Assembly: GCA_022824305.1 (NCBI GenBank)
Contig: JAJEAD010000097.1
Coordinates: forward strand, 62,001-126,000
Direction of reading: 5' to 3'
DNA length: 64,000 nucleotides
Origin: Gammaproteobacteria bacterium
Lineage (GTDB): Bacteria > Pseudomonadota > Gammaproteobacteria > HK1
Part shown: positions 1 through 64,000 of the stretch, piece by piece
Layout: every line of letters starts with the position of its first letter
How positions within the stretch are numbered: the stretch's first letter is position 1
The notes under the pieces: generated by a model
The model's input: only the letters and a program-made list of their open reading frames with translations
Told to the model about the DNA's origin: nothing
Database searches by the model: none
Program-made: the position numbers and the translations under genes

Positions 1-257
1 ACGGATCCCGCCGCAACGAGAGCGAGCGGCTGCGCCCGGCGCTGGTGATCGGCTACTCCGCGGCCGACGCGTTCCCCTACGTGGCCATGTCGCCGCAACA
101 CTCGGACCGCCACACCTGGCATGTCGTGCGGGGCCGCCGGCCCCTCTACGCCCATCACCAGCCGCTCCGGGTCAAGGTGCCGCCGGCCTGGACGAGCGAG
201 GACTTCGAGCCGATCTTCAACATGCAGCGCGACTCCGAAACAAGCGGCTCGGCGTAG
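1..257 (+). CDS. 3' fragment of a probable phytanoyl-CoA dioxygenase (PhyH) family protein
   Basis: The frame is open from the left edge to the TAG at 255-257, so about 84 C-terminal residues are visible and the start lies outside. The stretch GSRRNESERLRPALVIGYS resembles the C-terminal PhyH segment in which a His/Ser-rich turn is followed by N-x-S-x3-R-x-A and a beta strand. That segment carries the 2-oxoglutarate-binding arginine and follows the distal iron histidine. If this is right, the protein is an Fe(II)/2OG oxygenase acting on a small substrate. The family call rests on this one segment. No gene follows on the same strand; the next gene converges from the other side. Confidence 0.4.
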   Translation, partial: GSRRNESERLRPALVIGYSAADAFPYVAMSPQHSDRHTWHVVRGRRPLYAHHQPLRVKVPPAWTSEDFEPIFNMQRDSETSGSA

Positions 258-271
258 CGGGATCTTCTCTC

Positions 272-934
272 TCAGCGCCGCCTCTCTCGAAGCAGGGTCT
301 CGAGCTCCACGACCCGCGCTTCGGCCGCCCGACGGGCGGCGTGCTCCTCGGATTGGCTGAGCAGGATCTGGCCCGTCACCGGGTTCCGGAAGCGCATCTC
401 TCCGCCTTGCGCCCGCAGCTCGAGCCCCAGCGTCTCGCTCGTCAGGGTCAGCGCGCCTTCGGGCGAGGTCACCGCCAACTGGCGCACGTAGGCGCTCCCG
501 GCGAGGCGCAGACCCTGCAGCACCGGCGTGAAGTACTCCCCCGTGGGGTCGTAGAGCCAGTACTCCTTCACCCCCAGGCGCGCGTAGACCTCGCGCTTCG
601 GTCCAAGGTCCTCGCGCCACGTGCTCTTCGAGGCCACCTCCAGCACGAAATCCGGCGCCTTGCCCTCCTCCCACACCAGGTAGTGCATCCGCATCCGATC
701 CTCGACCCCGAAGACCACGAACACGTCCGGCGCCACCGATACTCGCGGATTGCCCTCCTCGTAGTACACGAGCAGGTCGCCGGAGACGTACACGTCGTCC
801 CGGTCCTGGTAGTACACCCGCAACGCGCCGATTCCGTAGTGCATCGCCGCAAGCTGGGCGTCGTTCTCCGCCATCGGCCTGCCGTCCCCGCTCGGGTACT
901 CAATCGCGGCCGGAGGCGGAACGGTTCGGCTCAT
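272..934 (-). CDS. Uma2 family (DUF820) putative endonuclease
   Basis: The protein has 220 residues and carries the Uma2 core, a restriction-endonuclease-like PD-(D/E)xK fold. The acidic core is visible as SVAPDVFVVFG followed by DFVLEVASKST, then the usual YARLGVKEYWLYDP block. The C-terminal 35 residues are Arg/Glu-rich and probably helical. I start at ATG 934 because a GGGGG ribosome-binding site precedes it; the frame stays open upstream to 1060 but without one. Uma2 proteins are abundant in cyanobacteria and scattered elsewhere, and their biological role is poorly defined. No partner gene is evident. Confidence 0.8.
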   Translation of the reverse strand: MSRTVPPPAAIEYPSGDGRPMAENDAQLAAMHYGIGALRVYYQDRDDVYVSGDLLVYYEEGNPRVSVAPDVFVVFGVEDRMRMHYLVWEEGKAPDFVLEVASKSTWREDLGPKREVYARLGVKEYWLYDPTGEYFTPVLQGLRLAGSAYVRQLAVTSPEGALTLTSETLGLELRAQGGEMRFRNPVTGQILLSQSEEHAARRAAEARVVELETLLRERRR

Positions 935-1336
935 GGCCAACCCCCTGCTGGCGGTACGCCGGGGTCGGATGGCCCCGCGTCGTGAAGGACGGTAACACAG
1001 CCTCGTCCCGGTCCGAAGTCGAACGATGGGGATGCACAATGCGCCATCACCGTGTGTCATTCCGTAAGCCAGGCGCTCGATTCGAGTAGGAGATCAACCC
1101 GACGTATCGTCCTTCCGGCGGCTGTCACCACTAAATTCCAGGGTGGGGCCCAGAATCCCGCCAGGTGTCGATGGGTCAGCGAAGCATCGAGCAGATCGCG
1201 CTCGTCATCTTCGGCCGGACCAATCTCCCGGACCGGATACGCGAAGGGGTCGCCGCTGTTGCCGTGCGTGTGACGCGTGATCCGGCGGACTCCCGGAGTC
1301 GACGTTCGGGCCGCCCGGGGCCGGCTCGCGGGGCGC
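935..1336. other. Intergenic stretch with a possible orphan C-terminal coding remnant
   Basis: There is no complete gene in these 402 bases. On the minus strand one frame stays open from about 1300 to a TGA at 1057-1059. It reads like protein (for example GDPFAYPVREIGPAEDD, then LTHRHLAGFWAPPW) but has no upstream start codon in frame. It could be the tail of a lost gene or chance openness in GC-rich DNA. I do not recognise a family. Confidence 0.3.
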
Positions 1337-2770
1337 CTACTCCCGGATCGGCAGCACCATGGGGGAGAGCTCGCTTGCGCTTCGACCCGCCCAGTCGAGC
1401 GACGGCGTGCGTTCGAGGGAGCGGGCCTGGGCCTCCTGGAGACCGGCGAGCGCGCCGCGGTAGTCGATGGTGAGCACCTCGCCCCGGTTCACGACCAGCT
1501 CGCCGTCCACGTAGACACGCTCGACGGCGCGGTCCGCCGCGACGTAGACGAGGCTGCGCAGCGGCTCGCGCACCGGCATCATCGACGGCGCGCCGAGGTC
1601 GACGAGGACGAGGTCGGCCCGGCATCCCGGCGCGAGGCGGCCGATGTCGTCGCGGCGGAGCGCGTTCGCGCCCCCGATGGTGGCGGCATCGAACACGTCG
1701 CTCGTGGTGAGGTCCGCCACGCTCTCTCCCGCGATCCGGGCGCAGTAGAGCGCGCTGCGCATCTCGTCGAGGAAGTTGTGGGGGTAGGTGTCGGTGCCGA
1801 TGCCGACGTTGATGCCGCGGTGCAGGTAGGCGCCGAGGGTGCGCAGCGATATGCCGCGGCGCATGAACACGGTGGGACAGTGGGCGACGCTCACCGCGTT
1901 GTCGGCGAGGAGATCCAGGTCTTCCCGGCTCGTCCAGTGCAGCCAGGGGTGGTGGTCCAGGAAGATCGCGTGCCCGATCACGCTGCGCTCGCCCAGCGCT
2001 CCGACCGAGTGCAGGAAGCGGAGCGGCGTCTTGCCGTGCCGGCGCTGCATCTCGTGGAACTCGGCCACGCTCTGGGCGGCGTGGGTCTGCCACGGTAGCG
2101 CGTACTCCTCGGCGTAGTCGTAGGAGTCGCGCAGCAGCTCCGGGCGGCAGGTATCCACCTGGGCGGGATAGACCATGCCGCCGAGGCGCCCGCAGGGGTG
2201 CTGGCGGGCACGCTCGATGAGGCGCCTCGCCTCCTCGAAGCCCTCGCGTCCGGCGCCCGGAGACCACTCGTACTCGAGCGAGTGGCCGTCGCGCGTGAAC
2301 CAGCGCGCGTCACGGAAGCCCGGGGCGACGACCGCCCGGATTCCGCTCGCGGCAAGGACGTCCAGCCACTCGTCGTAAGGGGCGGAGAGGTCGGTGATCG
2401 TGGTGCACCCCGAGAGCAGCAGCTCCGCGATCGCGACCTGGAGCGTGGCGACCCTTCCCTGCGCGTCGTTGTCGAACACGGTGAGGAACTCGTAGAGCGA
2501 GCTGTGATGGAACCCGGGGCTCAGCGTCTCGTCCGTGATGCCCTTGCGCAGCGGCTCGCTCGAGGGGTGGGAGTGCAGGTTGACGAGCCCGGGCATCACG
2601 AGGCGATCGCGTCCGTCGATCACCTCGTCGGCGGGGCCCTCGTAGTGCTTGCCGACGAAGGTGATGACGCCGTCGGCAAACGCGACGTCCGCATCGCGAA
2701 GGTAATGGTGGCGCTCGCCGTCCCAGGCGACCGCCCACGCCGCTTCGCGAATGAGGGTGGCGCCGCTCAT
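1337..2770 (-). CDS. Amidohydrolase (AtzA/TrzN/cytosine-deaminase-like superfamily)
   Basis: This 477-residue metal-dependent hydrolase of the amidohydrolase superfamily is probably cytoplasmic. The HxH metal pair is at residues 66-68 (GLVNLHSHPSS). Further metal ligands are expected at QTHAAQS and the FLDHHPW segment, and the catalytic aspartate in GIGTDTYPHN. The C-terminal half ends with the small composite beta domain typical of deaminases and chlorohydrolases (RADLVLVDLG, VYVDGELVVNRG). The substrate cannot be read from sequence; close superfamily members deaminate or dechlorinate N-heterocycles. Its ATG overlaps the stop of the upstream M24 gene by four bases (ATGA), so the two are translationally coupled and likely act on one pathway. 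Confidence 0.85.
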   Translation of the reverse strand: MSGATLIREAAWAVAWDGERHHYLRDADVAFADGVITFVGKHYEGPADEVIDGRDRLVMPGLVNLHSHPSSEPLRKGITDETLSPGFHHSSLYEFLTVFDNDAQGRVATLQVAIAELLLSGCTTITDLSAPYDEWLDVLAASGIRAVVAPGFRDARWFTRDGHSLEYEWSPGAGREGFEEARRLIERARQHPCGRLGGMVYPAQVDTCRPELLRDSYDYAEEYALPWQTHAAQSVAEFHEMQRRHGKTPLRFLHSVGALGERSVIGHAIFLDHHPWLHWTSREDLDLLADNAVSVAHCPTVFMRRGISLRTLGAYLHRGINVGIGTDTYPHNFLDEMRSALYCARIAGESVADLTTSDVFDAATIGGANALRRDDIGRLAPGCRADLVLVDLGAPSMMPVREPLRSLVYVAADRAVERVYVDGELVVNRGEVLTIDYRGALAGLQEAQARSLERTPSLDWAGRSASELSPMVLPIRE

Positions 2771-3978
2771 TGGACGAAGAGGCGCCGTTCGACGCTGCCG
2801 AAGGGCTCGCAGCCCGTTTCGGTCACCACGCTCGTCTCGCTGAACATCACCCCGTGCTCGCCGAGTCGGCGCAGGGCCACGGGGTGATGGAAGACCATGC
2901 CGGGGCGGATCGGCGTGTGCTGGCCGCGCATGATGAGTCCGGTGCGGTCGGCCCAGGTCGGAGGAAAGCCCGCCCCCACCCCGTAGCCGAAGCAGCCGTG
3001 GAAGACGAGCTCCTCGCCGGCGGCCGCGATGCCCCGCCAGCCCGCTTCCGCGACCTCGTGGCCGGTGCGGCCGGGGCGGAGCGCTTCCAGCACGCAGTCG
3101 AGCGCCCGCAGGCAGGCGTCGGCGAGGCGCTGCACGCCGGCGCCGGGCGTCCCGATGCTCGCGGTGCGCATGAGCGGGGTGGTGTAGCGCTGGTAGCAGG
3201 CTCCGATCTCGACGCAAACGCTGTCGCCCCGGCGAAGCGGGTTGCGCTTGTGGCTCGAGTGCAGGATGCCCGAGCGCGCACCCGTGGTGACGATCGGCGA
3301 CACGCACATGTACTCGCTGCCCGCGAGCAGCATCGCCTGCGTCGCCGCCGCGGCCACCGCGTTGTCGCTGCCGCCTTCCACCGCCGCTTCCATCGCCGCC
3401 CTCATGCCCGCGTCGCTCATCCCCGCCGCGCGGCGGTGGCAGGCGAGCTCGAGCTCGGACTTCTGCGTTCTCAGCGCCACGACGAGCTGAGTGGCGTCTT
3501 CGAAGCGGGCCTCGGGAAGCGCTGCCCGCAGCTCTTCGAGACACTGCGGAGTCAGGCCGCTCGCGTCCTTCTCGACCCCGATGGTCGCGCTTCCAAGTCC
3601 CGCTTCGCGCAGGCGCTCGCCGAGGTACGCAGCGCCGCTTCGCTCCGGGTCGAAGCCCCAGGCGCGCTCGAGCCAGGAATGGAGCAGCGCGGTGCCGAGC
3701 TCCGGCGCCGGCACCACCAGTGCCGGGTCGCCCTCCGCGGGCACGATCAGGGTCTCCCCGCCGAGCACCGAGAAGGTCTGGTAGCCCGAGAGATGGAGCA
3801 CGTGGGCGGGGTTCGAGACGACGAGCCCGCCCATCCCCGCCCCTGCGAGCGCCGCGCGGGCGGCGTCGATCCGGCGGCGGTACTCCTCGGCGGGAAACGC
3901 AGTTTCCAGGGGAAGGGTTCCGAGCGCGCTGCGTGCGAGCGGTCCGCCCCGCAGACTGGGGTGCACGGTCACCGTCAT
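2767..3978 (-). CDS. M24-fold hydrolase of the creatinase / ectoine hydrolase (DoeA) type
   Basis: This 403-residue pita-bread-fold protein has an N-terminal creatinase domain (about 30-160) and a C-terminal M24 domain (about 170-395). The M24 metal aspartates are not conserved: the usual D-x-G is VEIG (Glu257), and the usual sD-xx-RT is YTTPLMRT (265-272). Metal-free creatinases and DoeA ectoine hydrolases have lost their metal sites in the same way. Metal-free catalysis of a C-N bond cleavage is therefore more likely than proline peptidase activity. A strong GGAGG site sits just before the ATG. It is the first gene of a two-gene operon with the amidohydrolase. Ectoine, creatine or another N-methylated compound are all possible substrates. 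Confidence 0.75.
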   Translation of the reverse strand: MTVTVHPSLRGGPLARSALGTLPLETAFPAEEYRRRIDAARAALAGAGMGGLVVSNPAHVLHLSGYQTFSVLGGETLIVPAEGDPALVVPAPELGTALLHSWLERAWGFDPERSGAAYLGERLREAGLGSATIGVEKDASGLTPQCLEELRAALPEARFEDATQLVVALRTQKSELELACHRRAAGMSDAGMRAAMEAAVEGGSDNAVAAAATQAMLLAGSEYMCVSPIVTTGARSGILHSSHKRNPLRRGDSVCVEIGACYQRYTTPLMRTASIGTPGAGVQRLADACLRALDCVLEALRPGRTGHEVAEAGWRGIAAAGEELVFHGCFGYGVGAGFPPTWADRTGLIMRGQHTPIRPGMVFHHPVALRRLGEHGVMFSETSVVTETGCEPFGSVERRLFVQ

Positions 3979-4161
3979 CCTGGAACCACCTCCGCCGGGT
4001 CGGTGAGTCGGGGCGTCGCCTCGCCGCCGCGACCGGGCGCCTACAGTAGCGCATCTTCCGCTTCCGGTGCTTGCCGGCGCCGGACTTGCCCTCGGGACAG
4101 CGCGCAAATAGCCTGTCGCTCTCCGTCGCCGGGTGGCCCGGCGCGATGCCGGGGTCTGCCG

Positions 4162-5349
4162 ATGCGATTCGACGGAAACGTCTACTATCACGAGTGCGAG
4201 CCCTACCCGGAGCACAAGCTGCTGGGCGAGTGGGCGGACACCGCCAGGGTGCTGGATCAGGGCGGATTCACCACCTGCTGGCTGGGCGAGCACCACTTCT
4301 GGTACAGCGGCTATCCGGTCGCGTGTCCCAACCCGGTCCTGGTCGGGCTCCACCTCGCCAGCATCACGAAGAACCTGCGCATGGGGCAGAGCGCCTGCAT
4401 CCTGCCCGATCACCACCCCATCCGGCTCGCGGAAGACCTCGCGACCGCGGACCAGCTCACCAGCGGGCGCCTGGACGTGGGCATCGCGCGGGGCACCAAC
4501 AGCTCCGCGTCCATTCAGTTCAACCGCGCCGCCGACCGCCGCGATCCCGCCACCAACTACCGGCTCTTCGCGGAGACCCTGGACATCATGCAGAAGTGCT
4601 GGACGGAAGACGCGGTCCGGCACGAGGGAGAGTTCTACACCATCCCCGAGCCGGGGTGGTCGGAGGCCGACCCGCGCATCTACGAGAACGACTCCGAGCA
4701 CTACGGCCCGAACGGCGAGCTGATCGCGCTCGGCGTCACGCCCAAGCCCTTCCAGAAGCCCTACCCACCCATCTGGCAGGCGGCGGACTCGACCTCCTCC
4801 TACGAGTTCGCGGCGCGGCGCGGGCATTCGATCATCGGGGTCGCACGCTCCTTCGAGGGCACCCGCGAAGCGTGGACCCGCTACCGGGAGGTCGCGAGCG
4901 AAGCGAGCGGACGGAACCTCCCGATGGGGGTGTGCGCGAACGGCCAGACGCTGAACGTCATGCGCACCTTCCACATTGCCGAGACCTGTGAGGAAGCGGA
5001 GCGCGATGCCCGCCACGGCATCAATACCTTCTTCGACATGGCCACCGGCCTCAATCCCAACTGGGCGCGGGAGGGGTTCCTGGCCCGGCACGAATCCCTC
5101 AGCGACGAGGATCGCAACCTCGACTGGTTCGACTTCTTCCAGAAGTACGAGATGCTGTTCATCGGGTCGCCGGACTTCGTGGCCGAGCGCATCGACAAGT
5201 TCCGTTCCGAGCTCAACTGCCAGCACGTGACCCTGTGGCCGAATCCCGGATTCGTGCCCTACGAGAAGGTGCGCCGGGGCATCGAGCTCTTCGCGGAGCG
5301 GGTGATCCCGCAATTCGAGGCCGGCGAGGCGGCGGTCGCGGCCGAGTGA
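4162..5349 (+). CDS. LLM class flavin-dependent oxidoreductase (luciferase-like monooxygenase)
   Basis: This 395-residue TIM-barrel protein belongs to the bacterial luciferase family. Typical elements are GFTTCWLGEHHFW near residue 35, the non-prolyl-cis region around LPDHHPIRLAEDLATADQL, SGRLDVGIARGTN (about 106-118), and the late GSPDFVAERI helix. Family members use reduced FMN, or sometimes F420, for monooxygenation, often of small carbon-sulfur or carbon-nitrogen compounds. The gene is transcribed divergently from the M24/amidohydrolase pair across 183 bp. No dedicated flavin reductase is adjacent. The substrate is unknown. Confidence 0.85.
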   Translation: MRFDGNVYYHECEPYPEHKLLGEWADTARVLDQGGFTTCWLGEHHFWYSGYPVACPNPVLVGLHLASITKNLRMGQSACILPDHHPIRLAEDLATADQLTSGRLDVGIARGTNSSASIQFNRAADRRDPATNYRLFAETLDIMQKCWTEDAVRHEGEFYTIPEPGWSEADPRIYENDSEHYGPNGELIALGVTPKPFQKPYPPIWQAADSTSSYEFAARRGHSIIGVARSFEGTREAWTRYREVASEASGRNLPMGVCANGQTLNVMRTFHIAETCEEAERDARHGINTFFDMATGLNPNWAREGFLARHESLSDEDRNLDWFDFFQKYEMLFIGSPDFVAERIDKFRSELNCQHVTLWPNPGFVPYEKVRRGIELFAERVIPQFEAGEAAVAAE

Positions 5350-5368
5350 GGCCCGGGCCGGCGGCACC

Positions 5369-5506
5369 ATGAGCACCACGGATCGCGCTTTCCACGACAC
5401 CCTCACCGTCATCGACGGGTGCCAGTTCAGCAACTGGTTCCAGTGCGGCTTCGCCGACTCCCAGGTCTACAACATGAACCGGGAGTACTTCGAGCCCGAG
5501 CCGTGA
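5369..5506 (+). pseudogene. 45-codon ORF, possible N-terminal stub of an M19 membrane dipeptidase
   Basis: The reading frame starts with ATG 20 bases after the LLM stop and ends at TGA 5504-5506. The beginning, FHDTLTVIDGCQFSNW, resembles the first strand of bacterial M19 dipeptidases, where a V-I-D-G-x-x-x-x-x-W element opens the barrel. The remaining 300 or so residues, including the metal ligands, are absent. It may be a decayed gene or a genuine small protein. The similarity is short, so confidence is low. Confidence 0.3.
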
Positions 5507-5580
5507 GCCATGGAGGGCCGCGCGCTTCCCGCGGGTTGCGCGCGCCTTCGAAGAGTCCAACCGCCATCCTGGGAGACGCC

Positions 5581-6048
5581 ATGAACGCTGACGAGATGAG
5601 CGCGGCCATCGACCGCATGTTCGCCGCCTACTCGGCCGGCGACCTCGACGGATTCGTCGCCGGCTGCGCGGAGGACATGCACTACGAGGATACCGGCGGC
5701 GGGTCACCGCTGACCGGACGCGCCGCATTCCGGGACTATGCCTCCGGCTGGTTCGACGCCTGCTCCGACGGGGTGCTGCAGCCGGTCAGGAAGATCATCT
5801 CCGGCGACGAGGCGGCGCTCGAGATGCGCTTCACCGCCACCCACGATCGCGGGCCGCTCTACGGCGTGCCGCCCACGGGCAAGCGCATCGAGCTCGCCTT
5901 CGCGATCACGCTGCGCTTCCGCGCCGGCGAAGTGAGCGAGCTCAAGGCCTGGTACAGCCCGATCGGGCCGCTGCAGGCGGTGGGTCTCGTCGGCGACCTG
6001 CCGGGGCGACCCGCGCCCGCCGGGACTCGAGCGGGAGCAGGCACGTGA
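5581..6048 (+). CDS. SnoaL-like / NTF2-fold protein
   Basis: The 155-residue protein has the cone-shaped alpha+beta fold of SnoaL-like enzymes: an N-terminal helix pair (MSAAIDRMFAAYSAGDLDGF), then CAEDMHYEDTGG, TGRAAFRDYASG, and strands such as AALEMRFTATHDRG with PPTGKRIELAFAITL. Family members include polyketide cyclases, epoxide hydrolases and ketosteroid isomerases, but many have no assigned reaction. Its stop codon overlaps the GTG start of the following ureohydrolase (GTGA). This coupling suggests a role in the same pathway. The last 20 residues are Gly/Ala/Pro-rich and probably disordered. Confidence 0.75.
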   Translation: MNADEMSAAIDRMFAAYSAGDLDGFVAGCAEDMHYEDTGGGSPLTGRAAFRDYASGWFDACSDGVLQPVRKIISGDEAALEMRFTATHDRGPLYGVPPTGKRIELAFAITLRFRAGEVSELKAWYSPIGPLQAVGLVGDLPGRPAPAGTRAGAGT

Positions 6049-7004
6049 CCGGCAGTCCCGACTTCACACCTCTCGATCCCGCGGTGGTCCCGCGCTTCGC
6101 GGACATCGCGACCTTCATGCGCACCCGTCGCTGCGAGCCGATGGACGAGGTCGACATCGCGATGGTCGGCGTGCCCTTCGACATCGGGCTGAACTACCGC
6201 AGCGGCGCCCGCCAGGGCCCGGCCGGGGTGCGCGAGGCCTCGAGGATCATCCGGCGGGTGCACCCGACGTCCGGCATCCGCCCCTTCGAGATCTGCAACG
6301 TGGCGGACTTGGGCGACGCTCCCGTGAACCCGATGAGCAAGGATGCCTCGATCGAGATGATCGAGGCCTTCTTCGCCGAGCTCCGCGCCCATCGCATCGT
6401 TCCCATCGCGGTGGGCGGCGACCACACCATTCCGCTGCCCATCCTGCGCGCGCTCGCGGCCGAGCGTCCGGTCGGGGTACTCCACTTCGACGCCCACGCC
6501 GACGTGCTCGACGAGATCTGCGGCGACAGGGTGAACCACGCGACCTTCATGCGGCGCGGCTTCGAGGAGGGCCTCATCGACGCCTCGCGGGTCATCCAGG
6601 TCGGCATGCGGGGCAGCCGCTTCGGGGCCGACGACGTGCAGTTCGGCTACGACGTCGGGTACCGCGTCATCACGATGGACGAGTACGAGGACATGGGGCG
6701 CGCCGCGGTCATCGAGTGCATCGACCGCGTGCTCGGGGAAGGCCCCGTCTACATCTCGCTCGACATCGACGGGCTCGATCCCGCCTTCCTGCCCGGAACC
6801 GGCGTGCCCGAGATCGGCGGCATCACGCCGCGCGACGCCCAGGTCATCCTCCGCTCCCTGCGCGGGCGCGAGATCGTCGGCGCCGACATCAGCGAGGTCT
6901 CACCCTGCTTCGATCCCACCGGCATCACCTGCGTCACGGTGGCGAACCTCATGTTCGAGATGCTCTGCGTGATGGCGGACGGCATCCACTCCCGGCGGAG
7001 CTGA
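6045..7004 (+). CDS. Ureohydrolase (agmatinase / guanidino-acid hydrolase family)
   Basis: This 319-residue enzyme of the arginase/agmatinase family is expected to release urea from a guanidino compound with a binuclear Mn centre. All ligand motifs are present: GGDHT with His127, DAHAD with Asp149, His151 and Asp153, and SLDIDGLDP with Asp240 and Asp242. The agmatinase-type GTGVPE motif and a GVPFDIG start are also seen. The substrate loop (DAHADVLDEICG) differs from the classical agmatinase form, so guanidinobutyrate or guanidinopropionate are alternatives. The start is GTG 6045, overlapping the SnoaL-like gene. A neighbouring creatinase-like gene makes guanidino-compound use plausible. Confidence 0.88.
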   Translation: MTGSPDFTPLDPAVVPRFADIATFMRTRRCEPMDEVDIAMVGVPFDIGLNYRSGARQGPAGVREASRIIRRVHPTSGIRPFEICNVADLGDAPVNPMSKDASIEMIEAFFAELRAHRIVPIAVGGDHTIPLPILRALAAERPVGVLHFDAHADVLDEICGDRVNHATFMRRGFEEGLIDASRVIQVGMRGSRFGADDVQFGYDVGYRVITMDEYEDMGRAAVIECIDRVLGEGPVYISLDIDGLDPAFLPGTGVPEIGGITPRDAQVILRSLRGREIVGADISEVSPCFDPTGITCVTVANLMFEMLCVMADGIHSRRS

Positions 7005-7619
7005 CTACCCGTACACCTTTCTGGCCGACGCCCGTTCCGCGATCCTGGCGGCGACCCGAGCCGCGTTCGGGAACTCGTCCATGGTCGGATGCCCGCGCTC
7101 CGGGCTGAGCCACGTCGTGAGCATGAAGAGATGGATGTCCGCCGCGCTGAAGCGCTCGCCGAGCATCCACTCGCGATCGCCGATCGCCTGATCGATGAAA
7201 CCCCAGATCTCCCGCAACCTGATGCATGACCTGACACGGGCGCTCTCGTGATGGTCGGGCGTCTCGCAGAAGCGCCACGGGTAGTACGTGAGCTGATAGG
7301 CCATCTGCAGGGTGTTGGACATGTAGACGAGCCACTGCAGGAAGGGCCCCCGCAAGGGATCGTCGTCGGCGGGCGCAAGTCCTGCTTCGGGATGGCGGCC
7401 GGTCAGAAAGACGGTGATGGCGGACGCTTCGTGCATCGACCCGCCCTCATAGACCAGCACCGGGACCCAGCCGTTGGGGTTGAGCGCGAGGAGCTCCGGC
7501 GCCCGCGGCACGTGATCGCCGATGTCGGTCCCGATCAGCCGGTACTCGGCCCCGATTTCTTCGAGTATGACGCGCGTGCCCATCGCCGCGCTTCGTTCCG
7601 CATAGAAGAGTTCATACAT
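7005..7619 (-). CDS. Glutathione S-transferase family protein
   Basis: This 204-residue protein has an N-terminal thioredoxin-like domain (about 1-80; NPNGWVPVLVYEGG with the cis-Pro, then MHEASAITVFL for glutathione binding) and an all-helical C-terminal domain (about 90-200; GERFSAADIHLFMLTTWL, the N-capping box). The likely catalytic residue near the N terminus is Ser10 or Tyr6 (YAERSAA). It is cytosolic and probably detoxifies an electrophile or isomerises an intermediate. It converges with the ureohydrolase, abutting it directly, and is divergent from the amine oxidase. Confidence 0.85.
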   Translation of the reverse strand: MYELFYAERSAAMGTRVILEEIGAEYRLIGTDIGDHVPRAPELLALNPNGWVPVLVYEGGSMHEASAITVFLTGRHPEAGLAPADDDPLRGPFLQWLVYMSNTLQMAYQLTYYPWRFCETPDHHESARVRSCIRLREIWGFIDQAIGDREWMLGERFSAADIHLFMLTTWLSPERGHPTMDEFPNAARVAARIAERASARKVYG

Positions 7620-7831
7620 GATCGGACTCCCGGGTCGCTCTCGGCACCCATTCTAGGGCGACTCGCAGGCGTGCTGGGCCTGGGCTTCGCCCGAAGCAGG
7701 AGTACACGCCATACTTCGATGCAGGCGGCAGGAAGGGACTGGACCATGGTTCCTTCCCACCGCCTCCCTCCTTGCCGAAGCGCGCCTGCGCCCGCGCAAC
7801 GAGCGAGTGTCGCTCCCCGGAAACACTGATC

Positions 7832-9127
7832 ATGTCCGACATGCCCGAAGTCGCTTCGTCCGCGCGCGAGGTCGTCGTGCTCGGGGCCGGAATTGCCGGC
7901 CTCTGCGCGGCCTATCGCCTGCGCGATCTGAACGTGGAAGTCGTCGACTCCGCTTCCTGGCTGGGCGGGCGTACCCGTTCCATCCGCTTCGCCGGCGGCA
8001 TGTGGGCGAACCTCGGCGCGCAGTACCTGAGCGCCGACAAGACCGCGGTGATTGACCTCGCCGACGAGCTCGGGATGGAGCTGGTTCCGAATGGTTTCGA
8101 GGAAGCGGCGGAGCGCGGCCGGGGCGCCCTCACGCCGGAGCAGAGCCGCGACCTGGAGGCGGCAATCGCGCGCATCGAGGCCGAGCAGGCCAATCCCCGC
8201 GACCCGACCTCGCCGGAGCTCGACGACGTGGCCTTCGCCAAGTGGCTGGAAGGCGAGCCGGACCACGTGCTGCGCTTTCTCGATCAGTGGTGCGCGACGG
8301 TGGTGTGCGTGAGCTCGGCGGAGACCTCGCTCTACGGGGCGCTGCGGCTCTGGGGTGACCAGCGCCGCGCCGCGTTCACGAACGAGCCGGTGCGGCGCAG
8401 CAACCGCGGCGACACCGTGATCGTGAACGGGACCCAGCGTCTCTCCGAGGCGCTGGCCGGGGCGAGCGGGGCCACGCTCTCGCTCGAGACCCGTGCCGTC
8501 TCGGTCGTACCCCGACGCAACCGGTACGAGGTGACGGTGGAGGGCCGGGATGGGCGGCGGACGATCGACGCATCCCAGGTCGTGGTGGCCCTGCCGGCCC
8601 CGGTCGCGGCGCGGGTGGTGCAGGGGCTCCCCGACTGGAAGCGCGATGCCCTGCTCGCGGTGCGCTACGGGCGCTTTCTCTGCACCCCGATCCGGATTGC
8701 CCCGATCGGCGAAGGGCGGGCGTCCTTTCCGATGACCTGGTCCCGTCCCCGGCAGGTCTACAACTCCAACGAGTTCGCCCTGCGCACCCCCGGCGACATG
8801 GACCGGGAGGGCGGCTGCTTCCATTCCTTCGTCTACGATGCCTATGCGCGCCAGATCTGGAACGACGAGGACCACACGATAAGGACCGGAGTGGTGCGCG
8901 CTCTGCTCGATGCCCACCCTCGATACGAGGGACGGGTACGCGAGGTCCACGTCGCCCGCTGGGAGCACGGGTTGCCGGCCTACTCCCCGGGACGCATGAA
9001 ATTCCAGCCGGCGCTCGAGGCGTCGATCGGCGGCATTCACTTCTGCGGGGACTACGTGTTCTGCGCGAACACCGACGGTGCGGTACGAAGCGCCGAGGTC
9101 GCGGCCCGGCGCGTGCTCGGCGCCTAG
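7832..9127 (+). CDS. FAD-dependent amine oxidase / protoporphyrinogen-oxidase-like flavoprotein
   Basis: The 431-residue protein begins with a Rossmann FAD motif (VVVLGAGIAGLCAAYRL, about residues 14-30), followed by the second dinucleotide signature SWLGGRTRS. The C-terminal FAD-contact segment is IHFCGDYVFCANTDGAVRSAE. This layout is that of flavin amine oxidases (MAO/polyamine oxidase/phytoene desaturase group). It probably oxidises a C-N or C-C bond of a small molecule. I use ATG 7832; an upstream in-frame TTG at 7772 has no homology-like sequence before the Rossmann fold. A pair of hairpins follows before the convergent LLM gene. Confidence 0.82.
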   Translation: MSDMPEVASSAREVVVLGAGIAGLCAAYRLRDLNVEVVDSASWLGGRTRSIRFAGGMWANLGAQYLSADKTAVIDLADELGMELVPNGFEEAAERGRGALTPEQSRDLEAAIARIEAEQANPRDPTSPELDDVAFAKWLEGEPDHVLRFLDQWCATVVCVSSAETSLYGALRLWGDQRRAAFTNEPVRRSNRGDTVIVNGTQRLSEALAGASGATLSLETRAVSVVPRRNRYEVTVEGRDGRRTIDASQVVVALPAPVAARVVQGLPDWKRDALLAVRYGRFLCTPIRIAPIGEGRASFPMTWSRPRQVYNSNEFALRTPGDMDREGGCFHSFVYDAYARQIWNDEDHTIRTGVVRALLDAHPRYEGRVREVHVARWEHGLPAYSPGRMKFQPALEASIGGIHFCGDYVFCANTDGAVRSAEVAARRVLGA

Positions 9128-9190
9128 CCGCCATGTTTCCCCGATTTCCTGGCTCGCGGACGCGAATCTGCCGGCATGGACTGCGCTGAT

Positions 9191-9237
9191 GCGCGCCATC
9201 CCTGGCGCGCCCCCTTCGGGCGCCCTCAAGGGCGTCC
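9191..9237. terminator. Two tandem hairpins between convergent genes, probable bidirectional terminator
   Basis: GCGCGCCA at 9191-9198 pairs with TGGCGCGC at 9203-9210 around a TCCC loop. GGGCGCCC at 9218-9225 pairs with GGGCGTCC at 9230-9237 around TCAA, with one G-U pair. They sit between the amine oxidase stop (9127) and the LLM stop (9254). No T tract is present, so termination may need Rho or act only by stabilising the 3' ends. Confidence 0.5.
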
Positions 9238-9253
9238 GAATCCGCTCCCGTAC

Positions 9254-10204
9254 TCAGCCCTTGTCCAGCAACTCCAGCGCCGGCGCGAGGGCCTCGTAGC
9301 CGCGCTCGTTGTTGGGGCTCATGAAAGTGTTCATGTGGCTGACGCCGAGCTCGGCGAACTCGTTCAGCCGATCCGCGATCTGCTGCGGCGAGCCCCAGAT
9401 GGGATGGGTGCCCGCGAACTCCGGGCCGTCGTCCAGGGCGCAGACGCGCGCGGTCACGTTGAGCGTCAGCGTCGCCGGGTCCCGGCCGTGCTTCTCGCAC
9501 GCGGCGAACATCGCGTCGCGGTAGGGCAGGTAGGCCTCGGGCCGGTTGTCGCGAAATGCGAGCCAGCAGTTCCACTGGTCGGCGTACTGCGCCACCAGGC
9601 GTCTCATGCGCGGTCCGCTGCCCAGCACCCCGATGAGGAGCGGAGCACCCCGCGGGCGGTCACCGCGGGGGAGGAGCCGCGCACCCCTGGCCGCATAGTG
9701 CTCGCCTTCGAAGGTCACGATCTCGCCCTGCATCATGGGCTTGATGATCTGCAGCGCCTCCTCGAAGCGACCGATGCGGCGCTCCCACGGGTAGCCGAAC
9801 ATCAGGTGCTCGGAAGGAAAGTCGCCGCCGCCCACGCCGAAGATCAGCCGGCCGTGCGAGAAGGCGTCGACGGTCTCCGCCATCCGCGCGAGCAGGGCCG
9901 GATTGCGATAGCCGGTGTTCGAAACCAGGGTGCCGATCTCCACGCGCTCGGTCGCCATCGCGACCGCGCTCGCCGTCGTCCAGCACTCCCAGGCTCCGAT
10001 GACGAGGTCCTTCCTGTCCTCGGGGACGGTGAGGCCGAGCTCCTCCTGGTCGTCGTAGGGCCGGTAGCAGAAGTGATCGACCAGCCAGACCGAATCGTAG
10101 CCGAGCGCCTCGGCGAGCCGCGCGAGACGTATCACGTCGTCGGCGCTCGCGCTCTTCCCCGCCATGTGCAGGGTTTCGTGGGGCAGACACAGACCGAACT
10201 TCAT
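9254..10204 (-). CDS. LLM class flavin/F420-dependent oxidoreductase
   Basis: This 316-residue luciferase-fold protein is distinct from the one at 4162. Signatures are MKFGLCLPHE at the first strand, LGYDSVWLVDHF, ATERVEIGTLVSNTGYRNPALLARMAETVDAFSHGR (written here in parts: the RNPALLARMAETVD segment is diagnostic), FGVGGGDFPSEH, and GSPQQIADRLNEFAELG near the C terminus. The FxGGGD and RNP features are common in F420-dependent members as well as FMN ones. The substrate is unknown. The 296 bases upstream hold its promoter region and no gene. Confidence 0.85.
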   Translation of the reverse strand: MKFGLCLPHETLHMAGKSASADDVIRLARLAEALGYDSVWLVDHFCYRPYDDQEELGLTVPEDRKDLVIGAWECWTTASAVAMATERVEIGTLVSNTGYRNPALLARMAETVDAFSHGRLIFGVGGGDFPSEHLMFGYPWERRIGRFEEALQIIKPMMQGEIVTFEGEHYAARGARLLPRGDRPRGAPLLIGVLGSGPRMRRLVAQYADQWNCWLAFRDNRPEAYLPYRDAMFAACEKHGRDPATLTLNVTARVCALDDGPEFAGTHPIWGSPQQIADRLNEFAELGVSHMNTFMSPNNERGYEALAPALELLDKG

Positions 10205-10500
10205 GGGTTCTCCTCGAGGGCTCGAGTCCGGCGTTCATTCTCGGCCCAAGTAGGCGATGCGGGGGATCGTTCAGGGGATCGTGGGGATTGCTGGCGCTCG
10301 AGGAGCGCGGACCCTCCACATCGCAGTGTACTGGTACCCTTGCACACTGAATCCGACCGGTTCACGCGACGCAGACAATACCACGGCGAAGTCCAGGCTA
10401 TTGATTTGCAACCGATCCTGACCACTGTGCAAAGGTGCTGGCCGCTCCGCCGTCCTGGCGCCGGCGTGACGACGACACCCCTCTCGTCGAGGAGCTGTTC
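10205..10500. other. Intergenic region upstream of the LLM gene
   Basis: These 296 bases separate the LLM start from the MFS stop, both on the minus strand. Base composition is slightly more AT-rich than the surroundings. No gene-like frame or clear repeat was found. It should hold the LLM promoter and the end of the MFS transcript. Confidence 0.4.
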
Positions 10501-11718
10501 TCACCCCCCGTCTCGCGCCGCGTGCAATCGGCCCGCAACCGCGAAGCTCGCGATCCCCGCCAGCGCGAGCGCCACGCACCCCACGATCACGAAGTCGTAG
10601 CCTCCGAGTCCATGCAGGAGGGCCGCCGCCATCGGTCCCAGGGCGAATGCGCCCATGTAGGCGGTGGCGACCGCACCCGAGATCACGCCGAATCCGCGCC
10701 GTCCGAGATACTGCAGCGTGATCACCGGCTTGGCGATGCTGGTGACGCCGTAGCCTGAGCCCTGGAGGGCCACGAAGGCGAACACCAGGAGCGGAAGAAG
10801 CGCCACGAAGAAGAGCGTGGTGGACGCCGCCGCGATGAATGCAAAGGAGATCATGCAGATGGCGGCCATGGAGAGCCATTTCTGGACCGCCACCATCGCC
10901 AGTCGGCCCACGATCTGCATCGGGCCGATGAGAGATGCCGCGAGCACCGCGGTGCCCGCGGCCACGCCGCGCTCGCTCGCGAGCGGCAGGAAGTGGCTGA
11001 GGACCATGCCGTGATTGAGCGCGGTGGTGGCAAAAGCGATCGAGACCAGCCAGAAGACGGGAGAGCGCAGTGCTCCGGCGAGCGCCCCCTCGGGCGCGGG
11101 AGCGCCTCCTTCGCTCTCGCTGCGGGTGTCAGTAGGCAGCCGTGCTCCCCACCACATCAACGGACATCCGGCGAGGCCTGCCACCAGCGCGAGGCCCACC
11201 ACGGCTCCGCGCCAGCCGAAGGCCTCCGCGAGCAGGTGCGAGGTCGGAAAGGACACTGTGCCGGCAAAGCCCGCGATGAGGGTGACAGTGGTTATCGCGC
11301 CTCTCGCCTCGGCGCCGAGCGCGTGAGTGAGATGCGCGAAGCAGGGCTCGTAGAGCGCGCCCGCCATGAGCACGCCCAGCCCCATCCACACCAGGTAGAA
11401 GTGCCAGACCGCATGGGCCTGCGAGAGGGCGAGCAGCAGGAGGGCGCCGAGCAGGGCGCTCGCCCCGAGCAGGTGCGGACCGTGTCCGCGGTCGATGAGC
11501 CGGCCGGCGGCAGGCGCCGCGAGCGCGGAGAGCAGCAGCGCCAGGGTGAAGGCGCCGGAGAGCGAGGCCTTGGACCACCCGAGCGCGCTCTCCCAGTGCG
11601 GCAGCAGGGCCGGAAAGGAGTAGAACATGCCCGCCCACACCAGGCCCTGTCCGACCGCCATGGCCAGGATCCGGGCTCGCCGTCCTCCGCGCCTGGTGTT
11701 GTCGTGGTGCGCCTGCAT
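10501..11718 (-). CDS. Major facilitator superfamily transporter
   Basis: This protein of about 405 residues has twelve predicted membrane helices, split by a charged central loop (RLPTDTRSESEGGAPAPEG, then LRSPVFWLVSIAFATTALNHG). The loop after helix 2 carries GRLIDRGHG, matching the MFS motif A position. The pattern fits the monocarboxylate/oxalate-formate-like MFS branch. I start at ATG 11718, preceded by GGAG at a fair distance; the frame extends upstream to 11784. It is transcribed divergently from the Rieske oxygenase at 11852 and may import that enzyme's substrate. Confidence 0.78.
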   Translation of the reverse strand: MQAHHDNTRRGGRRARILAMAVGQGLVWAGMFYSFPALLPHWESALGWSKASLSGAFTLALLLSALAAPAAGRLIDRGHGPHLLGASALLGALLLLALSQAHAVWHFYLVWMGLGVLMAGALYEPCFAHLTHALGAEARGAITTVTLIAGFAGTVSFPTSHLLAEAFGWRGAVVGLALVAGLAGCPLMWWGARLPTDTRSESEGGAPAPEGALAGALRSPVFWLVSIAFATTALNHGMVLSHFLPLASERGVAAGTAVLAASLIGPMQIVGRLAMVAVQKWLSMAAICMISFAFIAAASTTLFFVALLPLLVFAFVALQGSGYGVTSIAKPVITLQYLGRRGFGVISGAVATAYMGAFALGPMAAALLHGLGGYDFVIVGCVALALAGIASFAVAGRLHAARDGG

Positions 11719-11851
11719 TTGTGGTGAGACTCCGCTGTGTTGCGTCCACGCCGCACCCGAGAGCAGGGCGGCGCCGGTGAGCATGCCGGCCGTGGCGAAG
11801 GGATGCCCGGACGGATTATGCTCGGCCCGTCGGCAATCGAGGAATTCAACG

Positions 11852-12997
11852 ATGACGTACGCCGGGGATACTGTTCTGCCCGATGTCGGACGATTCTCCG
11901 ACGATCCCTACCGTTCGCATACCCTGCCGGGGAGCTACTACTACGCCCCCGGCGTGTTCGAGCTCGAGAAGCAGGCGATATTCAACCGCACCTGGCAGTA
12001 CGTCTGCCACGTGAGCCGCGTTGCCGAACCCGGTCGCTACTGCGTGCGGGACATCGGCGATCAGAGCGTGGTCGTCCTGCGCGACCGGGGCGGGGAGATC
12101 CGCGCCTTTCACAATGTCTGCCAGCACCGCGCCCACCGCCTGGTCGAGGGAACGGGACGCGTCGGCAGCGCCATCGTGTGTCCCTACCACAACTGGAGCT
12201 ACGAGCTCACCGGCGAGTTGCGGCACGCCCGGCACAGCGACCGGGTGGCGGAGTTCGACCGGGGCGCGATCTGTCTCAGCGGGGTGCGCGCCGAGCTCTT
12301 CTGCGGGTTCGTGTTCGTCAACCTCGACCCGGACGCCGCGCCGGTCATGGAGGGACGCAAAGGACTCGAGCGCGAGATTCGGGAGCTTTCTCCCGACGTC
12401 GAGAACCTGAAGCTCGCATACGAACGCAGGATCCCGCTCGCCGCGAACTGGAAGAACTCGGTCGAGAACTACTCGGAGTGCTACCACTGCCCCAACCAGC
12501 ATCCCGCCCTCATGGAGGGTTCGCTCGACCTCGACTCCTACCGGATCACCGTCCATCCCGAGTACCACAGCCACGCGGGCCGCGGGGTGGGGGAATCGAC
12601 CGCCTATGCGCGCTCGATGGAGAAGCACGGCGAGGAGCGCGAGTTCGGGAGCTGGCTGCTCTGGCCCAACTTCGCCCTCGAGGTCTATCCCGGCGGCTAT
12701 CTCAACGTGTTCCACCACGAGCCGGCGGGTCCCGAGCGCACGGTGCAGTGGGTGGAGTGGTACTTCCCCACCGAGGAGCCGACGGCGGAGCAGCGGGGAG
12801 TGATCGAGTTCGTGGACGTGGTGCGCAACGAAGACGTGCCCATCTGCGAGAGCGTGCAGCGAGGACTGCACAGCCTCGGCTACACCCAGGGGCGCATCGT
12901 CGCCAACCCGGAGCTGCCTCACTTCAGCGAACACGCGGTGCACGACTTCCAGGCCAAGGTGCTGAGAGCCCTGCGCGAGCACGCCGGCACTGCCTGA
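11852..12997 (+). CDS. Rieske non-heme iron oxygenase, alpha subunit, quaternary-amine type
   Basis: This 381-residue oxygenase has a Rieske 2Fe-2S site (C90-x-H92 and C110-x2-H113, in VCQHRAH and CPYHNW). The mononuclear-iron site is ENYSECYHCPNQHP, with Glu209, His212 and His217. Acidic E-C-Y-H-C at this position is shared by enzymes acting on glycine betaine (GbcA), stachydrine (Stc2) and carnitine (CntA), where Glu or Asp bridges the two centres. N-demethylation or hydroxylation of a quaternary amine is therefore a reasonable inference. A GAGG site precedes the ATG. No reductase partner lies next to it, so electrons must come from elsewhere. A hairpin follows the stop. Confidence 0.85.
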   Translation: MTYAGDTVLPDVGRFSDDPYRSHTLPGSYYYAPGVFELEKQAIFNRTWQYVCHVSRVAEPGRYCVRDIGDQSVVVLRDRGGEIRAFHNVCQHRAHRLVEGTGRVGSAIVCPYHNWSYELTGELRHARHSDRVAEFDRGAICLSGVRAELFCGFVFVNLDPDAAPVMEGRKGLEREIRELSPDVENLKLAYERRIPLAANWKNSVENYSECYHCPNQHPALMEGSLDLDSYRITVHPEYHSHAGRGVGESTAYARSMEKHGEEREFGSWLLWPNFALEVYPGGYLNVFHHEPAGPERTVQWVEWYFPTEEPTAEQRGVIEFVDVVRNEDVPICESVQRGLHSLGYTQGRIVANPELPHFSEHAVHDFQAKVLRALREHAGTA

Positions 12998-13028
12998 GCC
13001 GAAGGCGTCATCGGAGGCAACCCGCAAT

Positions 13029-13047
13029 CGGGGATGCCGCATCCCCG
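13029..13047 (+). terminator. Hairpin downstream of the Rieske gene
   Basis: CGGGGATG at 13029-13036 pairs perfectly with CATCCCCG at 13040-13047 around a CCG loop, 31 bases after the oxygenase stop. It is probably a transcription terminator or 3'-end stabiliser; there is no T tract. Confidence 0.5.
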
Positions 13048-13242
13048 GTCACGGTCGCCGGCTGGGCTGCGCGCCGCGTCGCCGAAGAGCGATCTGCCCG
13101 ATCCGGGTCGTCCGGAGCCGGATACCCCAGCCTCGTGTCACGCGACTCGCGCTGCCTGACCTCGCCGGCGCCGAAGCACGCGGGAAGCGGAGAGACTTTG
13201 CGGTTAGGATGCGGCGCTCAACTCGACGAAGGAGGCCCTCGC

Positions 13243-14079
13243 ATGCTCGTTCGGACCATGGAACAACTGGAGGCCGAAGGCCGGGTAATCTCCATCTCCC
13301 ACGGAAAGGCGTCCGCGGTGCGCCTCCTCACCAAGTCCGACGGCGTGGGCTTCAGCGTCTCCGAGGCGCGGGCCGACGGCGGCCGGAGCTCGGACCTCTG
13401 GTACAAGAACCACTGGGAGGCGAACTTCGTGCGCTCCGGTCACGGAGTCCTCGAGGATCGCAGCACCGGGGAGCAGTGGCCCCTCGCCCCCGGCGTCCTC
13501 TACTGCGTCGGCCCGACCGACCGGCACCGCGTCACCCGGGACGAGAACGAGAGCATGCGCATCATCAGCGTGTTCAACCCGCCCATCGTGGGAGAAGAGA
13601 CTCACGACGAGGACGGCTCCTATCCTCCCACGGGCGAGATTCCGCCCGGCCAGCCGCGCATGTTCGTCAGGACCATCGAGGACGTACGCAGGGCGGGTAA
13701 CGAGCTCGTTCTCGCGGGCGGCGCGGTCACCAGCACCCGCTACCTGCTCGCCGCCGACGGGCTGGGCTTCTCGCTCCACGGGGTGCGCTCGCAGGCGGGG
13801 ACCGCGCTCGACCTCTGGTACAAGAACCACTGGGAGGCGAACCTCGTCCTCGACGGCGTCCTCGAGGTGACGGACTGCGCAAGCGGGGACACCCACCGCC
13901 TCGGACCCGGGGGCCTCTATCTCGTCGGCCCCGCCGACCGCCACCGGATCGAGTCGGTGGAGGACGTCCATCTCATCAGCGTGTTCAACCCGCCCCTGAC
14001 CGGCAAGGAGACCCACGACGAGGACGGCGCCTATCCTCCCACCGGTCCGATTCCGCCCGGTCCCGCGGGGGACGCCTGA
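13243..14079 (+). CDS. Tandem-fused double ectoine-synthase (EctC-like) cupin protein
   Basis: The 278-residue protein consists of two EctC-type cupins joined head to tail (about 1-139 and 140-278). Each opens with an EctC start (MLVRTMEQLEAEG; MFVRTIEDVRRAG), has YKNHWEAN, and closes with VFNPP and THDEDG-x-YPP. Known EctC enzymes are single-domain, about 130 residues, and cyclise N-gamma-acetyl-diaminobutyrate to ectoine with an iron held by Glu57, Tyr85 and His93. Equivalent residues are kept in both halves: Glu59, Tyr87, His95 and Glu198, Tyr226, His234. The metal sites look intact, but the N-terminal substrate region (SHGKASAVRLL; GGAVTSTRYLL) lacks the NWTSRR-type sequence of true EctC. 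No ectA or ectB is in the window. A strong GGAGG precedes the ATG. It may make or hydrolyse ectoine-like compounds, or do something new. Confidence 0.88.
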   Translation: MLVRTMEQLEAEGRVISISHGKASAVRLLTKSDGVGFSVSEARADGGRSSDLWYKNHWEANFVRSGHGVLEDRSTGEQWPLAPGVLYCVGPTDRHRVTRDENESMRIISVFNPPIVGEETHDEDGSYPPTGEIPPGQPRMFVRTIEDVRRAGNELVLAGGAVTSTRYLLAADGLGFSLHGVRSQAGTALDLWYKNHWEANLVLDGVLEVTDCASGDTHRLGPGGLYLVGPADRHRIESVEDVHLISVFNPPLTGKETHDEDGAYPPTGPIPPGPAGDA

Positions 14080-14185
14080 CCGCGTCGCGGGGCCGATGGC
14101 CCGCGAGAGAGATTACGGGGCGCTTGGCGGCCGTGATCGAGCTGCATCCCGCCTCTAGAATGCGCGCCTCTCGACAGTCGGGGAA

Positions 14186-14662
14186 ATGACGGCAATGGCG
14201 ATCGAGGAAGGCAAGGCGGCCCCGGCGTTCACGCTGGAGGACGCCGCCGGCAATGCGGTGTCCCTGAAGGACTTCCGGGGCAGGGACGTGATCGTCTACT
14301 TCTATCCGAAGGACGATACGCCCGGCTGCACCAAGGAGGCCTGCGGCTTTCGGGACCTGTGGGGGGAGCTCTGCGGGCGGGATGCAGTCGTGCTCGGCGT
14401 CTCGCCGGACGACGCGCAGTCTCACCGGAAGTTTGTGAGCAAGTACTCACTTCCCTTTACCCTGCTCTGCGACCCCGAGAAGAAGGTGATGGCGAAGTAC
14501 GGGGCCTGGGGCGAGAAGATGATGTACGGCCGGAAGACGGTGGGCGTCATCCGCTCCACGGTCTGGGTCGGCCCGGACGGCAAGGTGCGCAAGCACTGGA
14601 GGCGCGTCCCCAAGGCCGCGGACCACCCCGCCAAGGTGCTCGACGCGCTCAGGGGCGGCTGA
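14186..14662 (+). CDS. bcp: Thioredoxin-dependent peroxiredoxin Bcp (PrxQ)
   Basis: This 158-residue atypical 2-Cys peroxiredoxin reduces hydrogen peroxide and organic peroxides using thioredoxin. The peroxidatic Cys48 is in DDTPGCTKE and the resolving Cys53 five residues later (EACGF), the alpha2-type arrangement of PrxQ. GVSPDDAQSHRKF and PFTLLCDPEKKV are also diagnostic. The ATG at 14186 is followed by an alternative ATG at 14195. It stands alone, 106 bp after the double cupin, and is probably a general stress gene. Confidence 0.93.
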   Translation: MTAMAIEEGKAAPAFTLEDAAGNAVSLKDFRGRDVIVYFYPKDDTPGCTKEACGFRDLWGELCGRDAVVLGVSPDDAQSHRKFVSKYSLPFTLLCDPEKKVMAKYGAWGEKMMYGRKTVGVIRSTVWVGPDGKVRKHWRRVPKAADHPAKVLDALRGG

Positions 14663-14777
14663 ATCGACGTCGACGTCTTGCGGCCCGCCAGACATTTGAG
14701 GGCACGGACACGAGTACCGGTTAGGGCGGGTCACAGGTTACTCGAAGCCTCCCCGTCCTCGGGCGAACGCCGCCCGC

Positions 14778-15016
14778 TCATGCACTGGAGACGCCCTCGC
14801 GGTAGTCGCGCAGCTCCGTCGTCTGGTCGAGCGGCGAGTCCGGCCCTGGCGTGCCGCCCGGTAGCGTGACCCTCTCACTCCCGGCGGAACGCCGGGCTCA
14901 GAGCGGCGGCCGGCGCCCGCGAACTCGGGCGTCGTGGTCTTTCCCACCACGATGGCGCCGGCCGCGAGCAGCCGGTCCAGCTCCACCGCCGGCGACCAGG
15001 CGAGATCCGGGTTCAT
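14778..15016 (-). pseudogene. Degraded amidase-signature enzyme (GatA-like) remnant
   Basis: On the minus strand, a frame beginning at ATG 15016 reads MNPDLAWSPAVELDRLLAAG and then IVVGKTTTPEFAG. This is the conserved segment of amidase-signature enzymes in which GKTN/TTPEFA follows the catalytic lysine region. The homology stops near 14915. A separate short frame ends at a TGA at 14778-14780 (ERVTLPGGTPGPDSPLDQ and on), which could be a remnant of a C terminus. The catalytic Ser-cisSer-Lys core is missing. The region from 14663 to 15158 contains no intact gene. Confidence 0.55.
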
Positions 15017-15158
15017 TGCTCGTCCTCCCCGCCCTCGGCGGCGCCCCTGCGCGCCTCCTCCCGGGGCACTCGCATGAATCGTTCGTGAACGTCCGCCATC
15101 ACCGCTTCCTGTCACGGCTGCGCTATCGTGAGCATACCGGTAGTCAACGAGGTTGCGC

Positions 15159-15644
15159 ATGAACGACTCGATCGAGGCGCGTCTCCACGCGCTCGGGCTG
15201 ACGCTGCCCGTCAGCGAGGGGGAGAGCTACTACGGTGCCGCCTACGGCACCATGAAGCCCTTCCACATCACGGGTTCGGTCCTGCACCTCTCGGGCCACG
15301 TGCCGGTCCGCAACGGCCGGCCCCTGCACCCGGGTCGCCTCGGCGAGACGGTCACCGTCCCGCAGGGCATCGAGGCGGCGGAGTGGACCGCGATGAACGC
15401 GCTCGCGGGAATGAAGCAGGCCCTCGGCGACCTCGAGCGCGTGGTGAGCGTAATCAAGTCGCTCAACTTCGTCGCCTGCGCGCCGGATTTCAGCGACGTG
15501 CACCTGGTCTCCACCGCGATGGCGGATCGCCTGGTGGACGTGCTCGGACCTGCGCGCGGCCTCGGCGCCCGCGCCACCATCGGCGTGCAGTCCCTCGCCG
15601 GGAGCCACTGCTTCGAGAGCTGGATCGAAGTCGAGATCCGCTGA
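15159..15644 (+). CDS. RidA family protein (YjgF/YER057c/UK114), enlarged subgroup
   Basis: The 161-residue protein has the chorismate-mutase-like RidA fold. Features are LSGHVPVRNGRPLHPGRLG, QGIEAAEWTAMNALAGMKQALGDLERVVSVIKSLNFV (helix plus strand, the core of the fold) and ARATIGVQSLAGSHCFESWIEVE. Canonical RidA deaminates reactive enamines using an arginine in strand 5 (RxxxGVxxLP). Here that strand reads RATIGVQSLAG, so Arg is present but the following Pro is not. A GAGG site precedes the ATG. It sits between two decayed genes, and its own substrate is unclear. Confidence 0.85.
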   Translation: MNDSIEARLHALGLTLPVSEGESYYGAAYGTMKPFHITGSVLHLSGHVPVRNGRPLHPGRLGETVTVPQGIEAAEWTAMNALAGMKQALGDLERVVSVIKSLNFVACAPDFSDVHLVSTAMADRLVDVLGPARGLGARATIGVQSLAGSHCFESWIEVEIR

Positions 15645-15664
15645 CCGGCAAGGAAATCCGATCG

Positions 15665-15876
15665 ATGCGACTCCTCGTCGGCGAGCTCTCCCACGAAAGC
15701 AACTGCTTCTGCGCCGGGCCTACCCGCCTCGCCGATTTCGAGGCGCACCAATTCCTGCTCGGAGACGCAGTGCTCGAGGCGCATCGTGCTCGGCGGATTC
15801 CTGGATGCCGCGGCGGACGGCGCATTCGCGAGTCCCGCAACGGGGTTGGACGCGCCTCCCGCGCTCCAGGGGCATA
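15665..15876 (+). pseudogene. Truncated, frameshifted M81 (MlrC-like) metallopeptidase
   Basis: The ATG at 15665 starts MRLLVGELSHESNCF, which matches the conserved opening of M81/MlrC proteins (GGFSHETNTFS followed by an ADF block, here PTRLADFEAHQFLLGD). The frame then changes: the homologous GGFLDAAADGAFASPA continues in another frame from about 15789. Only about 70 of the usual 480-500 residues remain, and the metal site is lost. MlrC relatives are amidohydrolase-type metalloproteases of microcystin and other pathways. This is a decayed gene directly after ridA. Confidence 0.6.
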
Positions 15877-15941
15877 ATGCCTGCGGATCGCGTCCGGCGC
15901 CGGGCCGGAGGCGAACGGGCAACGAAGGGGAGCCAGGCACC

Positions 15942-16772
15942 ATGACCGAACGCTATCTCGAGACCCGCGCCGCGCTGGTGACGGGAGGGGCCACGGGTCA
16001 GGGACATGCCATCGCGCTTGCGCTCGCGGCGCGGGGCTGCGACGTTGCGATCGGGTCGAGGCTCTCGGGGGAAGGTCGCGCGGTGCCCGGCGTGCACGCG
16101 CATTTTCCGACGCAGGAGGAAATGGCGCGGGCCCTGCGCGCCATCGAGGCGCAGGGGGTGCGCGCGATCGGCGCCGACCACGACCTGCGCAGCAACGAGT
16201 CCTGCGCGGCCCTCTACCAGGTCGCGGTGGACGCCTTCGGCAAGGTCGACATCCTCTGCAACGCGGCCGGCGTCGCCTACGAGCACCCGATCTGCGGTCA
16301 CGACGACGAGATCTGGCACCGGGTCATCGACGTCAACCTGAACGGCTGCTATCGCATGACCAAGCTCGCGCTGCCCGGGATGATCGAGCGGGGCTGGGGA
16401 CGGATCGTCAACATCGCGTCCACCGCGGGAAACATCGGCGAGGCGATCAACGGTGCCTACTGCGCCTCGAAGGCCGGCATCCTCGGCCTCACGCGCTGTG
16501 TCGCCCTCGAGGGCGCTTCGCACGGAGTCACCTGCAATGCGATCAACCCGGGCTATGTCGAGACCGGCATGATGCGCGCCGCGCTCGATACCCAGGCGAA
16601 GCGCGAGGGCCGCGGTGTCGACGCCATCCTGGCCGAGATCGTGGCGAGCTACCCGCAGAAGCGCACCATCCCGCCGGCCGAGATCGCCGCTCTCGCGGCC
16701 TTCCTGTGCCGCGACGAGGCGCGCGGCATCAACATGTCGGACATCGACGTTGCGGGCGGTTCGCTCTGGTAG
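15942..16772 (+). CDS. SDR family NAD(P)-dependent oxidoreductase
   Basis: This 276-residue short-chain dehydrogenase has its cofactor motif as TGGATGQGHAIA (about 14-25), NAAG as CNAAGVAYE, the catalytic Ser in VNIASTAGN, and the YxxxK pair in GAYCASKAGILG (Tyr and Lys). An insert (SGEGRAVPGVHAHFPTQEEM) follows the second strand, where short forms have only an Arg or Asp loop. INPGYVETGMM is the usual substrate-loop segment. It probably reduces or oxidises a secondary alcohol/ketone. The tRNA gene follows on the opposite strand. Confidence 0.88.
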   Translation: MTERYLETRAALVTGGATGQGHAIALALAARGCDVAIGSRLSGEGRAVPGVHAHFPTQEEMARALRAIEAQGVRAIGADHDLRSNESCAALYQVAVDAFGKVDILCNAAGVAYEHPICGHDDEIWHRVIDVNLNGCYRMTKLALPGMIERGWGRIVNIASTAGNIGEAINGAYCASKAGILGLTRCVALEGASHGVTCNAINPGYVETGMMRAALDTQAKREGRGVDAILAEIVASYPQKRTIPPAEIAALAAFLCRDEARGINMSDIDVAGGSLW

Positions 16773-16916
16773 GTGCGTGCGGGGATCGGGCCGGAACCGC
16801 TTCGCGGGCGGTCGGAAGCGCGCCACCCGAGGGCCGGGAGTGGCTCGTGCCGTCGGCCGCCGGCGCGGGCGGCCGCAGCGGCGTGTCCGTCAGACTCGAG
16901 GGGATGGAGAGGAGCC

Positions 16917-16990
16917 TGGAGCGGGTGAGGGGAATCGAACCCCCGTCATCAGCTTGGGAAGCTGAGGTTCTACCATTGAACAACACCCGC
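16917..16990 (-). tRNA. tRNA-Gly(CCC)
   Basis: The gene of 74 nt includes an encoded CCA. The 7-bp acceptor stem GCGGGTG pairs with CACCCGC. The D arm contains AATGGTAG, the anticodon stem TCAGC/GCTGA encloses the loop TTCCCAA (anticodon CCC), and the T loop is TTCGATT. The discriminator base is U, followed by CCA, as in bacterial glycine tRNAs. It reads GGG codons. Confidence 0.95.
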
Positions 16991-17132
16991 CGGTGCCGCT
17001 CGATTCTAGGTGGGATCGACGCCTCGTTCCATCGGGAGGTCATTTCCCTCCCTTCTACACCGGATCGATGGTTTCCCGCCTCGCCCCGGGGACCCGCCAT
17101 GAGTGCGAAGCCTCGTGAAGCAGGTGGTGGTT

Positions 17133-17161
17133 CGTGGATTCTCGCCTGCGCGGAAATGACG
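17133..17161. repeat. Possible copy of the dispersed intergenic palindrome family encoding DSRLRGND
   Basis: The short segment TCGCCTGCGCGGAAATGACG lies in the 224-bp spacer after the tRNA. Many proteobacterial genomes scatter a palindromic repeat (tggattcccgcctgcgcgggaatgacg-like) that translates as DSRLRGND; this copy reads the same but has mismatches in the palindrome. Only one copy is in the window, so the assignment rests on memory of the motif. Confidence 0.4.
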
Positions 17162-17214
17162 GCAGATGGCGTGCGGACCGGTCAACCTCTCCGAGCGCGT
17201 GCCGCCCCCCAGGT

Positions 17215-19173
17215 TCAGATGAGCGCGGCGACCTTCAGGCCTTCGAGCACCGCCTCCTCCGCGGTCCGGGGGCTCAGGCAGTCGCCGATGGCGTGCAGCT
17301 CCGGCACCTTGCCCTCCAGCGCTTCGTGGAGCTCGAGCTGCGCCTGGTGCCCGCAGGCGAGGACGAGGGTGTCAACGTCCTCGCAGAGCACCGGATCGCC
17401 GCTCATGGTGTGCTGCAGGTAGACGGTGTCGCGGTCCGCGCCGAAGAGGCGCAGGTAGGGCATGACCTGCACCCCGAGCCGGTGCAGGCGCCCCGCCCAC
17501 TGGTAGCGGACGTAGGCGGGAATCGTCTCGCCCGCCATCTCCCCGTTCACGCAGAGACGCACCGCGCATCCCTCCGTCGCGAGCTTCTCGGCGAGGCCGA
17601 GGCCGATCCAGTCGCAGCGCCAGTCCGCGATGAGCACCGATCCGCCCACGTTGGCGCGGCTCTCGATCACCTCCCACGCGGTGACGACGTGGGCTTCCGC
17701 GAAGTCTCCGGGAGGCCGGTAGGGGAGCGCCCCCGTGGCAACGACGACCGCGTCGGGGGCATCCGCGAGCAGCATCGCCGCCGTGGCCTCCGTGTTCCGC
17801 CGTACTGCGACCCCGTGGCGGCGCACTTCGTTCTCGAGGTTGGTGACGAGCCCGCCGAACTCCGCCCGGCCGGGCAGGGCCTGGGCGAGCAGGGCCTGCC
17901 CGCCGAGGCGCGCCGCCCGCTCGTACAGGGTCACCTCGTGTCCGCGCTCGGCCGCCACCGCCGCCACCTTCATGCCGCCGGGACCGCCTCCGACCACCGC
18001 AACCCGCTTCCTCGGCTCCGCGCTCCGCAGGTGCGCGTACTCGAGCTCGCGACCGGTCTCGGGATACTGGATGCAGGAGACGCCGAATCCCTGGCGGCGA
18101 TGCCCGATACAGGCCTGGTTGCAGGCGATGCAGGCCCGGATGTCGTCGGGCCGGTCCTGCTCCGCCTTGCGCGCGAACTCCGGGTCCGCGATCAGGGCGC
18201 GCACCATGCCGATCATGTCGGCCTGGTCCCCGGCGAGGGCGCGTTCCGCTTCGTGGGGCTGATTGATGCGCCCGGCGGCGAACACCGGCACCGACACCGC
18301 CCTGCGCACCGCTTCGGCCCAGGGGAGGACCAGCCCGGTGTCCACGAACATCGGGGGGACGATATTGCTCGCCCCGACCAGCCCGTGGGTGCCGCCCGCG
18401 CAGACGTTCACGTAGTCGACAAGCCCGCCGCGGTCGAGGCGCCGGCAGGTGTCGAGCGTGACCTCGAGGTCGAGGCCGTCCGGGTCGAACTCCTCGCCCG
18501 CGATGCGGATGCCGACGATGAAGTCATCGCCCGTCGCCTCGCGCACCGCGGCCAGGGTCTCCCGGAGGAATCGCAGGCGGCCTTCCGGCGATCCACCCCA
18601 GGCGTCGCTTCTGACGTTGGTTCGGGGGCTCAGGAACTGCGCGTGCAGGTAGCCCATGCCCACCAGGATCTCGACACCGTCGCATCCCGCTTCGCGCATG
18701 CGGCGCGCGCCGGCCGCGAAGCGCCCGACGAGGTCTTCGATCATTGCCACCGTCAGCGCCCGGGGCATGGTGTGGAAGCGCTCGTCGGGAAGCGCGGAGG
18801 GGGCCAGAGCCACGTCCCGGCTCCCGTCCAGGGAATGCGCCTGGGCCCGCCCCTCGTGGTAGAGCTGCCCGAAGAAGCGGCAGTCGTGCTCTGCGCAGAG
18901 GCGGGCCAGCTCACGCAGGGCCGGTATGCACCCGTCATCCGCCGCGGAGAGCTGCGGGTACTTCTGACCCTCGCGCGGAACGACCTGCTGGGCCTCCGTC
19001 ATCAGCAGCGCGATGCCGCTCTCCACCCGTGCCCGGTAGTAAGCCAGGCCGCGCTCGCCCACCCTGCCGCCCTCCGCGTACCCGGTGCCATGGGCGGGCA
19101 GGAAGAGCCGGTTCCGGAAGCGCCGGCCCCTGATCTCGAAGGGTGAGAACAGCGTGGGGAAGAGTCTGCTCAC
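17215..19173 (-). CDS. FMN/4Fe-4S/FAD oxidoreductase of the trimethylamine dehydrogenase family, DgcA/StcD-like
   Basis: This 652-residue protein is built like trimethylamine dehydrogenase and 2,4-dienoyl-CoA reductase: an old-yellow-enzyme FMN barrel (about 1-335), a 4Fe-4S cluster (Cys348, 351, 355, 367 in CIACNQACIGH), then a nucleotide-binding half starting with VVGGGPGGM (about 392). FGQLYHEGR and GWGGSPEGRL-like SDAWGGSPEGR are barrel landmarks. Dimethylglycine demethylase (DgcA) and methylproline demethylase (StcD) share this architecture and act right after a Rieske demethylase. Here a Rieske gene lies just upstream on the same strand, 273 bp away. N-demethylation of a secondary or tertiary amine is a plausible role. 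The start is GTG 19173. Confidence 0.85.
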   Translation of the reverse strand: MSRLFPTLFSPFEIRGRRFRNRLFLPAHGTGYAEGGRVGERGLAYYRARVESGIALLMTEAQQVVPREGQKYPQLSAADDGCIPALRELARLCAEHDCRFFGQLYHEGRAQAHSLDGSRDVALAPSALPDERFHTMPRALTVAMIEDLVGRFAAGARRMREAGCDGVEILVGMGYLHAQFLSPRTNVRSDAWGGSPEGRLRFLRETLAAVREATGDDFIVGIRIAGEEFDPDGLDLEVTLDTCRRLDRGGLVDYVNVCAGGTHGLVGASNIVPPMFVDTGLVLPWAEAVRRAVSVPVFAAGRINQPHEAERALAGDQADMIGMVRALIADPEFARKAEQDRPDDIRACIACNQACIGHRRQGFGVSCIQYPETGRELEYAHLRSAEPRKRVAVVGGGPGGMKVAAVAAERGHEVTLYERAARLGGQALLAQALPGRAEFGGLVTNLENEVRRHGVAVRRNTEATAAMLLADAPDAVVVATGALPYRPPGDFAEAHVVTAWEVIESRANVGGSVLIADWRCDWIGLGLAEKLATEGCAVRLCVNGEMAGETIPAYVRYQWAGRLHRLGVQVMPYLRLFGADRDTVYLQHTMSGDPVLCEDVDTLVLACGHQAQLELHEALEGKVPELHAIGDCLSPRTAEEAVLEGLKVAALI

Positions 19174-19446
19174 TTCTGCGCCTTGCCCTCGTTCGCGGGG
19201 TTTTCCTTACCCGTGACGCCCTTGCTCGCCGGCCCCGCCCCCTCGAGGGGTGGCAGCCGGCATCTCAATCTTCTCCGCTCGCCAACCGGAGGCACGGCGG
19301 CAAGGCGTGATTGCCGACCGCGAGCGCCGGCGCGACGCCGAATGTTCGGGTAGCGTGCGCCGGCTCATTGCTCGATGGCGTTCCCCTGGTCCCGAGCGTG
19401 ATCCGCTTCCTGAGCATCCCCGACCGGTACGGGCGGGAGCAAGCAG

Positions 19447-20610
19447 CTATCCGAGCGCCGCCCAGGCGGCCGGGGGCGCCTCTCCCAGGGCTTCCCGGTA
19501 GGCCTCCCGGATCAGCCCGTTGATGAAGAGCGCGGGCTTCTCGCGGGCCGGAACGTAGCGCAGGCGCGGCACGCGGCCCGACCACAGTCCCTTCTGTTGC
19601 CGCTCGACCGCATCGGTGTCCTCGTCGTAGGTGCGATGCCACAGCTCGATCCACGCCTCCACCCGCTTCGGATCGGCATCGCGCTCCGAGAGGTAGTGCG
19701 CGATGAAGCGGCATGACTGCGCCCCGGTCGGGACGATGCGGGCCAGGACAGCCAAGTCGTCCTGCTGGATGAGCTGGCAGCCGGGGAAGAGCTGGAAGGA
19801 GCAGTAGCGCTTGCTGCGCAGCGTGTCGCCGTCATCGTCGCGGGCGGTGGCGGGAGCGAAGTGGCTGTTCATCAGGTGATCGGTGAGGACGGCGACGTAG
19901 CGCTCCGGGGAGACATCGAAGGCGGCCGCGAAGCTCTCCCCGTGGAGAGTCGGACAGTGGTAGCACTCGACGCCGTTGTCGTACCACAGCTTCCAGTTCG
20001 CCGCGATATCGATCACGGCCTCCCGGTGCAGGTGGTAGCGCTCGGGGTCGGGGTCGAAGCCGCCTTCCGCCGCCAGCGTTTCGAGGCGCGGATGCGCGCG
20101 GCGCAGGGGAGCCGCGTCCGGATCGGTGTTCACGAATACGCACTGCGCCCACTGGTCCACCGCGACCGGCAGGAGGGACAGCGCCTCGCGGCAGAAGTCC
20201 GGGTCCGACTCCGCGTCCCGGGCAGCGATGAGCGCACCGTCGAGGCGATAGGTCCAGCCGTGGTAGCCGCACACGAGGCGCCGGCGGCATGCGTCCTCCT
20301 TCACCACCGGGTGGCCCCGGTGCCGGCAGGCGTTGACGAAGCCGCGCAGCGCCCCGTCGTCGCCGCGGACGACGACCACCGGGACCCGGCCGACCTCGCC
20401 CGTCACGCAGTCGCCGGGAGCGGAGAGCTTGGCAAGCGGCGCGAAGAACTGCCAGCGCCCGGCGAAGACCGCGTCGAGCTCGAATTCGAAGACGGCGGGG
20501 TCGAGGTAGGTGTGGACGGGCAGGCTCTGGAAATTGTCGGGCCTATCCTCGATGTCGCGCCAGTCGAGTCCGAGGTCGCCGATGGAGCAGGGGGTCAGGG
20601 AAACAGGCAT
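19447..20610 (-). CDS. Rieske non-heme iron oxygenase, alpha subunit, quaternary-amine type (GbcA-like)
   Basis: The 387-residue protein has the Rieske site C95-x-H97 and C114-x2-H117 (ACRHRGH; CGYHGWTY). The mononuclear site is VECYHCPTLHGESF with Glu215, His218 and His223. ECYHC is the signature of the oxygenases that demethylate glycine betaine, stachydrine and carnitine. It has 22-24 residues before the first helix, and a YVAVLTDHLMNSHF catalytic-domain segment. Its partner is probably the flavoprotein encoded next, and a ferredoxin-reductase partner is not in the window. It is divergent from trmB. Confidence 0.85.
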   Translation of the reverse strand: MPVSLTPCSIGDLGLDWRDIEDRPDNFQSLPVHTYLDPAVFEFELDAVFAGRWQFFAPLAKLSAPGDCVTGEVGRVPVVVVRGDDGALRGFVNACRHRGHPVVKEDACRRRLVCGYHGWTYRLDGALIAARDAESDPDFCREALSLLPVAVDQWAQCVFVNTDPDAAPLRRAHPRLETLAAEGGFDPDPERYHLHREAVIDIAANWKLWYDNGVECYHCPTLHGESFAAAFDVSPERYVAVLTDHLMNSHFAPATARDDDGDTLRSKRYCSFQLFPGCQLIQQDDLAVLARIVPTGAQSCRFIAHYLSERDADPKRVEAWIELWHRTYDEDTDAVERQQKGLWSGRVPRLRYVPAREKPALFINGLIREAYREALGEAPPAAWAALG

Positions 20611-20772
20611 TTTTGGGTACCCCTCCAGCCGGAAGCTGACGGAACGGGAATGCCGCGTGCGTTCCTGAGTATAAGTTGAACGGTGCTCCGCGGGGTGCCC
20701 TTTTCCTGTCGTCCGGCGGCGCCGGGGTGAGAGAATCGACGCCGTCCTCATCATGTCCGGCAAGCCGATCCC

Positions 20773-21474
20773 TTGTCTCAGGAATCCGTCCCGCGACGTC
20801 CCGTGCGCAGCTTCGTGCGCCGTTCGGGACGCATGACGCCGGCGCAGCGCCGGGCGCTGGATCGCCATCTGCCGACTTACGGAGTGCCGGCGGACCGCGC
20901 CCTGATCCTGAGCGAGGTCTTCGGGCGCGAGGCGCCGCGCTGCGCGGAGATCGGCTTCGGGGCGGGCGACGCGCTGCTCGCGATGGCCGGCGCCTCGCCC
21001 GAGCGCGACTTCCTGGGAGTGGAAGTGCACGAGCCGGGCGTCGGCCGGCTTCTGCACCGGGCGGCGGAGCGCGGCCTGCCCAACCTGCGGGTGATCGTGG
21101 GCGACGCGGCGGAGGTGCTCGAGCGCTGCCTTCCCGAGCGCTCCCTGCACGATGTCTGTCTCTTCTTCCCCGATCCCTGGCCCAAGAAGCGCCACCACAA
21201 GCGCCGCCTGGTCAACCCCGCCTTCGCGCGGCTCGTCGCGAGCCGCATGGTGCCGGGCGGCCGCTTCCTCCTCGCGACCGACTGGCTTCCCTACGCGGAG
21301 CACATGATGGCGGTGCTGGAAGCCGAGCCGGCGCTGCGCAACCTCGCGGGCCGCGGGCGCTACTCGCCGCGCGCGCCCGAGCGGCCCCACACCCGCTTCG
21401 AACGCCGCGCCACCGGCCTCGGCCATACCGTGCGGGATCTCGCCTTCGTGCGGATCAAACTCGGCGAGAAGTAG
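20773..21474 (+). CDS. trmB: tRNA (guanine-N7)-methyltransferase TrmB
   Basis: This 233-residue SAM-dependent methyltransferase makes m7G46 in the variable loop of tRNAs. Landmarks are AEIGFGAGDALLAMA (SAM-binding strand), FLGVEVHEPGVGRLL, FPDPWPKKRHHKRRLV (the family signature), and the C-terminal PHTRFERRATGLGH motif with RFE. The start is TTG 20773; ATG at 20833 would lose the conserved SFVRRSGRM beginning. It stands between the Rieske operon and the nitrile hydratase genes without a shared operon signal. Confidence 0.95.
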   Translation: MSQESVPRRPVRSFVRRSGRMTPAQRRALDRHLPTYGVPADRALILSEVFGREAPRCAEIGFGAGDALLAMAGASPERDFLGVEVHEPGVGRLLHRAAERGLPNLRVIVGDAAEVLERCLPERSLHDVCLFFPDPWPKKRHHKRRLVNPAFARLVASRMVPGGRFLLATDWLPYAEHMMAVLEAEPALRNLAGRGRYSPRAPERPHTRFERRATGLGHTVRDLAFVRIKLGEK

Positions 21475-21657
21475 CGCCAATCGGCAAAGATGGATGCCGA
21501 AGGGCAGGAGAAGAGGCCAGGCGCTACACTTCCCGGGAAACTCGGGCCGCGCGAGTCTGCGTGGCGAGGCGCAGCCTGGGCGGCGCCATCGATCATCCGG
21601 GCGGCCTGAGCCCTGAAGTGTCGAGAAACATGACTGGAGGCTGAGGATGAGGAGCGC

Positions 21658-22272
21658 ATGAGCGGGAACGATCATCCTTCCTTGAGCGACGTCGAGCTGC
21701 GGGTCAGGTCGCTCGAGTCGCTCCTCGTCGAGAAAGGGCTGGTCGACCCCGCGGTTCTGGACGTCCTCATCGACACCTACGAGACGAAAGTGGGGCCGCG
21801 CAACGGCGCCCGGGTGGTGGCGCGCGCCTGGACGGACCCCGAGTACCGGGAGAGGCTGCTCGTGGACGCCGGCGCGGCGATCGCTTCGCTCGGCTACCGG
21901 GGCCGGCAGGGCGAGGACATGCGGGTGCTCGAGAACACCGAGCGCATTCACAACATGGTGGTCTGCACCCTGTGCTCCTGCTATCCGTGGCCGGTGCTCG
22001 GGCTGCCGCCGGTCTGGTACAAGTCCGCTCCCTACCGCGCCAGGGCGGTGCGCGATCCGCGGGGAGTGCTCGCGGACTTCGGCGTCGAGCTGCCGGTGGA
22101 GACCGAGGTCCGGGTATGGGACTCCACCTCGGAGCTCCGCTACCTGGTCCTTCCCCGGCGTCCGCCCGGCACCGAGGGGATGTGCGAGGAGGCGCTCGCG
22201 TCGCTGGTGACCCGCGACTCGATGATCGGGGCGGGGCTGGCGCGGGCGCCCGAGCCGGGGAGTCCGGCATGA
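21658..22272 (+). CDS. nthA: Nitrile hydratase alpha subunit, cobalt type
   Basis: The 204-residue metal-binding subunit hydrates nitriles to amides. The claw-setting motif is [10 protein letters not shown], with Cys103, Cys106, Ser107 and Cys108; Thr after the first Cys marks the cobalt form (iron forms have Ser). The N-terminal helices and [25 protein letters not shown] are typical. Two of the cysteines are normally oxidised after translation. The stop overlaps the beta-subunit start by four bases (ATGA). Thiocyanate hydrolase gamma subunit is an alternative relative, but the adjacent single beta subunit favours nitrile hydratase. Confidence 0.92.
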
Positions 22273-22937
22273 ACGGTGGCCACGATCTCGGCGGGATGCA
22301 CGGCTTCGGTCCGGTGGCCGCGGAGCCCGACGAGCCGGTGTTCCACCACGAATGGGAGCGGCGCGCCTTCGCCATCACCCTCGCGTGCGGACTTCTCGGG
22401 CGCTGGAACCTGGACATGGCCCGTCATGCTCGGGAACGCATCCCCCCGCCGCGCTACCTCGGCGCGAGCTACTACGAGATCTGGTTCGAGGCGCTGCTGA
22501 CCCTGCTCGTCGAGCAAGGGTTGCTCAGCGCGGACGAGCTTGAGACGGGTCGCTCCGCCGAGGCGTCGGCAGGCGAACTGCGGGTGCCCGGCCCGGACGC
22601 GGTGCGGGCAATCCTGGAGCGCGGAGGCTCGACCCGGGCCGACGAAGCGCCCGCCCGCTTTCTGGTCGGAGAGCGCGTCCGGGTGCGTAACCGTCATCCC
22701 CTCGGGCACACCCGCGCCCCGCGCTACGTCCGCGGCCGCGCCGGCACCATCGAGGGCCGGCACGGCACCTACGTCTTTCCCGATGCCCACGCCCATGGGG
22801 GAGGGCCGCGGCCGCAGCCCCTCTACTCGGTGCGCTTCGACGGGATCGAGCTCTGGGGGAAGGACGGCGACCCCGGCAGCGCGGTCTACGTGGACCTCTG
22901 GGAGGGCTACCTAGAGCCGGCGCCGGAGCAGCGATAG
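22269..22937 (+). CDS. nthB: Nitrile hydratase beta subunit
   Basis: The 222-residue subunit pairs with NthA to form the active site. It begins with the diagnostic [15 protein letters not shown], then [15 protein letters not shown], and [19 protein letters not shown]. Arg52 in MARHARER corresponds to the arginine that contacts the oxidised cysteines of the alpha subunit. The C-terminal SH3-like barrel ([26 protein letters not shown]) is complete. A clear hairpin follows. No activator or cobalt chaperone gene is adjacent. Confidence 0.93.
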
Positions 22938-22967
22938 CGGCCCCGCTTCTGCGTGTTCCGTTCGAGA

Positions 22968-22990
22968 GATGCCCGGAACTACCGGGCATC
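22968..22990 (+). terminator. Strong hairpin after the nitrile hydratase operon
   Basis: GATGCCCGG at 22968-22976 pairs perfectly with CCGGGCATC at 22982-22990 around an AACTA loop. It is followed by a second small palindrome, ATTCGATGCGAAT. It lies 31 bases after nthB and before the convergent aminotransferase gene. It lacks a T run but is the only stable structure there. Confidence 0.6.
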
Positions 22991-23169
22991 ATTCGATGCG
23001 AATGCCTGTTCCCGGGATTCGATGTACGACTACCGAGTGCCGGCGCATCCGGGATCAGGATCCGCTTTCCGTCCGTCCCGCTACCGCGAGCAGATTGGCG
23101 TCCAAAACAGGAAATCGGTGACACATCGCGGCCAGAGACTCCCGAGCAAGACGCGAAGCGCGTCCGGGC

Positions 23170-24315
23170 TCATCGCACCAAGGCAGTGCGTATCGCAGAA
23201 AGCGCCTTTTCCACGTCCTCCGAGTCGTTGTAGAGGTGAGGCGCGAAGCGGATGAAGTCGCGGCGCAGCGATGCCACCACGCCCTGCGCCTCCAGCGCGG
23301 CGGTCAGCGCGCGGCTGTCGCGACCCGGAAAGCGCGCGGCGAGTATCGCGGAGCGCTCGAGCGGATTCCGGGGCGACAGAATGTCCGCGCCGAGGTCCAT
23401 CAGCCCCAGGCGCAGCTCCTCCGCGATCGCCCGGTTGTGCGAGGCGATGGCCTCGATGCCCAGGTCGAGCAGGTAGTCGATGGCTTCCGCCGCGCCCAGG
23501 GCCGTCCCGTAGGCCATCGTCCCGTACTCGAATCGCTTTGCCGAGCGGGGATAGACCAGGCGATCGGCCTGGAAGTCCCACATGTCCTCGTGGCTTCTCC
23601 ACCCCACGATGCCGGGACTGGTTTCCTGCAGATGCGGAGCGAGGTACATGACGCCCGCCCCGAAGGGCCCGCACAACCACTTGTAGGTCGAGGACACCAC
23701 CGCGTCGACGCCGGTGGCCTCGACGTCGATGGGCACCTGGCCGGCGGACTGGGTCGCATCGACGACGAGCAGCGCGCCGTGGGCGTGGGCGCGCTCGGCA
23801 AAGCGCGCGAGGTCGTGGAGCTGGCCGGTGCCGTACTCGACGTGGGAGAGGCAGACCACCGCGCTGCGCTCGTCGATCAGCGCTTCGATCGTCTCCGGGG
23901 CGACGTAGTGGTCCTCGCCCCGCGCCCAGCGCAGCTCCGCCTTCGTCGCCTCGGCGACCCTCATCCAGGGGTAGATGGTGCTCGGGTGGGCGGCCTCCGA
24001 GGTGACGATGCACGAGCCCGCCGGCGGGGAGACCGCCCAGGCGAGGGAGGCCATGAGCGGGGTCTCGCCCGAGGCGATCGCGATGTCCGCGGGCCCTGCG
24101 TTGAAGAGCTTCGCGGCCGCGCTCGAGAGGCCGTCGAGGATGCGCACTTCCGCCTCTTCGTCGAAGGCGATCGTCCCCTCCTGCGCCAGCGCCTCCTGCC
24201 AGGCGTTGATGGAGCGCGCCGCCCCCGCGTGCATGAGCCCCACCGATGCGGCATCCAGGTAGGCCATCCTCTGCGCCGGCGGATAGATTTCCGGCGAAGC
24301 GAGACGCGACGTCAT
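23170..24315 (-). CDS. Class V aminotransferase (isopenicillin-N epimerase / kynureninase-like group)
   Basis: This 381-residue PLP enzyme of fold type I has its cofactor lysine in VVSSTYKWLCGPFG. Other features are VCLSHVEYGTGQ, LLVVDATQSAGQVPID (the Asp that contacts the PLP nitrogen) and the C-terminal RFAPHLYNDSEDVEKAL. The cysteine of NifS/SufS-type desulfurases is absent from the C-terminal loop, so a cysteine desulfurase role is unlikely. A strong GGAGGG site precedes the ATG. Its start overlaps the upstream small membrane protein by ATGA. Confidence 0.82.
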   Translation of the reverse strand: MTSRLASPEIYPPAQRMAYLDAASVGLMHAGAARSINAWQEALAQEGTIAFDEEAEVRILDGLSSAAAKLFNAGPADIAIASGETPLMASLAWAVSPPAGSCIVTSEAAHPSTIYPWMRVAEATKAELRWARGEDHYVAPETIEALIDERSAVVCLSHVEYGTGQLHDLARFAERAHAHGALLVVDATQSAGQVPIDVEATGVDAVVSSTYKWLCGPFGAGVMYLAPHLQETSPGIVGWRSHEDMWDFQADRLVYPRSAKRFEYGTMAYGTALGAAEAIDYLLDLGIEAIASHNRAIAEELRLGLMDLGADILSPRNPLERSAILAARFPGRDSRALTAALEAQGVVASLRRDFIRFAPHLYNDSEDVEKALSAIRTALVR

Positions 24316-24719
24316 CGAGATCCCTCCATGTGCGGCGCCGGCGATCGCCGGCGCAGTGTCTCCCCCCGGATCGTGAACAGCGCGAGCACTCCGACGAAGC
24401 ACGCGAGTACGAAGAGCTTGTTGATGAACCAGTTCGTCTGCCAGATGCTCCATTCCGGCTCGGCCAGGAACCACCACAGCTTGACGACCACGATGACGAT
24501 CTCGACGAGCGCGACGCCGATCGCGAGCCACCACGTGTAGCGCTGCCAGTGGAGCATCGACCACCCGAGCCAGATGTGCACCACCCACCAGAAGTCCCAG
24601 TAGACGTAGGTGCCGGCGGGGATGCCCTCCGCGAGCGCCATCGCCACCGGGAAGGCGAACTTGATGACGAGCGTCCACCCCGCCAGCACGTACAGGAAGT
24701 GGGCGAAGAAGGCGATCAC
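24312..24719 (-). CDS. Small integral membrane protein of unknown function
   Basis: The 135-residue protein has about four hydrophobic helices: FLYVLAGWTLVIKFAFPV, YWDFWWVVHIWLGW, WWLAIGVALVEIVIVVVKLWW, and KLFVLACFVGVLALF. It is rich in tryptophan, with several in the loops (EPEWSIWQTNWFINK). I do not recognise a family. It starts one base after the yggX stop and its own stop overlaps the aminotransferase start by four bases, so it is cotranslated with both. A transport or membrane anchor role is possible but not shown. Confidence 0.7.
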   Translation of the reverse strand: MIAFFAHFLYVLAGWTLVIKFAFPVAMALAEGIPAGTYVYWDFWWVVHIWLGWSMLHWQRYTWWLAIGVALVEIVIVVVKLWWFLAEPEWSIWQTNWFINKLFVLACFVGVLALFTIRGETLRRRSPAPHMEGSR

Positions 24720-24720
24720 G

Positions 24721-24990
24721 CTATTCCGGCGCGACGTAGCCTGCGGGCTTGTCCGAGCCTTCGCCGAAGAGGTGCTTCTCCATCTCCGCGGAAAGGAAGC
24801 GCCTCGCCTCGGGGTCGCGGATGTTGAGCCGGTTCTCGTTGATCAGCATGGTCTGGTGGGCGAGCCATTGCTGCCACGCCTGCTTCGACACGCGCTCGTA
24901 GATCCGCTGCCCGACCTCTCCGGGAAGCGGCGCGAAATCCAGTCCCTCGGCTTCCCGGCCGAGCTTCACGCAGCGCACCATTCTCGCCAT
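24721..24990 (-). CDS. yggX: YggX family Fe(II)-trafficking / oxidative damage protection protein
   Basis: The 89-residue protein matches YggX along its full length: [39 protein letters not shown], and [17 protein letters not shown]. It contains the single conserved cysteine near the N terminus (RCVKLG). Known members help protect iron-sulfur proteins and limit iron-driven damage. It follows mutY by 141 bp, an order widely seen in gammaproteobacteria, and is tightly followed by the small membrane protein. Confidence 0.95.
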
Positions 24991-25131
24991 GCCTGTCGTC
25001 CTTTGCCGGTCTTCGACCGGGAGCCATCGGATGTCCCTCGATCGTAGCGTTCCCGCGCCGGATCCGGGAGGGTCGGGAGCGGGTGCCCCGACCGGAAGCG
25101 GCCGGGCGCGCTCGGGACCCGACGCCGCTCG

Positions 25132-26205
25132 CTACCGCGTCCCCGGCGCCAGCATCTCGATGAGGCGGGAGACGGGGACCGCGAGCCCGACTTCGAGGGC
25201 GTCTCCGGGTGCGTGCCAGATCCGTCCGTCCCCGTCGCGCAGCTCCGAGCCGCGCCGGACGACATCGAAGAGATGGGGCTCGATGTCGAGCGCGTAGTGG
25301 GTGAAGCCGTGATGGAGGTCGCCGAGGCGCTGCATGGCCTTCACTTCCACGTCGAAGCGCCGTTCACACTCGGCGCGCAGGTCGCCGCCCGGCACGCCCT
25401 CCGGAAAGCCGAAGAGTCCGCCCCACACGCCGCTCGGGGGACGGCGCTCGAGGAGAAAGGCGCCGCCCGCATCGCGCAGGATGAGAAACGCGGTGCGCCG
25501 CTGCGGCCGCTCGCGCTTCGGGCGAGGCGCGGGCAGCTCGTGCTGGCGGCGCTCGGCGCGGGCGCCGCAGCCGTTCTCGAGCGGGCAGAGCGCGCAGACC
25601 GGGCGCCGGCGCGTGCAGAGGGTGGCGCCGAGGTCCATGATGGCCTGCGTGTAGGCGGCGACCTCGCTCCGCGGGGTGTGCCGCTCGGCGAGCGCCCAGA
25701 GCCGCTTGCGCACCGCGCTCTGGCCCGGCCACCCGTCGATGGCGTGGTAGCGGCAGAGCACCCGCTGCACGTTGGCGTCGAGAATGGGGTGCCGCTCTCC
25801 CTTCGCCAGCGCGAGGATGGCTCCGGCGGTGGAGGCCCCGATGCCGGGAAGGGCGGTCAGCGCCTCGATGTCGCCGGGCATCTCGCCGCCGTGGCGCTCG
25901 CGGACCAAACGGGCGGCACGGTGCAGATTGCGGGCCCGGGCGTAGTAGCCGAGGCCGCTCCACCGGTGCAGCACTTCGTCGACCTCGGCCGCGGCGAGCG
26001 CGGCCACGTCCGGGAAGCGGCGCACGAAGGGGGCGAAGTAGGAGAGCACCGTCGCGACCTGGGTCTGCTGCAGCATGATCTCCGACACCCATACCCGGTA
26101 GGGCGTCGGCTCGCGCTTCCAGGGCAGGTCGTGACGGCCGTGGCGCGCGTACCAGGCGAGGAGTCGGGGTGCGAAGGCCTCCGTGCCGGGGCCGCGGCTA
26201 CTCAT
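25132..26205 (-). CDS. mutY: Adenine DNA glycosylase MutY
   Basis: This 357-residue base-excision enzyme removes adenine mispaired with 8-oxoguanine. Seen are Glu42 in SEIMLQQTQV, the HhH motif LPGIGASTAGAILAL, Asp143 in HPILDANVQRVL (catalytic), and the 4Fe-4S ligands C197-x6-C204-x2-C207-x5-C213. The C-terminal MutT-like domain (about 225-345) recognises 8-oxoG. The ATG at 26205 overlaps the end of the MazG-like gene, fitting an operon. An ATG at 26238 extends it without conserved sequence. Confidence 0.96.
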   Translation of the reverse strand: MSSRGPGTEAFAPRLLAWYARHGRHDLPWKREPTPYRVWVSEIMLQQTQVATVLSYFAPFVRRFPDVAALAAAEVDEVLHRWSGLGYYARARNLHRAARLVRERHGGEMPGDIEALTALPGIGASTAGAILALAKGERHPILDANVQRVLCRYHAIDGWPGQSAVRKRLWALAERHTPRSEVAAYTQAIMDLGATLCTRRRPVCALCPLENGCGARAERRQHELPAPRPKRERPQRRTAFLILRDAGGAFLLERRPPSGVWGGLFGFPEGVPGGDLRAECERRFDVEVKAMQRLGDLHHGFTHYALDIEPHLFDVVRRGSELRDGDGRIWHAPGDALEVGLAVPVSRLIEMLAPGTR

Positions 26206-26566
26206 ACTCCGCGGCACGGCGCGCGCTGCCGCGAACACGATCGGCGGGGTAGCGGGCGTCGTTGATTGCGATCTTGTCGTTCGCGGCGGCGATCAGGTCC
26301 ACGCCCAGGCGATCCGCGCAGCGCACCAGGAAGATGAGGATGTCCGCGAGCTCGAGGCGCACCTCCTGGAGTCGTTCCGGAGCGAGCGACCGGCTCTCCG
26401 CCTCGGTGATCCACTGGAAGTGCTCGACGAGCTCCGCGCACTCGGCGATGAGCGCCATCGAGAGATTCTTGGGGGAGTGGAACTGCTCCCAGTCCCGCTC
26501 CGCCGCGAACCGGGCGAGCCGGATCCGGAGCGCTTCCAGAGAGTCGGTCGACCGTGCGTCGCTCAC
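26198..26566 (-). CDS. MazG-like nucleotide pyrophosphohydrolase (dCTPase/RS21-C6 type)
   Basis: The 122-residue all-alpha NTP pyrophosphatase carries the metal motif ALIAECAELVEHFQW (E-x2-E-like) and LELADILIFLVRCADRLGVDL (E-x2-D). The WEQFHSPKNLSM segment is characteristic of the small dCTPase-like MazG branch. GTG 26566 is the preferred start: it begins SDARSTDSLEALRIRLARF, lies 4 bases past the argH stop and has AAAGG before it; longer frames upstream show no homology. The enzyme hydrolyses modified or excess (d)NTPs to monophosphates, which suits its position beside mutY. Confidence 0.88.
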   Translation of the reverse strand: MSDARSTDSLEALRIRLARFAAERDWEQFHSPKNLSMALIAECAELVEHFQWITEAESRSLAPERLQEVRLELADILIFLVRCADRLGVDLIAAANDKIAINDARYPADRVRGSARRAAEYE

Positions 26567-26570
26567 CCTT

Positions 26571-27986
26571 TCATGTCCCCGTATCCTCGGCGACCCCGGC
26601 GAGCCGGCGGCGCGCGCGGGCGGCCGCGCGTCGGACCTGGGCGGGTGCGGTCCCCCCGATGTGGTCGCGCGAGGCGACCGACCCTTCGAGCGACAGTACC
26701 TCATAGACATCGGACTCGATCCGCGGGGAGAAGCGCTTCAACTCCTCGAGGGTGAAGTCGGAGAGGTCGCAGCCGCGTTCGATGCCTTCGCGCACCACGT
26801 TCCCGACCACCTCGTGCGCATCGCGGAAGGGCACCTGCCGGCGCACGAGGTAGTCGGCAAGGTCGGTGGCGGTGGCGAAGCCGCGGGCGGCGGCGTTGCG
26901 CATCCGAGCGCGCTTTACCTCCAGGCCGGGGAGCATCGCGCAGAACACTTCGAGGCAGTCCCTGGTGGTGTCGAGGCTGTCGAACACCGCCTCCTTGTCT
27001 TCCTGGTTGTCGCGGTTGAAGGCGAGCGGCTGAGACTTCATGAGCGCAAGCAGCGCGGCCGCGTGGCCCATCACCCGACTCGACTTGCCGCGGACCAGCT
27101 CCGCGACGTCGGGGTTCTTCTTCTGGGGCATGATGGAAGAGCCGGTGCAGAAGGCGTCGCCGATCTCGACGAACTCGAAGTGAGCCGAGGTCCACATCAC
27201 GAGCTCCTCCGACATGCGCGACAGGTGCACCATGAGCAGCGCGCAGTTCGAGACGAACTCGATGCAGAAGTCCCGGTCGCCGACCGCATCGAGGGAGTTG
27301 CGGCAGAGGCCCTCGAAGCCGAGGAGGCGGGCGCTCAGCTCCCGATCGATCGGAAAGCTCGTCCCCGCAAGCGCGGCGGAGCCGAGCGGCAGTCGGTTGA
27401 TGCGCGCCCGCGCATCGCGAAAGCGCTCCGCGTCGCGTTCCAGCATCTCGTACCAGGCGAGCATGTGGTGGCCGAAGGTGACGGGCTGCGCGGTCTGCAG
27501 GTGGGTGAAGCCGGGCATGATGGTGTCGGCCTCGCGCTCGGCGATGTCCACCACCGCCCCCTGCAGCCGGCGGAGCGCGGCCACCATCCCGTCGCTCTCC
27601 TCGCGCAGCATGAGACGCAGATCGGTGATCACCTGGTCGTTGCGCGAGCGCCCGGTGTGGAGCTTCTTGCCCGCCTCCCCGATGCGGCGGGTGAGCGCGG
27701 ACTCGATGTTCATGTGGACGTCTTCGAGCGCCGGGTTCCACTCGAAGCTGCCCGCCTCGATCTCGGCCTCGATGCTTTGCAGTCCTTCGACGATCGACGC
27801 GCGTTCCGCCTCGCTCAGCACCCCGACCCGCGCGAGCATGGTGGCATGCGCGATGGAGCCGGCGATGTCGTGGCGGTAGAGGCGCCGGTCGAAGTGCTCC
27901 GATGCCGTGAAACGCTCCACCAGCGCGTCGGTCGGTTCGCGGAATCGTCCGCTCCAGGGCTTGTGGTCCGGGGGATCGGTGGGCAT
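26571..27986 (-). CDS. argH: Argininosuccinate lyase
   Basis: This 471-residue enzyme catalyses the last step of arginine synthesis, splitting argininosuccinate into arginine and fumarate. It has the fumarase/aspartase superfamily signature [12 protein letters not shown] with the catalytic serine on the mobile loop, [26 protein letters not shown] and the N-terminal [12 protein letters not shown]. Its length is normal. It heads a dense minus-strand run with mazG-like, mutY and yggX. It is about 90 bases after rsmE. Confidence 0.97.
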
Positions 27987-28079
27987 CGTGACGGGCTCGG
28001 CGGGCCGGCGCGGACCGGCGGCGGCAGTATATCCAATGCCCGGATCGGGCCGGATGCGGGTCGTCGGCAGGAGCCGCCC

Positions 28080-28868
28080 TCAGGCGCCGGGACGACACCC
28101 CGAGAGGAGCGAGCGCTGCGCCTGGCCGCCGGAACCGCCTCCGAGATCACCCCAGAGAAGCTGGGCCGCACTCAAGGCCACTACCGCCGCCGTCTCGGTG
28201 CGCAGAATCCGTGGACCGAGAGAGAAGGTCCGAAACCCACGCTCTCGGGCGGCGGTGAGCTCATGGGGGCCGAGCCCGCCCTCCGGACCGACGAGGAGGA
28301 CCAGCGACCCGTGCGGCCGGGGCAGGGCGGCGAGGCTCCGGAGCGCCCCGGGCACCGCCACGAGCCTGGCCCCGTGCGGCGGGAGCCGTTCCAGCCACAG
28401 GTCCAGGGGCAGCGGATCGTGGACCGGGGGGAGCGTCGCCCGTCCGCACTGCTCGCAGGCGCTCGCCACCACACCCCGCCAGTGCCGTGCGCGCCGGCCC
28501 GTGCGCTCAGGGTCGGGGCGCACCACGCTTCGATCGGTGACGAGGGGCTGAATCCAGCCCACCCCGAGCTCCACCGCCTTCTGGATCGTGTAGTCCATTC
28601 GCGCGCCCCGGGAGAGGCCCTGCGCGAGTCCGATCTCGAGCGCGGACTCCGTGGCGACGGGACGATGCGCGCCGAGACATGCCCGCACGCTGCCGCCGTC
28701 CAACCGAAGCCGGGCTTCGAACTCGCCGCCTTCACCATTGAAGAGGAGGAGTGGCGCCCCGTCCGGCATCCGCAGCACTCGGCGCAGGTACCGTGCCGCA
28801 TCGCGCGGGAGAGTCACCTCGATGCCGCTTTCCAGGGCGAGATCGACATGGATTCGGGGAGCCTGCAT
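28080..28868 (-). CDS. rsmE: 16S rRNA (uracil1498-N3)-methyltransferase RsmE
   Basis: This 262-residue SPOUT-class methyltransferase has an N-terminal PUA-like domain (about 1-72, RDAARYLRRVLRMPDG) and the C-terminal knotted SAM fold, with LLVGPEGGLGPHEL and FSLGPRILRTETAAV. It modifies U1498 of 16S rRNA. The chosen ATG 28868 gives the usual length. A possible operator palindrome lies 37 bases upstream. The C terminus (GGGSGGQAQRSLLSG) is a flexible tail. Confidence 0.95.
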   Translation of the reverse strand: MQAPRIHVDLALESGIEVTLPRDAARYLRRVLRMPDGAPLLLFNGEGGEFEARLRLDGGSVRACLGAHRPVATESALEIGLAQGLSRGARMDYTIQKAVELGVGWIQPLVTDRSVVRPDPERTGRRARHWRGVVASACEQCGRATLPPVHDPLPLDLWLERLPPHGARLVAVPGALRSLAALPRPHGSLVLLVGPEGGLGPHELTAARERGFRTFSLGPRILRTETAAVVALSAAQLLWGDLGGGSGGQAQRSLLSGCRPGA

Positions 28869-29378
28869 CCGGGCGCATCCGGGAGAGTGAGCGCGCTCAA
28901 ATCTACGACATTTGTCGTCATCGGATGCGAGACCGGAATCGCTTGCGATGGAGAACGACGACATGCAGGCGGATCGATCATGCACGCTCCAGAGGCGGAA
29001 TCAGAGTGCGGCAACCTGTTTCATGCCTGGTCAAGGCACGGCAAGACCGACAGACTTACGTGACGAGGTGCGCAAGTCGGGGTAGAGTTCGGACAGGAAA
29101 TGGGGGAAGCAGTCCGGGTGCAGCCCGGTTCCCGAGGTGTGGTCCTCGGTCGCCGGACCTGCTATCGGGCCGGATTTCTGCGGGTCATGCGGCTGAACCA
29201 GGTGATTTGCCGGTGCGTCTCCTTCGAATTCGTCCAGGGAGCTGCAGTGGCAGGAGCGGAAGCGTGATGACGGTGCGGGCATTCGCGGCCGCTACCGCCC
29301 ACCTGCGTCTGATTGCCTCGTGCAAGGTCGTGGAATCGGCTTCACCCCACGGCCTCGGATGCCGGGAGAATGTTGCTG
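28869..29378. other. 510-bp divergent intergenic region between rsmE and the GPP34-P450 gene
   Basis: This is the longest non-coding stretch of the window and is less GC-rich than its flanks. No convincing gene was found. It contains the palindrome ACGACATTTGTCGT close to rsmE and, on the other side, the GGGAGA site used by the P450 gene. It should carry both promoters, but no clear -35/-10 pair was identified by eye. Confidence 0.5.
28905..28918. promoter_or_regulatory. Perfect 14-bp palindrome, candidate operator
   Basis: ACGACA at 28905-28910 and TGTCGT at 28913-28918 are reverse complements separated by TT. It lies 37 bases upstream of the rsmE start. The form resembles operators of BlaI/MecI-type repressors, but no such regulator gene is in the window. 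Confidence 0.4.
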
Positions 29379-31406
29379 ATGGCTAAGGCGGTGGAAGTCG
29401 GAAGGTCCTACCGGCTGAATCTGCCGGAAGAGCTCATCATCATGCTCCTGAACGAGCAGACCGGTTACTTTCACCAGGTTCCGGGCTGGGAGTTGAATTG
29501 CGCCGTAGTCGGCGCCGTGCTCGCGGAACTCTCCATCCGTTCGCGCATCGACACCGACGTGGACTCGCTGATCCTCGTGGACAGCACGGAAACGGACAAT
29601 CCTGTTCTGGATTCCATTCTGAAGCAGATCGCGGACGAGTCGCAGCCGCGCACCGCCCAGTACTGGATTGAGCGCCTTGCGGTTCAGGCGGAATCGATCA
29701 TCGATTCCACCCTCGAGCGTCTGGTGAACCTTAAGATCCTGAAGCACTATGACGGTGACTTCTGGACGCTGATTCCCACCAAGTGGTATGTGGACCTGGA
29801 CGGGAACACCGAGGAGCGCAACGTAGGACAGCTCATAAAGACGCGCATCAGAGAGGTCATCTTCACCGACTCGATTCCGGGTCCCAGAGACGCCATCGTA
29901 GTCAGCCTCGTCAATACCTGCGATGTCTTTCGATTCATATACGAGCTGGACGAACGCGCGGAGAATCGGATCAGGTTCGTCTGCAAGGTGGACCTGATCG
30001 GTCGCTCCATCGCGACTGCGGTCGAGCACAACATAGCGAGTCCCCTGCTCCGGCGCTCCCGTCTGGCCAAGGAAATCCCGAGCGTCGCGATGGGTCGACT
30101 GCTCTTCAATCCTCACCTGCGCAAGGGAAACCTCCCCGCGCTCCTTGCGGACCTGACCAGGCACTATGGTCCGGTGTTCGCGATCCGGGTGCCCTTCAAG
30201 CAACCCATGATTTTCGTCTCCGGACCGCGGATCAATCGCTGGGTGCACCGTCACGGACGCTTGCACCTTCGAGCCAGGGACTACTTCGTCGACTTCGAGA
30301 AGGTCTACGGCGCATCCGGCGTATTGCCGTCCCTGGATGGCGGCGATCATTTCCGGCTCAGGCGGATCATGTCGCCGGCGTACTCGCGGGCAAGGCTGGA
30401 AGGTCAGCTCGATCAGATCTTCCACTACGCCCGGAGGTCCATGGCGGACTGGAAGGCCGGTGACGCTCTTCCGGCAAGGCGGACGTGCCGGAGAATGATC
30501 AACGCCCAGATATCGCCGCTCGCCCTCAGTGTGGACTCGCAGGACCTGATCGACGAGCTGGTCAAGTACAAGGAACGTGCGCTGAACGTGCACATCGCGA
30601 AGGTTCTGCCAAAGTTCATGCTGAGCACCCCGGGGATGAGGCGCCGGGCGCATACCATCGACGCGCTGTTGGAGCGAGTTCAGAGCGTGCATACGCCGGC
30701 CCAGCGAAGCGGTTGCCCACGGGACCTGGCGGATGACTGGCTGGGCCTTCACGCCAGCGACCCGCAGCTGATGCCGGAGTCGAATCTGCGCTTTGCGCTC
30801 TCCGCGGCCCTGGTCGCCAGCGTATACCTGGGCGATGCGCTCAGCTTCGCGGTCTACGCCATGGCTGCGCAGCCGGCAATCTGCGAGAGGATCAGGAGCG
30901 AGGCGGACGCATTGTTTGGCGATGAGGACCCGGGCCGCGACGACTTCACGCCCGAGTCCATGGATGTGACCAGTCGCTTCCTGACAGAGTGCCTGAGGAT
31001 GTACCCGATTGTGCCGCTGTCCATGCGCGACGTCATGAATTCCTGTGTCGTGGAAGGCTACGAGTTGCCGGTGGGTTCACGGATCTTCATCGCCCAGACT
31101 GCGGCCCACTACATGGATGACGTCTTTCCGGAGCCATTCTCGTTCGATATCGATCGCTACCTGCCTCCCCGGAACGAGCACCGCAGTCCCGGCTACGCGC
31201 CATACGGACTGGGCACGCACCGGTGTCTGGGCTCTCGGTGGATGGATCTGCAGCTCGCAATCAACGTGCTCATGATCGCGCACTACTTCCGGGTCGAGCT
31301 GTCTCCCGCAAACTACGCGCTTCGCTTCAGCCCGCTTCCCTCGATGAAGCCGAGCAGCAACCTCAAGTTCCGCATCGCGGAGCAACGGCGGGAGCTGCCC
31401 GGCTGA
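29379..31406 (+). CDS. GPP34 (GOLPH3-like) domain fused to a cytochrome P450
   Basis: A single 675-residue frame joins two families. Residues about 8-225 follow the GPP34/GOLPH3 pattern: YRLNLPEELIIMLLNEQTGY, VVGAVLAELSIRSRID, NPVLDSILKQIADES, TAQYWIERLA, and STLERLVNLKIL. Residues about 245-675 are a P450: FLTECLRMYP gives E537-x2-R540, and YGLGTHRCLG gives the heme Cys616. The I-helix stretch (ASVYLGDALSFAVYAMA) lacks the usual acid-threonine pair. GOLPH3 proteins bind phosphoinositides and membranes in eukaryotes; bacterial GPP34 roles are largely unknown. A membrane-targeted lipid oxygenase is a natural inference. The start ATG 29379 follows GGGAGA by nine bases; ATG 29370 is too close to it. 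Confidence 0.85.
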   Translation: MAKAVEVGRSYRLNLPEELIIMLLNEQTGYFHQVPGWELNCAVVGAVLAELSIRSRIDTDVDSLILVDSTETDNPVLDSILKQIADESQPRTAQYWIERLAVQAESIIDSTLERLVNLKILKHYDGDFWTLIPTKWYVDLDGNTEERNVGQLIKTRIREVIFTDSIPGPRDAIVVSLVNTCDVFRFIYELDERAENRIRFVCKVDLIGRSIATAVEHNIASPLLRRSRLAKEIPSVAMGRLLFNPHLRKGNLPALLADLTRHYGPVFAIRVPFKQPMIFVSGPRINRWVHRHGRLHLRARDYFVDFEKVYGASGVLPSLDGGDHFRLRRIMSPAYSRARLEGQLDQIFHYARRSMADWKAGDALPARRTCRRMINAQISPLALSVDSQDLIDELVKYKERALNVHIAKVLPKFMLSTPGMRRRAHTIDALLERVQSVHTPAQRSGCPRDLADDWLGLHASDPQLMPESNLRFALSAALVASVYLGDALSFAVYAMAAQPAICERIRSEADALFGDEDPGRDDFTPESMDVTSRFLTECLRMYPIVPLSMRDVMNSCVVEGYELPVGSRIFIAQTAAHYMDDVFPEPFSFDIDRYLPPRNEHRSPGYAPYGLGTHRCLGSRWMDLQLAINVLMIAHYFRVELSPANYALRFSPLPSMKPSSNLKFRIAEQRRELPG

Positions 31407-31517
31407 CGGGCGGTGGCCCGTGCGGCCCGCTGCCACGGCATCCTGACGCCCGAAGCTGCCGGAATTCGGTGAGAGATTGCGGCTGAGGTCAGGGACTGAC
31501 CGGGGCGCAGCCCGTCG

Positions 31518-32348
31518 CTACCGTGCGCGCTTGAGCGCCGTCTTGGTGAAGTCGCCGGCGTCCATGTCGGTGCCGAACTCGAACTCCGACCAGAGCAGCA
31601 TGGTGCTCTTGCCCGTGAGGTGGTTGGTCATGGATATCGTGCTGCCCCGCCAGAAGCGATCCAGGTACTTGTTGTAGTCCTCCACGAGCATCGTCTTGAG
31701 ATGCTCATCCCTGCGGTCAAAGTACTGAATCTGCATGGTTCGAAGCTCGTCCCGGTCGAGCCAGACGAGCTGACGGGAATACCCTGAATCCCGGCTTCGT
31801 GGCACGCGCTCCAGGACCGCGCATTCGAGGTCGCCGCAGGGTTCGTCCCGGAGGTAGCGGTGCGTGTACTTCTCGACCTCGACCGCTCCCATGTCCTCGT
31901 ACGAGAACTCGCTGCCCATGAAGGAGCCGGACTGCTTCGAGGAGCTGATGCGCTTGACCCGCTTCAGGGCCGGGAGGTAGAGCCACTGGTCGTCCGGCCC
32001 TTCCTTGTGGGCGTGAACGAGAAAGGCGGTTCCCTTGACGTCGCGGGGGCGGTCGAAGACGAACATGGTTCGATCGCCATCGCCCTCGACCTCGATCACC
32101 CTGAGCCGGAGCTCGCGTTCGCTCTCCTGTCCGCGCTTGTTGCGCAGGATCATGCGCAGATTCGAGGTGAAGTTGCCGAAGCCCTTCTGGCGTTCGCGGG
32201 CTTCGGTCGCAATCGAGAGCCCGGCCTCCTCCGCGCTGCTGTCCGCGAGGCTGGCGGAAGGCGCGACGATCCATGCGAGGAGACAAAGCAGGGCAGAGAA
32301 GGTGCCGTATGAGGCGGGACTTGAGCGGGGAAATGAGGCGCGAATCAC
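31518..32348 (-). CDS. LolA-like outer-membrane lipoprotein-sorting protein, RND-associated type
   Basis: The 276-residue exported protein has a signal peptide (hydrophobic FSALLCLLAWIVAPSASLA, then DSSAEE). The body follows the family found beside RND lipid exporters: RMILRNKRGQESERELR, VFDRPRDVKGTAFLVHAHK, DDQWLYLPALKRVKRISSSK and GSFMGSEFSYEDM. It probably binds a lipid or lipoprotein in the periplasm in a LolA-like barrel. GTG 32348 is chosen because AGGAGG precedes it at ideal distance. It belongs to the minus-strand run RND transporter, barrel, LolA-like, but an inverted-repeat element intervenes before it. Confidence 0.85.
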   Translation of the reverse strand: MIRASFPRSSPASYGTFSALLCLLAWIVAPSASLADSSAEEAGLSIATEARERQKGFGNFTSNLRMILRNKRGQESERELRLRVIEVEGDGDRTMFVFDRPRDVKGTAFLVHAHKEGPDDQWLYLPALKRVKRISSSKQSGSFMGSEFSYEDMGAVEVEKYTHRYLRDEPCGDLECAVLERVPRSRDSGYSRQLVWLDRDELRTMQIQYFDRRDEHLKTMLVEDYNKYLDRFWRGSTISMTNHLTGKSTMLLWSEFEFGTDMDAGDFTKTALKRAR

Positions 32349-32695
32349 CGCTTCCTCCTGTCGGTGGACATCAGCACGCTGGAATTGCGAGAACTCGACG
32401 GCGCCGCCCGGAGGTCGACTCCCGGATCGGCTCTTCAAGCACCTCCGCCGGGGCCTCTTGCTACATGCTAGTGTGCTGGACCTCAAATGGACAGGACTAT
32501 AAATCGATTGTAAATCAATAAAGTACGCGCGAAACAGCCCTCATGAAGTAGAGCTCAATTGCGTTCCAGCACACTAGCACAGTCCCCGCCACCGGCTTGG
32601 GGACGGCCTCGCAGCAGAAGAACGGGGAGACAGGGCGGCCGGCGACGGATGCGGAAGCGGGCGCGGTGGACCGGGCTTCGGGATTCCGGCGAGGC
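32349..32695. other. 347-bp gap in the transporter operon, with an inverted-repeat element
   Basis: The gap between the barrel protein and the LolA-like gene holds an AT-rich block with perfect 14-bp inverted ends (separate entry). The remainder is GC-rich and shows no gene-like frame. The AGGAGG site of the LolA-like gene is next to 32349. Confidence 0.6.
32467..32578. repeat. AT-rich element with perfect 14-bp inverted ends (MITE-like)
   Basis: GCTAGTGTGCTGGA at 32467-32480 is the exact reverse complement of TCCAGCACACTAGC at 32565-32578. The 84 bases between are strikingly AT-rich (ACTATAAATCGATTGTAAAT and on), unlike the GC-rich DNA around. The structure is that of a small non-autonomous transposon or a long hairpin. 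No obvious target-site duplication was found at its ends. It splits the RND/barrel genes from the LolA-like gene and may act as a terminator or carry a promoter. Confidence 0.7.
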
Positions 32696-33967
32696 TCAGA
32701 AGTTGTAGTCCAGGTTCAGTCCGAGAAAGCTGTCGCGGCGCACCGGGTAGATGAGATCGCTCTGGTCAATCCCCAGGTACACGATGCTCTCCGCATGCAG
32801 GGACCAGTTCTCGGAGAGCCGCCGCTTGAGCTCGGCGGTGAGGACGCGGCTTCCGTTGTCGAGGGACTCGAGGACGCTGAGAACGAACTCGGTGCTTTGC
32901 TCGTCGTTGAGACCCAGTCGCGCCGCGAGGAAGAGGTCGTTGTCGAAGGCGTTGGTTGCCCACCGGCCCCGTGAGTCACGAGCCCATTCGGCAAGGAGGC
33001 TGAGGTCGGCTTCCGAGTCCCACACGCCGTAGAACGTGTATTCGCCGCCCGCCACGAACGCGGCGTAGTCCTTCTCTTCGTAGACGAAGTGCTCGAGCAG
33101 CCGGCGGTTCTGCGCGCCGCTGCGGTGGATGGCTTCCAGCTTGAGAAGCCAGGGACCGGTGGTGAGCTGCATGTCCAGGCCGAACTGCCGGATCTGTTCG
33201 TAGTGCGGGGCCAGAACGAGCTCGGTCCCGGACAGGGCCGGGAGGAGAGTGGGGTCGCGGCTCGTGCCGTCGAAAACGCTGAGGCCCACGTCGAGCGGCC
33301 CGAAGCTGCCGCTGTACCGTCCGGCAAGATCGAGATGCCACTCCTCGGCCGATGATTCGTACGATGTCAGATCGTGGTCGACGACGAACGCGGAACGCTG
33401 GCGTCCGTGCCGCCCCGGATAGGTGCGTTCGCGGTGCCAGGTAAGCCCGAACAATTCGAGCGCGCCCCAGTCCCCGGCCCAGGTGACGTGGACCATGGGC
33501 TGGCCCATCTTGGTCTTCTCGTCGGGGTGCTCGACGAGGTCGGTCTGGTTGACGATGTCGACCAGGTGGCGCGACTCGACGACGCCCCAGAAGACCCGAT
33601 CCACCCCGAGGCGCAGCTCCCACTCGTCATCACCGATGTCGCCGTACACGAGAAAGTAGGCCTCGCGGAGGTCGGCATGGGTGCGCTCGCGGTCTCCGGC
33701 GTCGTACCTGAAGAAGGGGGTTACGGTAAGGCTCCTTCCCTCGTCGTCCTCCATGTAGGCGCTCAGTTCCGCCGCTACACCGCTCGAATGCGAGCGCTGA
33801 CCGGGATGTGCGGCACTCTGCGGGTAGATGCGGGTTTCCATGGAAAGACGACCGGAGACCTCGATCTCACCGGCAATCCCGCCAAAGCCGTGAGTCCCGG
33901 TTGACGTCACGGAAAGGAGCATCCCCAACGCGGCGGCCAGCGATCCGCGGATTCGCGCGCGCGTCAC
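32696..33967 (-). CDS. Predicted outer-membrane beta-barrel protein
   Basis: The 423-residue protein has a signal peptide (SLAAALGMLLSVTSTGTHG, with likely cleavage near GFGGIAGEIEV) and then alternating amphipathic strands such as YEDDEGRSLTVTPFFRYDAG-like, WELRLGVDRVFWG, and AFVAGGEYTFYGVWDSEADL. It ends in the outer-membrane signature FLGLNLDYNF with a terminal Phe. I do not assign it to a porin family; proteins of this kind often accompany RND lipid exporters with LolA-like partners. The start is GTG 33967. It lies 62 bases after the RND stop, in the same operon. Confidence 0.75.
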   Translation of the reverse strand: MTRARIRGSLAAALGMLLSVTSTGTHGFGGIAGEIEVSGRLSMETRIYPQSAAHPGQRSHSSGVAAELSAYMEDDEGRSLTVTPFFRYDAGDRERTHADLREAYFLVYGDIGDDEWELRLGVDRVFWGVVESRHLVDIVNQTDLVEHPDEKTKMGQPMVHVTWAGDWGALELFGLTWHRERTYPGRHGRQRSAFVVDHDLTSYESSAEEWHLDLAGRYSGSFGPLDVGLSVFDGTSRDPTLLPALSGTELVLAPHYEQIRQFGLDMQLTTGPWLLKLEAIHRSGAQNRRLLEHFVYEEKDYAAFVAGGEYTFYGVWDSEADLSLLAEWARDSRGRWATNAFDNDLFLAARLGLNDEQSTEFVLSVLESLDNGSRVLTAELKRRLSENWSLHAESIVYLGIDQSDLIYPVRRDSFLGLNLDYNF

Positions 33968-34029
33968 CTCGCTGCCCTCCTCGGCACAATCCGGGAGATA
34001 CGGAGTTCGTGCGGCCGCATCGGCGAGAC

Positions 34030-36357
34030 CTACTCGGCCGAAAGCGCGACGGGTTCTTCGGTCGGCCTGCTTCGGCCCTTGATCCCGTCGAGCACCATCA
34101 GCAAGGGGGGGAGAAAGAGAAAGTCCGCCAGCAAGGCGACGATGACCGTTATTCCCACCAGTGTCCCCAGCGCCTGGTTGTTCGTCATCCCCGATGCCCC
34201 GAAAACGAGGAACCCCAACGCGAACACGACGGTCGTCGCCGTCAGCGCCTTGCCCACCGTTCGGAAGGTGGATCGAACGGAGTCCGAGGGCGGCAGACCG
34301 CGTCTTCTCGCTCCGATGTACTTGGTCATGAAGTGAATCGTGTCGTCGACGATGATGCCGAACGCAATCGCGGTGACCACCGCTGCCGCCACTCCGATTT
34401 CCCCTACCACGTATCCCCAGAGCCCGATCGCCATGGCGGCGGGAATGAAGTTGGGGATCAGGCTGATCAGACCCAGGCGCACACTTCGAAACACGAAGAC
34501 CAGGAGCAGCGAGACGATGGCCATCGCGGTAATGGTGCCGATCAGCATCTTTTCTATGTTTCTCTGAATGGAGTGAGCGCCCACGATCGAAACGCCGCTA
34601 GCCGCGGTCTCCATGCCCGGGGCATGTTCCCGGAGCCAGGCCTGCGCGCGCTCGTCGAGATCCACCTTTTCCTTCGTGGACAGGCTCTTGAGGACCACCG
34701 TCATGCGTGATGCCGACCGCTCGACGTCGATGAGATTGTTCAGGTCGCGGCCGACCGGGAGGGAGAACTCGTAGAGCAGCAGATACTGGGCGGCGAGATC
34801 GGAGTTTTCGGGAATGCGGTAATGGTCCGGATCGTCGCCATGCAGGTTCTTGTTCAGCCGCTTCAGGATGTCGGAGAGAACAAGGACATGGGCCACCTCC
34901 GGCTGTGTCCGGTACCACTGCGCGAACGCGTCGATCCTGGCCAGATACTCGACGTCCGTGACGCCGCCCTCCCGTCCGGAGTCGAGGGAGTACTCGTAGG
35001 CTTCGAGGCCGGTGAAGTTCTCGCTCAGGAAGTCGGTCGAGCGCCGGAACTCATAGCTTTCGTCGAGAAGCTCCAGCCAGTTCTCCTTGAGCTCGATCCT
35101 CGAGATACCGGCGATGAGCACGACCGTAATGACGGCGAAGGAACACAGCAGGACCATGTGGCGCGAGACGACAAAGCGTCCGAACGCGTCGAAGAGATCG
35201 GTCCGGCCCGCGGGAGCGGGCCGGGCCCGCATGGGCACGAGCGACAGAAAGGCGGGCAGGAGGGTTACCGAGTAGAGAAATGCGCACAGCGAGCCGAAGG
35301 CGACGATGTTGCCCATCACCCGGAACGGCGGCATTTCGGAGAAGTTCAGACTGAGGAAGCCGATCGAGGTCGTGAGCGAAGTCAGAAAGACGGGCCAGGT
35401 GTTGACCTGCAGAGAGTGCGCGACCGCCTCTCTGCGCTCCATGCCCTGCCGCAGGCCCGACAGAACGATCTCTATGATGTGCACGGAGTGCGCGACGGTG
35501 ACCGCCATCAGCACGAAGAGCGCGGCTCCGCTCTCACCGTAGAGCTTCATGCCGGCCCAGCCCGCAAAGCCCATTGCCGTGGGGAGGACCGCGACCAGCA
35601 TCAGGAGGATGGCGACGGTTCCCCATACGGAGCGGAGAAGCAGCACGGCGACCAGCAGCATCGTGCCGAGTGCGGCAGGGCCGAGAATGCCAAGCTCTTC
35701 GTCGAGCGCATCGCGCATCGCGCGATTGAGGATGACATCGCCGGTCAGGTGGTAGTCGAAGGTGGAGTACTTCTGCCGGGCCGCTTCGGCGGTGTCGGAC
35801 AGGAAGTCGGTGACCTCCACCTTGGCCAGCTCGCGGTTCTCGGGAAGGGCGACGCTGACCACCAGGCCGGCCACGCGACCGTCGAGAGAGAGCAGGCGTC
35901 CGGCAACCTCCTCGGTGTCGAGCGCAATTCTCCGGATGCGGCTTATGTCTTCGTCGTCGAGGGAGCCGGCGTCATCGATGAGCGGCTCGACGATGAGCTC
36001 ATCTTCACGCCCTTCACTGTGGGAGTAGTTTGCAATGGAATCGACTCGCGTGACGTAGGGCGTGCGCCACAGCTCCTCGGTCAGCTCCTCGATGGCGAGA
36101 AGGGCTTCCCGCGTGAATATTGTGCCTTCCTGCGGTGCTACCGCAACGAGCGCGCTGTCCGAAAGAGCGTAGGTGTCTTCGAGCAGCTCCAGCGCAATCA
36201 GGTGCGGGTCGTCCTTGTTGAAGTGATTCCGGACATCGACGTCGACGAGCACGATGTATCGGGCGCCATAGGCGAGAGCGACCAGCACGAGCAGGGAAAG
36301 CACAATGGTGAGCCCCCGGCGCGCCAATACGAGCGATGTCCAGGACTCGAGGTTCAT
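34030..36357 (-). CDS. RND superfamily transporter, MMPL/HpnN-like
   Basis: This 775-residue inner-membrane protein has two repeats, each with one helix, a periplasmic loop of about 170 residues and five helices, twelve in total. The first helix is GLTIVLSLLVLVALAYG; later ones include AALFVLMAVTVAHSVHIIEIV and the GIIVDDTIHFMTKY motif, characteristic of the family. It is shorter than multidrug RND pumps (about 1,050 residues), which fits lipid and hopanoid exporters such as HpnN. The barrel and LolA-like genes follow. A Rieske oxygenase is transcribed in the opposite direction from the same intergenic region. Confidence 0.88.
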   Translation of the reverse strand: MNLESWTSLVLARRGLTIVLSLLVLVALAYGARYIVLVDVDVRNHFNKDDPHLIALELLEDTYALSDSALVAVAPQEGTIFTREALLAIEELTEELWRTPYVTRVDSIANYSHSEGREDELIVEPLIDDAGSLDDEDISRIRRIALDTEEVAGRLLSLDGRVAGLVVSVALPENRELAKVEVTDFLSDTAEAARQKYSTFDYHLTGDVILNRAMRDALDEELGILGPAALGTMLLVAVLLLRSVWGTVAILLMLVAVLPTAMGFAGWAGMKLYGESGAALFVLMAVTVAHSVHIIEIVLSGLRQGMERREAVAHSLQVNTWPVFLTSLTTSIGFLSLNFSEMPPFRVMGNIVAFGSLCAFLYSVTLLPAFLSLVPMRARPAPAGRTDLFDAFGRFVVSRHMVLLCSFAVITVVLIAGISRIELKENWLELLDESYEFRRSTDFLSENFTGLEAYEYSLDSGREGGVTDVEYLARIDAFAQWYRTQPEVAHVLVLSDILKRLNKNLHGDDPDHYRIPENSDLAAQYLLLYEFSLPVGRDLNNLIDVERSASRMTVVLKSLSTKEKVDLDERAQAWLREHAPGMETAASGVSIVGAHSIQRNIEKMLIGTITAMAIVSLLLVFVFRSVRLGLISLIPNFIPAAMAIGLWGYVVGEIGVAAAVVTAIAFGIIVDDTIHFMTKYIGARRRGLPPSDSVRSTFRTVGKALTATTVVFALGFLVFGASGMTNNQALGTLVGITVIVALLADFLFLPPLLMVLDGIKGRSRPTEEPVALSAE

Positions 36358-36693
36358 GTCGACATTCCGTGCCCCGTGCGGGTTTCCGATCCGGAACCCG
36401 CTCTTCCCCCTCCCACGGCAGTTTCCCAGCTTAGCATTGCCTTGTCCATCAACGGTGCGGGCATCCCTGCGCTACGGTCCAGGCCGCCGCTCAACGTGAG
36501 ATGCCGGGCCGGGACCGGCGAGCGCAACCAATCGAGGTGGGCGATTCGGTGCAGACGTTTCAGCCGTCTCGGGAACCTTGCAATGGCATCGTGCGCCAAA
36601 CCTCGGTACCGTACGGCGCCCCGGTTTTCTGACGCTCGACCGGCGGCGCGTGAAGGGGCACGGCCATTGGGTTCGGGCGGGTAGCGGTGGCAG
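36358..36693. promoter_or_regulatory. Divergent promoter region of the RND operon and Rieske gene, with a hairpin
   Basis: These 336 bases separate divergent genes and contain no recognisable coding frame. A near-perfect hairpin, GCGGGTTTCCG at 36378-36388 with CGGAACCCGC at 36392-36401, lies 21 bases upstream of the RND start. It could be an operator or an RNA leader element. No clear promoter was located by eye. Confidence 0.45.
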
Positions 36694-37767
36694 GTGGAAC
36701 GCACGACGAGCAGTTGCGACGGCACTTCCTCACTCCCTCCGTTTCCGGAAGGTTGGTATTTCATTGCCAGTCGCGAGCGTATCGAGACGGAGGCGCTGTT
36801 GCGGAAAACCTGGCTGGGCGAGGAGATCGTCGCCTGGTGCAACGGTGGTGGGGAGATCTGTGTTGCCGAAGCGTTCTGTCCCCACCTGGGCTCCGACCTG
36901 GGACCGGATGCCGGGGGGCGAGTGCGAAGCGGACGCCTGGTCTGTCCCTTTCACGGGTTCGAGTACGACGTTTCCGGTCAATGCGTGGCGACGCCCTACG
37001 CACCGCCGCCGAAGTCCGCGAGACTGAAGGTATTCCGGACCTGTGAAGTGCTGGGTCTCGTCTTCGCGTGGCGGGGCAGCGGCGGGCGGGCGCCGCAATG
37101 GGATCTTCCTGCGCCACGGCACGGCGGAAGTGACTGGAGTGCCATGGAGTTCTGGAGCGTGCGCTTTGCGGGGCATCCCCAGGAGACGACGGAGAACGCG
37201 GTCGACCTCGGGCATCTGCGTTACGTGCACGGCTATGGGAGTGTCAAGAGAGTAGGGTCCGTATCGGTGGAAGGCGCCTGGCTGAAGAGCTGCTTCGACT
37301 TCAGGCGAACCCGGTCCATAGCCGGTTTGAAGTGTTTCGAGTACGACGTCTCCGCCGTCACCCATGTTCATGGTCTGGGCTATTCGTTCGTCGAAGTTCA
37401 GGAGCGCTCCATCGGGATGGAAACCCGCCTGTGGGTGCTGGCGGCACCGGTCGACGGGAAGCTCATCGAACTGACGTTGGTCAGCCAGGTGCGTCACCTG
37501 GTCAGACCCAGGCATCCAATCTACGGAATGCGCTTCCTGCCCCTGCGACTTCGCACCCGAATCATGAACGGAATCATCATGGCCGCCCAGAAGCGGGACG
37601 TCATGCAGGACGTGGTCATCTGGGAGCGGAAGCGATACCGGCGCCGGCCGGCGCTTTGTGCTTCAGACGGCGAGATCGGCAGGTACCGGCGCTACTGCGA
37701 ACAGTTCTATCCGGAAGCTCAGGCGATCCACCGGCGCAGGGAGGAACGACTCGCCTTTCGCGCCTGA
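36694..37767 (+). CDS. Rieske oxygenase of the sterol/steroid-oxidising (KshA / DAF-36) type
   Basis: This 357-residue protein has the Rieske ligands C62-x-H64 and C84-x2-H87 in FCPHLGSDLGP and CPFHGFEYD. The mononuclear-iron ligands are Asp171, His174 and His179 in ENAVDLGHLRYVHGY. The sequences CPHLGSDLG, CPFHGFEY and ENAVDLGHLRYVH closely resemble cholesterol 7-desaturase (DAF-36/Neverland) and KshA-type enzymes. The C-terminal region carries a possible membrane-associated segment (YGMRFLPLRLRTRIMNGIIM). The start GTG 36694 is uncertain. Its divergence from the RND operon and the neighbouring GPP34-P450 point to an oxidised polycyclic or isoprenoid lipid. Confidence 0.82.
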   Translation: MERTTSSCDGTSSLPPFPEGWYFIASRERIETEALLRKTWLGEEIVAWCNGGGEICVAEAFCPHLGSDLGPDAGGRVRSGRLVCPFHGFEYDVSGQCVATPYAPPPKSARLKVFRTCEVLGLVFAWRGSGGRAPQWDLPAPRHGGSDWSAMEFWSVRFAGHPQETTENAVDLGHLRYVHGYGSVKRVGSVSVEGAWLKSCFDFRRTRSIAGLKCFEYDVSAVTHVHGLGYSFVEVQERSIGMETRLWVLAAPVDGKLIELTLVSQVRHLVRPRHPIYGMRFLPLRLRTRIMNGIIMAAQKRDVMQDVVIWERKRYRRRPALCASDGEIGRYRRYCEQFYPEAQAIHRRREERLAFRA

Positions 37768-37896
37768 GGGTCCACGGCGGCGGAACTGTGCACCCTGAGT
37801 CGCGGTCGACAAAGCCCCCGCCGACATCTTCGCGCCCTCGCCGCGAAGATCGGTGAGACATGGCGGCTGGTTGCAGGATGCCGTGAAGGCGGGCAA

Positions 37897-38205
37897 TCAG
37901 TGGGCGGAGGTGCTGCCCAGATCCGAGTTTGCCTGCCTGATGTGCATGAGGAGCGCGTGGTGGGCGGCCAGATCTTCCTGTTGCAGCGCCGCGACCGCAT
38001 TGCGGAATGTGCGGACCTGCGAATCGTGCGCGGCCAGGAGCTGGTCCAGTCGGCGGCCTTCGGCAAGAGTTCGCCGGCCACCGTCCCGGTACTTCGTTTC
38101 CAGCGCCTCGAGAAAGGAAAAATGGGCGTCCTTGGTCTCGAGCATCGACTCGTACGCCTTCCAGGCGGAAAGCGCGGCGTCGGGCAGGGGATCGAGTTCC
38201 GTCAT
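37897..38205 (-). CDS. Small helical conserved-looking protein of unknown function
   Basis: This 102-residue, soluble, Ala/Leu/Glu-rich protein is probably all-helical: LSAWKAYESMLETKDAHFSFLEALETKY, then HDSQVRTFRNAVAALQQEDLAAHHALL (quoted in part). There is no signal peptide or Cys. ATG 38205 is taken as the start because MTELDPLPDAA begins a coherent helical protein; upstream sequence overlaps bolA in another frame and is implausible. No family recognised. Confidence 0.55.
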   Translation of the reverse strand: MTELDPLPDAALSAWKAYESMLETKDAHFSFLEALETKYRDGGRRTLAEGRRLDQLLAAHDSQVRTFRNAVAALQQEDLAAHHALLMHIRQANSDLGSTSAH

Positions 38206-38248
38206 CGGGAATTCCCGGCCACACCGGGCAGCAGAGAGGTCGCCCCGC

Positions 38249-38575
38249 TCAAGCGCTGGTCTCCCTTGCCTTGCCCCCGAGACAGCGGGGAGAGTCCGGG
38301 GAGTCCGCACCCACCTCGCGCCAGTCACCCTCGGTGTAGGTGTGGAGAGCGAGGGCGTGCACGCCGGCGCGAAGCTCCTCGTCGAGGAGCCGGTACACCT
38401 CCCGGTGACGGGCCACCAGCTTGCGTCCCTCGAAGCTCGGGGAGACCACCACTACCTTGAAGTGGGACTCCGAGCCCGCGGGGACGTTGTGCTGGCTGCT
38501 CTCGTTCTCCACCTCGAGGTGGACGATATCGAGACCCTCTCGGAGCTTTCGTTCCATTCTGTCCTGGACGCTCAT
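38249..38575 (-). CDS. bolA: BolA family protein
   Basis: The 108-residue protein has the BolA fold with the recognised order: VQDRMERKLREGLDIVHLEV, then SHFKVVVVSPSFEGRKLVARHREVYRLLDEEL, and HALALHTYTEGDW. The conserved histidines include H38 or so in GSESHFKV and the C-terminal HTYTEGDW. BolA proteins partner monothiol glutaredoxins in iron-sulfur and stress physiology, and some bind DNA. It is followed by the small helical protein in the same direction. Confidence 0.93.
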   Translation of the reverse strand: MSVQDRMERKLREGLDIVHLEVENESSQHNVPAGSESHFKVVVVSPSFEGRKLVARHREVYRLLDEELRAGVHALALHTYTEGDWREVGADSPDSPRCLGGKARETSA

Positions 38576-38651
38576 GAAAACGGACTCCGTACCTGCTCGC
38601 AGACGGCCATGATAGCGAATCGCGTATCGGCGGCGGATCGATGCTCGCGCA

Positions 38652-39674
38652 TCACGCGGTCGACGCCGGGCGTCCGTCGCCGAGCCGCAGAAGAAGCTGA
38701 TCGATGATGGAGCCGATGCTGCCCACCAGTCGTCCGCCCAGGCCTTTCTTGATCACGTAGCGAAGCTCGTAGAGGTCGGCGCTCTCGCTCGCGGCAAGCA
38801 GGTAGTCGTCGCTGGTGGTGATCTCATCGCACAGCCCGAGCGTCAGCGCGCGTCGGCCGTACCAGTGCTCGCCGGTCGCGACCCGGTCCATCGGAAGGTC
38901 CGGCCGGTACTCGGAAACGAACTCCTTGAAGAGGGCGTGGGTGTCATCGACCTGGGCCTGGGCGGCGGAGCGCTCGGCTTCGGTGTTCTGGCCGAAGAGG
39001 GTCAGGGTGCGCTTGTACTCTCCGCCCTTGACCTGCTCGAAATCCACTCCGCCGGAGTCGAGCAGGCGCCGGAAGTTGGGTAGCTGCAGGAGCACGCCGA
39101 TGGAGCCGAGAATCGCGAACGGCGCGGCGAGCACGCGGTCCGCGACGCAGGCCATCATGTAGCCTCCGCTCGCGGCAACCTTGTCGACGGCGACGATGAG
39201 GGGAATGGAGCGTTCACGCAGGCGGAGCAGCTGTGAGGCGGCGAGCCCGTGCTCGTGCACCAGTCCTCCCGCGTTCTCCAGCCGGAGGAGCACTTCGTCC
39301 CCCTTCCTTGCGGTGGACAGCACCGCGGTGACCTCCTGGCGAAGCGACGCCACCGCCGAGGCCTTGATGTCGCCGCGGAAGTTCAGGACGAAAATGCACT
39401 TTCGTTCCCGCTTCGGGTGGCGCTTGGCGCGCGCCTTCTCGGCCTTCTTCCTCGCCTTCTCTTCCGCCTTGAAGCGCTTTGCGGGCAGGGTTTCGTGACG
39501 GACTCTTCGTTTCAGTTCATCGAAGGTCCGGTTCATGGAGCGCACCTCCAGGTGTTCCGTGCTGCTCTCTCGTCTCGCCAGCGTCGCAACCACGCCGATG
39601 AGCGCGGCGACTCCCACTATCACGGTGAGCGTCTGGGCGAGGAAGAGCCCGTAGTCCAGCAACATGTCCGTCAT
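38652..39674 (-). CDS. sohB: Membrane-anchored serine protease SohB (S49 family)
   Basis: This 340-residue inner-membrane protease has one N-terminal helix (YGLFLAQTLTVIVGVAALIGVV), then a charged, lysine-rich linker (KAEEKARKKAEKARAKRHPK) and the ClpP-like S49 domain. The catalytic serine is in VAASGGYMMAC and the lysine in the FEQVKGGEYKRTL region, giving a Ser-Lys dyad. I start at ATG 39674, preceded by GGAG at eight bases. SohB is typical of gammaproteobacteria. It lies just downstream of the coiled-coil gene on the same strand. Confidence 0.92.
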   Translation of the reverse strand: MTDMLLDYGLFLAQTLTVIVGVAALIGVVATLARRESSTEHLEVRSMNRTFDELKRRVRHETLPAKRFKAEEKARKKAEKARAKRHPKRERKCIFVLNFRGDIKASAVASLRQEVTAVLSTARKGDEVLLRLENAGGLVHEHGLAASQLLRLRERSIPLIVAVDKVAASGGYMMACVADRVLAAPFAILGSIGVLLQLPNFRRLLDSGGVDFEQVKGGEYKRTLTLFGQNTEAERSAAQAQVDDTHALFKEFVSEYRPDLPMDRVATGEHWYGRRALTLGLCDEITTSDDYLLAASESADLYELRYVIKKGLGGRLVGSIGSIIDQLLLRLGDGRPASTA

Positions 39675-39771
39675 GATCGACTCCTGCAAGAACGAGGCGA
39701 GGCAGGAGATCATGCCATCACCGCCCGCGTTCGCGCGGGGCGGCAGGGGCCGGGCCGGGGCGTTCGGGCGG

Positions 39772-41937
39772 CTACCAGGTGAGGGGGGTGAGCAGCAGGC
39801 GGCCGTCGGGCTGCAGCCAGTAGCTACGTTCCAGTATTCGGACCTGGTAGGCGATCAGCCCTTCCTTCCACCGGTACCGGACGACCTCTCCGGCTTCCCG
39901 CATGCCCGCGTCGAAGAGACCGAAGAGCGCATCCTCCACTTTCGCGGCGGAGAGCGAAGGAAAGTGGTGGACGAGTCGCTGCGCGAGGGGCTCCAGGGCT
40001 CCGGCGCTGTCGAGACGCCGGTACCAGGCGGAGAGCAGGCGGCGCTCGGACTCGCCCGCCAGTGGCTGCTCCTCGGGTGCGCTTTCGCGATGGAAGGACG
40101 CTCCCCCGAGGCGCTGCCACTCGAGCCCCTGCGGCTCGGCAAATCGCTCTCTCCCCGTCTCGGCAAGTCCCTCCACCAGCGGATGGGCGGACACGGACGG
40201 TGAATCGATCACGGCGCCGAGCATGGCCGCCTTCTCCGCCACCGCATCCCGGAGGCCTTCCCGTTCTCCGGTCTCGGGGCGTACCGGGACGGGAGCCTTC
40301 AGCACGTCCAGCAGGGCCGCCTGCAGGGCCCGCAAATCGAGAACGGCGAGTGCGATCCGTCCTTCGAAGTACTCGGCAAGCGCGCTCGAAACGTGGCGGG
40401 ATTCGTGCTCCGCCGCTTCGAGACGAGTCCGCCAGTCGGTGCTGCGCTCGGCGAGGGCGGATGCCGAATCACGGTGGCGCAGGACGAGCGCTTCGCGCTC
40501 CGCGACGATGTCGTCGATACGCTTGCGCAGCGCGGCAGCGTGCTGGACCAGCGCGCTGCGCATGCCCGATTCCAGATCCCGCGCGGCGCCTATCGCGTCG
40601 TACAGGACAGCGCTCCCGGGAGGCGCGAGATCGAAGAGCGGGGCGCCCTCCGGCCCGTAGAGGTGGGAAGGATCGAGGGTCCGGGTCCAAAGCGCCGCCG
40701 CCGCGAGCAGCTCCGCGGGAGCGGCCCCGAACTCCTCGGCGATCTGCCCTTCCCCTGCTTCCACCTGCTCGCGCAACGCGGCGACTCCAGCCCGAACCCG
40801 GTTTTCGACCGCCCGAATCCTCTCCTGGACATCCGCTCTCCGCGCCTCGACGAGCGCCGCGATTTCCTGCCGCTCGGCCACGAGCGCACGGGTCCCGGTA
40901 CGAAGCGCTTCCTCGCGTTCCATCCGCTCCTCTTCGAAGGCCGCGCGTTCGGTCCCGAGACCGGCGTGGAGTGCGGCGATCTCCCGATAGAGGACGACTG
41001 CCTGCCGGCGATGTCCGTCGAGCAGCTCCCGGTGCCGGGCGATGGCGTCGCGGAGCACGGCGAGCCCGGATTCATCGGCGTCTTCGTCGGTCTGCGCCCG
41101 CACCTGTTCATCGTAGGCTTCGATGCGGCGATTGAGCTCCTGCTGCACGCGGTCGTGGGCGTCCTCGAGCGCCGCGTACCGTTCCGCCAGTGCCGCGAGA
41201 GCTCGCCGGCCATCCTGCCGACGCTCCATCCCTTCCTCGAGCCAGTTCAGGTGCGCTTCCCTCTCGAGCCGAAGCAGCTCCTCTCGCTCGCGATAGGCGT
41301 CGACCACCTGTGCCGTGAATCGCCGGTAGGCGTCATCGAGGCGCGCGATCTCTCTCGCCTCCTCGCTGGAGCCGTCGCGATAGGCGCGGGAGGCGTCTTC
41401 GAGCGCGCTGCGCCGTTCCTGCACCTGATTCGTGAGCTCGCGGTAACGCGACTGTGCCGCTCGGAGTTCGGCGAGCACCCGGTCGAAGGCCTCCCGGTAG
41501 AGCGCGACGGCGCCGGCTTCCTCCTCCCCGTCGAGCTCGAGGCGCCGCATCCTCTGGTTCAGGGCTTCCATGCGGGCGTTGAGCGCGTCCTGCTCGACCT
41601 CGAAGGCCGCTTCCCCCTCCCGCCGGGCGCGCTCGAGCTCCTCGCCTTCGGCGCGCAATCGCTCGAGGTTACGGGCGGCGCTCTGCGACAGGGCCGCCCG
41701 GGTGGCCCGGAAGTCTTCCTCCATCCCGCCGGAGTGGGAGCTGAAGCTCGATTCCGCCGCCTCCAGCATCGCGTAGTAGATGGGACGGACATCGAACTCC
41801 TGGTCGCCGAGGGCATCGACGCTGAGCGCGCAGGCGGCAAGGGCCGGCGCGAGGCGTCTGCGCCACACGATTCGTCCGGGTCTCCGGCCGCTTCGGCGGT
41901 AGAGGCGTGCCCCGAGGGCAGGCGCGGGCGCCGGCAT
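39772..41937 (-). CDS. Large exported coiled-coil protein of unknown function
   Basis: This 721-residue protein has a basic N terminus and a hydrophobic segment (LAPALAACALSVDALG) that looks like a signal peptide, then QEFDVRP. Residues about 50-430 are almost entirely heptad-like, rich in Arg/Glu/Ala (LERLRAEGEELERARREGEA, for example). The C-terminal 280 residues are mixed alpha/beta and end RSYWLQPDGRLLLTPLTW. No known family seen. The upstream ATG/GTG in the frame (to 42015) seems too early; TTG 41949 with GGGAG nine bases before is a rival start. Its opposite-strand neighbour is a dehydrogenase. Confidence 0.72.
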   Translation of the reverse strand: MPAPAPALGARLYRRSGRRPGRIVWRRRLAPALAACALSVDALGDQEFDVRPIYYAMLEAAESSFSSHSGGMEEDFRATRAALSQSAARNLERLRAEGEELERARREGEAAFEVEQDALNARMEALNQRMRRLELDGEEEAGAVALYREAFDRVLAELRAAQSRYRELTNQVQERRSALEDASRAYRDGSSEEAREIARLDDAYRRFTAQVVDAYREREELLRLEREAHLNWLEEGMERRQDGRRALAALAERYAALEDAHDRVQQELNRRIEAYDEQVRAQTDEDADESGLAVLRDAIARHRELLDGHRRQAVVLYREIAALHAGLGTERAAFEEERMEREEALRTGTRALVAERQEIAALVEARRADVQERIRAVENRVRAGVAALREQVEAGEGQIAEEFGAAPAELLAAAALWTRTLDPSHLYGPEGAPLFDLAPPGSAVLYDAIGAARDLESGMRSALVQHAAALRKRIDDIVAEREALVLRHRDSASALAERSTDWRTRLEAAEHESRHVSSALAEYFEGRIALAVLDLRALQAALLDVLKAPVPVRPETGEREGLRDAVAEKAAMLGAVIDSPSVSAHPLVEGLAETGRERFAEPQGLEWQRLGGASFHRESAPEEQPLAGESERRLLSAWYRRLDSAGALEPLAQRLVHHFPSLSAAKVEDALFGLFDAGMREAGEVVRYRWKEGLIAYQVRILERSYWLQPDGRLLLTPLTW

Positions 41938-42101
41938 CGAATGCGTCAATCTCGTGACTCCCTGGTGATGTTCTTCACTTCCGCGTGATGCGCACCGGCG
42001 CAGGCAAACGCTCACGTAACCTGCAAGCGTAGCCGAAAAGCCGTGGATGGTCTTCCCGGCATACTGATAATCTCCCTTTTTTCTCGCCTTTCGGTCGGAA
42101 C

Positions 42102-43412
42102 ATGCATCAACTCACGACTGTGGGCGCACATCTGTCGATGTCGATGTTGATGGTGACGCTCCGGGCAAATGCGCCCGAAGGCGAAGCGGCGCGGCGACGG
42201 CATTGCCTTCACCGCCCCGCGCTGCTTGCCGCTCTGGCCGCGTTCGCGGGCCTCGGCCTGTTCGCGCCCGGGCTGGCGGCGCAGATTCCGGCCATCGAGT
42301 ATCGCGTGGCGAGTGTCCGCGTGATGGGAGTCGAGTTCCCCGTCATGCTTCCCCGGGGGTTCGAGATCGAGCTCCTGAATCAGGACCTGCAGGGTCCCCG
42401 CCTTCTGACATTCGGTCCGGGGGGAGACCTCTTTGCGGGTTCCCGATCCGGAAAGGTGTACCGCCTGACGCCGCCCTATCGGGAAGCCGGCGTGCTGGTC
42501 AGGCTCGACGACTATCCGCACAGCGTGGCGTTCCGCGAGGGCGAGATTCTCATAGCCCGCACCGCCGGCCTCCATCGCGCGCCCTGGCGCCCCGGCCAGG
42601 AGAGCCTCGATGCGCGGGACCTCACCCTGCTTGCGGCCCTCCCGGGCGGATGGGGACACAACTCGCGCACCGTGCGGGTGGGACCGGACCGCCGCGTCTA
42701 CGCAAGCCTCGGTATCCGGGGCAACTGCTCGAACGAGTACCTCGGGGCCGACTATCCCTTCGATCGCCGCCGCGGCGGCATCCTGGTGCTGGACGAGACG
42801 GGGGGCGAGGCCCGTTGGTCGGCCTTCGCCACGGGCTTGCGCAACCCGGTCGGCTTCGACTGGCACCCGGTCACGGGAGAGATGTTCGCGAGCAACAACG
42901 GTCCGGACCACCTGGGCTTCGAGCTTCCGCCGGAGTACTTCAGCCGCATCGAATCGGGTTCCTTTCACGGCATGCCGTGGTATCAGTACGACGGCGTCCG
43001 GCTTCGCCGCGACCCGTGCATCGAGAGCGACCCGCCCGCTGCGGAGCCCGTGCCTCCGGTCCTCACCTTTCCCGCCCGCAGCGCCCCCATGGCCGTCGCG
43101 TTCGTCGCTCCGGGGGCGCTCGATCCGGGTTTCACCGGCGACGCGGTGGTGGCGCTGCGCGGCTCGTGGGGCACTTTGCCGAGTGGCGGCTACTCGGGCG
43201 ATCCCGGCACCCGCCGCCATCCCAAGCTGGTGCTCGTACGCTTCGACCAGGGCGCGGCACGGCGGGTCGACGATCTCGTCACCGGCTTCCAGCTCTCCGA
43301 CGGGCGTCGTTGGGCGCGGCCGGTGGGCGTCGCCTTCGGCTCCGACGGCGCGCTCTACTTCACCAGCGACGAGGGCGTGCACGGACTCTTCCGCATGCGG
43401 CGCATCGAGTGA
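42102..43412 (+). CDS. Periplasmic PQQ-type sugar (glucose/sorbosone) dehydrogenase
   Basis: The 436-residue protein is exported: a basic stretch, then LLAALAAFAGLGLFAPGLAAQ with cleavage near AAQ. The rest follows the six-bladed beta-propeller of glucose/sorbosone dehydrogenases: RLLTFGPGGDLFAGSRSGKVYRL, WGHNSRTVRVGPDRRVYASLG, FATGLRNPVGFDWHP with the conserved RNP, and GRRWARPVGVAFGSDGALYFTSD. The His in the ARTAGL/WGHNSR region would be the base in soluble glucose dehydrogenase. PQQ synthesis genes are not in the window. The start is uncertain; several ATGs lie between 42102 and 42153. Confidence 0.85.
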   Translation: MHQLTTVGAHLSMSMLMVTLRANAPEGEAARRRHCLHRPALLAALAAFAGLGLFAPGLAAQIPAIEYRVASVRVMGVEFPVMLPRGFEIELLNQDLQGPRLLTFGPGGDLFAGSRSGKVYRLTPPYREAGVLVRLDDYPHSVAFREGEILIARTAGLHRAPWRPGQESLDARDLTLLAALPGGWGHNSRTVRVGPDRRVYASLGIRGNCSNEYLGADYPFDRRRGGILVLDETGGEARWSAFATGLRNPVGFDWHPVTGEMFASNNGPDHLGFELPPEYFSRIESGSFHGMPWYQYDGVRLRRDPCIESDPPAAEPVPPVLTFPARSAPMAVAFVAPGALDPGFTGDAVVALRGSWGTLPSGGYSGDPGTRRHPKLVLVRFDQGAARRVDDLVTGFQLSDGRRWARPVGVAFGSDGALYFTSDEGVHGLFRMRRIE

Positions 43413-43512
43413 CGCTTTCCGCTCACGAGGTTCGCCGGGGCGGCGCCAGGGCCCGCGACACCCTCCCTCCGGGCGCCGCCGCCCGGGAGGGGTGCGCTCG
43501 GAGGCGCTGAGG

Positions 43513-44412
43513 ATGGCGATTCCCTTCCACTACGAGGAGAAGGTCGACTACGGGGCCGTCAGGTGGGTGAGTCCCATGATTCGCCGCGTCGTCGCGGCGA
43601 ATCCGAGCGCCTTCACCTATCACGGCACCGGCACCTACATCATCGGATCCGGTTCGGTCGCGGTGGTGGATCCCGGTCCCGATCTGCCGGATCACGTCGA
43701 TGCCATCGTCGCCGCCACGCGCGGGGAGCGAATCACCCACATTCTCGTAACGCACACCCACGTCGACCACTCGCCCGCCACCCGCGCGCTCAAGGCGCGA
43801 CTCGAGGCGCCGAGCTTCGGATACGGGCCGCACGGAAGGGGCCGTTTCGAGTCCGGCGAGGAGGTGGAGGAGGGCGCGGACCGGGACTTTGCGCCCGACG
43901 TGGAGGTGCGCGACGGCGACGTGGTGCGGGGGGAAGGCTGGTCGGTGGAATGCGTGCACACTCCCGGCCACACGTCGAACCACATCTGCTACCGGTTGCG
44001 CGAGGAAGGCGCGCTGTTCAGCGGAGATCACGTGATGGGGTGGAGCACGACCATCGTCTCTCCTCCCGACGGCGACATGGGCGACTACATGCGGAGCCTC
44101 GAACGCCTGCTCGCCGGAGAAGACGAGCGCTTCTGGCCGACCCACGGTCCTTCGATTCCCGACCCCCGGGCCTTCGTGCGCGCATGCCTGGCGCATCGCC
44201 GGCAGCGCTTCGACGAGATTTCCCGTTGTCTGTCGAAGGGAATGGAGCGCGTCGAGGAGATGGTTCCGGTCATCTACCGCGAGCTTCCGCGCGCAATGCA
44301 CCCCGCCGCCGCCCGCCAGGTCTTCGCGGCGCTTCTCTACCTCGTGGAGGAGGGGCGTGCGGCCTGCGTGGACGCCCTCGGCGTCGGCGCGCGCTATCGT
44401 CCCGTAGCGTGA
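43513..44412 (+). CDS. MBL-fold metallo-hydrolase
   Basis: This 299-residue protein of the metallo-beta-lactamase fold carries the zinc motif THTHVDH (HxHxDH), followed by a second histidine in HTPGHTSNHIC and an aspartate in LFSGDHVMGW. These are the five ligands of a binuclear zinc centre. The residues THGPSIPDP near residue 220 contribute the last His. Family members act as glyoxalase II-like thioesterases, RNases or lactonases. The domain arrangement, with a helical tail of 80 residues, resembles LACTB2-type hydrolases. No clear partner gene is adjacent. Confidence 0.9.
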   Translation: MAIPFHYEEKVDYGAVRWVSPMIRRVVAANPSAFTYHGTGTYIIGSGSVAVVDPGPDLPDHVDAIVAATRGERITHILVTHTHVDHSPATRALKARLEAPSFGYGPHGRGRFESGEEVEEGADRDFAPDVEVRDGDVVRGEGWSVECVHTPGHTSNHICYRLREEGALFSGDHVMGWSTTIVSPPDGDMGDYMRSLERLLAGEDERFWPTHGPSIPDPRAFVRACLAHRRQRFDEISRCLSKGMERVEEMVPVIYRELPRAMHPAAARQVFAALLYLVEEGRAACVDALGVGARYRPVA

Positions 44413-44690
44413 CGCGGCATCGCTCCGGATCCGCGGTCGAAGCGTTTCCGGCCCTGCCATCCGCGGGCGCGCCGCAGTATCCGTCCCCGGACTCGCGGAT
44501 TCAGCCGCAATGTCTCACCGAATCTCGTCGTGAGGGCGCCACGGTGCCGTGGCATCGGGTCGCGCGGAGCGAGAGACGCTGAAGTCGCAGCCGGCACTGC
44601 GTTGCGGCGGCTCGAGGGAGCACGGCCCGCCAACGCGAGCGGACAGGCGTCCGTCCGCCAGGAAGTCGGTGAGACATCAGGGTTAGAGCC

Positions 44691-46484
44691 ATGGCCAGCC
44701 ACCCCGACACCCTGATTCCGAGCGGGAGCCTGCGCGCGCTCCGCGATCTGCTGCCCTATCTCTGGCCGGCCGGCCAGTGGCGGATGCGTACCCGCGTGGT
44801 GCTGGCGCTGTCGATGCTCGCGGGGTCCAAGATCACGCTGGTCTTCGTGCCGGTGATCTTCGGGCGCGCGGTCGACGCCCTCGGCGCCGACGCGCTTGCG
44901 ACGGCGGCGGCTCTCCCCGTGGGGCTCATTCTCGCCTACGGACTCGCGAGGGTGCTGTCGCTCGTCTTCGGCCAGCTCCGCGACGCGCTCTTCGCGCGCG
45001 TCGGCCAGCGGGCCATCCGAACCGTCGCGCTGAAGGTGTTCCGCCACCTCCACGCCCTGTCCCTGCACTTCCACCTCGGCCGGCAGACCGGGGGCCTGAG
45101 CCGTTCGATCGAACGCGGCACCAAGTCCATCGAGATGCTGCTGCGCTTCAGCCTCTTCAACGTGCTGCCGACCTCGCTGGAGATCGCGCTCGTCTTCGGA
45201 ATCCTCTGGGGCTTGCTCGATTTCCGGATCGCCGCCGTCACCCTGCTCACGGTCACCGCCTACATCCTGTTCACGGTGAGGGTCACCGAGTGGAGGCTCG
45301 AGTTCCGGCGGCGAATGAACGAGCGGGACAACCAGGCCAACACCCGGGCCATCGACAGCCTGCTCAACTTCGAAACCGTGAAGTACTTCGGCAACGAGGA
45401 GCACGAAGCGCGGCGCTTCGACCGTGCCATGGCCGGTTACGAGGACGCGTCGGTCAAGAGCCAGACCTCGCTCGCGCTCCTCAGCATCGGCCAGGGCGTG
45501 CTGGTTGCCGTCGGCCTGACGCTGGTGATGTACCTGGCGGGGCTCGGCATCGTCGACGGACGCATGACGGTGGGGGACTTCGTGATGGTGAACACCTATC
45601 TCATGCAGCTCTATCAGCCGCTCAACTTCTTCGGTTTCGTCTACCGCGAGATAAAGCAGGGGCTCATCGACATCGAGAAGATGTTCGAGCTTCTGCGCGT
45701 CGAGGCGGACATCGGCGACATCCCGCAGGCGCCTCCCCTGCGCCTGCACGGGGGCGAGGTTCGCTTCGAGGACGTATCCTTCGGCTACGAGGGGCGACCT
45801 CCCATCTTCGAGCGCCTGAGCCTGGCCATACCCGCCGGGACGACGGTGGCGCTGGTCGGGGCCTCGGGCGCGGGAAAGTCCACCCTTTCGCGCCTGCTCT
45901 ATCGTTTCTATGACGTTGACGGAGGCGCCATCCGGATCGACGGCCAGGACCTGCGCGGCGTGAGCCAGTCTTCGTTGCGTGCGGCGATCGGCGTGGTGCC
46001 GCAGGACACAGTGCTGTTCAACGACAGCATCTACTACAACATCGCGTACGGACGTCCGGACGCCTCCCCGTCGGAAGTCGAGAACGCGGCGCGGCTGGCC
46101 CACATCCACGACTTCGTCCTGGGTCTTCCGGACGGCTATCAGACGATCGTCGGCGAGCGCGGCCTCAAGCTCTCCGGCGGCGAGAAGCAGCGGGTCGCCA
46201 TCGCGCGCACCGTGCTCAAGGACCCGCGCCTGCTGATCTTCGACGAGGCCACTTCAGCGCTGGACTCGCGCACCGAGAGCGAGATTCAGGCCAACCTCGA
46301 AGCCCTCTCCCGAGGCCGCACCACCCTGGTGATTGCCCATCGCCTGTCGACGGTGGTGGGCGCGGACGAGATCCTGGTGCTCGACGAGGGGCGGATAGTC
46401 GAGCGCGGCCGTCACTCCGCCCTGCTCGCAGGGAGGGGCCGATACGCCGAAATGTGGCGCCGCCAGCAGGAGGAGTCGGGCTGA
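44691..46484 (+). CDS. Atm1/HMT1-like ABC exporter (fused permease and ATPase)
   Basis: The 597-residue half-transporter has six membrane helices (about 20-315) followed by the ATPase. Signs of the Atm1 class are [19 protein letters not shown] and [18 protein letters not shown]. The ATPase has Walker A (GASGAGKST), signature LSGGEKQR and Walker [13 protein letters not shown]. Family members export glutathione-linked persulfides or metal conjugates used in iron-sulfur assembly and metal tolerance. It lies 231 bp before a 2Fe-2S ferredoxin gene. The ATG 44691 opens with MASHPDT, plausible for the family. Confidence 0.93.
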
Positions 46485-46715
46485 CGCGCGAAGACGAGGC
46501 AAGGCCGGACGCGCGTGCCCGGTCCCCGTCGGGGCCAACGGCCGGGGGGCTTCCTCATGCGAGTCCGTCGTGCTTGCCCGAAGGCGGACGCGGGACCGGG
46601 CTCCGCCGGGCGGGCAACGAGCCCGGGCCGGCGCGCAGCGTCGACGATGCGTTCTCCAACGGCGAGGATGTCGGAGCCGGACCGATCTCCGGCGGCCCGG
46701 GTCGCTGCGTGTAGA

Positions 46716-47150
46716 ATGCGCGCCGCCCGAGAAGCGCAACCGGACCTGAGCGTGAACAAGCAGGCGCGTCCCGTACCCGACAGATCCGTGTTCCTGGCCC
46801 GCAAGGTAGCGGAGCTCAAGATTGGCGAGGTCCGGCGTCACATCTTCCTGTGCGCGGACCAGAGCGATCCCAAGTGCTCCACCCGGGATGACAGCCTCGA
46901 CTCCTGGAGCTTCCTCAAGCGGCGCCTGAGCGAGCTGGGCCTCGTCGACGACGGCAGCGTGTACCGGACGAAGGCGAACTGCCTGCGGGTGTGCCAGCAG
47001 GGTCCGATCGCGGTCGTGTATCCCGACGGGGTGTGGTACCGGGGCTGCACTCCCGAGGTGCTCGAGCGGATCATCCAGGAGCACCTGATCGGCGGCCGGC
47101 CGGTGGCGGAGTACGCGTTCTTCACCCACGCGCTGCCCGAGCCGGCGTGA
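46716..47150 (+). CDS. Thioredoxin-like (2Fe-2S) ferredoxin
   Basis: The protein has 144 residues with its ATG at 46716, though GTG 46752 is an alternative start. It belongs to the thioredoxin-like 2Fe-2S ferredoxin family: the ligands follow [18 protein letters not shown] and [19 protein letters not shown], i.e. four cysteines in a C-x8-C then C-x3-C pattern. The final segment [18 protein letters not shown] is the family C terminus. Electron-transfer partners are unknown; two neighbours, Atm1-like and polB, do not form a clear operon. Confidence 0.88.
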
Positions 47151-47196
47151 ATCGCTCTCCGGATCGGCGTTCCGGCGGGGATATCGCCGGCGGCTG

Positions 47197-49524
47197 ATGC
47201 CGGAGGTCTCGCTCGACTGCTTTCTCCTCACGCGCCAGTGGCGTGACACTCCCGCCGGGCTCGAGCTCTCCTTCTGGGGGCGCTCGGAATCGGGACCGGT
47301 CCGGGTGATCGTGGAGGGCGAGTCCGCGGTCGCATTCATTCCGCACGAGGCGGCGCTTCCCTCGCCCCTCGGCGAAGATTCGGACGTCGCACGACGCCCG
47401 CTCGCGCTCCGCGATCTCGCGGGGGGAGCGGTGGACGGGCTGTACTTCCGCTTCCAGCGCGCGCTCACCGAAGCGCGCGATCGGCTGCGCCGGCACGGCG
47501 TGCAGGTCTTCGAATCGGATCTCAAGCCGAGCGACCGCTACCTGATGGAGCGCTTCGTCACCGCCGCCTTCAACGTTCGGGGGGTTCCGCGTGCGCGGGA
47601 CCATCACCTCGAGTTCCGAAACCCCGCGATCACGCGCGCTTCGTTCCGGCCCCGTCTCGCGTACGCCGTCATCGACATCGAGACCTCGGGCTTCGATGGC
47701 GAGCTCTACTCGATCGCGGTGTGCGCGGGGCGCCGGCGCCGCGTGTTCATGGTCAGCGACCGGGCGCTCGACGCCCCCGATCTCGGGCTGGTCTGCTGCC
47801 ACGACGAGCGCGAAGTTCTGCGGTGCTTCTTCCACTGGATGAGCGGGGCCGATCCCGACCTCATTCTCGGCTGGAACGTGCTGAACTTCGATCTCGACTT
47901 CCTGCAACGGCGCTGCGAGGCGCTCAGGCTGGGGTTCGCGCTCGCGCGTGGAGGCGAGGGGGCGCGCATCCTCGAGCCCCAGTCGCCGGCCGGGGTGCGG
48001 GTCGCCCGGGTTCCGGGGCGCGTGGTGCTCGACGGGATCGACCTGCTGCGCGCCGCCTTCTGGCCCTTGGAGAGCTTCGAGCTCGAGCATGTCGCCCGCA
48101 CGATGCTCGGAAAGGGAAAGCGGCTCGCTCCCGGCACCGACAAGCTGGCCGAGATCCGTCGTCTGTACCGGGAGGACCCCGTCGAGCTGGCCCGCTACAA
48201 CCTGGAGGACTGCCGCCTCGTCGAGGACATCTTCGAGCACGCGCACCTGGTGGACTTCGCCATGCGCCGGGCCGAGATGACCGGACTCGCGATGGACCGC
48301 CTGGGGGGATCCGTCGCCGCGTTCGACCACCTCTACCTGCCCCGCCTGCATCGGCGCGGCCGGGTGGCGCGCGACGTCGGGGCCGCTCCCGGGGACTCCG
48401 GGGGCAGTCCCGGCGGCTACGTCCTCGACTCCCGCCCCGGTCTCTACGACGACGTCCTGCTGCTCGACTTCAAGAGCCTGTACCCGAGCATCATCCGCAC
48501 CTTCCGGATCGATCCCTTCGGACTCGCCGATCCGGGAAGCGATCCGGTACCGGGATTCTCCGGGGCCTCCTTCGCGCGCGAGGGCGCCATCCTTCCCGAG
48601 CTGGTGGCCGAGCTCGGGGCGGTGCGCGAGGAGGCGAAGGCGGCCGGCGACGCCGCGCTCTCCCAGGCGGTCAAGATCCTGATGAACTCGTTCTACGGAG
48701 TGCTCGGCGCCGGAGGCTGCCGCTTCTTCGATTCCCGGCTCGCCACCAGCATCACCCGCCGCGGGCACGAGATCATCCAGCAGAGCCGGGACTTCATCGA
48801 GGCCCGCGGCTATTCCGTCATCTACGGCGATACCGACTCGCTCTTCCTGCACCTTCGATCCGCGGGCGGTGAGGAGAGGGCCGCGGCCACCGGGCAGGAG
48901 CTCGCGGACGCGCTCAATGCCTGGTGGCGGGAGCGGATCGCGGCGGAGCACCGTCTCGAGTCCTTCCTCGAGGTCGAGTTCGAGATCCACTTCCTGCGCT
49001 TCCTCATGCCCACCGTGCGCGGCGAGCGCACCGGCAGCAAGAAGCGCTACGCGGGACTGGTGCGCACGAAGAGCGGTGAGCCGGAGGTGGTGTTCAAGGG
49101 GCTGGAGAGCGTGCGCACCGACTGGACCCCGCTCGCGCGAACCTTCCAGCGCGAGCTCTACCGGAGGGTGTTCCTGGACGAACCCTTCGAGTCCTACGTC
49201 CGGGAAGTGCTGGAAGACCTCCTGGCGGGACGCCTCGACGAGCAGCTCGTCTACCGCAAGCGCCTGCGCCGGCCCGTTGCGGAGTACACCCACAACGTGC
49301 CGCCCCACGTGCAGGCAGCGGCGAAGCTCGCGCGTCCCGGCCGCTGGGTGAGCTACGTGATCACCCGCAACGGCCCCGAGCCGGTCTCCGGCGCCGGGGA
49401 GCCGTGCCGGCCCGACTACGAGCACTACCGGGAACGCCAGCTCGCCCCCGCCGCGGACGGCATCCTGCACTTCCTCGACACCAGCTTCGCGCAGATCACG
49501 GATACCCAGCTCCGGATGTTCTGA
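47197..49524 (+). CDS. polB: DNA polymerase II (family B)
   Basis: This 775-residue polymerase is close to the E. coli Pol II length. Exonuclease motifs are AVIDIETSGF and GWNVLNFDLDFL with YNLEDCRLV; polymerase motifs are LLLDFKSLYPSIIRTF (A), KILMNSFYGVLG (B) and IYGDTDSLFLH (C). The N-terminal domain (about 1-150) matches the gammaproteobacterial Pol II. It restarts replication at lesions and is usually SOS-regulated; no clear LexA box was identified by eye upstream. The start is ATG 47197. Confidence 0.93.
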   Translation: MPEVSLDCFLLTRQWRDTPAGLELSFWGRSESGPVRVIVEGESAVAFIPHEAALPSPLGEDSDVARRPLALRDLAGGAVDGLYFRFQRALTEARDRLRRHGVQVFESDLKPSDRYLMERFVTAAFNVRGVPRARDHHLEFRNPAITRASFRPRLAYAVIDIETSGFDGELYSIAVCAGRRRRVFMVSDRALDAPDLGLVCCHDEREVLRCFFHWMSGADPDLILGWNVLNFDLDFLQRRCEALRLGFALARGGEGARILEPQSPAGVRVARVPGRVVLDGIDLLRAAFWPLESFELEHVARTMLGKGKRLAPGTDKLAEIRRLYREDPVELARYNLEDCRLVEDIFEHAHLVDFAMRRAEMTGLAMDRLGGSVAAFDHLYLPRLHRRGRVARDVGAAPGDSGGSPGGYVLDSRPGLYDDVLLLDFKSLYPSIIRTFRIDPFGLADPGSDPVPGFSGASFAREGAILPELVAELGAVREEAKAAGDAALSQAVKILMNSFYGVLGAGGCRFFDSRLATSITRRGHEIIQQSRDFIEARGYSVIYGDTDSLFLHLRSAGGEERAAATGQELADALNAWWRERIAAEHRLESFLEVEFEIHFLRFLMPTVRGERTGSKKRYAGLVRTKSGEPEVVFKGLESVRTDWTPLARTFQRELYRRVFLDEPFESYVREVLEDLLAGRLDEQLVYRKRLRRPVAEYTHNVPPHVQAAAKLARPGRWVSYVITRNGPEPVSGAGEPCRPDYEHYRERQLAPAADGILHFLDTSFAQITDTQLRMF

Positions 49525-49661
49525 CAGCGACCGGCCGGCGCCCGCTTCCGCGCGCTCGCCGCGACGCCGGGTGGAACAGTGCGGAACCTGAGGCACCCAC
49601 GCCTCTCGCCCGGGAGGGCTGTGATAGCCTTCCCCGGGATCCCGCCCGGCTACTGCGCCCC

Positions 49662-51461
<1,800 letters not shown>

Positions 51462-51530
51462 GGGCCACAGGCGCCGTGCTTTCGGGGGTGGAGATCCCGG
51501 GACGGTGAGCGGCAACCCCGCTGACGCCTC

Positions 51531-52760
51531 GTGACGGCTCGCAGCCCGGCCGCGGCCTCCCGGAGGCCGACGGCGGGTAGAAGCGCCCGCGTTGCTCCCG
51601 AGCGCGCTTCGCTGCCCTCCGGCGCGGGCGAAGGCGCCGGGCTCTACGTTCACGTTCCCTTCTGCTCCGCGATATGCCCCTACTGCGACTTCGCGGTGAG
51701 CGTCGGAGCAGCGCCCCGGCGCGAAGCCTTCGTTCGGGATCTCCTCCGCGAGATCGCGCTGTGGCGAGAGTGGCGGGAGCCCTTCGACACCGTCTACCTC
51801 GGGGGCGGCACGCCCTCCATTCTCGGCGCCGGCCAGCTCGGCCGGCTGCTCGACGCGGTGCGCAGCCACCTCCCGGTGCGGGACGATGCCCGCATCTTCT
51901 TGGAAGCCAATCCGGAAGACGTGGCGCACGAGGCGGTGTCGGCCTGGCGGCGCCTGGGCGTGCACACCCTGAGCCTCGGCGTGCAGTCCTTCGACGACCG
52001 CGAGCTGCGATTCCTCGGCCGCCGCCACGACGCTGCCCACGCGCAGGGCGCGGTCCGCGAGTGCGTGGCGGCGGGCTTCGACACGATGTCCCTCGACCTC
52101 ATCTTCGGCCTGCCCGACCAGTCGGCGGACACCCTGCGCGCGAGCCTCGACACCGCGGTTGCGCTCGGTCCCGATCACGTGTCCTGCTACCAGTTGACGG
52201 TGCACGAAGGCACCGCATTCGGGAGGCGCCGCGCCCGCGGCCGGCTGGTGGAGATGCCCGAGGACGAGCAGGCCGCGCGCTACGCGCTGATCCATCAAGT
52301 GCTCGCCCGCGGGGGATGGCGCGCGTACGAGGTCAGCAACTTCGCCCGGGCGCCGCGCCATCGATCGCGGCACAACATGAAGTACTGGCGGCACCTGCCG
52401 TACCTGGGGCTCGGCCCCTCCGCCCACTCCTTCGACGGCGCGCGACGCTGGTGGAACCACCGCGGCATCGAGGCCTACCGGGCCGCGCTCGACCGGGATG
52501 AGCGTCCGGTGGCGGGGAGCGAGCGGCTCACGCGGGAGGAGCTGGCGCTCGAAGCCCTGATGTTCGGGATGCGGACCACGGAGGGCATTGACCTCCGGGA
52601 CTTCCGCAGGCGTTTCGGCGTCGACATCGCCGCGCGCAATCGCCGCTTCGTCGGCGACTGCCTCGAATCAGGTCTGCTGGAGCGGGCAGGGGATCGGCTG
52701 AAGCCCAGCACGGCGGGGCTCGCGGTCGCCGACACCCTCGCCGCGCGGCTGGAGCTCTGA
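51531..52760 (+). CDS. hemW: HemW-type radical SAM protein (putative heme chaperone)
   Basis: The 409-residue protein carries the radical-SAM cysteines in PFCSAICPYCDFA (C-x3-C-x2-C) preceded by LYVHVPF. GGGTPSIL and DLIFGLPDQ are other HemW/HemN features. HemW binds heme and probably passes it to proteins; it lacks true coproporphyrinogen III oxidase activity. A Pro-rich, Ala/Arg-rich extension of 35 residues precedes the core, so the true start could be downstream of GTG 51531. lepA followed by hemW is a core-type arrangement. Confidence 0.9.
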   Translation: MTARSPAAASRRPTAGRSARVAPERASLPSGAGEGAGLYVHVPFCSAICPYCDFAVSVGAAPRREAFVRDLLREIALWREWREPFDTVYLGGGTPSILGAGQLGRLLDAVRSHLPVRDDARIFLEANPEDVAHEAVSAWRRLGVHTLSLGVQSFDDRELRFLGRRHDAAHAQGAVRECVAAGFDTMSLDLIFGLPDQSADTLRASLDTAVALGPDHVSCYQLTVHEGTAFGRRRARGRLVEMPEDEQAARYALIHQVLARGGWRAYEVSNFARAPRHRSRHNMKYWRHLPYLGLGPSAHSFDGARRWWNHRGIEAYRAALDRDERPVAGSERLTREELALEALMFGMRTTEGIDLRDFRRRFGVDIAARNRRFVGDCLESGLLERAGDRLKPSTAGLAVADTLAARLEL

Positions 52761-52775
52761 GGTGCCTTGGCGGAT

Positions 52776-53870
52776 CTACCCGGTGGGCACGACGATGCAG
52801 TCGGCGGGCGCGAAGCAAAGATGCACCCTTTCGCCCGCGCGCCGGTTCGTCTGGCCGACGTTCTTCTCCACCACCGCGATGCGCCGTCCCCCTGCGATCC
52901 TCACGAAGAGGTGCACGTCCGCACCGAGCCAGGCGACATCGAGCACTTCGCCGGGGATTGCGTTGACCGCCCCTGACGTATCCCTTCCGTTGCCGCTCGG
53001 CGCCGATTCGAGCGCCACCCGTTCCGGTCGCACGCACACCTCGTAGCCGCCGGAGCCGCTCCGGGCCGGTTCCGGAACGATGAGCTCGAATCCTTCCTTG
53101 CACTGAAACGTGCACACGCCGCTGCCGGGTCCGTCTCCGAGACGTCCCTCGAACCAGTTCGAGCGGCCGATGAACTCCGCCACGAACTTGCTCGCCGGCC
53201 GTGCGTAGATCTCGACCGGCCTGCCCCGCTGCTCGATGTGTCCGTGGTCCATCACGATCACCTCTTCGGCGAGGCTCATCGCCTCTTCCTGGTCGTGGGT
53301 GACCACGATGGTGGTGGAGCCGACCGCGTTCAGGATCTCCTTGAGCTCGACGCGCAGTTCCTGGCGGAGCTTGGCGTCCAGGGCGGACAGGGGTTCGTCG
53401 AGGAGCATCACCTCGGGTTGCGTGGCCAGCGCACGGGCGAGCGCCACGCGCTGCTGTTGACCGCCGCTCAGGTGGGCGGGGCGCCGCTGCTCGAGACCGC
53501 TCAGCTTGACGAGCTCGAGCATTTCCGCGACGCGCTTTGGTGTCTCGTCACGGGGGAATCCCCGGTGCCGCAACCCGTAGCCCACGTTCTGCTCCACCGT
53601 CATGTGGGGGAAGAGCGCGTAGTCCTGAAAGAGCAGCCCGACGTTGCGTTCGTAGGGGCGTCTGCCGTGCATGTCCTCGTCGGAGATCCGGATTCGGCCG
53701 GCATCGAGAGTCTCGAATCCCGCGATGAGGCGAAGGGTGGTGGTCTTTCCGCAACCGCTCGGCCCGAGGAGTGAGACGATCCGGCCTCTTGCGACTTCGA
53801 ACGAGACGTCCTCGACCGCCACCACCTCGCCGAAGCGCTTGGTTATGCCCTCGACCTCGACAACGTTCAT
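52776..53870 (-). CDS. ABC transporter ATPase of the spermidine/putrescine (PotA-like) family
   Basis: The 364-residue ATPase has Walker A GPSGCGKTTT, signature LSGGQQQRV, Walker B VMLLDEPLSALD and the switch histidine VTHDQEEA. The C-terminal TOBE domain (about 250-360; YEVCVRPERVAL, EVLDVAWLGADVHLFVR) matches importers of polyamines, Fe(III) or phosphonates. It is encoded divergently from the binding protein and permeases at 54185-57032, and must energise them. Substrate class is uncertain. Confidence 0.9.
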   Translation of the reverse strand: MNVVEVEGITKRFGEVVAVEDVSFEVARGRIVSLLGPSGCGKTTTLRLIAGFETLDAGRIRISDEDMHGRRPYERNVGLLFQDYALFPHMTVEQNVGYGLRHRGFPRDETPKRVAEMLELVKLSGLEQRRPAHLSGGQQQRVALARALATQPEVMLLDEPLSALDAKLRQELRVELKEILNAVGSTTIVVTHDQEEAMSLAEEVIVMDHGHIEQRGRPVEIYARPASKFVAEFIGRSNWFEGRLGDGPGSGVCTFQCKEGFELIVPEPARSGSGGYEVCVRPERVALESAPSGNGRDTSGAVNAIPGEVLDVAWLGADVHLFVRIAGGRRIAVVEKNVGQTNRRAGERVHLCFAPADCIVVPTG

Positions 53871-54184
53871 GCTTCGTCTCTCAGGTCAGACAGATTCGGC
53901 GATCCGCCACGAGCGCGACTCCGCGCGGCGACGCGGCAGGGTCATTGTCGGCCCAGCAAGGCCGAATACCAAGGCCGCCCGCACTCGCGCCGCCTCGTGG
54001 ACCTGCGATGTACGCTCAAGCTGCGCATCGTACGCGCATCGGGTTCTTGCGGATTGACGAACGGGGCCGGAGCCGGACTCGTGCTTGGCATTCCGCAAGC
54101 GCAGCGACGATACTGCCGTAGCCCCTCGGGGGCGCCGGATCGCGCCCTCACTCCAATTCAGACCAGGTAGAGAGGTGAGAATGC
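53871..54184. promoter_or_regulatory. Divergent promoter region of the Pot-like ABC importer
   Basis: This 314-bp region lies between the ATPase gene and the binding protein gene. No gene-like frame was recognised. The ribosome-binding site GAGAGGTGAGA precedes the binding protein start. The regulatory sites for both transcripts should be here, but no palindrome stands out. Confidence 0.5.
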
Positions 54185-55264
54185 ATGAACAGCCGCACAC
54201 GACGTGACTTCATCAAGACCGCCGGCGGGCTTGCCGCCGCCGGTTTCGCATCCACGATGCCCTTCGCACGGTCCGCGCACGGCGCGGCTCCGCTGGTGGC
54301 GGTCGAGTGGGGACCGCCGTACATCGACAACACCAAGACGGTGCTGGAGAACTGGGACGGCGGCGACATCGTCTGGGAGCTTCACCAGGGGGGCGCGGCA
54401 GCGATCCTCGGGAAGATCAAGGCGAGCTGGCCGAACACCAAGTACGATGTCATCGACATGTGGGCGCCGGTGTTCGTGTCCATGATGAAGGAAGGATGGG
54501 CCGAGCCGCTCACGGTCGAGAAGATCCCCAACATCGCCGACGTCCCCGACGCCCTGTTCACCAAGGATGCGGACGGCAACCTCATGAATGCGCCTCGTTC
54601 GGTCAACTACGTCCACTTCGCCGCCCGTGCCGATACCGTGCCTATCGAGATCACGCACATCGACGATCTGCTCGACCCGAAGCTCAAGGGCCAGATCGCG
54701 TGGCCTTCTCCCATCCTGAACACGAGCCTTCAGGTGGTGGCGATGGCGCTTGCCAAGGGAGGCGACGAGTTCAACCCGGAACCGGGCTGGGAGATGCTCA
54801 AGGAGATCGCCAGGGCCGGAAACATCGGCCGAATCGTCCACACCACCACGGATATCATCAACACTCTGAGCAGCGGCGAAACCTCGGTGACCTTTGCCGA
54901 CCTCGGCACCCTGAGCGGAGTGGCCAAGCATTTTCCGGTGAGCTACCTGACCAAGACAGACGATTCGATCAAGACCTTCGGAGCGGTCGAGGGCTGGGTC
55001 GTGATGAGCAACAGCGAGCAGAAGGAGAAGTCCTACGAGTTCATCAACTATCTGCTGAGCCCGGAGGCCGCCACTACCTTCAATCAGTTGAACCAGATGC
55101 CGCCGGCGAGCTCGAAGGCCACGCCGGCAGAGGGACTTGAGCACGTAATCTTCAGCAACGAGGAGCTCGAGCGCTTCGTTCACATTCCCGACTACGATTA
55201 CGTCTCCTCCCAGGTGGACGCCTGGGTCAAGCGATTCGAGGCGGAGATCGTTCCCCTGTTGTAG
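54185..55264 (+). CDS. Extracellular solute-binding protein (PotD-like), Tat-type signal
   Basis: The 359-residue protein starts SRTRRDFIKTAGGLAAAGFAS, a twin-arginine signal (RRDFIK) with a cleavage region near ARSAHGA. The mature part is a Venus-flytrap binding protein of the PotD/spermidine type: TKVYDVIDMW-like KYDVIDMWAPVF, PRSVNYVHFAARAD, DDLLDPKLKGQIAWPS, and FINYLLSPEAATTFNQ. The substrate is presumably cationic or amine-like. The Tat route means it folds, perhaps with a bound ligand, before export. A strong hairpin separates it from the permease genes. Confidence 0.85.
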   Translation: MNSRTRRDFIKTAGGLAAAGFASTMPFARSAHGAAPLVAVEWGPPYIDNTKTVLENWDGGDIVWELHQGGAAAILGKIKASWPNTKYDVIDMWAPVFVSMMKEGWAEPLTVEKIPNIADVPDALFTKDADGNLMNAPRSVNYVHFAARADTVPIEITHIDDLLDPKLKGQIAWPSPILNTSLQVVAMALAKGGDEFNPEPGWEMLKEIARAGNIGRIVHTTTDIINTLSSGETSVTFADLGTLSGVAKHFPVSYLTKTDDSIKTFGAVEGWVVMSNSEQKEKSYEFINYLLSPEAATTFNQLNQMPPASSKATPAEGLEHVIFSNEELERFVHIPDYDYVSSQVDAWVKRFEAEIVPLL

Positions 55265-55298
55265 GGCCTCCCCGTCGCTCGATGCGGCACTGCGCCGC

Positions 55299-55331
55299 GC
55301 GCCCGCCTCGCACACCGAGCGAGGCGGGCGC
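55299..55331 (+). promoter_or_regulatory. 13-bp-stem hairpin between binding-protein and permease genes
   Basis: GCGCCCGCCTCGC at 55299-55311 pairs perfectly with GCGAGGCGGGCGC at 55319-55331 around ACACCGA. It lies 34 bases after the binding-protein stop and 20 bases before the permease start. It could partly terminate or protect the 5' mRNA so that binding protein is made in excess of permease, as seen in other ABC operons. Confidence 0.6.
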
Positions 55332-55351
55332 CCTTACCGGAAACGCCAGGC

Positions 55352-56203
55352 ATGAAGGCCACGCGAACCACGCTGCTGCTGCTCGTGCCCGCCACCGCGG
55401 CGTTTGTGCTTCTGCTCGCCTTTCCGCTTTTCAATATCGTCAACGAGAGCTTCAAGCTCTTCGTGCCGGGGAGGGTGGGCTCGGCCGAAGACGCGCCCTA
55501 TACGCTGCAGAACTACAGCGAGCTCCTTCTCCCCGCCTACTTCAACTATTACTTCACCACATTCCGCCTGGGCTTCCTGGCCTCGGTCATCGCGCTCGCG
55601 ATCGGATTTCCCATGGCCTACGTCGTCGCCCGGATGCGATGGGAGCTCGGGCGCAAGCTCTCGATCGGGTTCCTCATCGCGCTCATGTTCCTGAGCGTGC
55701 TCGTGCGCGTCTACTCCCTGGAGCTCACCTTCGGATCCGTGGGCGTGCTGCGTCCGGTCCTGCGCTTCCTGGACATCTCCCAGAACGACCGCACCTACAC
55801 GGAATGGGTGGTGATCGCGGGGTTGCTGCACTACATCATTCCGATGTCCGCGCTCACCCTCGTGGGAACCATCCAGAACGTGAATCCCCGCCTCGCCGAG
55901 GCCGCGATGTCTCTCGGAGCGGCGCGCTGGAAGGCCCACCTCACCGTCACCGTGCCGCTCAGCATTCGAGGCATTCTCTCCGCCTTCCTCATCTCGTACA
56001 CCCTGTGCATCAGCGCCTTCGTGGTGCCGATGGTGCTCGGCAAGGGCCGCGTGCTCTTCGTGTCCAACCTCATCTACAACCGCTTCAGCGAGATTGCGAA
56101 CTACCCGGGCGGCTCTTCCCTGTCGGTCATGCTGCTGGTGGTCTCGCTGCTGATCGTGTACCTCATCTCCCGCATATCGATACGGCGCTGGGAGGGCGGA
56201 TAG
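55352..56203 (+). CDS. ABC transporter permease (PotB-like)
   Basis: The 283-residue permease has six predicted helices and the coupling loop near EAAMSLGAARWKAHLTVTVPL, the EAA motif that docks to the ATPase. The start MKATRTTLLLLVPATAAFVLLL is the first helix. The order binding protein, permease 1, permease 2 is standard. The next permease starts four bases after its stop. Confidence 0.9.
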   Translation: MKATRTTLLLLVPATAAFVLLLAFPLFNIVNESFKLFVPGRVGSAEDAPYTLQNYSELLLPAYFNYYFTTFRLGFLASVIALAIGFPMAYVVARMRWELGRKLSIGFLIALMFLSVLVRVYSLELTFGSVGVLRPVLRFLDISQNDRTYTEWVVIAGLLHYIIPMSALTLVGTIQNVNPRLAEAAMSLGAARWKAHLTVTVPLSIRGILSAFLISYTLCISAFVVPMVLGKGRVLFVSNLIYNRFSEIANYPGGSSLSVMLLVVSLLIVYLISRISIRRWEGG

Positions 56204-56207
56204 GCCG

Positions 56208-57032
56208 ATGGCGAAACGTCACGGCGACGACATCGCTCTGTGCCTGGTGGCCCTGGTGCTGGCCTGCACCCTGATCTTTCTCGTCGTACCGATCATCATT
56301 TCGGCCGGCATGTCCTTCGACGCGAGGCCCTACCTCGCGCCCTTTCCCCCGCCCGACCTCTCGCTTCAGTGGTACGAGCGCTTCTTCTCCGACCCCTACA
56401 TGCTGAGGGGGCTGCGGACGAGCCTGGTGCTGGCGTTCACCGCCACCTGCGTGTCGACCGCAATCGGGACCGTGACCGCGTTCGTCATCGACCGCTACGA
56501 GTTCCGGGGCAAGGAGGTCATGACCGCATTCTTCCTGTCGCCGCTCGTGGTGCCGGGCGTGGTGGTGGGCTTCGCCCTGCTGCTCTTCCTGTCCTTCGTC
56601 GGGGTGTTCGACGGCTTTGCCCGGCTGCTCGCGGGACACGTCATCATCACCATCCCGTACACGATACGCACCACGCTTGCCGGACTCGTCGGCATTCCTC
56701 CCTCGCTCAGCGAAGCGGCTCTGAGCCTGGGGGCCACCGAGCGGCAGGCCTTCTGGGACATCACCTTTCCCCTGGCGAAGACGGGCATCGTGGCGGGAGC
56801 GGTGTTCGCCTTCGCCTTCTCCATGGATGACGTGGCGGTCAGCATGTTCCTCACCGATCCCACCACCTACACGCTGCCGGTCGCGCTCATCAGCATGATG
56901 CGGGCGAACTTCGATCTGAGCATCGCGGCGGCGGCGTTGCTGCTCATCGGCGTGACGCTCGCCCTTATCCTGGTGCTGGATCGGGTCGTCGGCCTCGACA
57001 AGGTCATCGGACAGGGCATCTACCGGGGTTGA
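56208..57032 (+). CDS. ABC transporter permease (PotC-like)
   Basis: The 274-residue permease is the second membrane subunit, with six helices and an EAA-type loop at SEAALSLGATERQAFWDITFPL. FAFAFSMDDVAVSMFLTDPTTYTLPVAL contains the MDDxxxSxF element of PotC-like proteins. It completes the importer with the permease at 55352, the Tat binding protein, and the divergent ATPase. Confidence 0.9.
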   Translation: MAKRHGDDIALCLVALVLACTLIFLVVPIIISAGMSFDARPYLAPFPPPDLSLQWYERFFSDPYMLRGLRTSLVLAFTATCVSTAIGTVTAFVIDRYEFRGKEVMTAFFLSPLVVPGVVVGFALLLFLSFVGVFDGFARLLAGHVIITIPYTIRTTLAGLVGIPPSLSEAALSLGATERQAFWDITFPLAKTGIVAGAVFAFAFSMDDVAVSMFLTDPTTYTLPVALISMMRANFDLSIAAAALLLIGVTLALILVLDRVVGLDKVIGQGIYRG

Positions 57033-57130
57033 GGCGCATGCGCCGGATCGCGGTGGAGAACGCCGATTGTGTTCCCCGCCGCCCGGGGCGAACATGAGCC
57101 GGATTCCGAGTCGTCGTCGAGGCATCGGCC

Positions 57131-57739
57131 ATGAAGCTCTTCCACAACATCGCGTCTCCCTTCGTCCGCAAGGTGCGGGTCCTGGCCGCGGAGACCGGCC
57201 AGAGCGCGCGCATCGAGCTGGTTCAGTCCGTCTTCACCCCGGTACAGCCCGACCGGGAGCTCTTCGGCTCCAACCCGCTCGGCAAGATCCCGACCCTGCT
57301 GCTCGACGACGGAACCGCGCTCTACGATTCCCGCGTGATCTGCGAGTACCTGGACAGCCTGCACGAGGGTCCGAAGATGTTCCCGGCCTTGGGACCCGCG
57401 CGCTGGGCCGCGCTCACCCGCCAGGCCCAGGGAGACGGCATCCTCGACGCGGCGGTCGGCACGCGCTACGAGCTCGCCCTGCGCGACCCGTCCCGGCAGT
57501 GGCCGGAGTGGATCGAGAACCAGCGCCAGAAGTACCGGCGCTCGCTCGACGCGCTGGAAGCGGAGTCGGGGTCCCTGGACGGGGCCGTCGACATCGGCGT
57601 CATCACCGCGGCCTGCGCGCTCGGCTACCTCGACTTCCGCTACCCGGACGAAGGCTGGCGGGACGCGCGCCCGGGCCTCGCCGGGTGGTACGCAGCCTTC
57701 CGGGAGCGCGAATCCATGCGTACCACCGCACCGGAGTAG
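57131..57739 (+). CDS. Glutathione S-transferase family protein
   Basis: This 202-residue GST has a thioredoxin-like N-terminal domain (MKLFHNIASPFVRKVRVLA with Ser9 as the likely catalytic residue; SNPLGKIPTLLLDDG with cis-Pro, YDSRVICEYLDS) and a helical domain. The C-terminal helix has DIGVITAACALGYLDFR, where the N-capping box would be. It is the last gene of the plus-strand run and converges with the RND pump. Confidence 0.88.
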   Translation: MKLFHNIASPFVRKVRVLAAETGQSARIELVQSVFTPVQPDRELFGSNPLGKIPTLLLDDGTALYDSRVICEYLDSLHEGPKMFPALGPARWAALTRQAQGDGILDAAVGTRYELALRDPSRQWPEWIENQRQKYRRSLDALEAESGSLDGAVDIGVITAACALGYLDFRYPDEGWRDARPGLAGWYAAFRERESMRTTAPE

Positions 57740-57779
57740 CCGGCGCCCTCGGGCGGGTGGGGAGCCTCTGCCTCGAACC

Positions 57780-57804
57780 TCCCGCTGGCGCGTAGCGAGC
57801 GGGA
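57780..57804. terminator. Small inverted repeat between convergent genes
   Basis: TCCCGCT at 57780-57786 pairs with AGCGGGA at 57798-57804. It lies between the GST stop (57739) and the RND stop (57807). The arms are short and there is no T tract. Confidence 0.35.
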
Positions 57805-57806
57805 CC

Positions 57807-60800
57807 TCAGGCCGGACGGGGCGCGAGCGCCGGGGCGGGGGAGGCGGAGCGCGGGCGCCGGCGCCTTTCGCCGAGCACGAGGAGACTCGGGGTGAGGACC
57901 AGGGTGAGGATGGTGGCGAAGGCCAGGCCGCCCGCCACCGCGGTGGCGAGCTGGGTCCACCACTGGGTGGACGGCCCGCCCACCGAGATGCTGCGCCCGA
58001 TGATGTCGATGTTCACCCCCAGCACCATCGGCATCAGGCCGAGCACGGTGGTGACGGAGGTGAGCAGCACCGGGCGCAGGCGCAGCACGCCGGTGCGCAG
58101 CGCCGCCTCGACCGGGTCCATGCCGCTCCGGCGCAGGATGTTGTAGGTGTCGATGAGCACGATGTTGTTGTTGACCACGATGCCGGCGAGCGCGATCACG
58201 CCGATGCCGCTCATCACGATGCCGAAAGGCTGATTCGTGACGAGGAGGCCGAGGAGCACGCCGATGGTGGAGAGCAGGACCGCGCTCAGGATCAGGAAAG
58301 CCTGGTAGAAGCTGTTGAACTGGGTGACGAGAATGATCGCCATCACGAAGAGCGCGGCGCCGAAGGCCTTGGTCAGGAAGGCTTCGGCCTCGCGCTGCTC
58401 CTCGTCCTCGCCCTTGAAGGTCACCGAGATGCGGGGGTCGAGGCCGGCGCCGGCGAGCCACTTCCTGATCTCGGTGACCCTCTCGTTCACCGACACGCCT
58501 TCTCGCACCTCCGACTCGACCTTCAGGATGCGCTGCCCGTCCGTGCGGTTGATGGTGCCGGTACGGGGAATCGCCGCGCGGGTGACGAAGTTCGCGATGG
58601 GGATCGCGCCCTCGCTCGTCGTCACCCGCAGGCGGTCGAGCTGGCCGAGACTGCGCTCGCTGAAGGGGAAGCGCACCCGGATCTCCACCTCGTCGTCGGT
58701 GTCGTCGGGCCGGTACTCACCGGCCTTGATGCCGTTGGTGACGAGGCGGATGGTGCTCCCCACGATGTTGACGTCGACACCGAAACGGCTCGCCTCCTCC
58801 CGGTCGACGCGCATCTGCCACTCGATGCCGGGGATCGCGCGGGTGTCGGTCACGTCCACGAGGCCGTCTATGCCCGCCAGCCCGGCCCGCACCTGCTCCA
58901 CCGCGGCCGGCAGGAGCGCGGACTCCGGCGAGCTCAGCTCGATCTGGATGGCCTTGCCGACCGGCGGCCCCATCTCCTCCTTGCGGACCTCGAGCACGAT
59001 GCCGGCGAGGTCCGCGGTGCGTGCGCGCACCTCGTTCAGGATCTCGGCCGCCGGACGGCGGTGGCGCCACTCGACGAACTCGAGCTGCACGATCCCGATG
59101 GTGTCCTCGCTGACCTCCTCGCTGCGAAAACGGGTGCCGCTTCGGGCGTAGATGCTCGCGAACTCGGGCATCCCGAGGATGCGCTGCTCCACCTCGCGCA
59201 CCAGGAGATCCCGCTCGTCGACCGAGAGGTCGCCCCGGGCGTGCACGTGCAGGACCGCGTTCTCCGGCTCGACGTCGGGAAAGAACTCCACTCCCCGCCC
59301 GAAGTGCCCGTAGGCGGCGTACACCCCGGCCAGCAGCACGCCCGCGAGCAGGACCACCGACAGGGGATGGGTGACCGCCACGCGCACGACCCGGAGATAG
59401 AGGCGGGAAGCGCCCGTGATCCGCTCGAGGTCGCCCGATTCCGCCGCGCTCAGGCTCTCGACCTGGTAGTCGCTGTCCGGGGCCCGCCGCCCGATCACGC
59501 CCCCGAGGGTGGGGACGAAGACGAGCGCCATGAACAGCGATGCGGCCAGGGTGGCGATGAGGGTGATGGGGAGGTACTTCATGAACTCGCCCACGATCCC
59601 GGGCCAGAAGAGCAGGGGCATGAAGGCGGCCAGGGTGGTCGCGGTCGCGGCGATGATCGGCCACGCCATGCGCCTCGCCGCCATTGCGTAGGCCTGTCGC
59701 CGCGGGTGGCCTTCCGCCATCCGCCGGTCGGCGAGCTCCACCACCACGATGGTCCCGTCGACCAGCATGCCCACCGCCATGATGAGCGAGAAGAGCACCA
59801 CGATGTTGATGGTGAGGCCGGCGAAGCTCAGCACGAGGATGCCGGTGAGGAAGGAGCCGGGAATGGAGATCCCGACCAGGCCCGCGGTGCGCAGGCCCAG
59901 CGCCGCCACCACCACGATCATCACCAGCACGATGGCCGCGACGACGTTGTTCTGCAGGTCGCGCAGCATGTTGCGGATGTCTTCGGACTTGTCCTGCGAG
60001 AAGCGCACCTGCACGCCCTCGGGCCAGTCGCGGCGCTCCTCCGCAACGAGCGCGCGCACGTCGGCGATGGTGTCGATGATGTTGGTCCCGATGCGCTTGG
60101 AGACTTCGAGCACGATGGCGGGCTGGCCGTCCACCCGGGCGAACCCGGTGGGGTCCTTGAAGGTGCGCCGGGCGATGCCGATGTCCCCGAAGGTGAGCAC
60201 CCGGTTGCCGCTCGTCTTTATCGGCACCTCGAGCACGTCTTCCGTCCTCTCGAAGAGGCCCGGCACCTTCACCGAGAAGCGCCCCTGCCCCGTATCCAGT
60301 GCGCCCGCGGCCACGAGCTGGTTGTTGCGGGCGACGGAGCGCAGCAGCGCTCCCGGAGTCTGGTTCAGGCTCTCCAGGCGCCCCGGGTCGACGAGCACTT
60401 CGAGCACGTCCTCCCGGTCTCCCGCGATGTCCGCCTCCAGCACCCCGGAGAGTCCTTCGAGCTTGTCGCGCAGGTCACGGGCGAGGCCGACCAGCACCCG
60501 CTCGGAGACGTCGCCGTAGAGGGTCACCACGATGACCGGAAAGAGCGCCACGTTGACCTCGTGGACGGAGGGCTCCTCGGTGTCGCCGGGAAGCTCGTTC
60601 CTGGCGTCGTCCACCTTCTCGCGCACGTCGCGGAGCGCCTGGTCGGAATCGAAGCCCGCCTCGAACTCCAGCACCAGCGTGGCGTGACCCTCCCGGGCGG
60701 TGGCGCGCAGCTCCTTCAGGCCCTCGACGTTGCGCAGCTCCTGCTCCATGGGCCGCACCAGGAGGCGCTCCGCGTCCTCCGGAGAGATGCCGTCGTGCGG

Positions 60801-60950
60801 GATGAGGACGTAGATGATGGGGATGGCGATGTCCGGGTCCGACTCCTTCGGAATTGTCACGTAGGCGACGGAGCCGGCGACGAGGACCAGGGCCAGCACC
60901 AGCAGCACCGGCCGGGCCCGGTTGACGGCGGCGTCGATGACCCGGTTCAA
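57807..60950 (-). CDS. RND efflux pump inner-membrane transporter (AcrB/HAE1-like)
   Basis: The 1,047-residue protein matches the size and layout of RND exporters: twelve helices and two large periplasmic loops (about 40-340 and 560-870). Seen are VLVAGSVAYVTIPKESDPDIAIP at the N terminus, VGMLVDGTIVVVELADRRM at the proton-relay helix (with the D-D pair altered to DG), and VIALAGIVVNNNIVLIDTYN in the second half. Substrate class is unknown; the HAE1 group exports hydrophobic compounds. Its TTG start overlaps the adaptor stop (TTGA). No outer-membrane factor gene is in the window. Confidence 0.9.
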   Translation of the reverse strand: MNRVIDAAVNRARPVLLVLALVLVAGSVAYVTIPKESDPDIAIPIIYVLIPHDGISPEDAERLLVRPMEQELRNVEGLKELRATAREGHATLVLEFEAGFDSDQALRDVREKVDDARNELPGDTEEPSVHEVNVALFPVIVVTLYGDVSERVLVGLARDLRDKLEGLSGVLEADIAGDREDVLEVLVDPGRLESLNQTPGALLRSVARNNQLVAAGALDTGQGRFSVKVPGLFERTEDVLEVPIKTSGNRVLTFGDIGIARRTFKDPTGFARVDGQPAIVLEVSKRIGTNIIDTIADVRALVAEERRDWPEGVQVRFSQDKSEDIRNMLRDLQNNVVAAIVLVMIVVVAALGLRTAGLVGISIPGSFLTGILVLSFAGLTINIVVLFSLIMAVGMLVDGTIVVVELADRRMAEGHPRRQAYAMAARRMAWPIIAATATTLAAFMPLLFWPGIVGEFMKYLPITLIATLAASLFMALVFVPTLGGVIGRRAPDSDYQVESLSAAESGDLERITGASRLYLRVVRVAVTHPLSVVLLAGVLLAGVYAAYGHFGRGVEFFPDVEPENAVLHVHARGDLSVDERDLLVREVEQRILGMPEFASIYARSGTRFRSEEVSEDTIGIVQLEFVEWRHRRPAAEILNEVRARTADLAGIVLEVRKEEMGPPVGKAIQIELSSPESALLPAAVEQVRAGLAGIDGLVDVTDTRAIPGIEWQMRVDREEASRFGVDVNIVGSTIRLVTNGIKAGEYRPDDTDDEVEIRVRFPFSERSLGQLDRLRVTTSEGAIPIANFVTRAAIPRTGTINRTDGQRILKVESEVREGVSVNERVTEIRKWLAGAGLDPRISVTFKGEDEEQREAEAFLTKAFGAALFVMAIILVTQFNSFYQAFLILSAVLLSTIGVLLGLLVTNQPFGIVMSGIGVIALAGIVVNNNIVLIDTYNILRRSGMDPVEAALRTGVLRLRPVLLTSVTTVLGLMPMVLGVNIDIIGRSISVGGPSTQWWTQLATAVAGGLAFATILTLVLTPSLLVLGERRRRPRSASPAPALAPRPA

Positions 60951-62050
60951 CCCGCGGCGCCCTCGTCCGCCGTCCCGGGCACCGCGATGACCCGCTGGCC
61001 CTCGCGCACGAAGCCGTGGCCCACCGTGATGACCCGGACCGGGTCGGGCAGGCCCGAGACCCATACTCCCCCTGCCTCCGCCCGCAGGATCTCCGTGGAG
61101 TGGAACTCCACCACGCCGTCGTCGTTGACGGTCTTGATGCCGAGACGTCCCTGGTCGTTGAGGGCGAGCAGGGCGGGAGAGACCCGGTGGGCGGCGCTTG
61201 CCGGCAGGGGCAGGTGAATCTCGGCCGAGACGCCGGAGACCAGCGCGCCCTCGGGATTGGGGACCTCGAGCTCGACCCGGAAGGTGCGGGTGGTCTCGTC
61301 GGACTCCGCCGAGACGTAGCGCACCCGCCCTTTCACCGTCTCGCCCGTGATCAGCCGGGCCTCGCCGGGCGCGCCCACCTTGACGTGGTGGCGCTCCTGC
61401 TGGGTCACGTGTCCCGCCACCAGCATGGGATCCTCCTGCAGGATCCGTCCGATCGGGGTCCCGTCATTGACGTAGTCGCCGAGCACCACCATGCGCTGAT
61501 CGAGGCGGCCGGCGAAGGGCGCCCGCAGCCGGGTGCTCGAGATGTCGATCTCCACCCGGGCGACAACGGCCCGCGCCGCCTCCAGGTTGGCCTCGGCCGC
61601 CGCGAGCTCGCTCTGGGTCTGGAAGTTCCGGGCGGACAGCTTCTTCGACGCTTCGAACTCGATCTCCCGCTGCCGGGCGAGCGCGAGGGCCTCGCGCCGG
61701 CGGGCCTCGAGCGCGTGGGGGTCCAGCCGGACCACCTCCTCGCCCTCGGCGACCCGGGCGCCGCGCTCGGCCCCGATCGCGATGATGCGCCCGTCGATTC
61801 CCGCGCGCAGGGTGAGCGCGCGAGCCGGCTCGGTACGTCCGCTGAGGACGACGGTGCGGCTCACCGGCTGCGCGCGGAGCTCCGCAACCCGCACCTCGAG
61901 ATCCCGCTGGCGTTGCAGCGCCGATTCCTCGTGGGCCGGCGGCGACGGGGAGCTGCCCGCGCGGTCGCCCGACCACACCCACCCGCTCACCCCGGCCGCG
62001 ATGGCCAGGGCAATGACGAGAGAGCGCCGTCTTCTCAGGAAGGCTCTCAC
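60947..62050 (-). CDS. RND efflux periplasmic adaptor (membrane fusion protein)
   Basis: The 367-residue lipidated or anchored adaptor starts with a membrane anchor (RRRRSLVIALAIAAGVSGWVW), then the lipoyl/hairpin region (GRTEPARALTLRAGIDGRI to RLDPHALEARRRE) with a coiled-coil hairpin (SARNFQTQSELAAAEANLEAARAVV). The beta-barrel part has LRAPFAGRLDQRMVVLGDYV. The start is GTG 62050. It is translationally coupled to the RND transporter below it and must form one pump. Confidence 0.9.
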   Translation of the reverse strand: MRAFLRRRRSLVIALAIAAGVSGWVWSGDRAGSSPSPPAHEESALQRQRDLEVRVAELRAQPVSRTVVLSGRTEPARALTLRAGIDGRIIAIGAERGARVAEGEEVVRLDPHALEARRREALALARQREIEFEASKKLSARNFQTQSELAAAEANLEAARAVVARVEIDISSTRLRAPFAGRLDQRMVVLGDYVNDGTPIGRILQEDPMLVAGHVTQQERHHVKVGAPGEARLITGETVKGRVRYVSAESDETTRTFRVELEVPNPEGALVSGVSAEIHLPLPASAAHRVSPALLALNDQGRLGIKTVNDDGVVEFHSTEILRAEAGGVWVSGLPDPVRVITVGHGFVREGQRVIAVPGTADEGAAG

Positions 62051-62159
62051 GACACTCGCCGACGCCTCCCGCCGCAGGTGGACCTTGGCTTGCGCAAGCG
62101 GAAATCCATCACAGGAGATTCTTCTCCGAGGCCGGGACGGCCCTCCATCGCGTCTGCTC

Positions 62160-62570
62160 TCACCGACGGCTCGGGTCCGGCCGCCGGGCGATGTAATCGA
62201 TCTCCACGCGGACCCCGCGCGCGAGCGCGGTGACTCCGATGCAGGTGCGCGCGGGCCGGCGCTCCGCGGGGAAAAAGCTCTCGTAGACGGTGTTCATCGC
62301 TTCGTAGTCCTCGTCGAAGTGGGTGAGGAACACGCGCGCCGCCACCACGTGGGAGAGATCGAGTCCGAGCCCGTCGAGCACGAGCGCCAGGTTGTCCATG
62401 GTGCGCCGGGTCTGCGCCTCTATTCCGGGCGGGATCGGCGCTTCGTCGTCGTCGGGATGGTTGGGGATCTGCCCGGTGAGAAACACCCAGCCGTCCGCCT
62501 CGACCGCGTGGCTGTACGGCGCCACCGGTCGGGGCGCCTCCGCGAACAGGTGAAAGAGGGGATCGTTCAT
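62160..62570 (-). CDS. RidA family protein
   Basis: The 136-residue protein is a typical RidA: APYSHAVEADGWVFLTGQIP, QTRRTMDNLALVLDGLGLDLSHVV and ARTCIGVTALARGVRVEIDYI. The conserved R-x3-GV sequence, with the arginine used in enamine hydrolysis, reads RTCIGVTAL. It is probably soluble and clears reactive imines. It is independent of the larger RidA at 15159. Confidence 0.88.
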   Translation of the reverse strand: MNDPLFHLFAEAPRPVAPYSHAVEADGWVFLTGQIPNHPDDDEAPIPPGIEAQTRRTMDNLALVLDGLGLDLSHVVAARVFLTHFDEDYEAMNTVYESFFPAERRPARTCIGVTALARGVRVEIDYIARRPDPSRR

Positions 62571-62768
62571 CGTGATGCTCCACTGCGGGTCGGGCCCGGT
62601 ATGCTAACTCGCGCCCTGCGCCGGGAAGGAATGGAGAAGGCTCGTGGATTACCGAATGTCGGTACGGGTTCACCGCCCCTCGCTCCATCGCGGAATTCCG
62701 TGCATCGAAAGAGGGGCGGCGGCCTTGAAAAGTCGCCGGGCGGTCCTCATTTCTTCGCGCCAGCATCC

Positions 62769-63761
62769 ATGTCGCGCCGAAGCGCGGCCGATACCCGCCA
62801 AGCCCGGAGCACCCACCCGGTGGTCGAGATCGAGGGACTGACCAAGCGATTCCGCGCCGTCACCGCGGTGGACGACGTCTCCTTCGCGGTGGAGCGGGGC
62901 GAGGTGCTCGGCTTTCTCGGGCCCAACGGGGCGGGAAAGTCGACCACCATGAAGATGATCACCGGGTTCCTGGCCCCGGACGCCGGCACCGTCCGGATCG
63001 CGGGACGCGACATCGGCGAGGAGCCGGTCGCGGTGAAATCTGGAATCGGCTACCTCCCGGAAGGAGCGCCGCTGTACTCCGACATGACTCCGGGCACCTT
63101 CCTCGCATTCGTGGCCGAGGTGCGCGGTCTCGCGCCCGCGCGGCGCCGGGCGCGCATCGAGGAAGTGATCGACATGGTCCACATCGGCTCGGTGCTGAAC
63201 CAGCCCATCGAGACGCTCTCGAAGGGCTTCAAGCGACGGGTGGGGCTCGCGCAGGCGGTCCTTCACGATCCGCAAGTGCTCATCCTCGACGAGCCGACCG
63301 ACGGCCTCGACCCCAACCAGAAGCACGAGGTGAGGAACCTCATACGAGGGATGGCGAGCGAGAAGGTCATCGTCCTGTCCACGCACATCCTGGAGGAGGT
63401 CGAAGCGGTGTGCACCCGGGCCATCATCGTGTCCCGGGGGAGGGTGGTCAGCGACAGCACGCCGCAGGCGCTCATGGAGCGCTCGCGCCATCACAACGCG
63501 CTCAGCCTCGTGGTGGACCAGGCGCTCTCGGCCGTGGACCTCGAGGCCCTCGAGGCGCTGCCTCCGGCGGCGGCGGTGGAGGTATCGGTGCGCTCGGAGT
63601 CGCGCACCGAGCTTCGCATCTTTGCGAAGGCGGGATGCTCCCTCGTCGAGGAAGTCGGCGCGCTGGCGCGCGAGCGCGGGTGGCTGCTCACGGAGATGCA
63701 CGGTGAGCGCGGCCGCCTCGACGAAGTGTTCCGCGAGATCACGAGCGGGCAGCTCAGCTGA
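62769..63761 (+). CDS. ABC-2 type exporter ATPase (gliding-motility/GldA-like)
   Basis: The 330-residue ATPase has Walker A GPNGAGKSTT, signature LSKGFKRRVGLAQ, Walker B VLILDEPTDGLD, and a switch His in LSTHILEEVEA. The last 90 residues form a small regulatory domain (VVDQALSAVDLEALEALPPA). Proteins of this kind pair with a GldF-like permease; the next gene, 13 bases later, encodes it. Many similar pairs are annotated as gliding or polysaccharide/auxiliary exporters. Confidence 0.9.
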   Translation: MSRRSAADTRQARSTHPVVEIEGLTKRFRAVTAVDDVSFAVERGEVLGFLGPNGAGKSTTMKMITGFLAPDAGTVRIAGRDIGEEPVAVKSGIGYLPEGAPLYSDMTPGTFLAFVAEVRGLAPARRRARIEEVIDMVHIGSVLNQPIETLSKGFKRRVGLAQAVLHDPQVLILDEPTDGLDPNQKHEVRNLIRGMASEKVIVLSTHILEEVEAVCTRAIIVSRGRVVSDSTPQALMERSRHHNALSLVVDQALSAVDLEALEALPPAAAVEVSVRSESRTELRIFAKAGCSLVEEVGALARERGWLLTEMHGERGRLDEVFREITSGQLS

Positions 63762-63774
63762 AGGGGCAAGGGCG

Positions 63775-64000
63775 GTGCGTGCGATCCGGGCAATCTTCAA
63801 GCGGGAGCTGGGCGGCTACTTCGCCACTCCCATCGCCTACGTGTTCCTCACGATCTTCGTGTTGCTGTGCGGCGTGTTCACCTTCTACCTCGGGAGGTTC
63901 ATCGAGCTGGGGCAGGCCGATCTCCAGTCCTTCTTCCTCTTCCACCCCTGGCTGTACCTGTTCCTGATTCCGGCGCTGGCCATGCGCCTCTGGGCGGAAG
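63775..64000 (+). CDS. ABC-2 family permease (GldF-like), truncated by the window end
   Basis: Only the first 75 codons are visible, from GTG 63775. The sequence IFKRELGGYFATPIAYVFLTIFVLLCG forms the first membrane helix after an elbow helix, and WLYLFLIPALAMRLWAE begins the next. This matches the N-terminal part of GldF/ABC-2 permeases. The frame continues beyond the window. Confidence 0.85.
   Translation, partial: MRAIRAIFKRELGGYFATPIAYVFLTIFVLLCGVFTFYLGRFIELGQADLQSFFLFHPWLYLFLIPALAMRLWAE

Follow-up and report, generated by a model that had tools for sequence, protein, structure and literature searches.

A GOLPH3-like domain fused to a cytochrome P450 in bacteria of several phyla

What use might a bacterium have for a GOLPH3-like (GPP34) domain joined to a cytochrome P450? 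The question is raised by a gene running from 29379 to 31406 on the forward strand of the window (the whole 64,000-nucleotide stretch of gammaproteobacterial DNA that was analyzed), its start matching the start of its relatives. The sequence-only reading saw one unbroken frame linking the two domains, and so it is: the 675 residues contain no internal stop, and there is no frame break between the halves. Pfam places GPP34 (PF05719) at residues 15-216 (29421..30026), with an E-value of 5.1e-30 and 105.5 bits against a curated cut-off of 29.1, and p450 (PF00067) at residues 245-645 (30111..31313), with an E-value of 9.1e-35 and 120.7 bits against a cut-off of 22.8. The ExxR motif (E537 and R540, 30987..30998) and the heme loop YGLGTHRCLG (31203..31232, containing Cys616) that had been read in the second half are present, all of these features lying on the forward strand. 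The predicted structure of the full-length protein (mean pLDDT 78.9, pTM 0.74) gave P450s as all 50 of the matches listed by Foldseek.

One might suspect that a frameshift or a misassembly had brought two genes together. That explanation is ruled out. Two peptide patterns taken from the window's family retrieved 293 related stretches from named GTDB contigs, and the fusion is intact (653-691 amino acids) in each of the best 80 of the 293, including records titled as chromosomes. The joining is therefore no accident of assembly, and the gene is a real fusion. Among the papers listed in searches of open-access full text (for GPP34 with P450, prokaryotic GOLPH3, GPP34 with sponge, and sponge sterol clusters), none describes it, in keeping with the earlier remark that none was known. 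Beyond the fusion itself, the most interesting features are its spread over phyla, its sterol-gene neighbors, and its altered I-helix.

The GPP34 half and the membrane

The first half folds like GOLPH3 and Vps74. The AlphaFold model of residues 1-225 (pLDDT 84.9) has eight PDB matches with E ≤ 0.001, all of them GOLPH3 or Vps74 entries. This shared fold is what speaks for the idea, advanced in the sequence-only reading, that GPP34 docks the oxygenase on a membrane through a headgroup resembling a phosphoinositide, in the way that GOLPH3 uses PI4P. The charge of the domain speaks against it. In an alignment of 87 rows (86 different proteins, one of them cut), net charge over the first 225 residues averages -17.9 (range -26 to -3, a tally in which the cut row, L020, takes in P450 residues), and such acidity counts against the binding of anionic headgroups. 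Three stand-alone GPP34s of the window's family are acidic as well (-10 to -13). Furthermore, the position opposite the PI4P-binding arginine of GOLPH3, as placed on the fusion by alignment, is V, I, A, or T in 85 of the 87 rows; the fusion does not carry a basic site like that of the PI4P-binding GOLPH3 and Vps74 proteins. Docking of this kind is very improbable.

The broader proposal, a P450 addressed to membranes, is plausible. In its favor are fusions of GPP34 to MFS transporters, frames in which GPP34 is followed by a region that looks hydrophobic, and lipid-trafficking neighbors. Against it, the protein has no evident membrane anchor, since the only stretch with a Kyte-Doolittle mean above 1.6 is the I-helix of the P450 (1.68). 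The MFS fusions (L012:1462-3351 and L025:1477-3387; G033, of the window's class) and the hydrophobic-looking C-terminal parts of L002 (from the window's own genome), L015, and L016 (from two relatives) would suit a membrane-proximal GPP34 module. In these last three and in L115, the region after GPP34 is about 200 amino acids long and looks hydrophobic, and Pfam recognizes nothing in that of L016 at E 0.001. A frame in G328 (L112) resembles a GPP34-MFS fusion, judged by eye.

The P450 half and its altered I-helix

Two sorts of P450 stand out as relatives of the second half. A profile of eight P450 halves finds CYP51 chains at the top of the PDB (6mi0/7jj1, E 7.3e-25), whereas a single-sequence search by phmmer ranks CYP184A1 (7wzl) first and CYP51 second (8e-20). 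Foldseek, given the full-length model, also ranks CYP184A1 (with oleic acid) first and the CYP51 domain of Methylococcus capsulatus second, with many BM3 fatty-acid P450s after them. Could the fusion be the CYP51 of the published sterol clusters? That candidate is rejected. The fusion has neither a close CYP51 match nor the I-helix Thr, and where a separate CYP51 adjoins it in L098 and L040, that protein matches solved CYP51s at about 1e-102, so the fusion and the neighboring CYP51 are two different P450s. In addition, the CYP51 alignment of PMC9531527 has 1698 nt, compared to 2028 nt in the fusion gene.

Within the I-helix LVASVYLGDALSFAVY (30810..30857, forward strand), Tyr483 (30825-30827) occupies the position held by Thr in a sister subfamily and in canonical P450s. 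Tyr is found there in 86 of the 87 aligned rows, and the canonical acid-alcohol pair (AGxD/ET), absent from the window's fusion, in only one, L018, though the best 80 loci lean toward the conserved Tyr subfamily because of how they were retrieved and chosen. Two other fusions, L128 (in G409) and L129 (in G465), carry the canonical pattern. A Tyr-type fusion (L062) is also present in G409, and another fusion with a high score in G465. Judged from their sequences, then, GPP34-P450 fusions form two subfamilies, a Tyr type and one with a canonical I-helix. The two halves co-vary in distance (Mantel r 0.618, matched by 0 of 2000 permutations, 83 rows).

Standard activation of oxygen by P450s is assisted by an acid-Thr pair in the I-helix, so the missing pair argues against the standard route. 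Perhaps the P450 half has ceased to be an oxygenase altogether, and Tyr483 has turned it into a sensor, a lipid-binding protein, or an isomerase. The absence of the pair in 86 of the 87 rows, together with its retention in L018, L128, and L129, is what one would cite for this. However, a P450 can be catalytically active without the Thr, and the heme Cys616, E537 and R540 of ExxR, and H324 and R328 of the C-helix are conserved in 87 of 87 rows, which indicates that the P450 half is not decaying. We consider the loss of oxygenase function unlikely.

Two side observations concern other P450 architectures. Solo P450s in G454 (L126) and G453 (L127) retain what resembles the last helix of GPP34, as if the domain had been lost, and an 872-amino acid frame in G375 (L111) appears by eye to be a P450 followed by cyclic-nucleotide-binding-like repeats.

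Spread among genomes, phyla, and sponges

Including the fusion, four GPP34 genes are present in the genome that contains the window, and GPP34 occurs in 9 of the 55 genomes searched as relatives (own genome counted). Six further proteins have the architecture of the fusion: five from the window's family (one cut by a contig end) and L108, from another family of the class. Within the family, the fusion is carried by G008, G009, G013, and G016, the last with two copies. Among 369 genomes drawn from the class, the fusion profile matches 7 at E ≤ 1e-40, of which only the window's genome and G195 have it in full length; the four family genomes are not among the matches and apparently were not drawn. 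Of the 41 genomes in G403's class, 25 contain a match at E ≤ 1e-100, which in a few is partial or lacks GPP34. One GTDB locus, from a jk18x bin (L029), is identical to a member of the window's family (L024). Carriage of the gene on plasmids was considered and rejected, a search of 72,556 plasmid records having found nothing that matches over 80% of the protein.

The record titles of the best 80 of the 293 loci name ten phyla, some wrongly, and five loci name none. Misbinning or mislabeling accounts for part of this mixture. The records of L088 and L103 are misbinned or mislabeled (their RpoBs are 93% identical under two phylum names), and three loci labeled Gammaproteobacteria (L052, L066, and L069) have fusions very near one labeled Gemmatimonadetes. 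L032 and L034 have almost identical fusions under different phylum names, whether through misbinning, mislabeling, or very recent transfer. When proteins from 14 genomes are compared in 79 pairs whose records name different phyla (L056, which names no phylum, was left out), the fusions average 70.5% identity and the RpoBs 56.9%, and the fusion is higher in 78 pairs, the sole exception being L088/L103. All five cross-phylum pairs between chromosome-level records (Binatota, Gemmatimonadota, Chloroflexota) give fusion identities of 67-73% and RpoB identities of 53-58%. On a quick tree of the fusions, phylum labels need 15 changes, the least possible being 9, but since some labels are wrong, the tree overstates the mixing; rows from our own genome set were labeled Pseudomonadota by us. 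The 15 changes are thus an upper view, and the case for transfer rests on RpoB. A fusion more conserved than RpoB between phyla points to lateral movement of the gene. The alternative is that strong constraint alone explains the higher identity.

Many of the carriers come from sponges. Sample names in papers tie 20 of the 80 loci to sponges, 16 of them jk18x bins (PMC9531527) and 4 of them 277c/287ce bins (PMC8941161). For 25 more (RHO, COS, IRC, and APA), the initials fit hosts listed in PMC8163846, from which we infer a tie to sponges, as the bin names are absent from the main text of that paper. The other 35 loci fall outside both tallies. Cytochrome P450 is among the sponge-enriched domain entries of PMC5735121. 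The fusion may be biased toward sponge symbionts.

Neighboring genes and possible function

Downstream of the window's fusion, three genes lie on the reverse strand: a LolA-like carrier (31518..32486; Pfam LolA_like, E 2.6e-60), a putative outer-membrane protein (32696..33967; DUF1302 at E 0.007, below cut-off, and no NCBIfam match), and an MMPL/RND transporter (34030..36357). The last narrowly exceeds the cut-off for the Sterol-sensing domain (23.8 against 22.3 bits), while its NCBIfam matches (HAE3, HpnN, BstA, and others) are all below cut-off, HpnN being a better match than BstA and no sterol model reaching its cut-off. A Rieske oxygenase with a KshA_C (3-ketosteroid 9alpha-hydroxylase) domain and only a weak match to SdmA follows on the forward strand (36694..37767).

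Relatives of 13 query genes were sought within 10 kb of the fusion, or to the contig end, in 81 loci (the 80 and the window), by tblastn (E ≤ 1e-15, 40% or more of the query covered). KshA-type Rieske oxygenases are found in 58 of the 81 loci (an earlier cluster of 63 loci includes some SdmA), FAD oxidoreductases in 42, SMT1-type genes in 41 and SMT2-type in 8, two types of ERG24 in 5 and 8, SE-OSC in 4, CYP51 in 4, SdmA in 5, and SdmB in 4. The window's other neighbors have relatives in 20 (MMPL), 17 (LolA-like), and 9 (outer-membrane protein) loci; MMPL-type transporters counted by clustering, with several clusters of antisense shadow ORFs set aside by eye, come to 45. A gene of sterol-biosynthesis type (OSC, CYP51, ERG24, SMT, SdmA/B) lies within 10 kb in 47 of the 81 loci, and such a gene or a KshA-type Rieske in 70; 34 loci lack the former and 7 lack all 13 queries, some loci being short. 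Where at least 5 kb is available on both sides, 53 of 56 loci have a Rieske, SMT, FAD oxidoreductase, ERG24, or MMPL gene.

Certain arrangements recur. An SMT-like gene is directly downstream of the fusion and convergent with it in 26 loci. An MMPL gene, a LolA-like gene, and the fusion are consecutive and share a strand at both loci of G016 (L130 and L131). In four of the 81 loci (L037, L040, L089, and L098), relatives of SE-OSC, CYP51, and ERG24 adjoin the fusion; L037 reads fusion, two SMT-like genes, SE-OSC, CYP51, ERG24, and a relative of SdmA. Neither that SdmA relative (E 1.7e-114) nor the SdmB in L065 (E 3e-90) reaches its NCBIfam cut-off, and the L037 cyclase scores above cut-off for TIGR01787, a general squalene/oxidosqualene cyclase model, though not for TIGR03463. 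The SMT-like genes exceed the Pfam cut-off for Sterol_MT_C, with no NCBIfam sterol model among the matches listed. Genome-wide, 29 of 56 fusion genomes (6 from our own set and 50 of the 80 loci) have ERG24 over cut-off and 38 have SMT. Within one class of 41 genomes, 20 have both fusion and SMT, 5 the fusion alone, 2 SMT alone, and 14 neither (Fisher p 2.8e-5), a table that ignores shared ancestry and whose 25 fusion genomes count some matches that are only partial, two interrupted by a stop, and one to a P450 alone.

Given its occurrence in several phyla, the many carriers from marine sponges, and the sterol genes nearby, the fusion is probably a shared lipid-tailoring enzyme that often adjoins genes for making or altering sterols. 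The reading we favor, with a probability of roughly 0.5, is that of a membrane-proximal heme-thiolate enzyme acting in the tailoring of a sterol-like lipid. The helical GPP34 half would keep the P450 near the inner membrane or partner proteins, and the P450 half, distantly related to CYP51, would act on sterols either of the cell's own making or acquired from the host, serving as a second P450 distinct from the cell's CYP51. Its partners would be the KshA-type Rieske oxygenase, the SMT-like methyltransferase, the FAD oxidoreductase, and an RND/LolA lipid carrier. With Tyr in place of the I-helix Thr, the standard route, in which Thr helps to activate oxygen, is probably not the one this enzyme takes; oxidation assisted by the substrate is one alternative, a rearrangement or desaturation another. 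The gene would have passed between phyla living together, largely in sponges.

Does the P450 act on a sterol at all? It could be that its substrate is some other membrane lipid or metabolite (a fatty acid, terpenoid, polyprenol, or hopanoid-like lipid) and that sterol genes are merely frequent neighbors in islands that travel among symbionts. The first rank of CYP184A1 in both single-protein searches, its oleic acid, the BM3 enzymes behind it, and the transporter's preference for HpnN over BstA all lean that way, as does the window's own genome, in which ERG24, Sterol_MT_C, and SQHop_cyclase_C all find no match. (That assembly evidently has gaps, as it gives no rpoB match despite a stated completeness of 94.73%.) On the other hand, a profile of the P450 halves puts CYP51 first, the linkage to SMT, KshA-type Rieske, and ERG24 is seen in several phyla, and fusion and SMT co-occur in one class. 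A substrate other than a sterol is thus possible, if somewhat doubtful.

Returning to the sterol-like substrate, the window's fusion, which no ERG24, CYP51, and SE-OSC cluster adjoins, would act on an imported lipid, or on something else, there being no cyclase, SMT, or ERG24 match in the genome. The simplest reading for this organism is that it modifies a lipid taken up from outside, perhaps a host sterol, and the Rieske gene, along with the RND/LolA set between it and the fusion, suggests such uptake and modification.

Whether host or symbiont makes the odd sterols of sponges is debated and is tied to a proposed earliest animal biomarker (PMC10070321, whose main text mentions P450 0 times). 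Symbiont SMTs and core sterol clusters have been published. It was supposed in PMC7074536 that other members of the holobiont modify a delivered sterol core, and in the available part of that paper no enzyme assigned to the task was found. A widely shared P450 adjoining SMT-like genes is a direct, expressible candidate. The boldest form of the idea can be put forward only tentatively: a new family of sterol-tailoring heme enzymes, with a GOLPH3-like module that presents lipids or seats the enzyme on membranes and with Tyr replacing the oxygen-activating Thr, may have spread laterally through many phyla of sponge symbionts and may supply a step in their hosts' unusual sterol chemistry.

How does the fusion compare with known systems? 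It shares a fold with GOLPH3 and Vps74 but differs in being joined to an enzyme, in its acidity, and in lacking the PI4P arginine. Another bacterial GPP34 protein, SCO4440 of Streptomyces, is linked to peptidoglycan and wall-deficient cells (PMC12402492, which describes bacterial GPP34 as not previously described in prokaryotes); it stands alone, whereas the fusion gives bacterial GPP34 an enzyme context. The CYP51s of sponge symbionts (msbD of Melophlus, PMC7074536, and the "CSGs" of Ircinia, PMC9531527) have the same P450 fold, belong to the family nearest the P450 halves in the PDB by profile, and come from clusters with SMT, ERG24, SE-OSC, and SdmA/B, genes likewise near the fusion in some loci. 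Unlike them, the fusion has an N-terminal GPP34, no I-helix Thr, a far weaker CYP51 match, and, in 4 of 81 loci, a separate CYP51 beside it. Finally, the CYP51-ferredoxin of Methylococcus capsulatus (6mcw, 7snm), itself among the Foldseek matches, is also a bacterial sterol P450 within a fusion protein, but there the partner is a ferredoxin and here it is GPP34.
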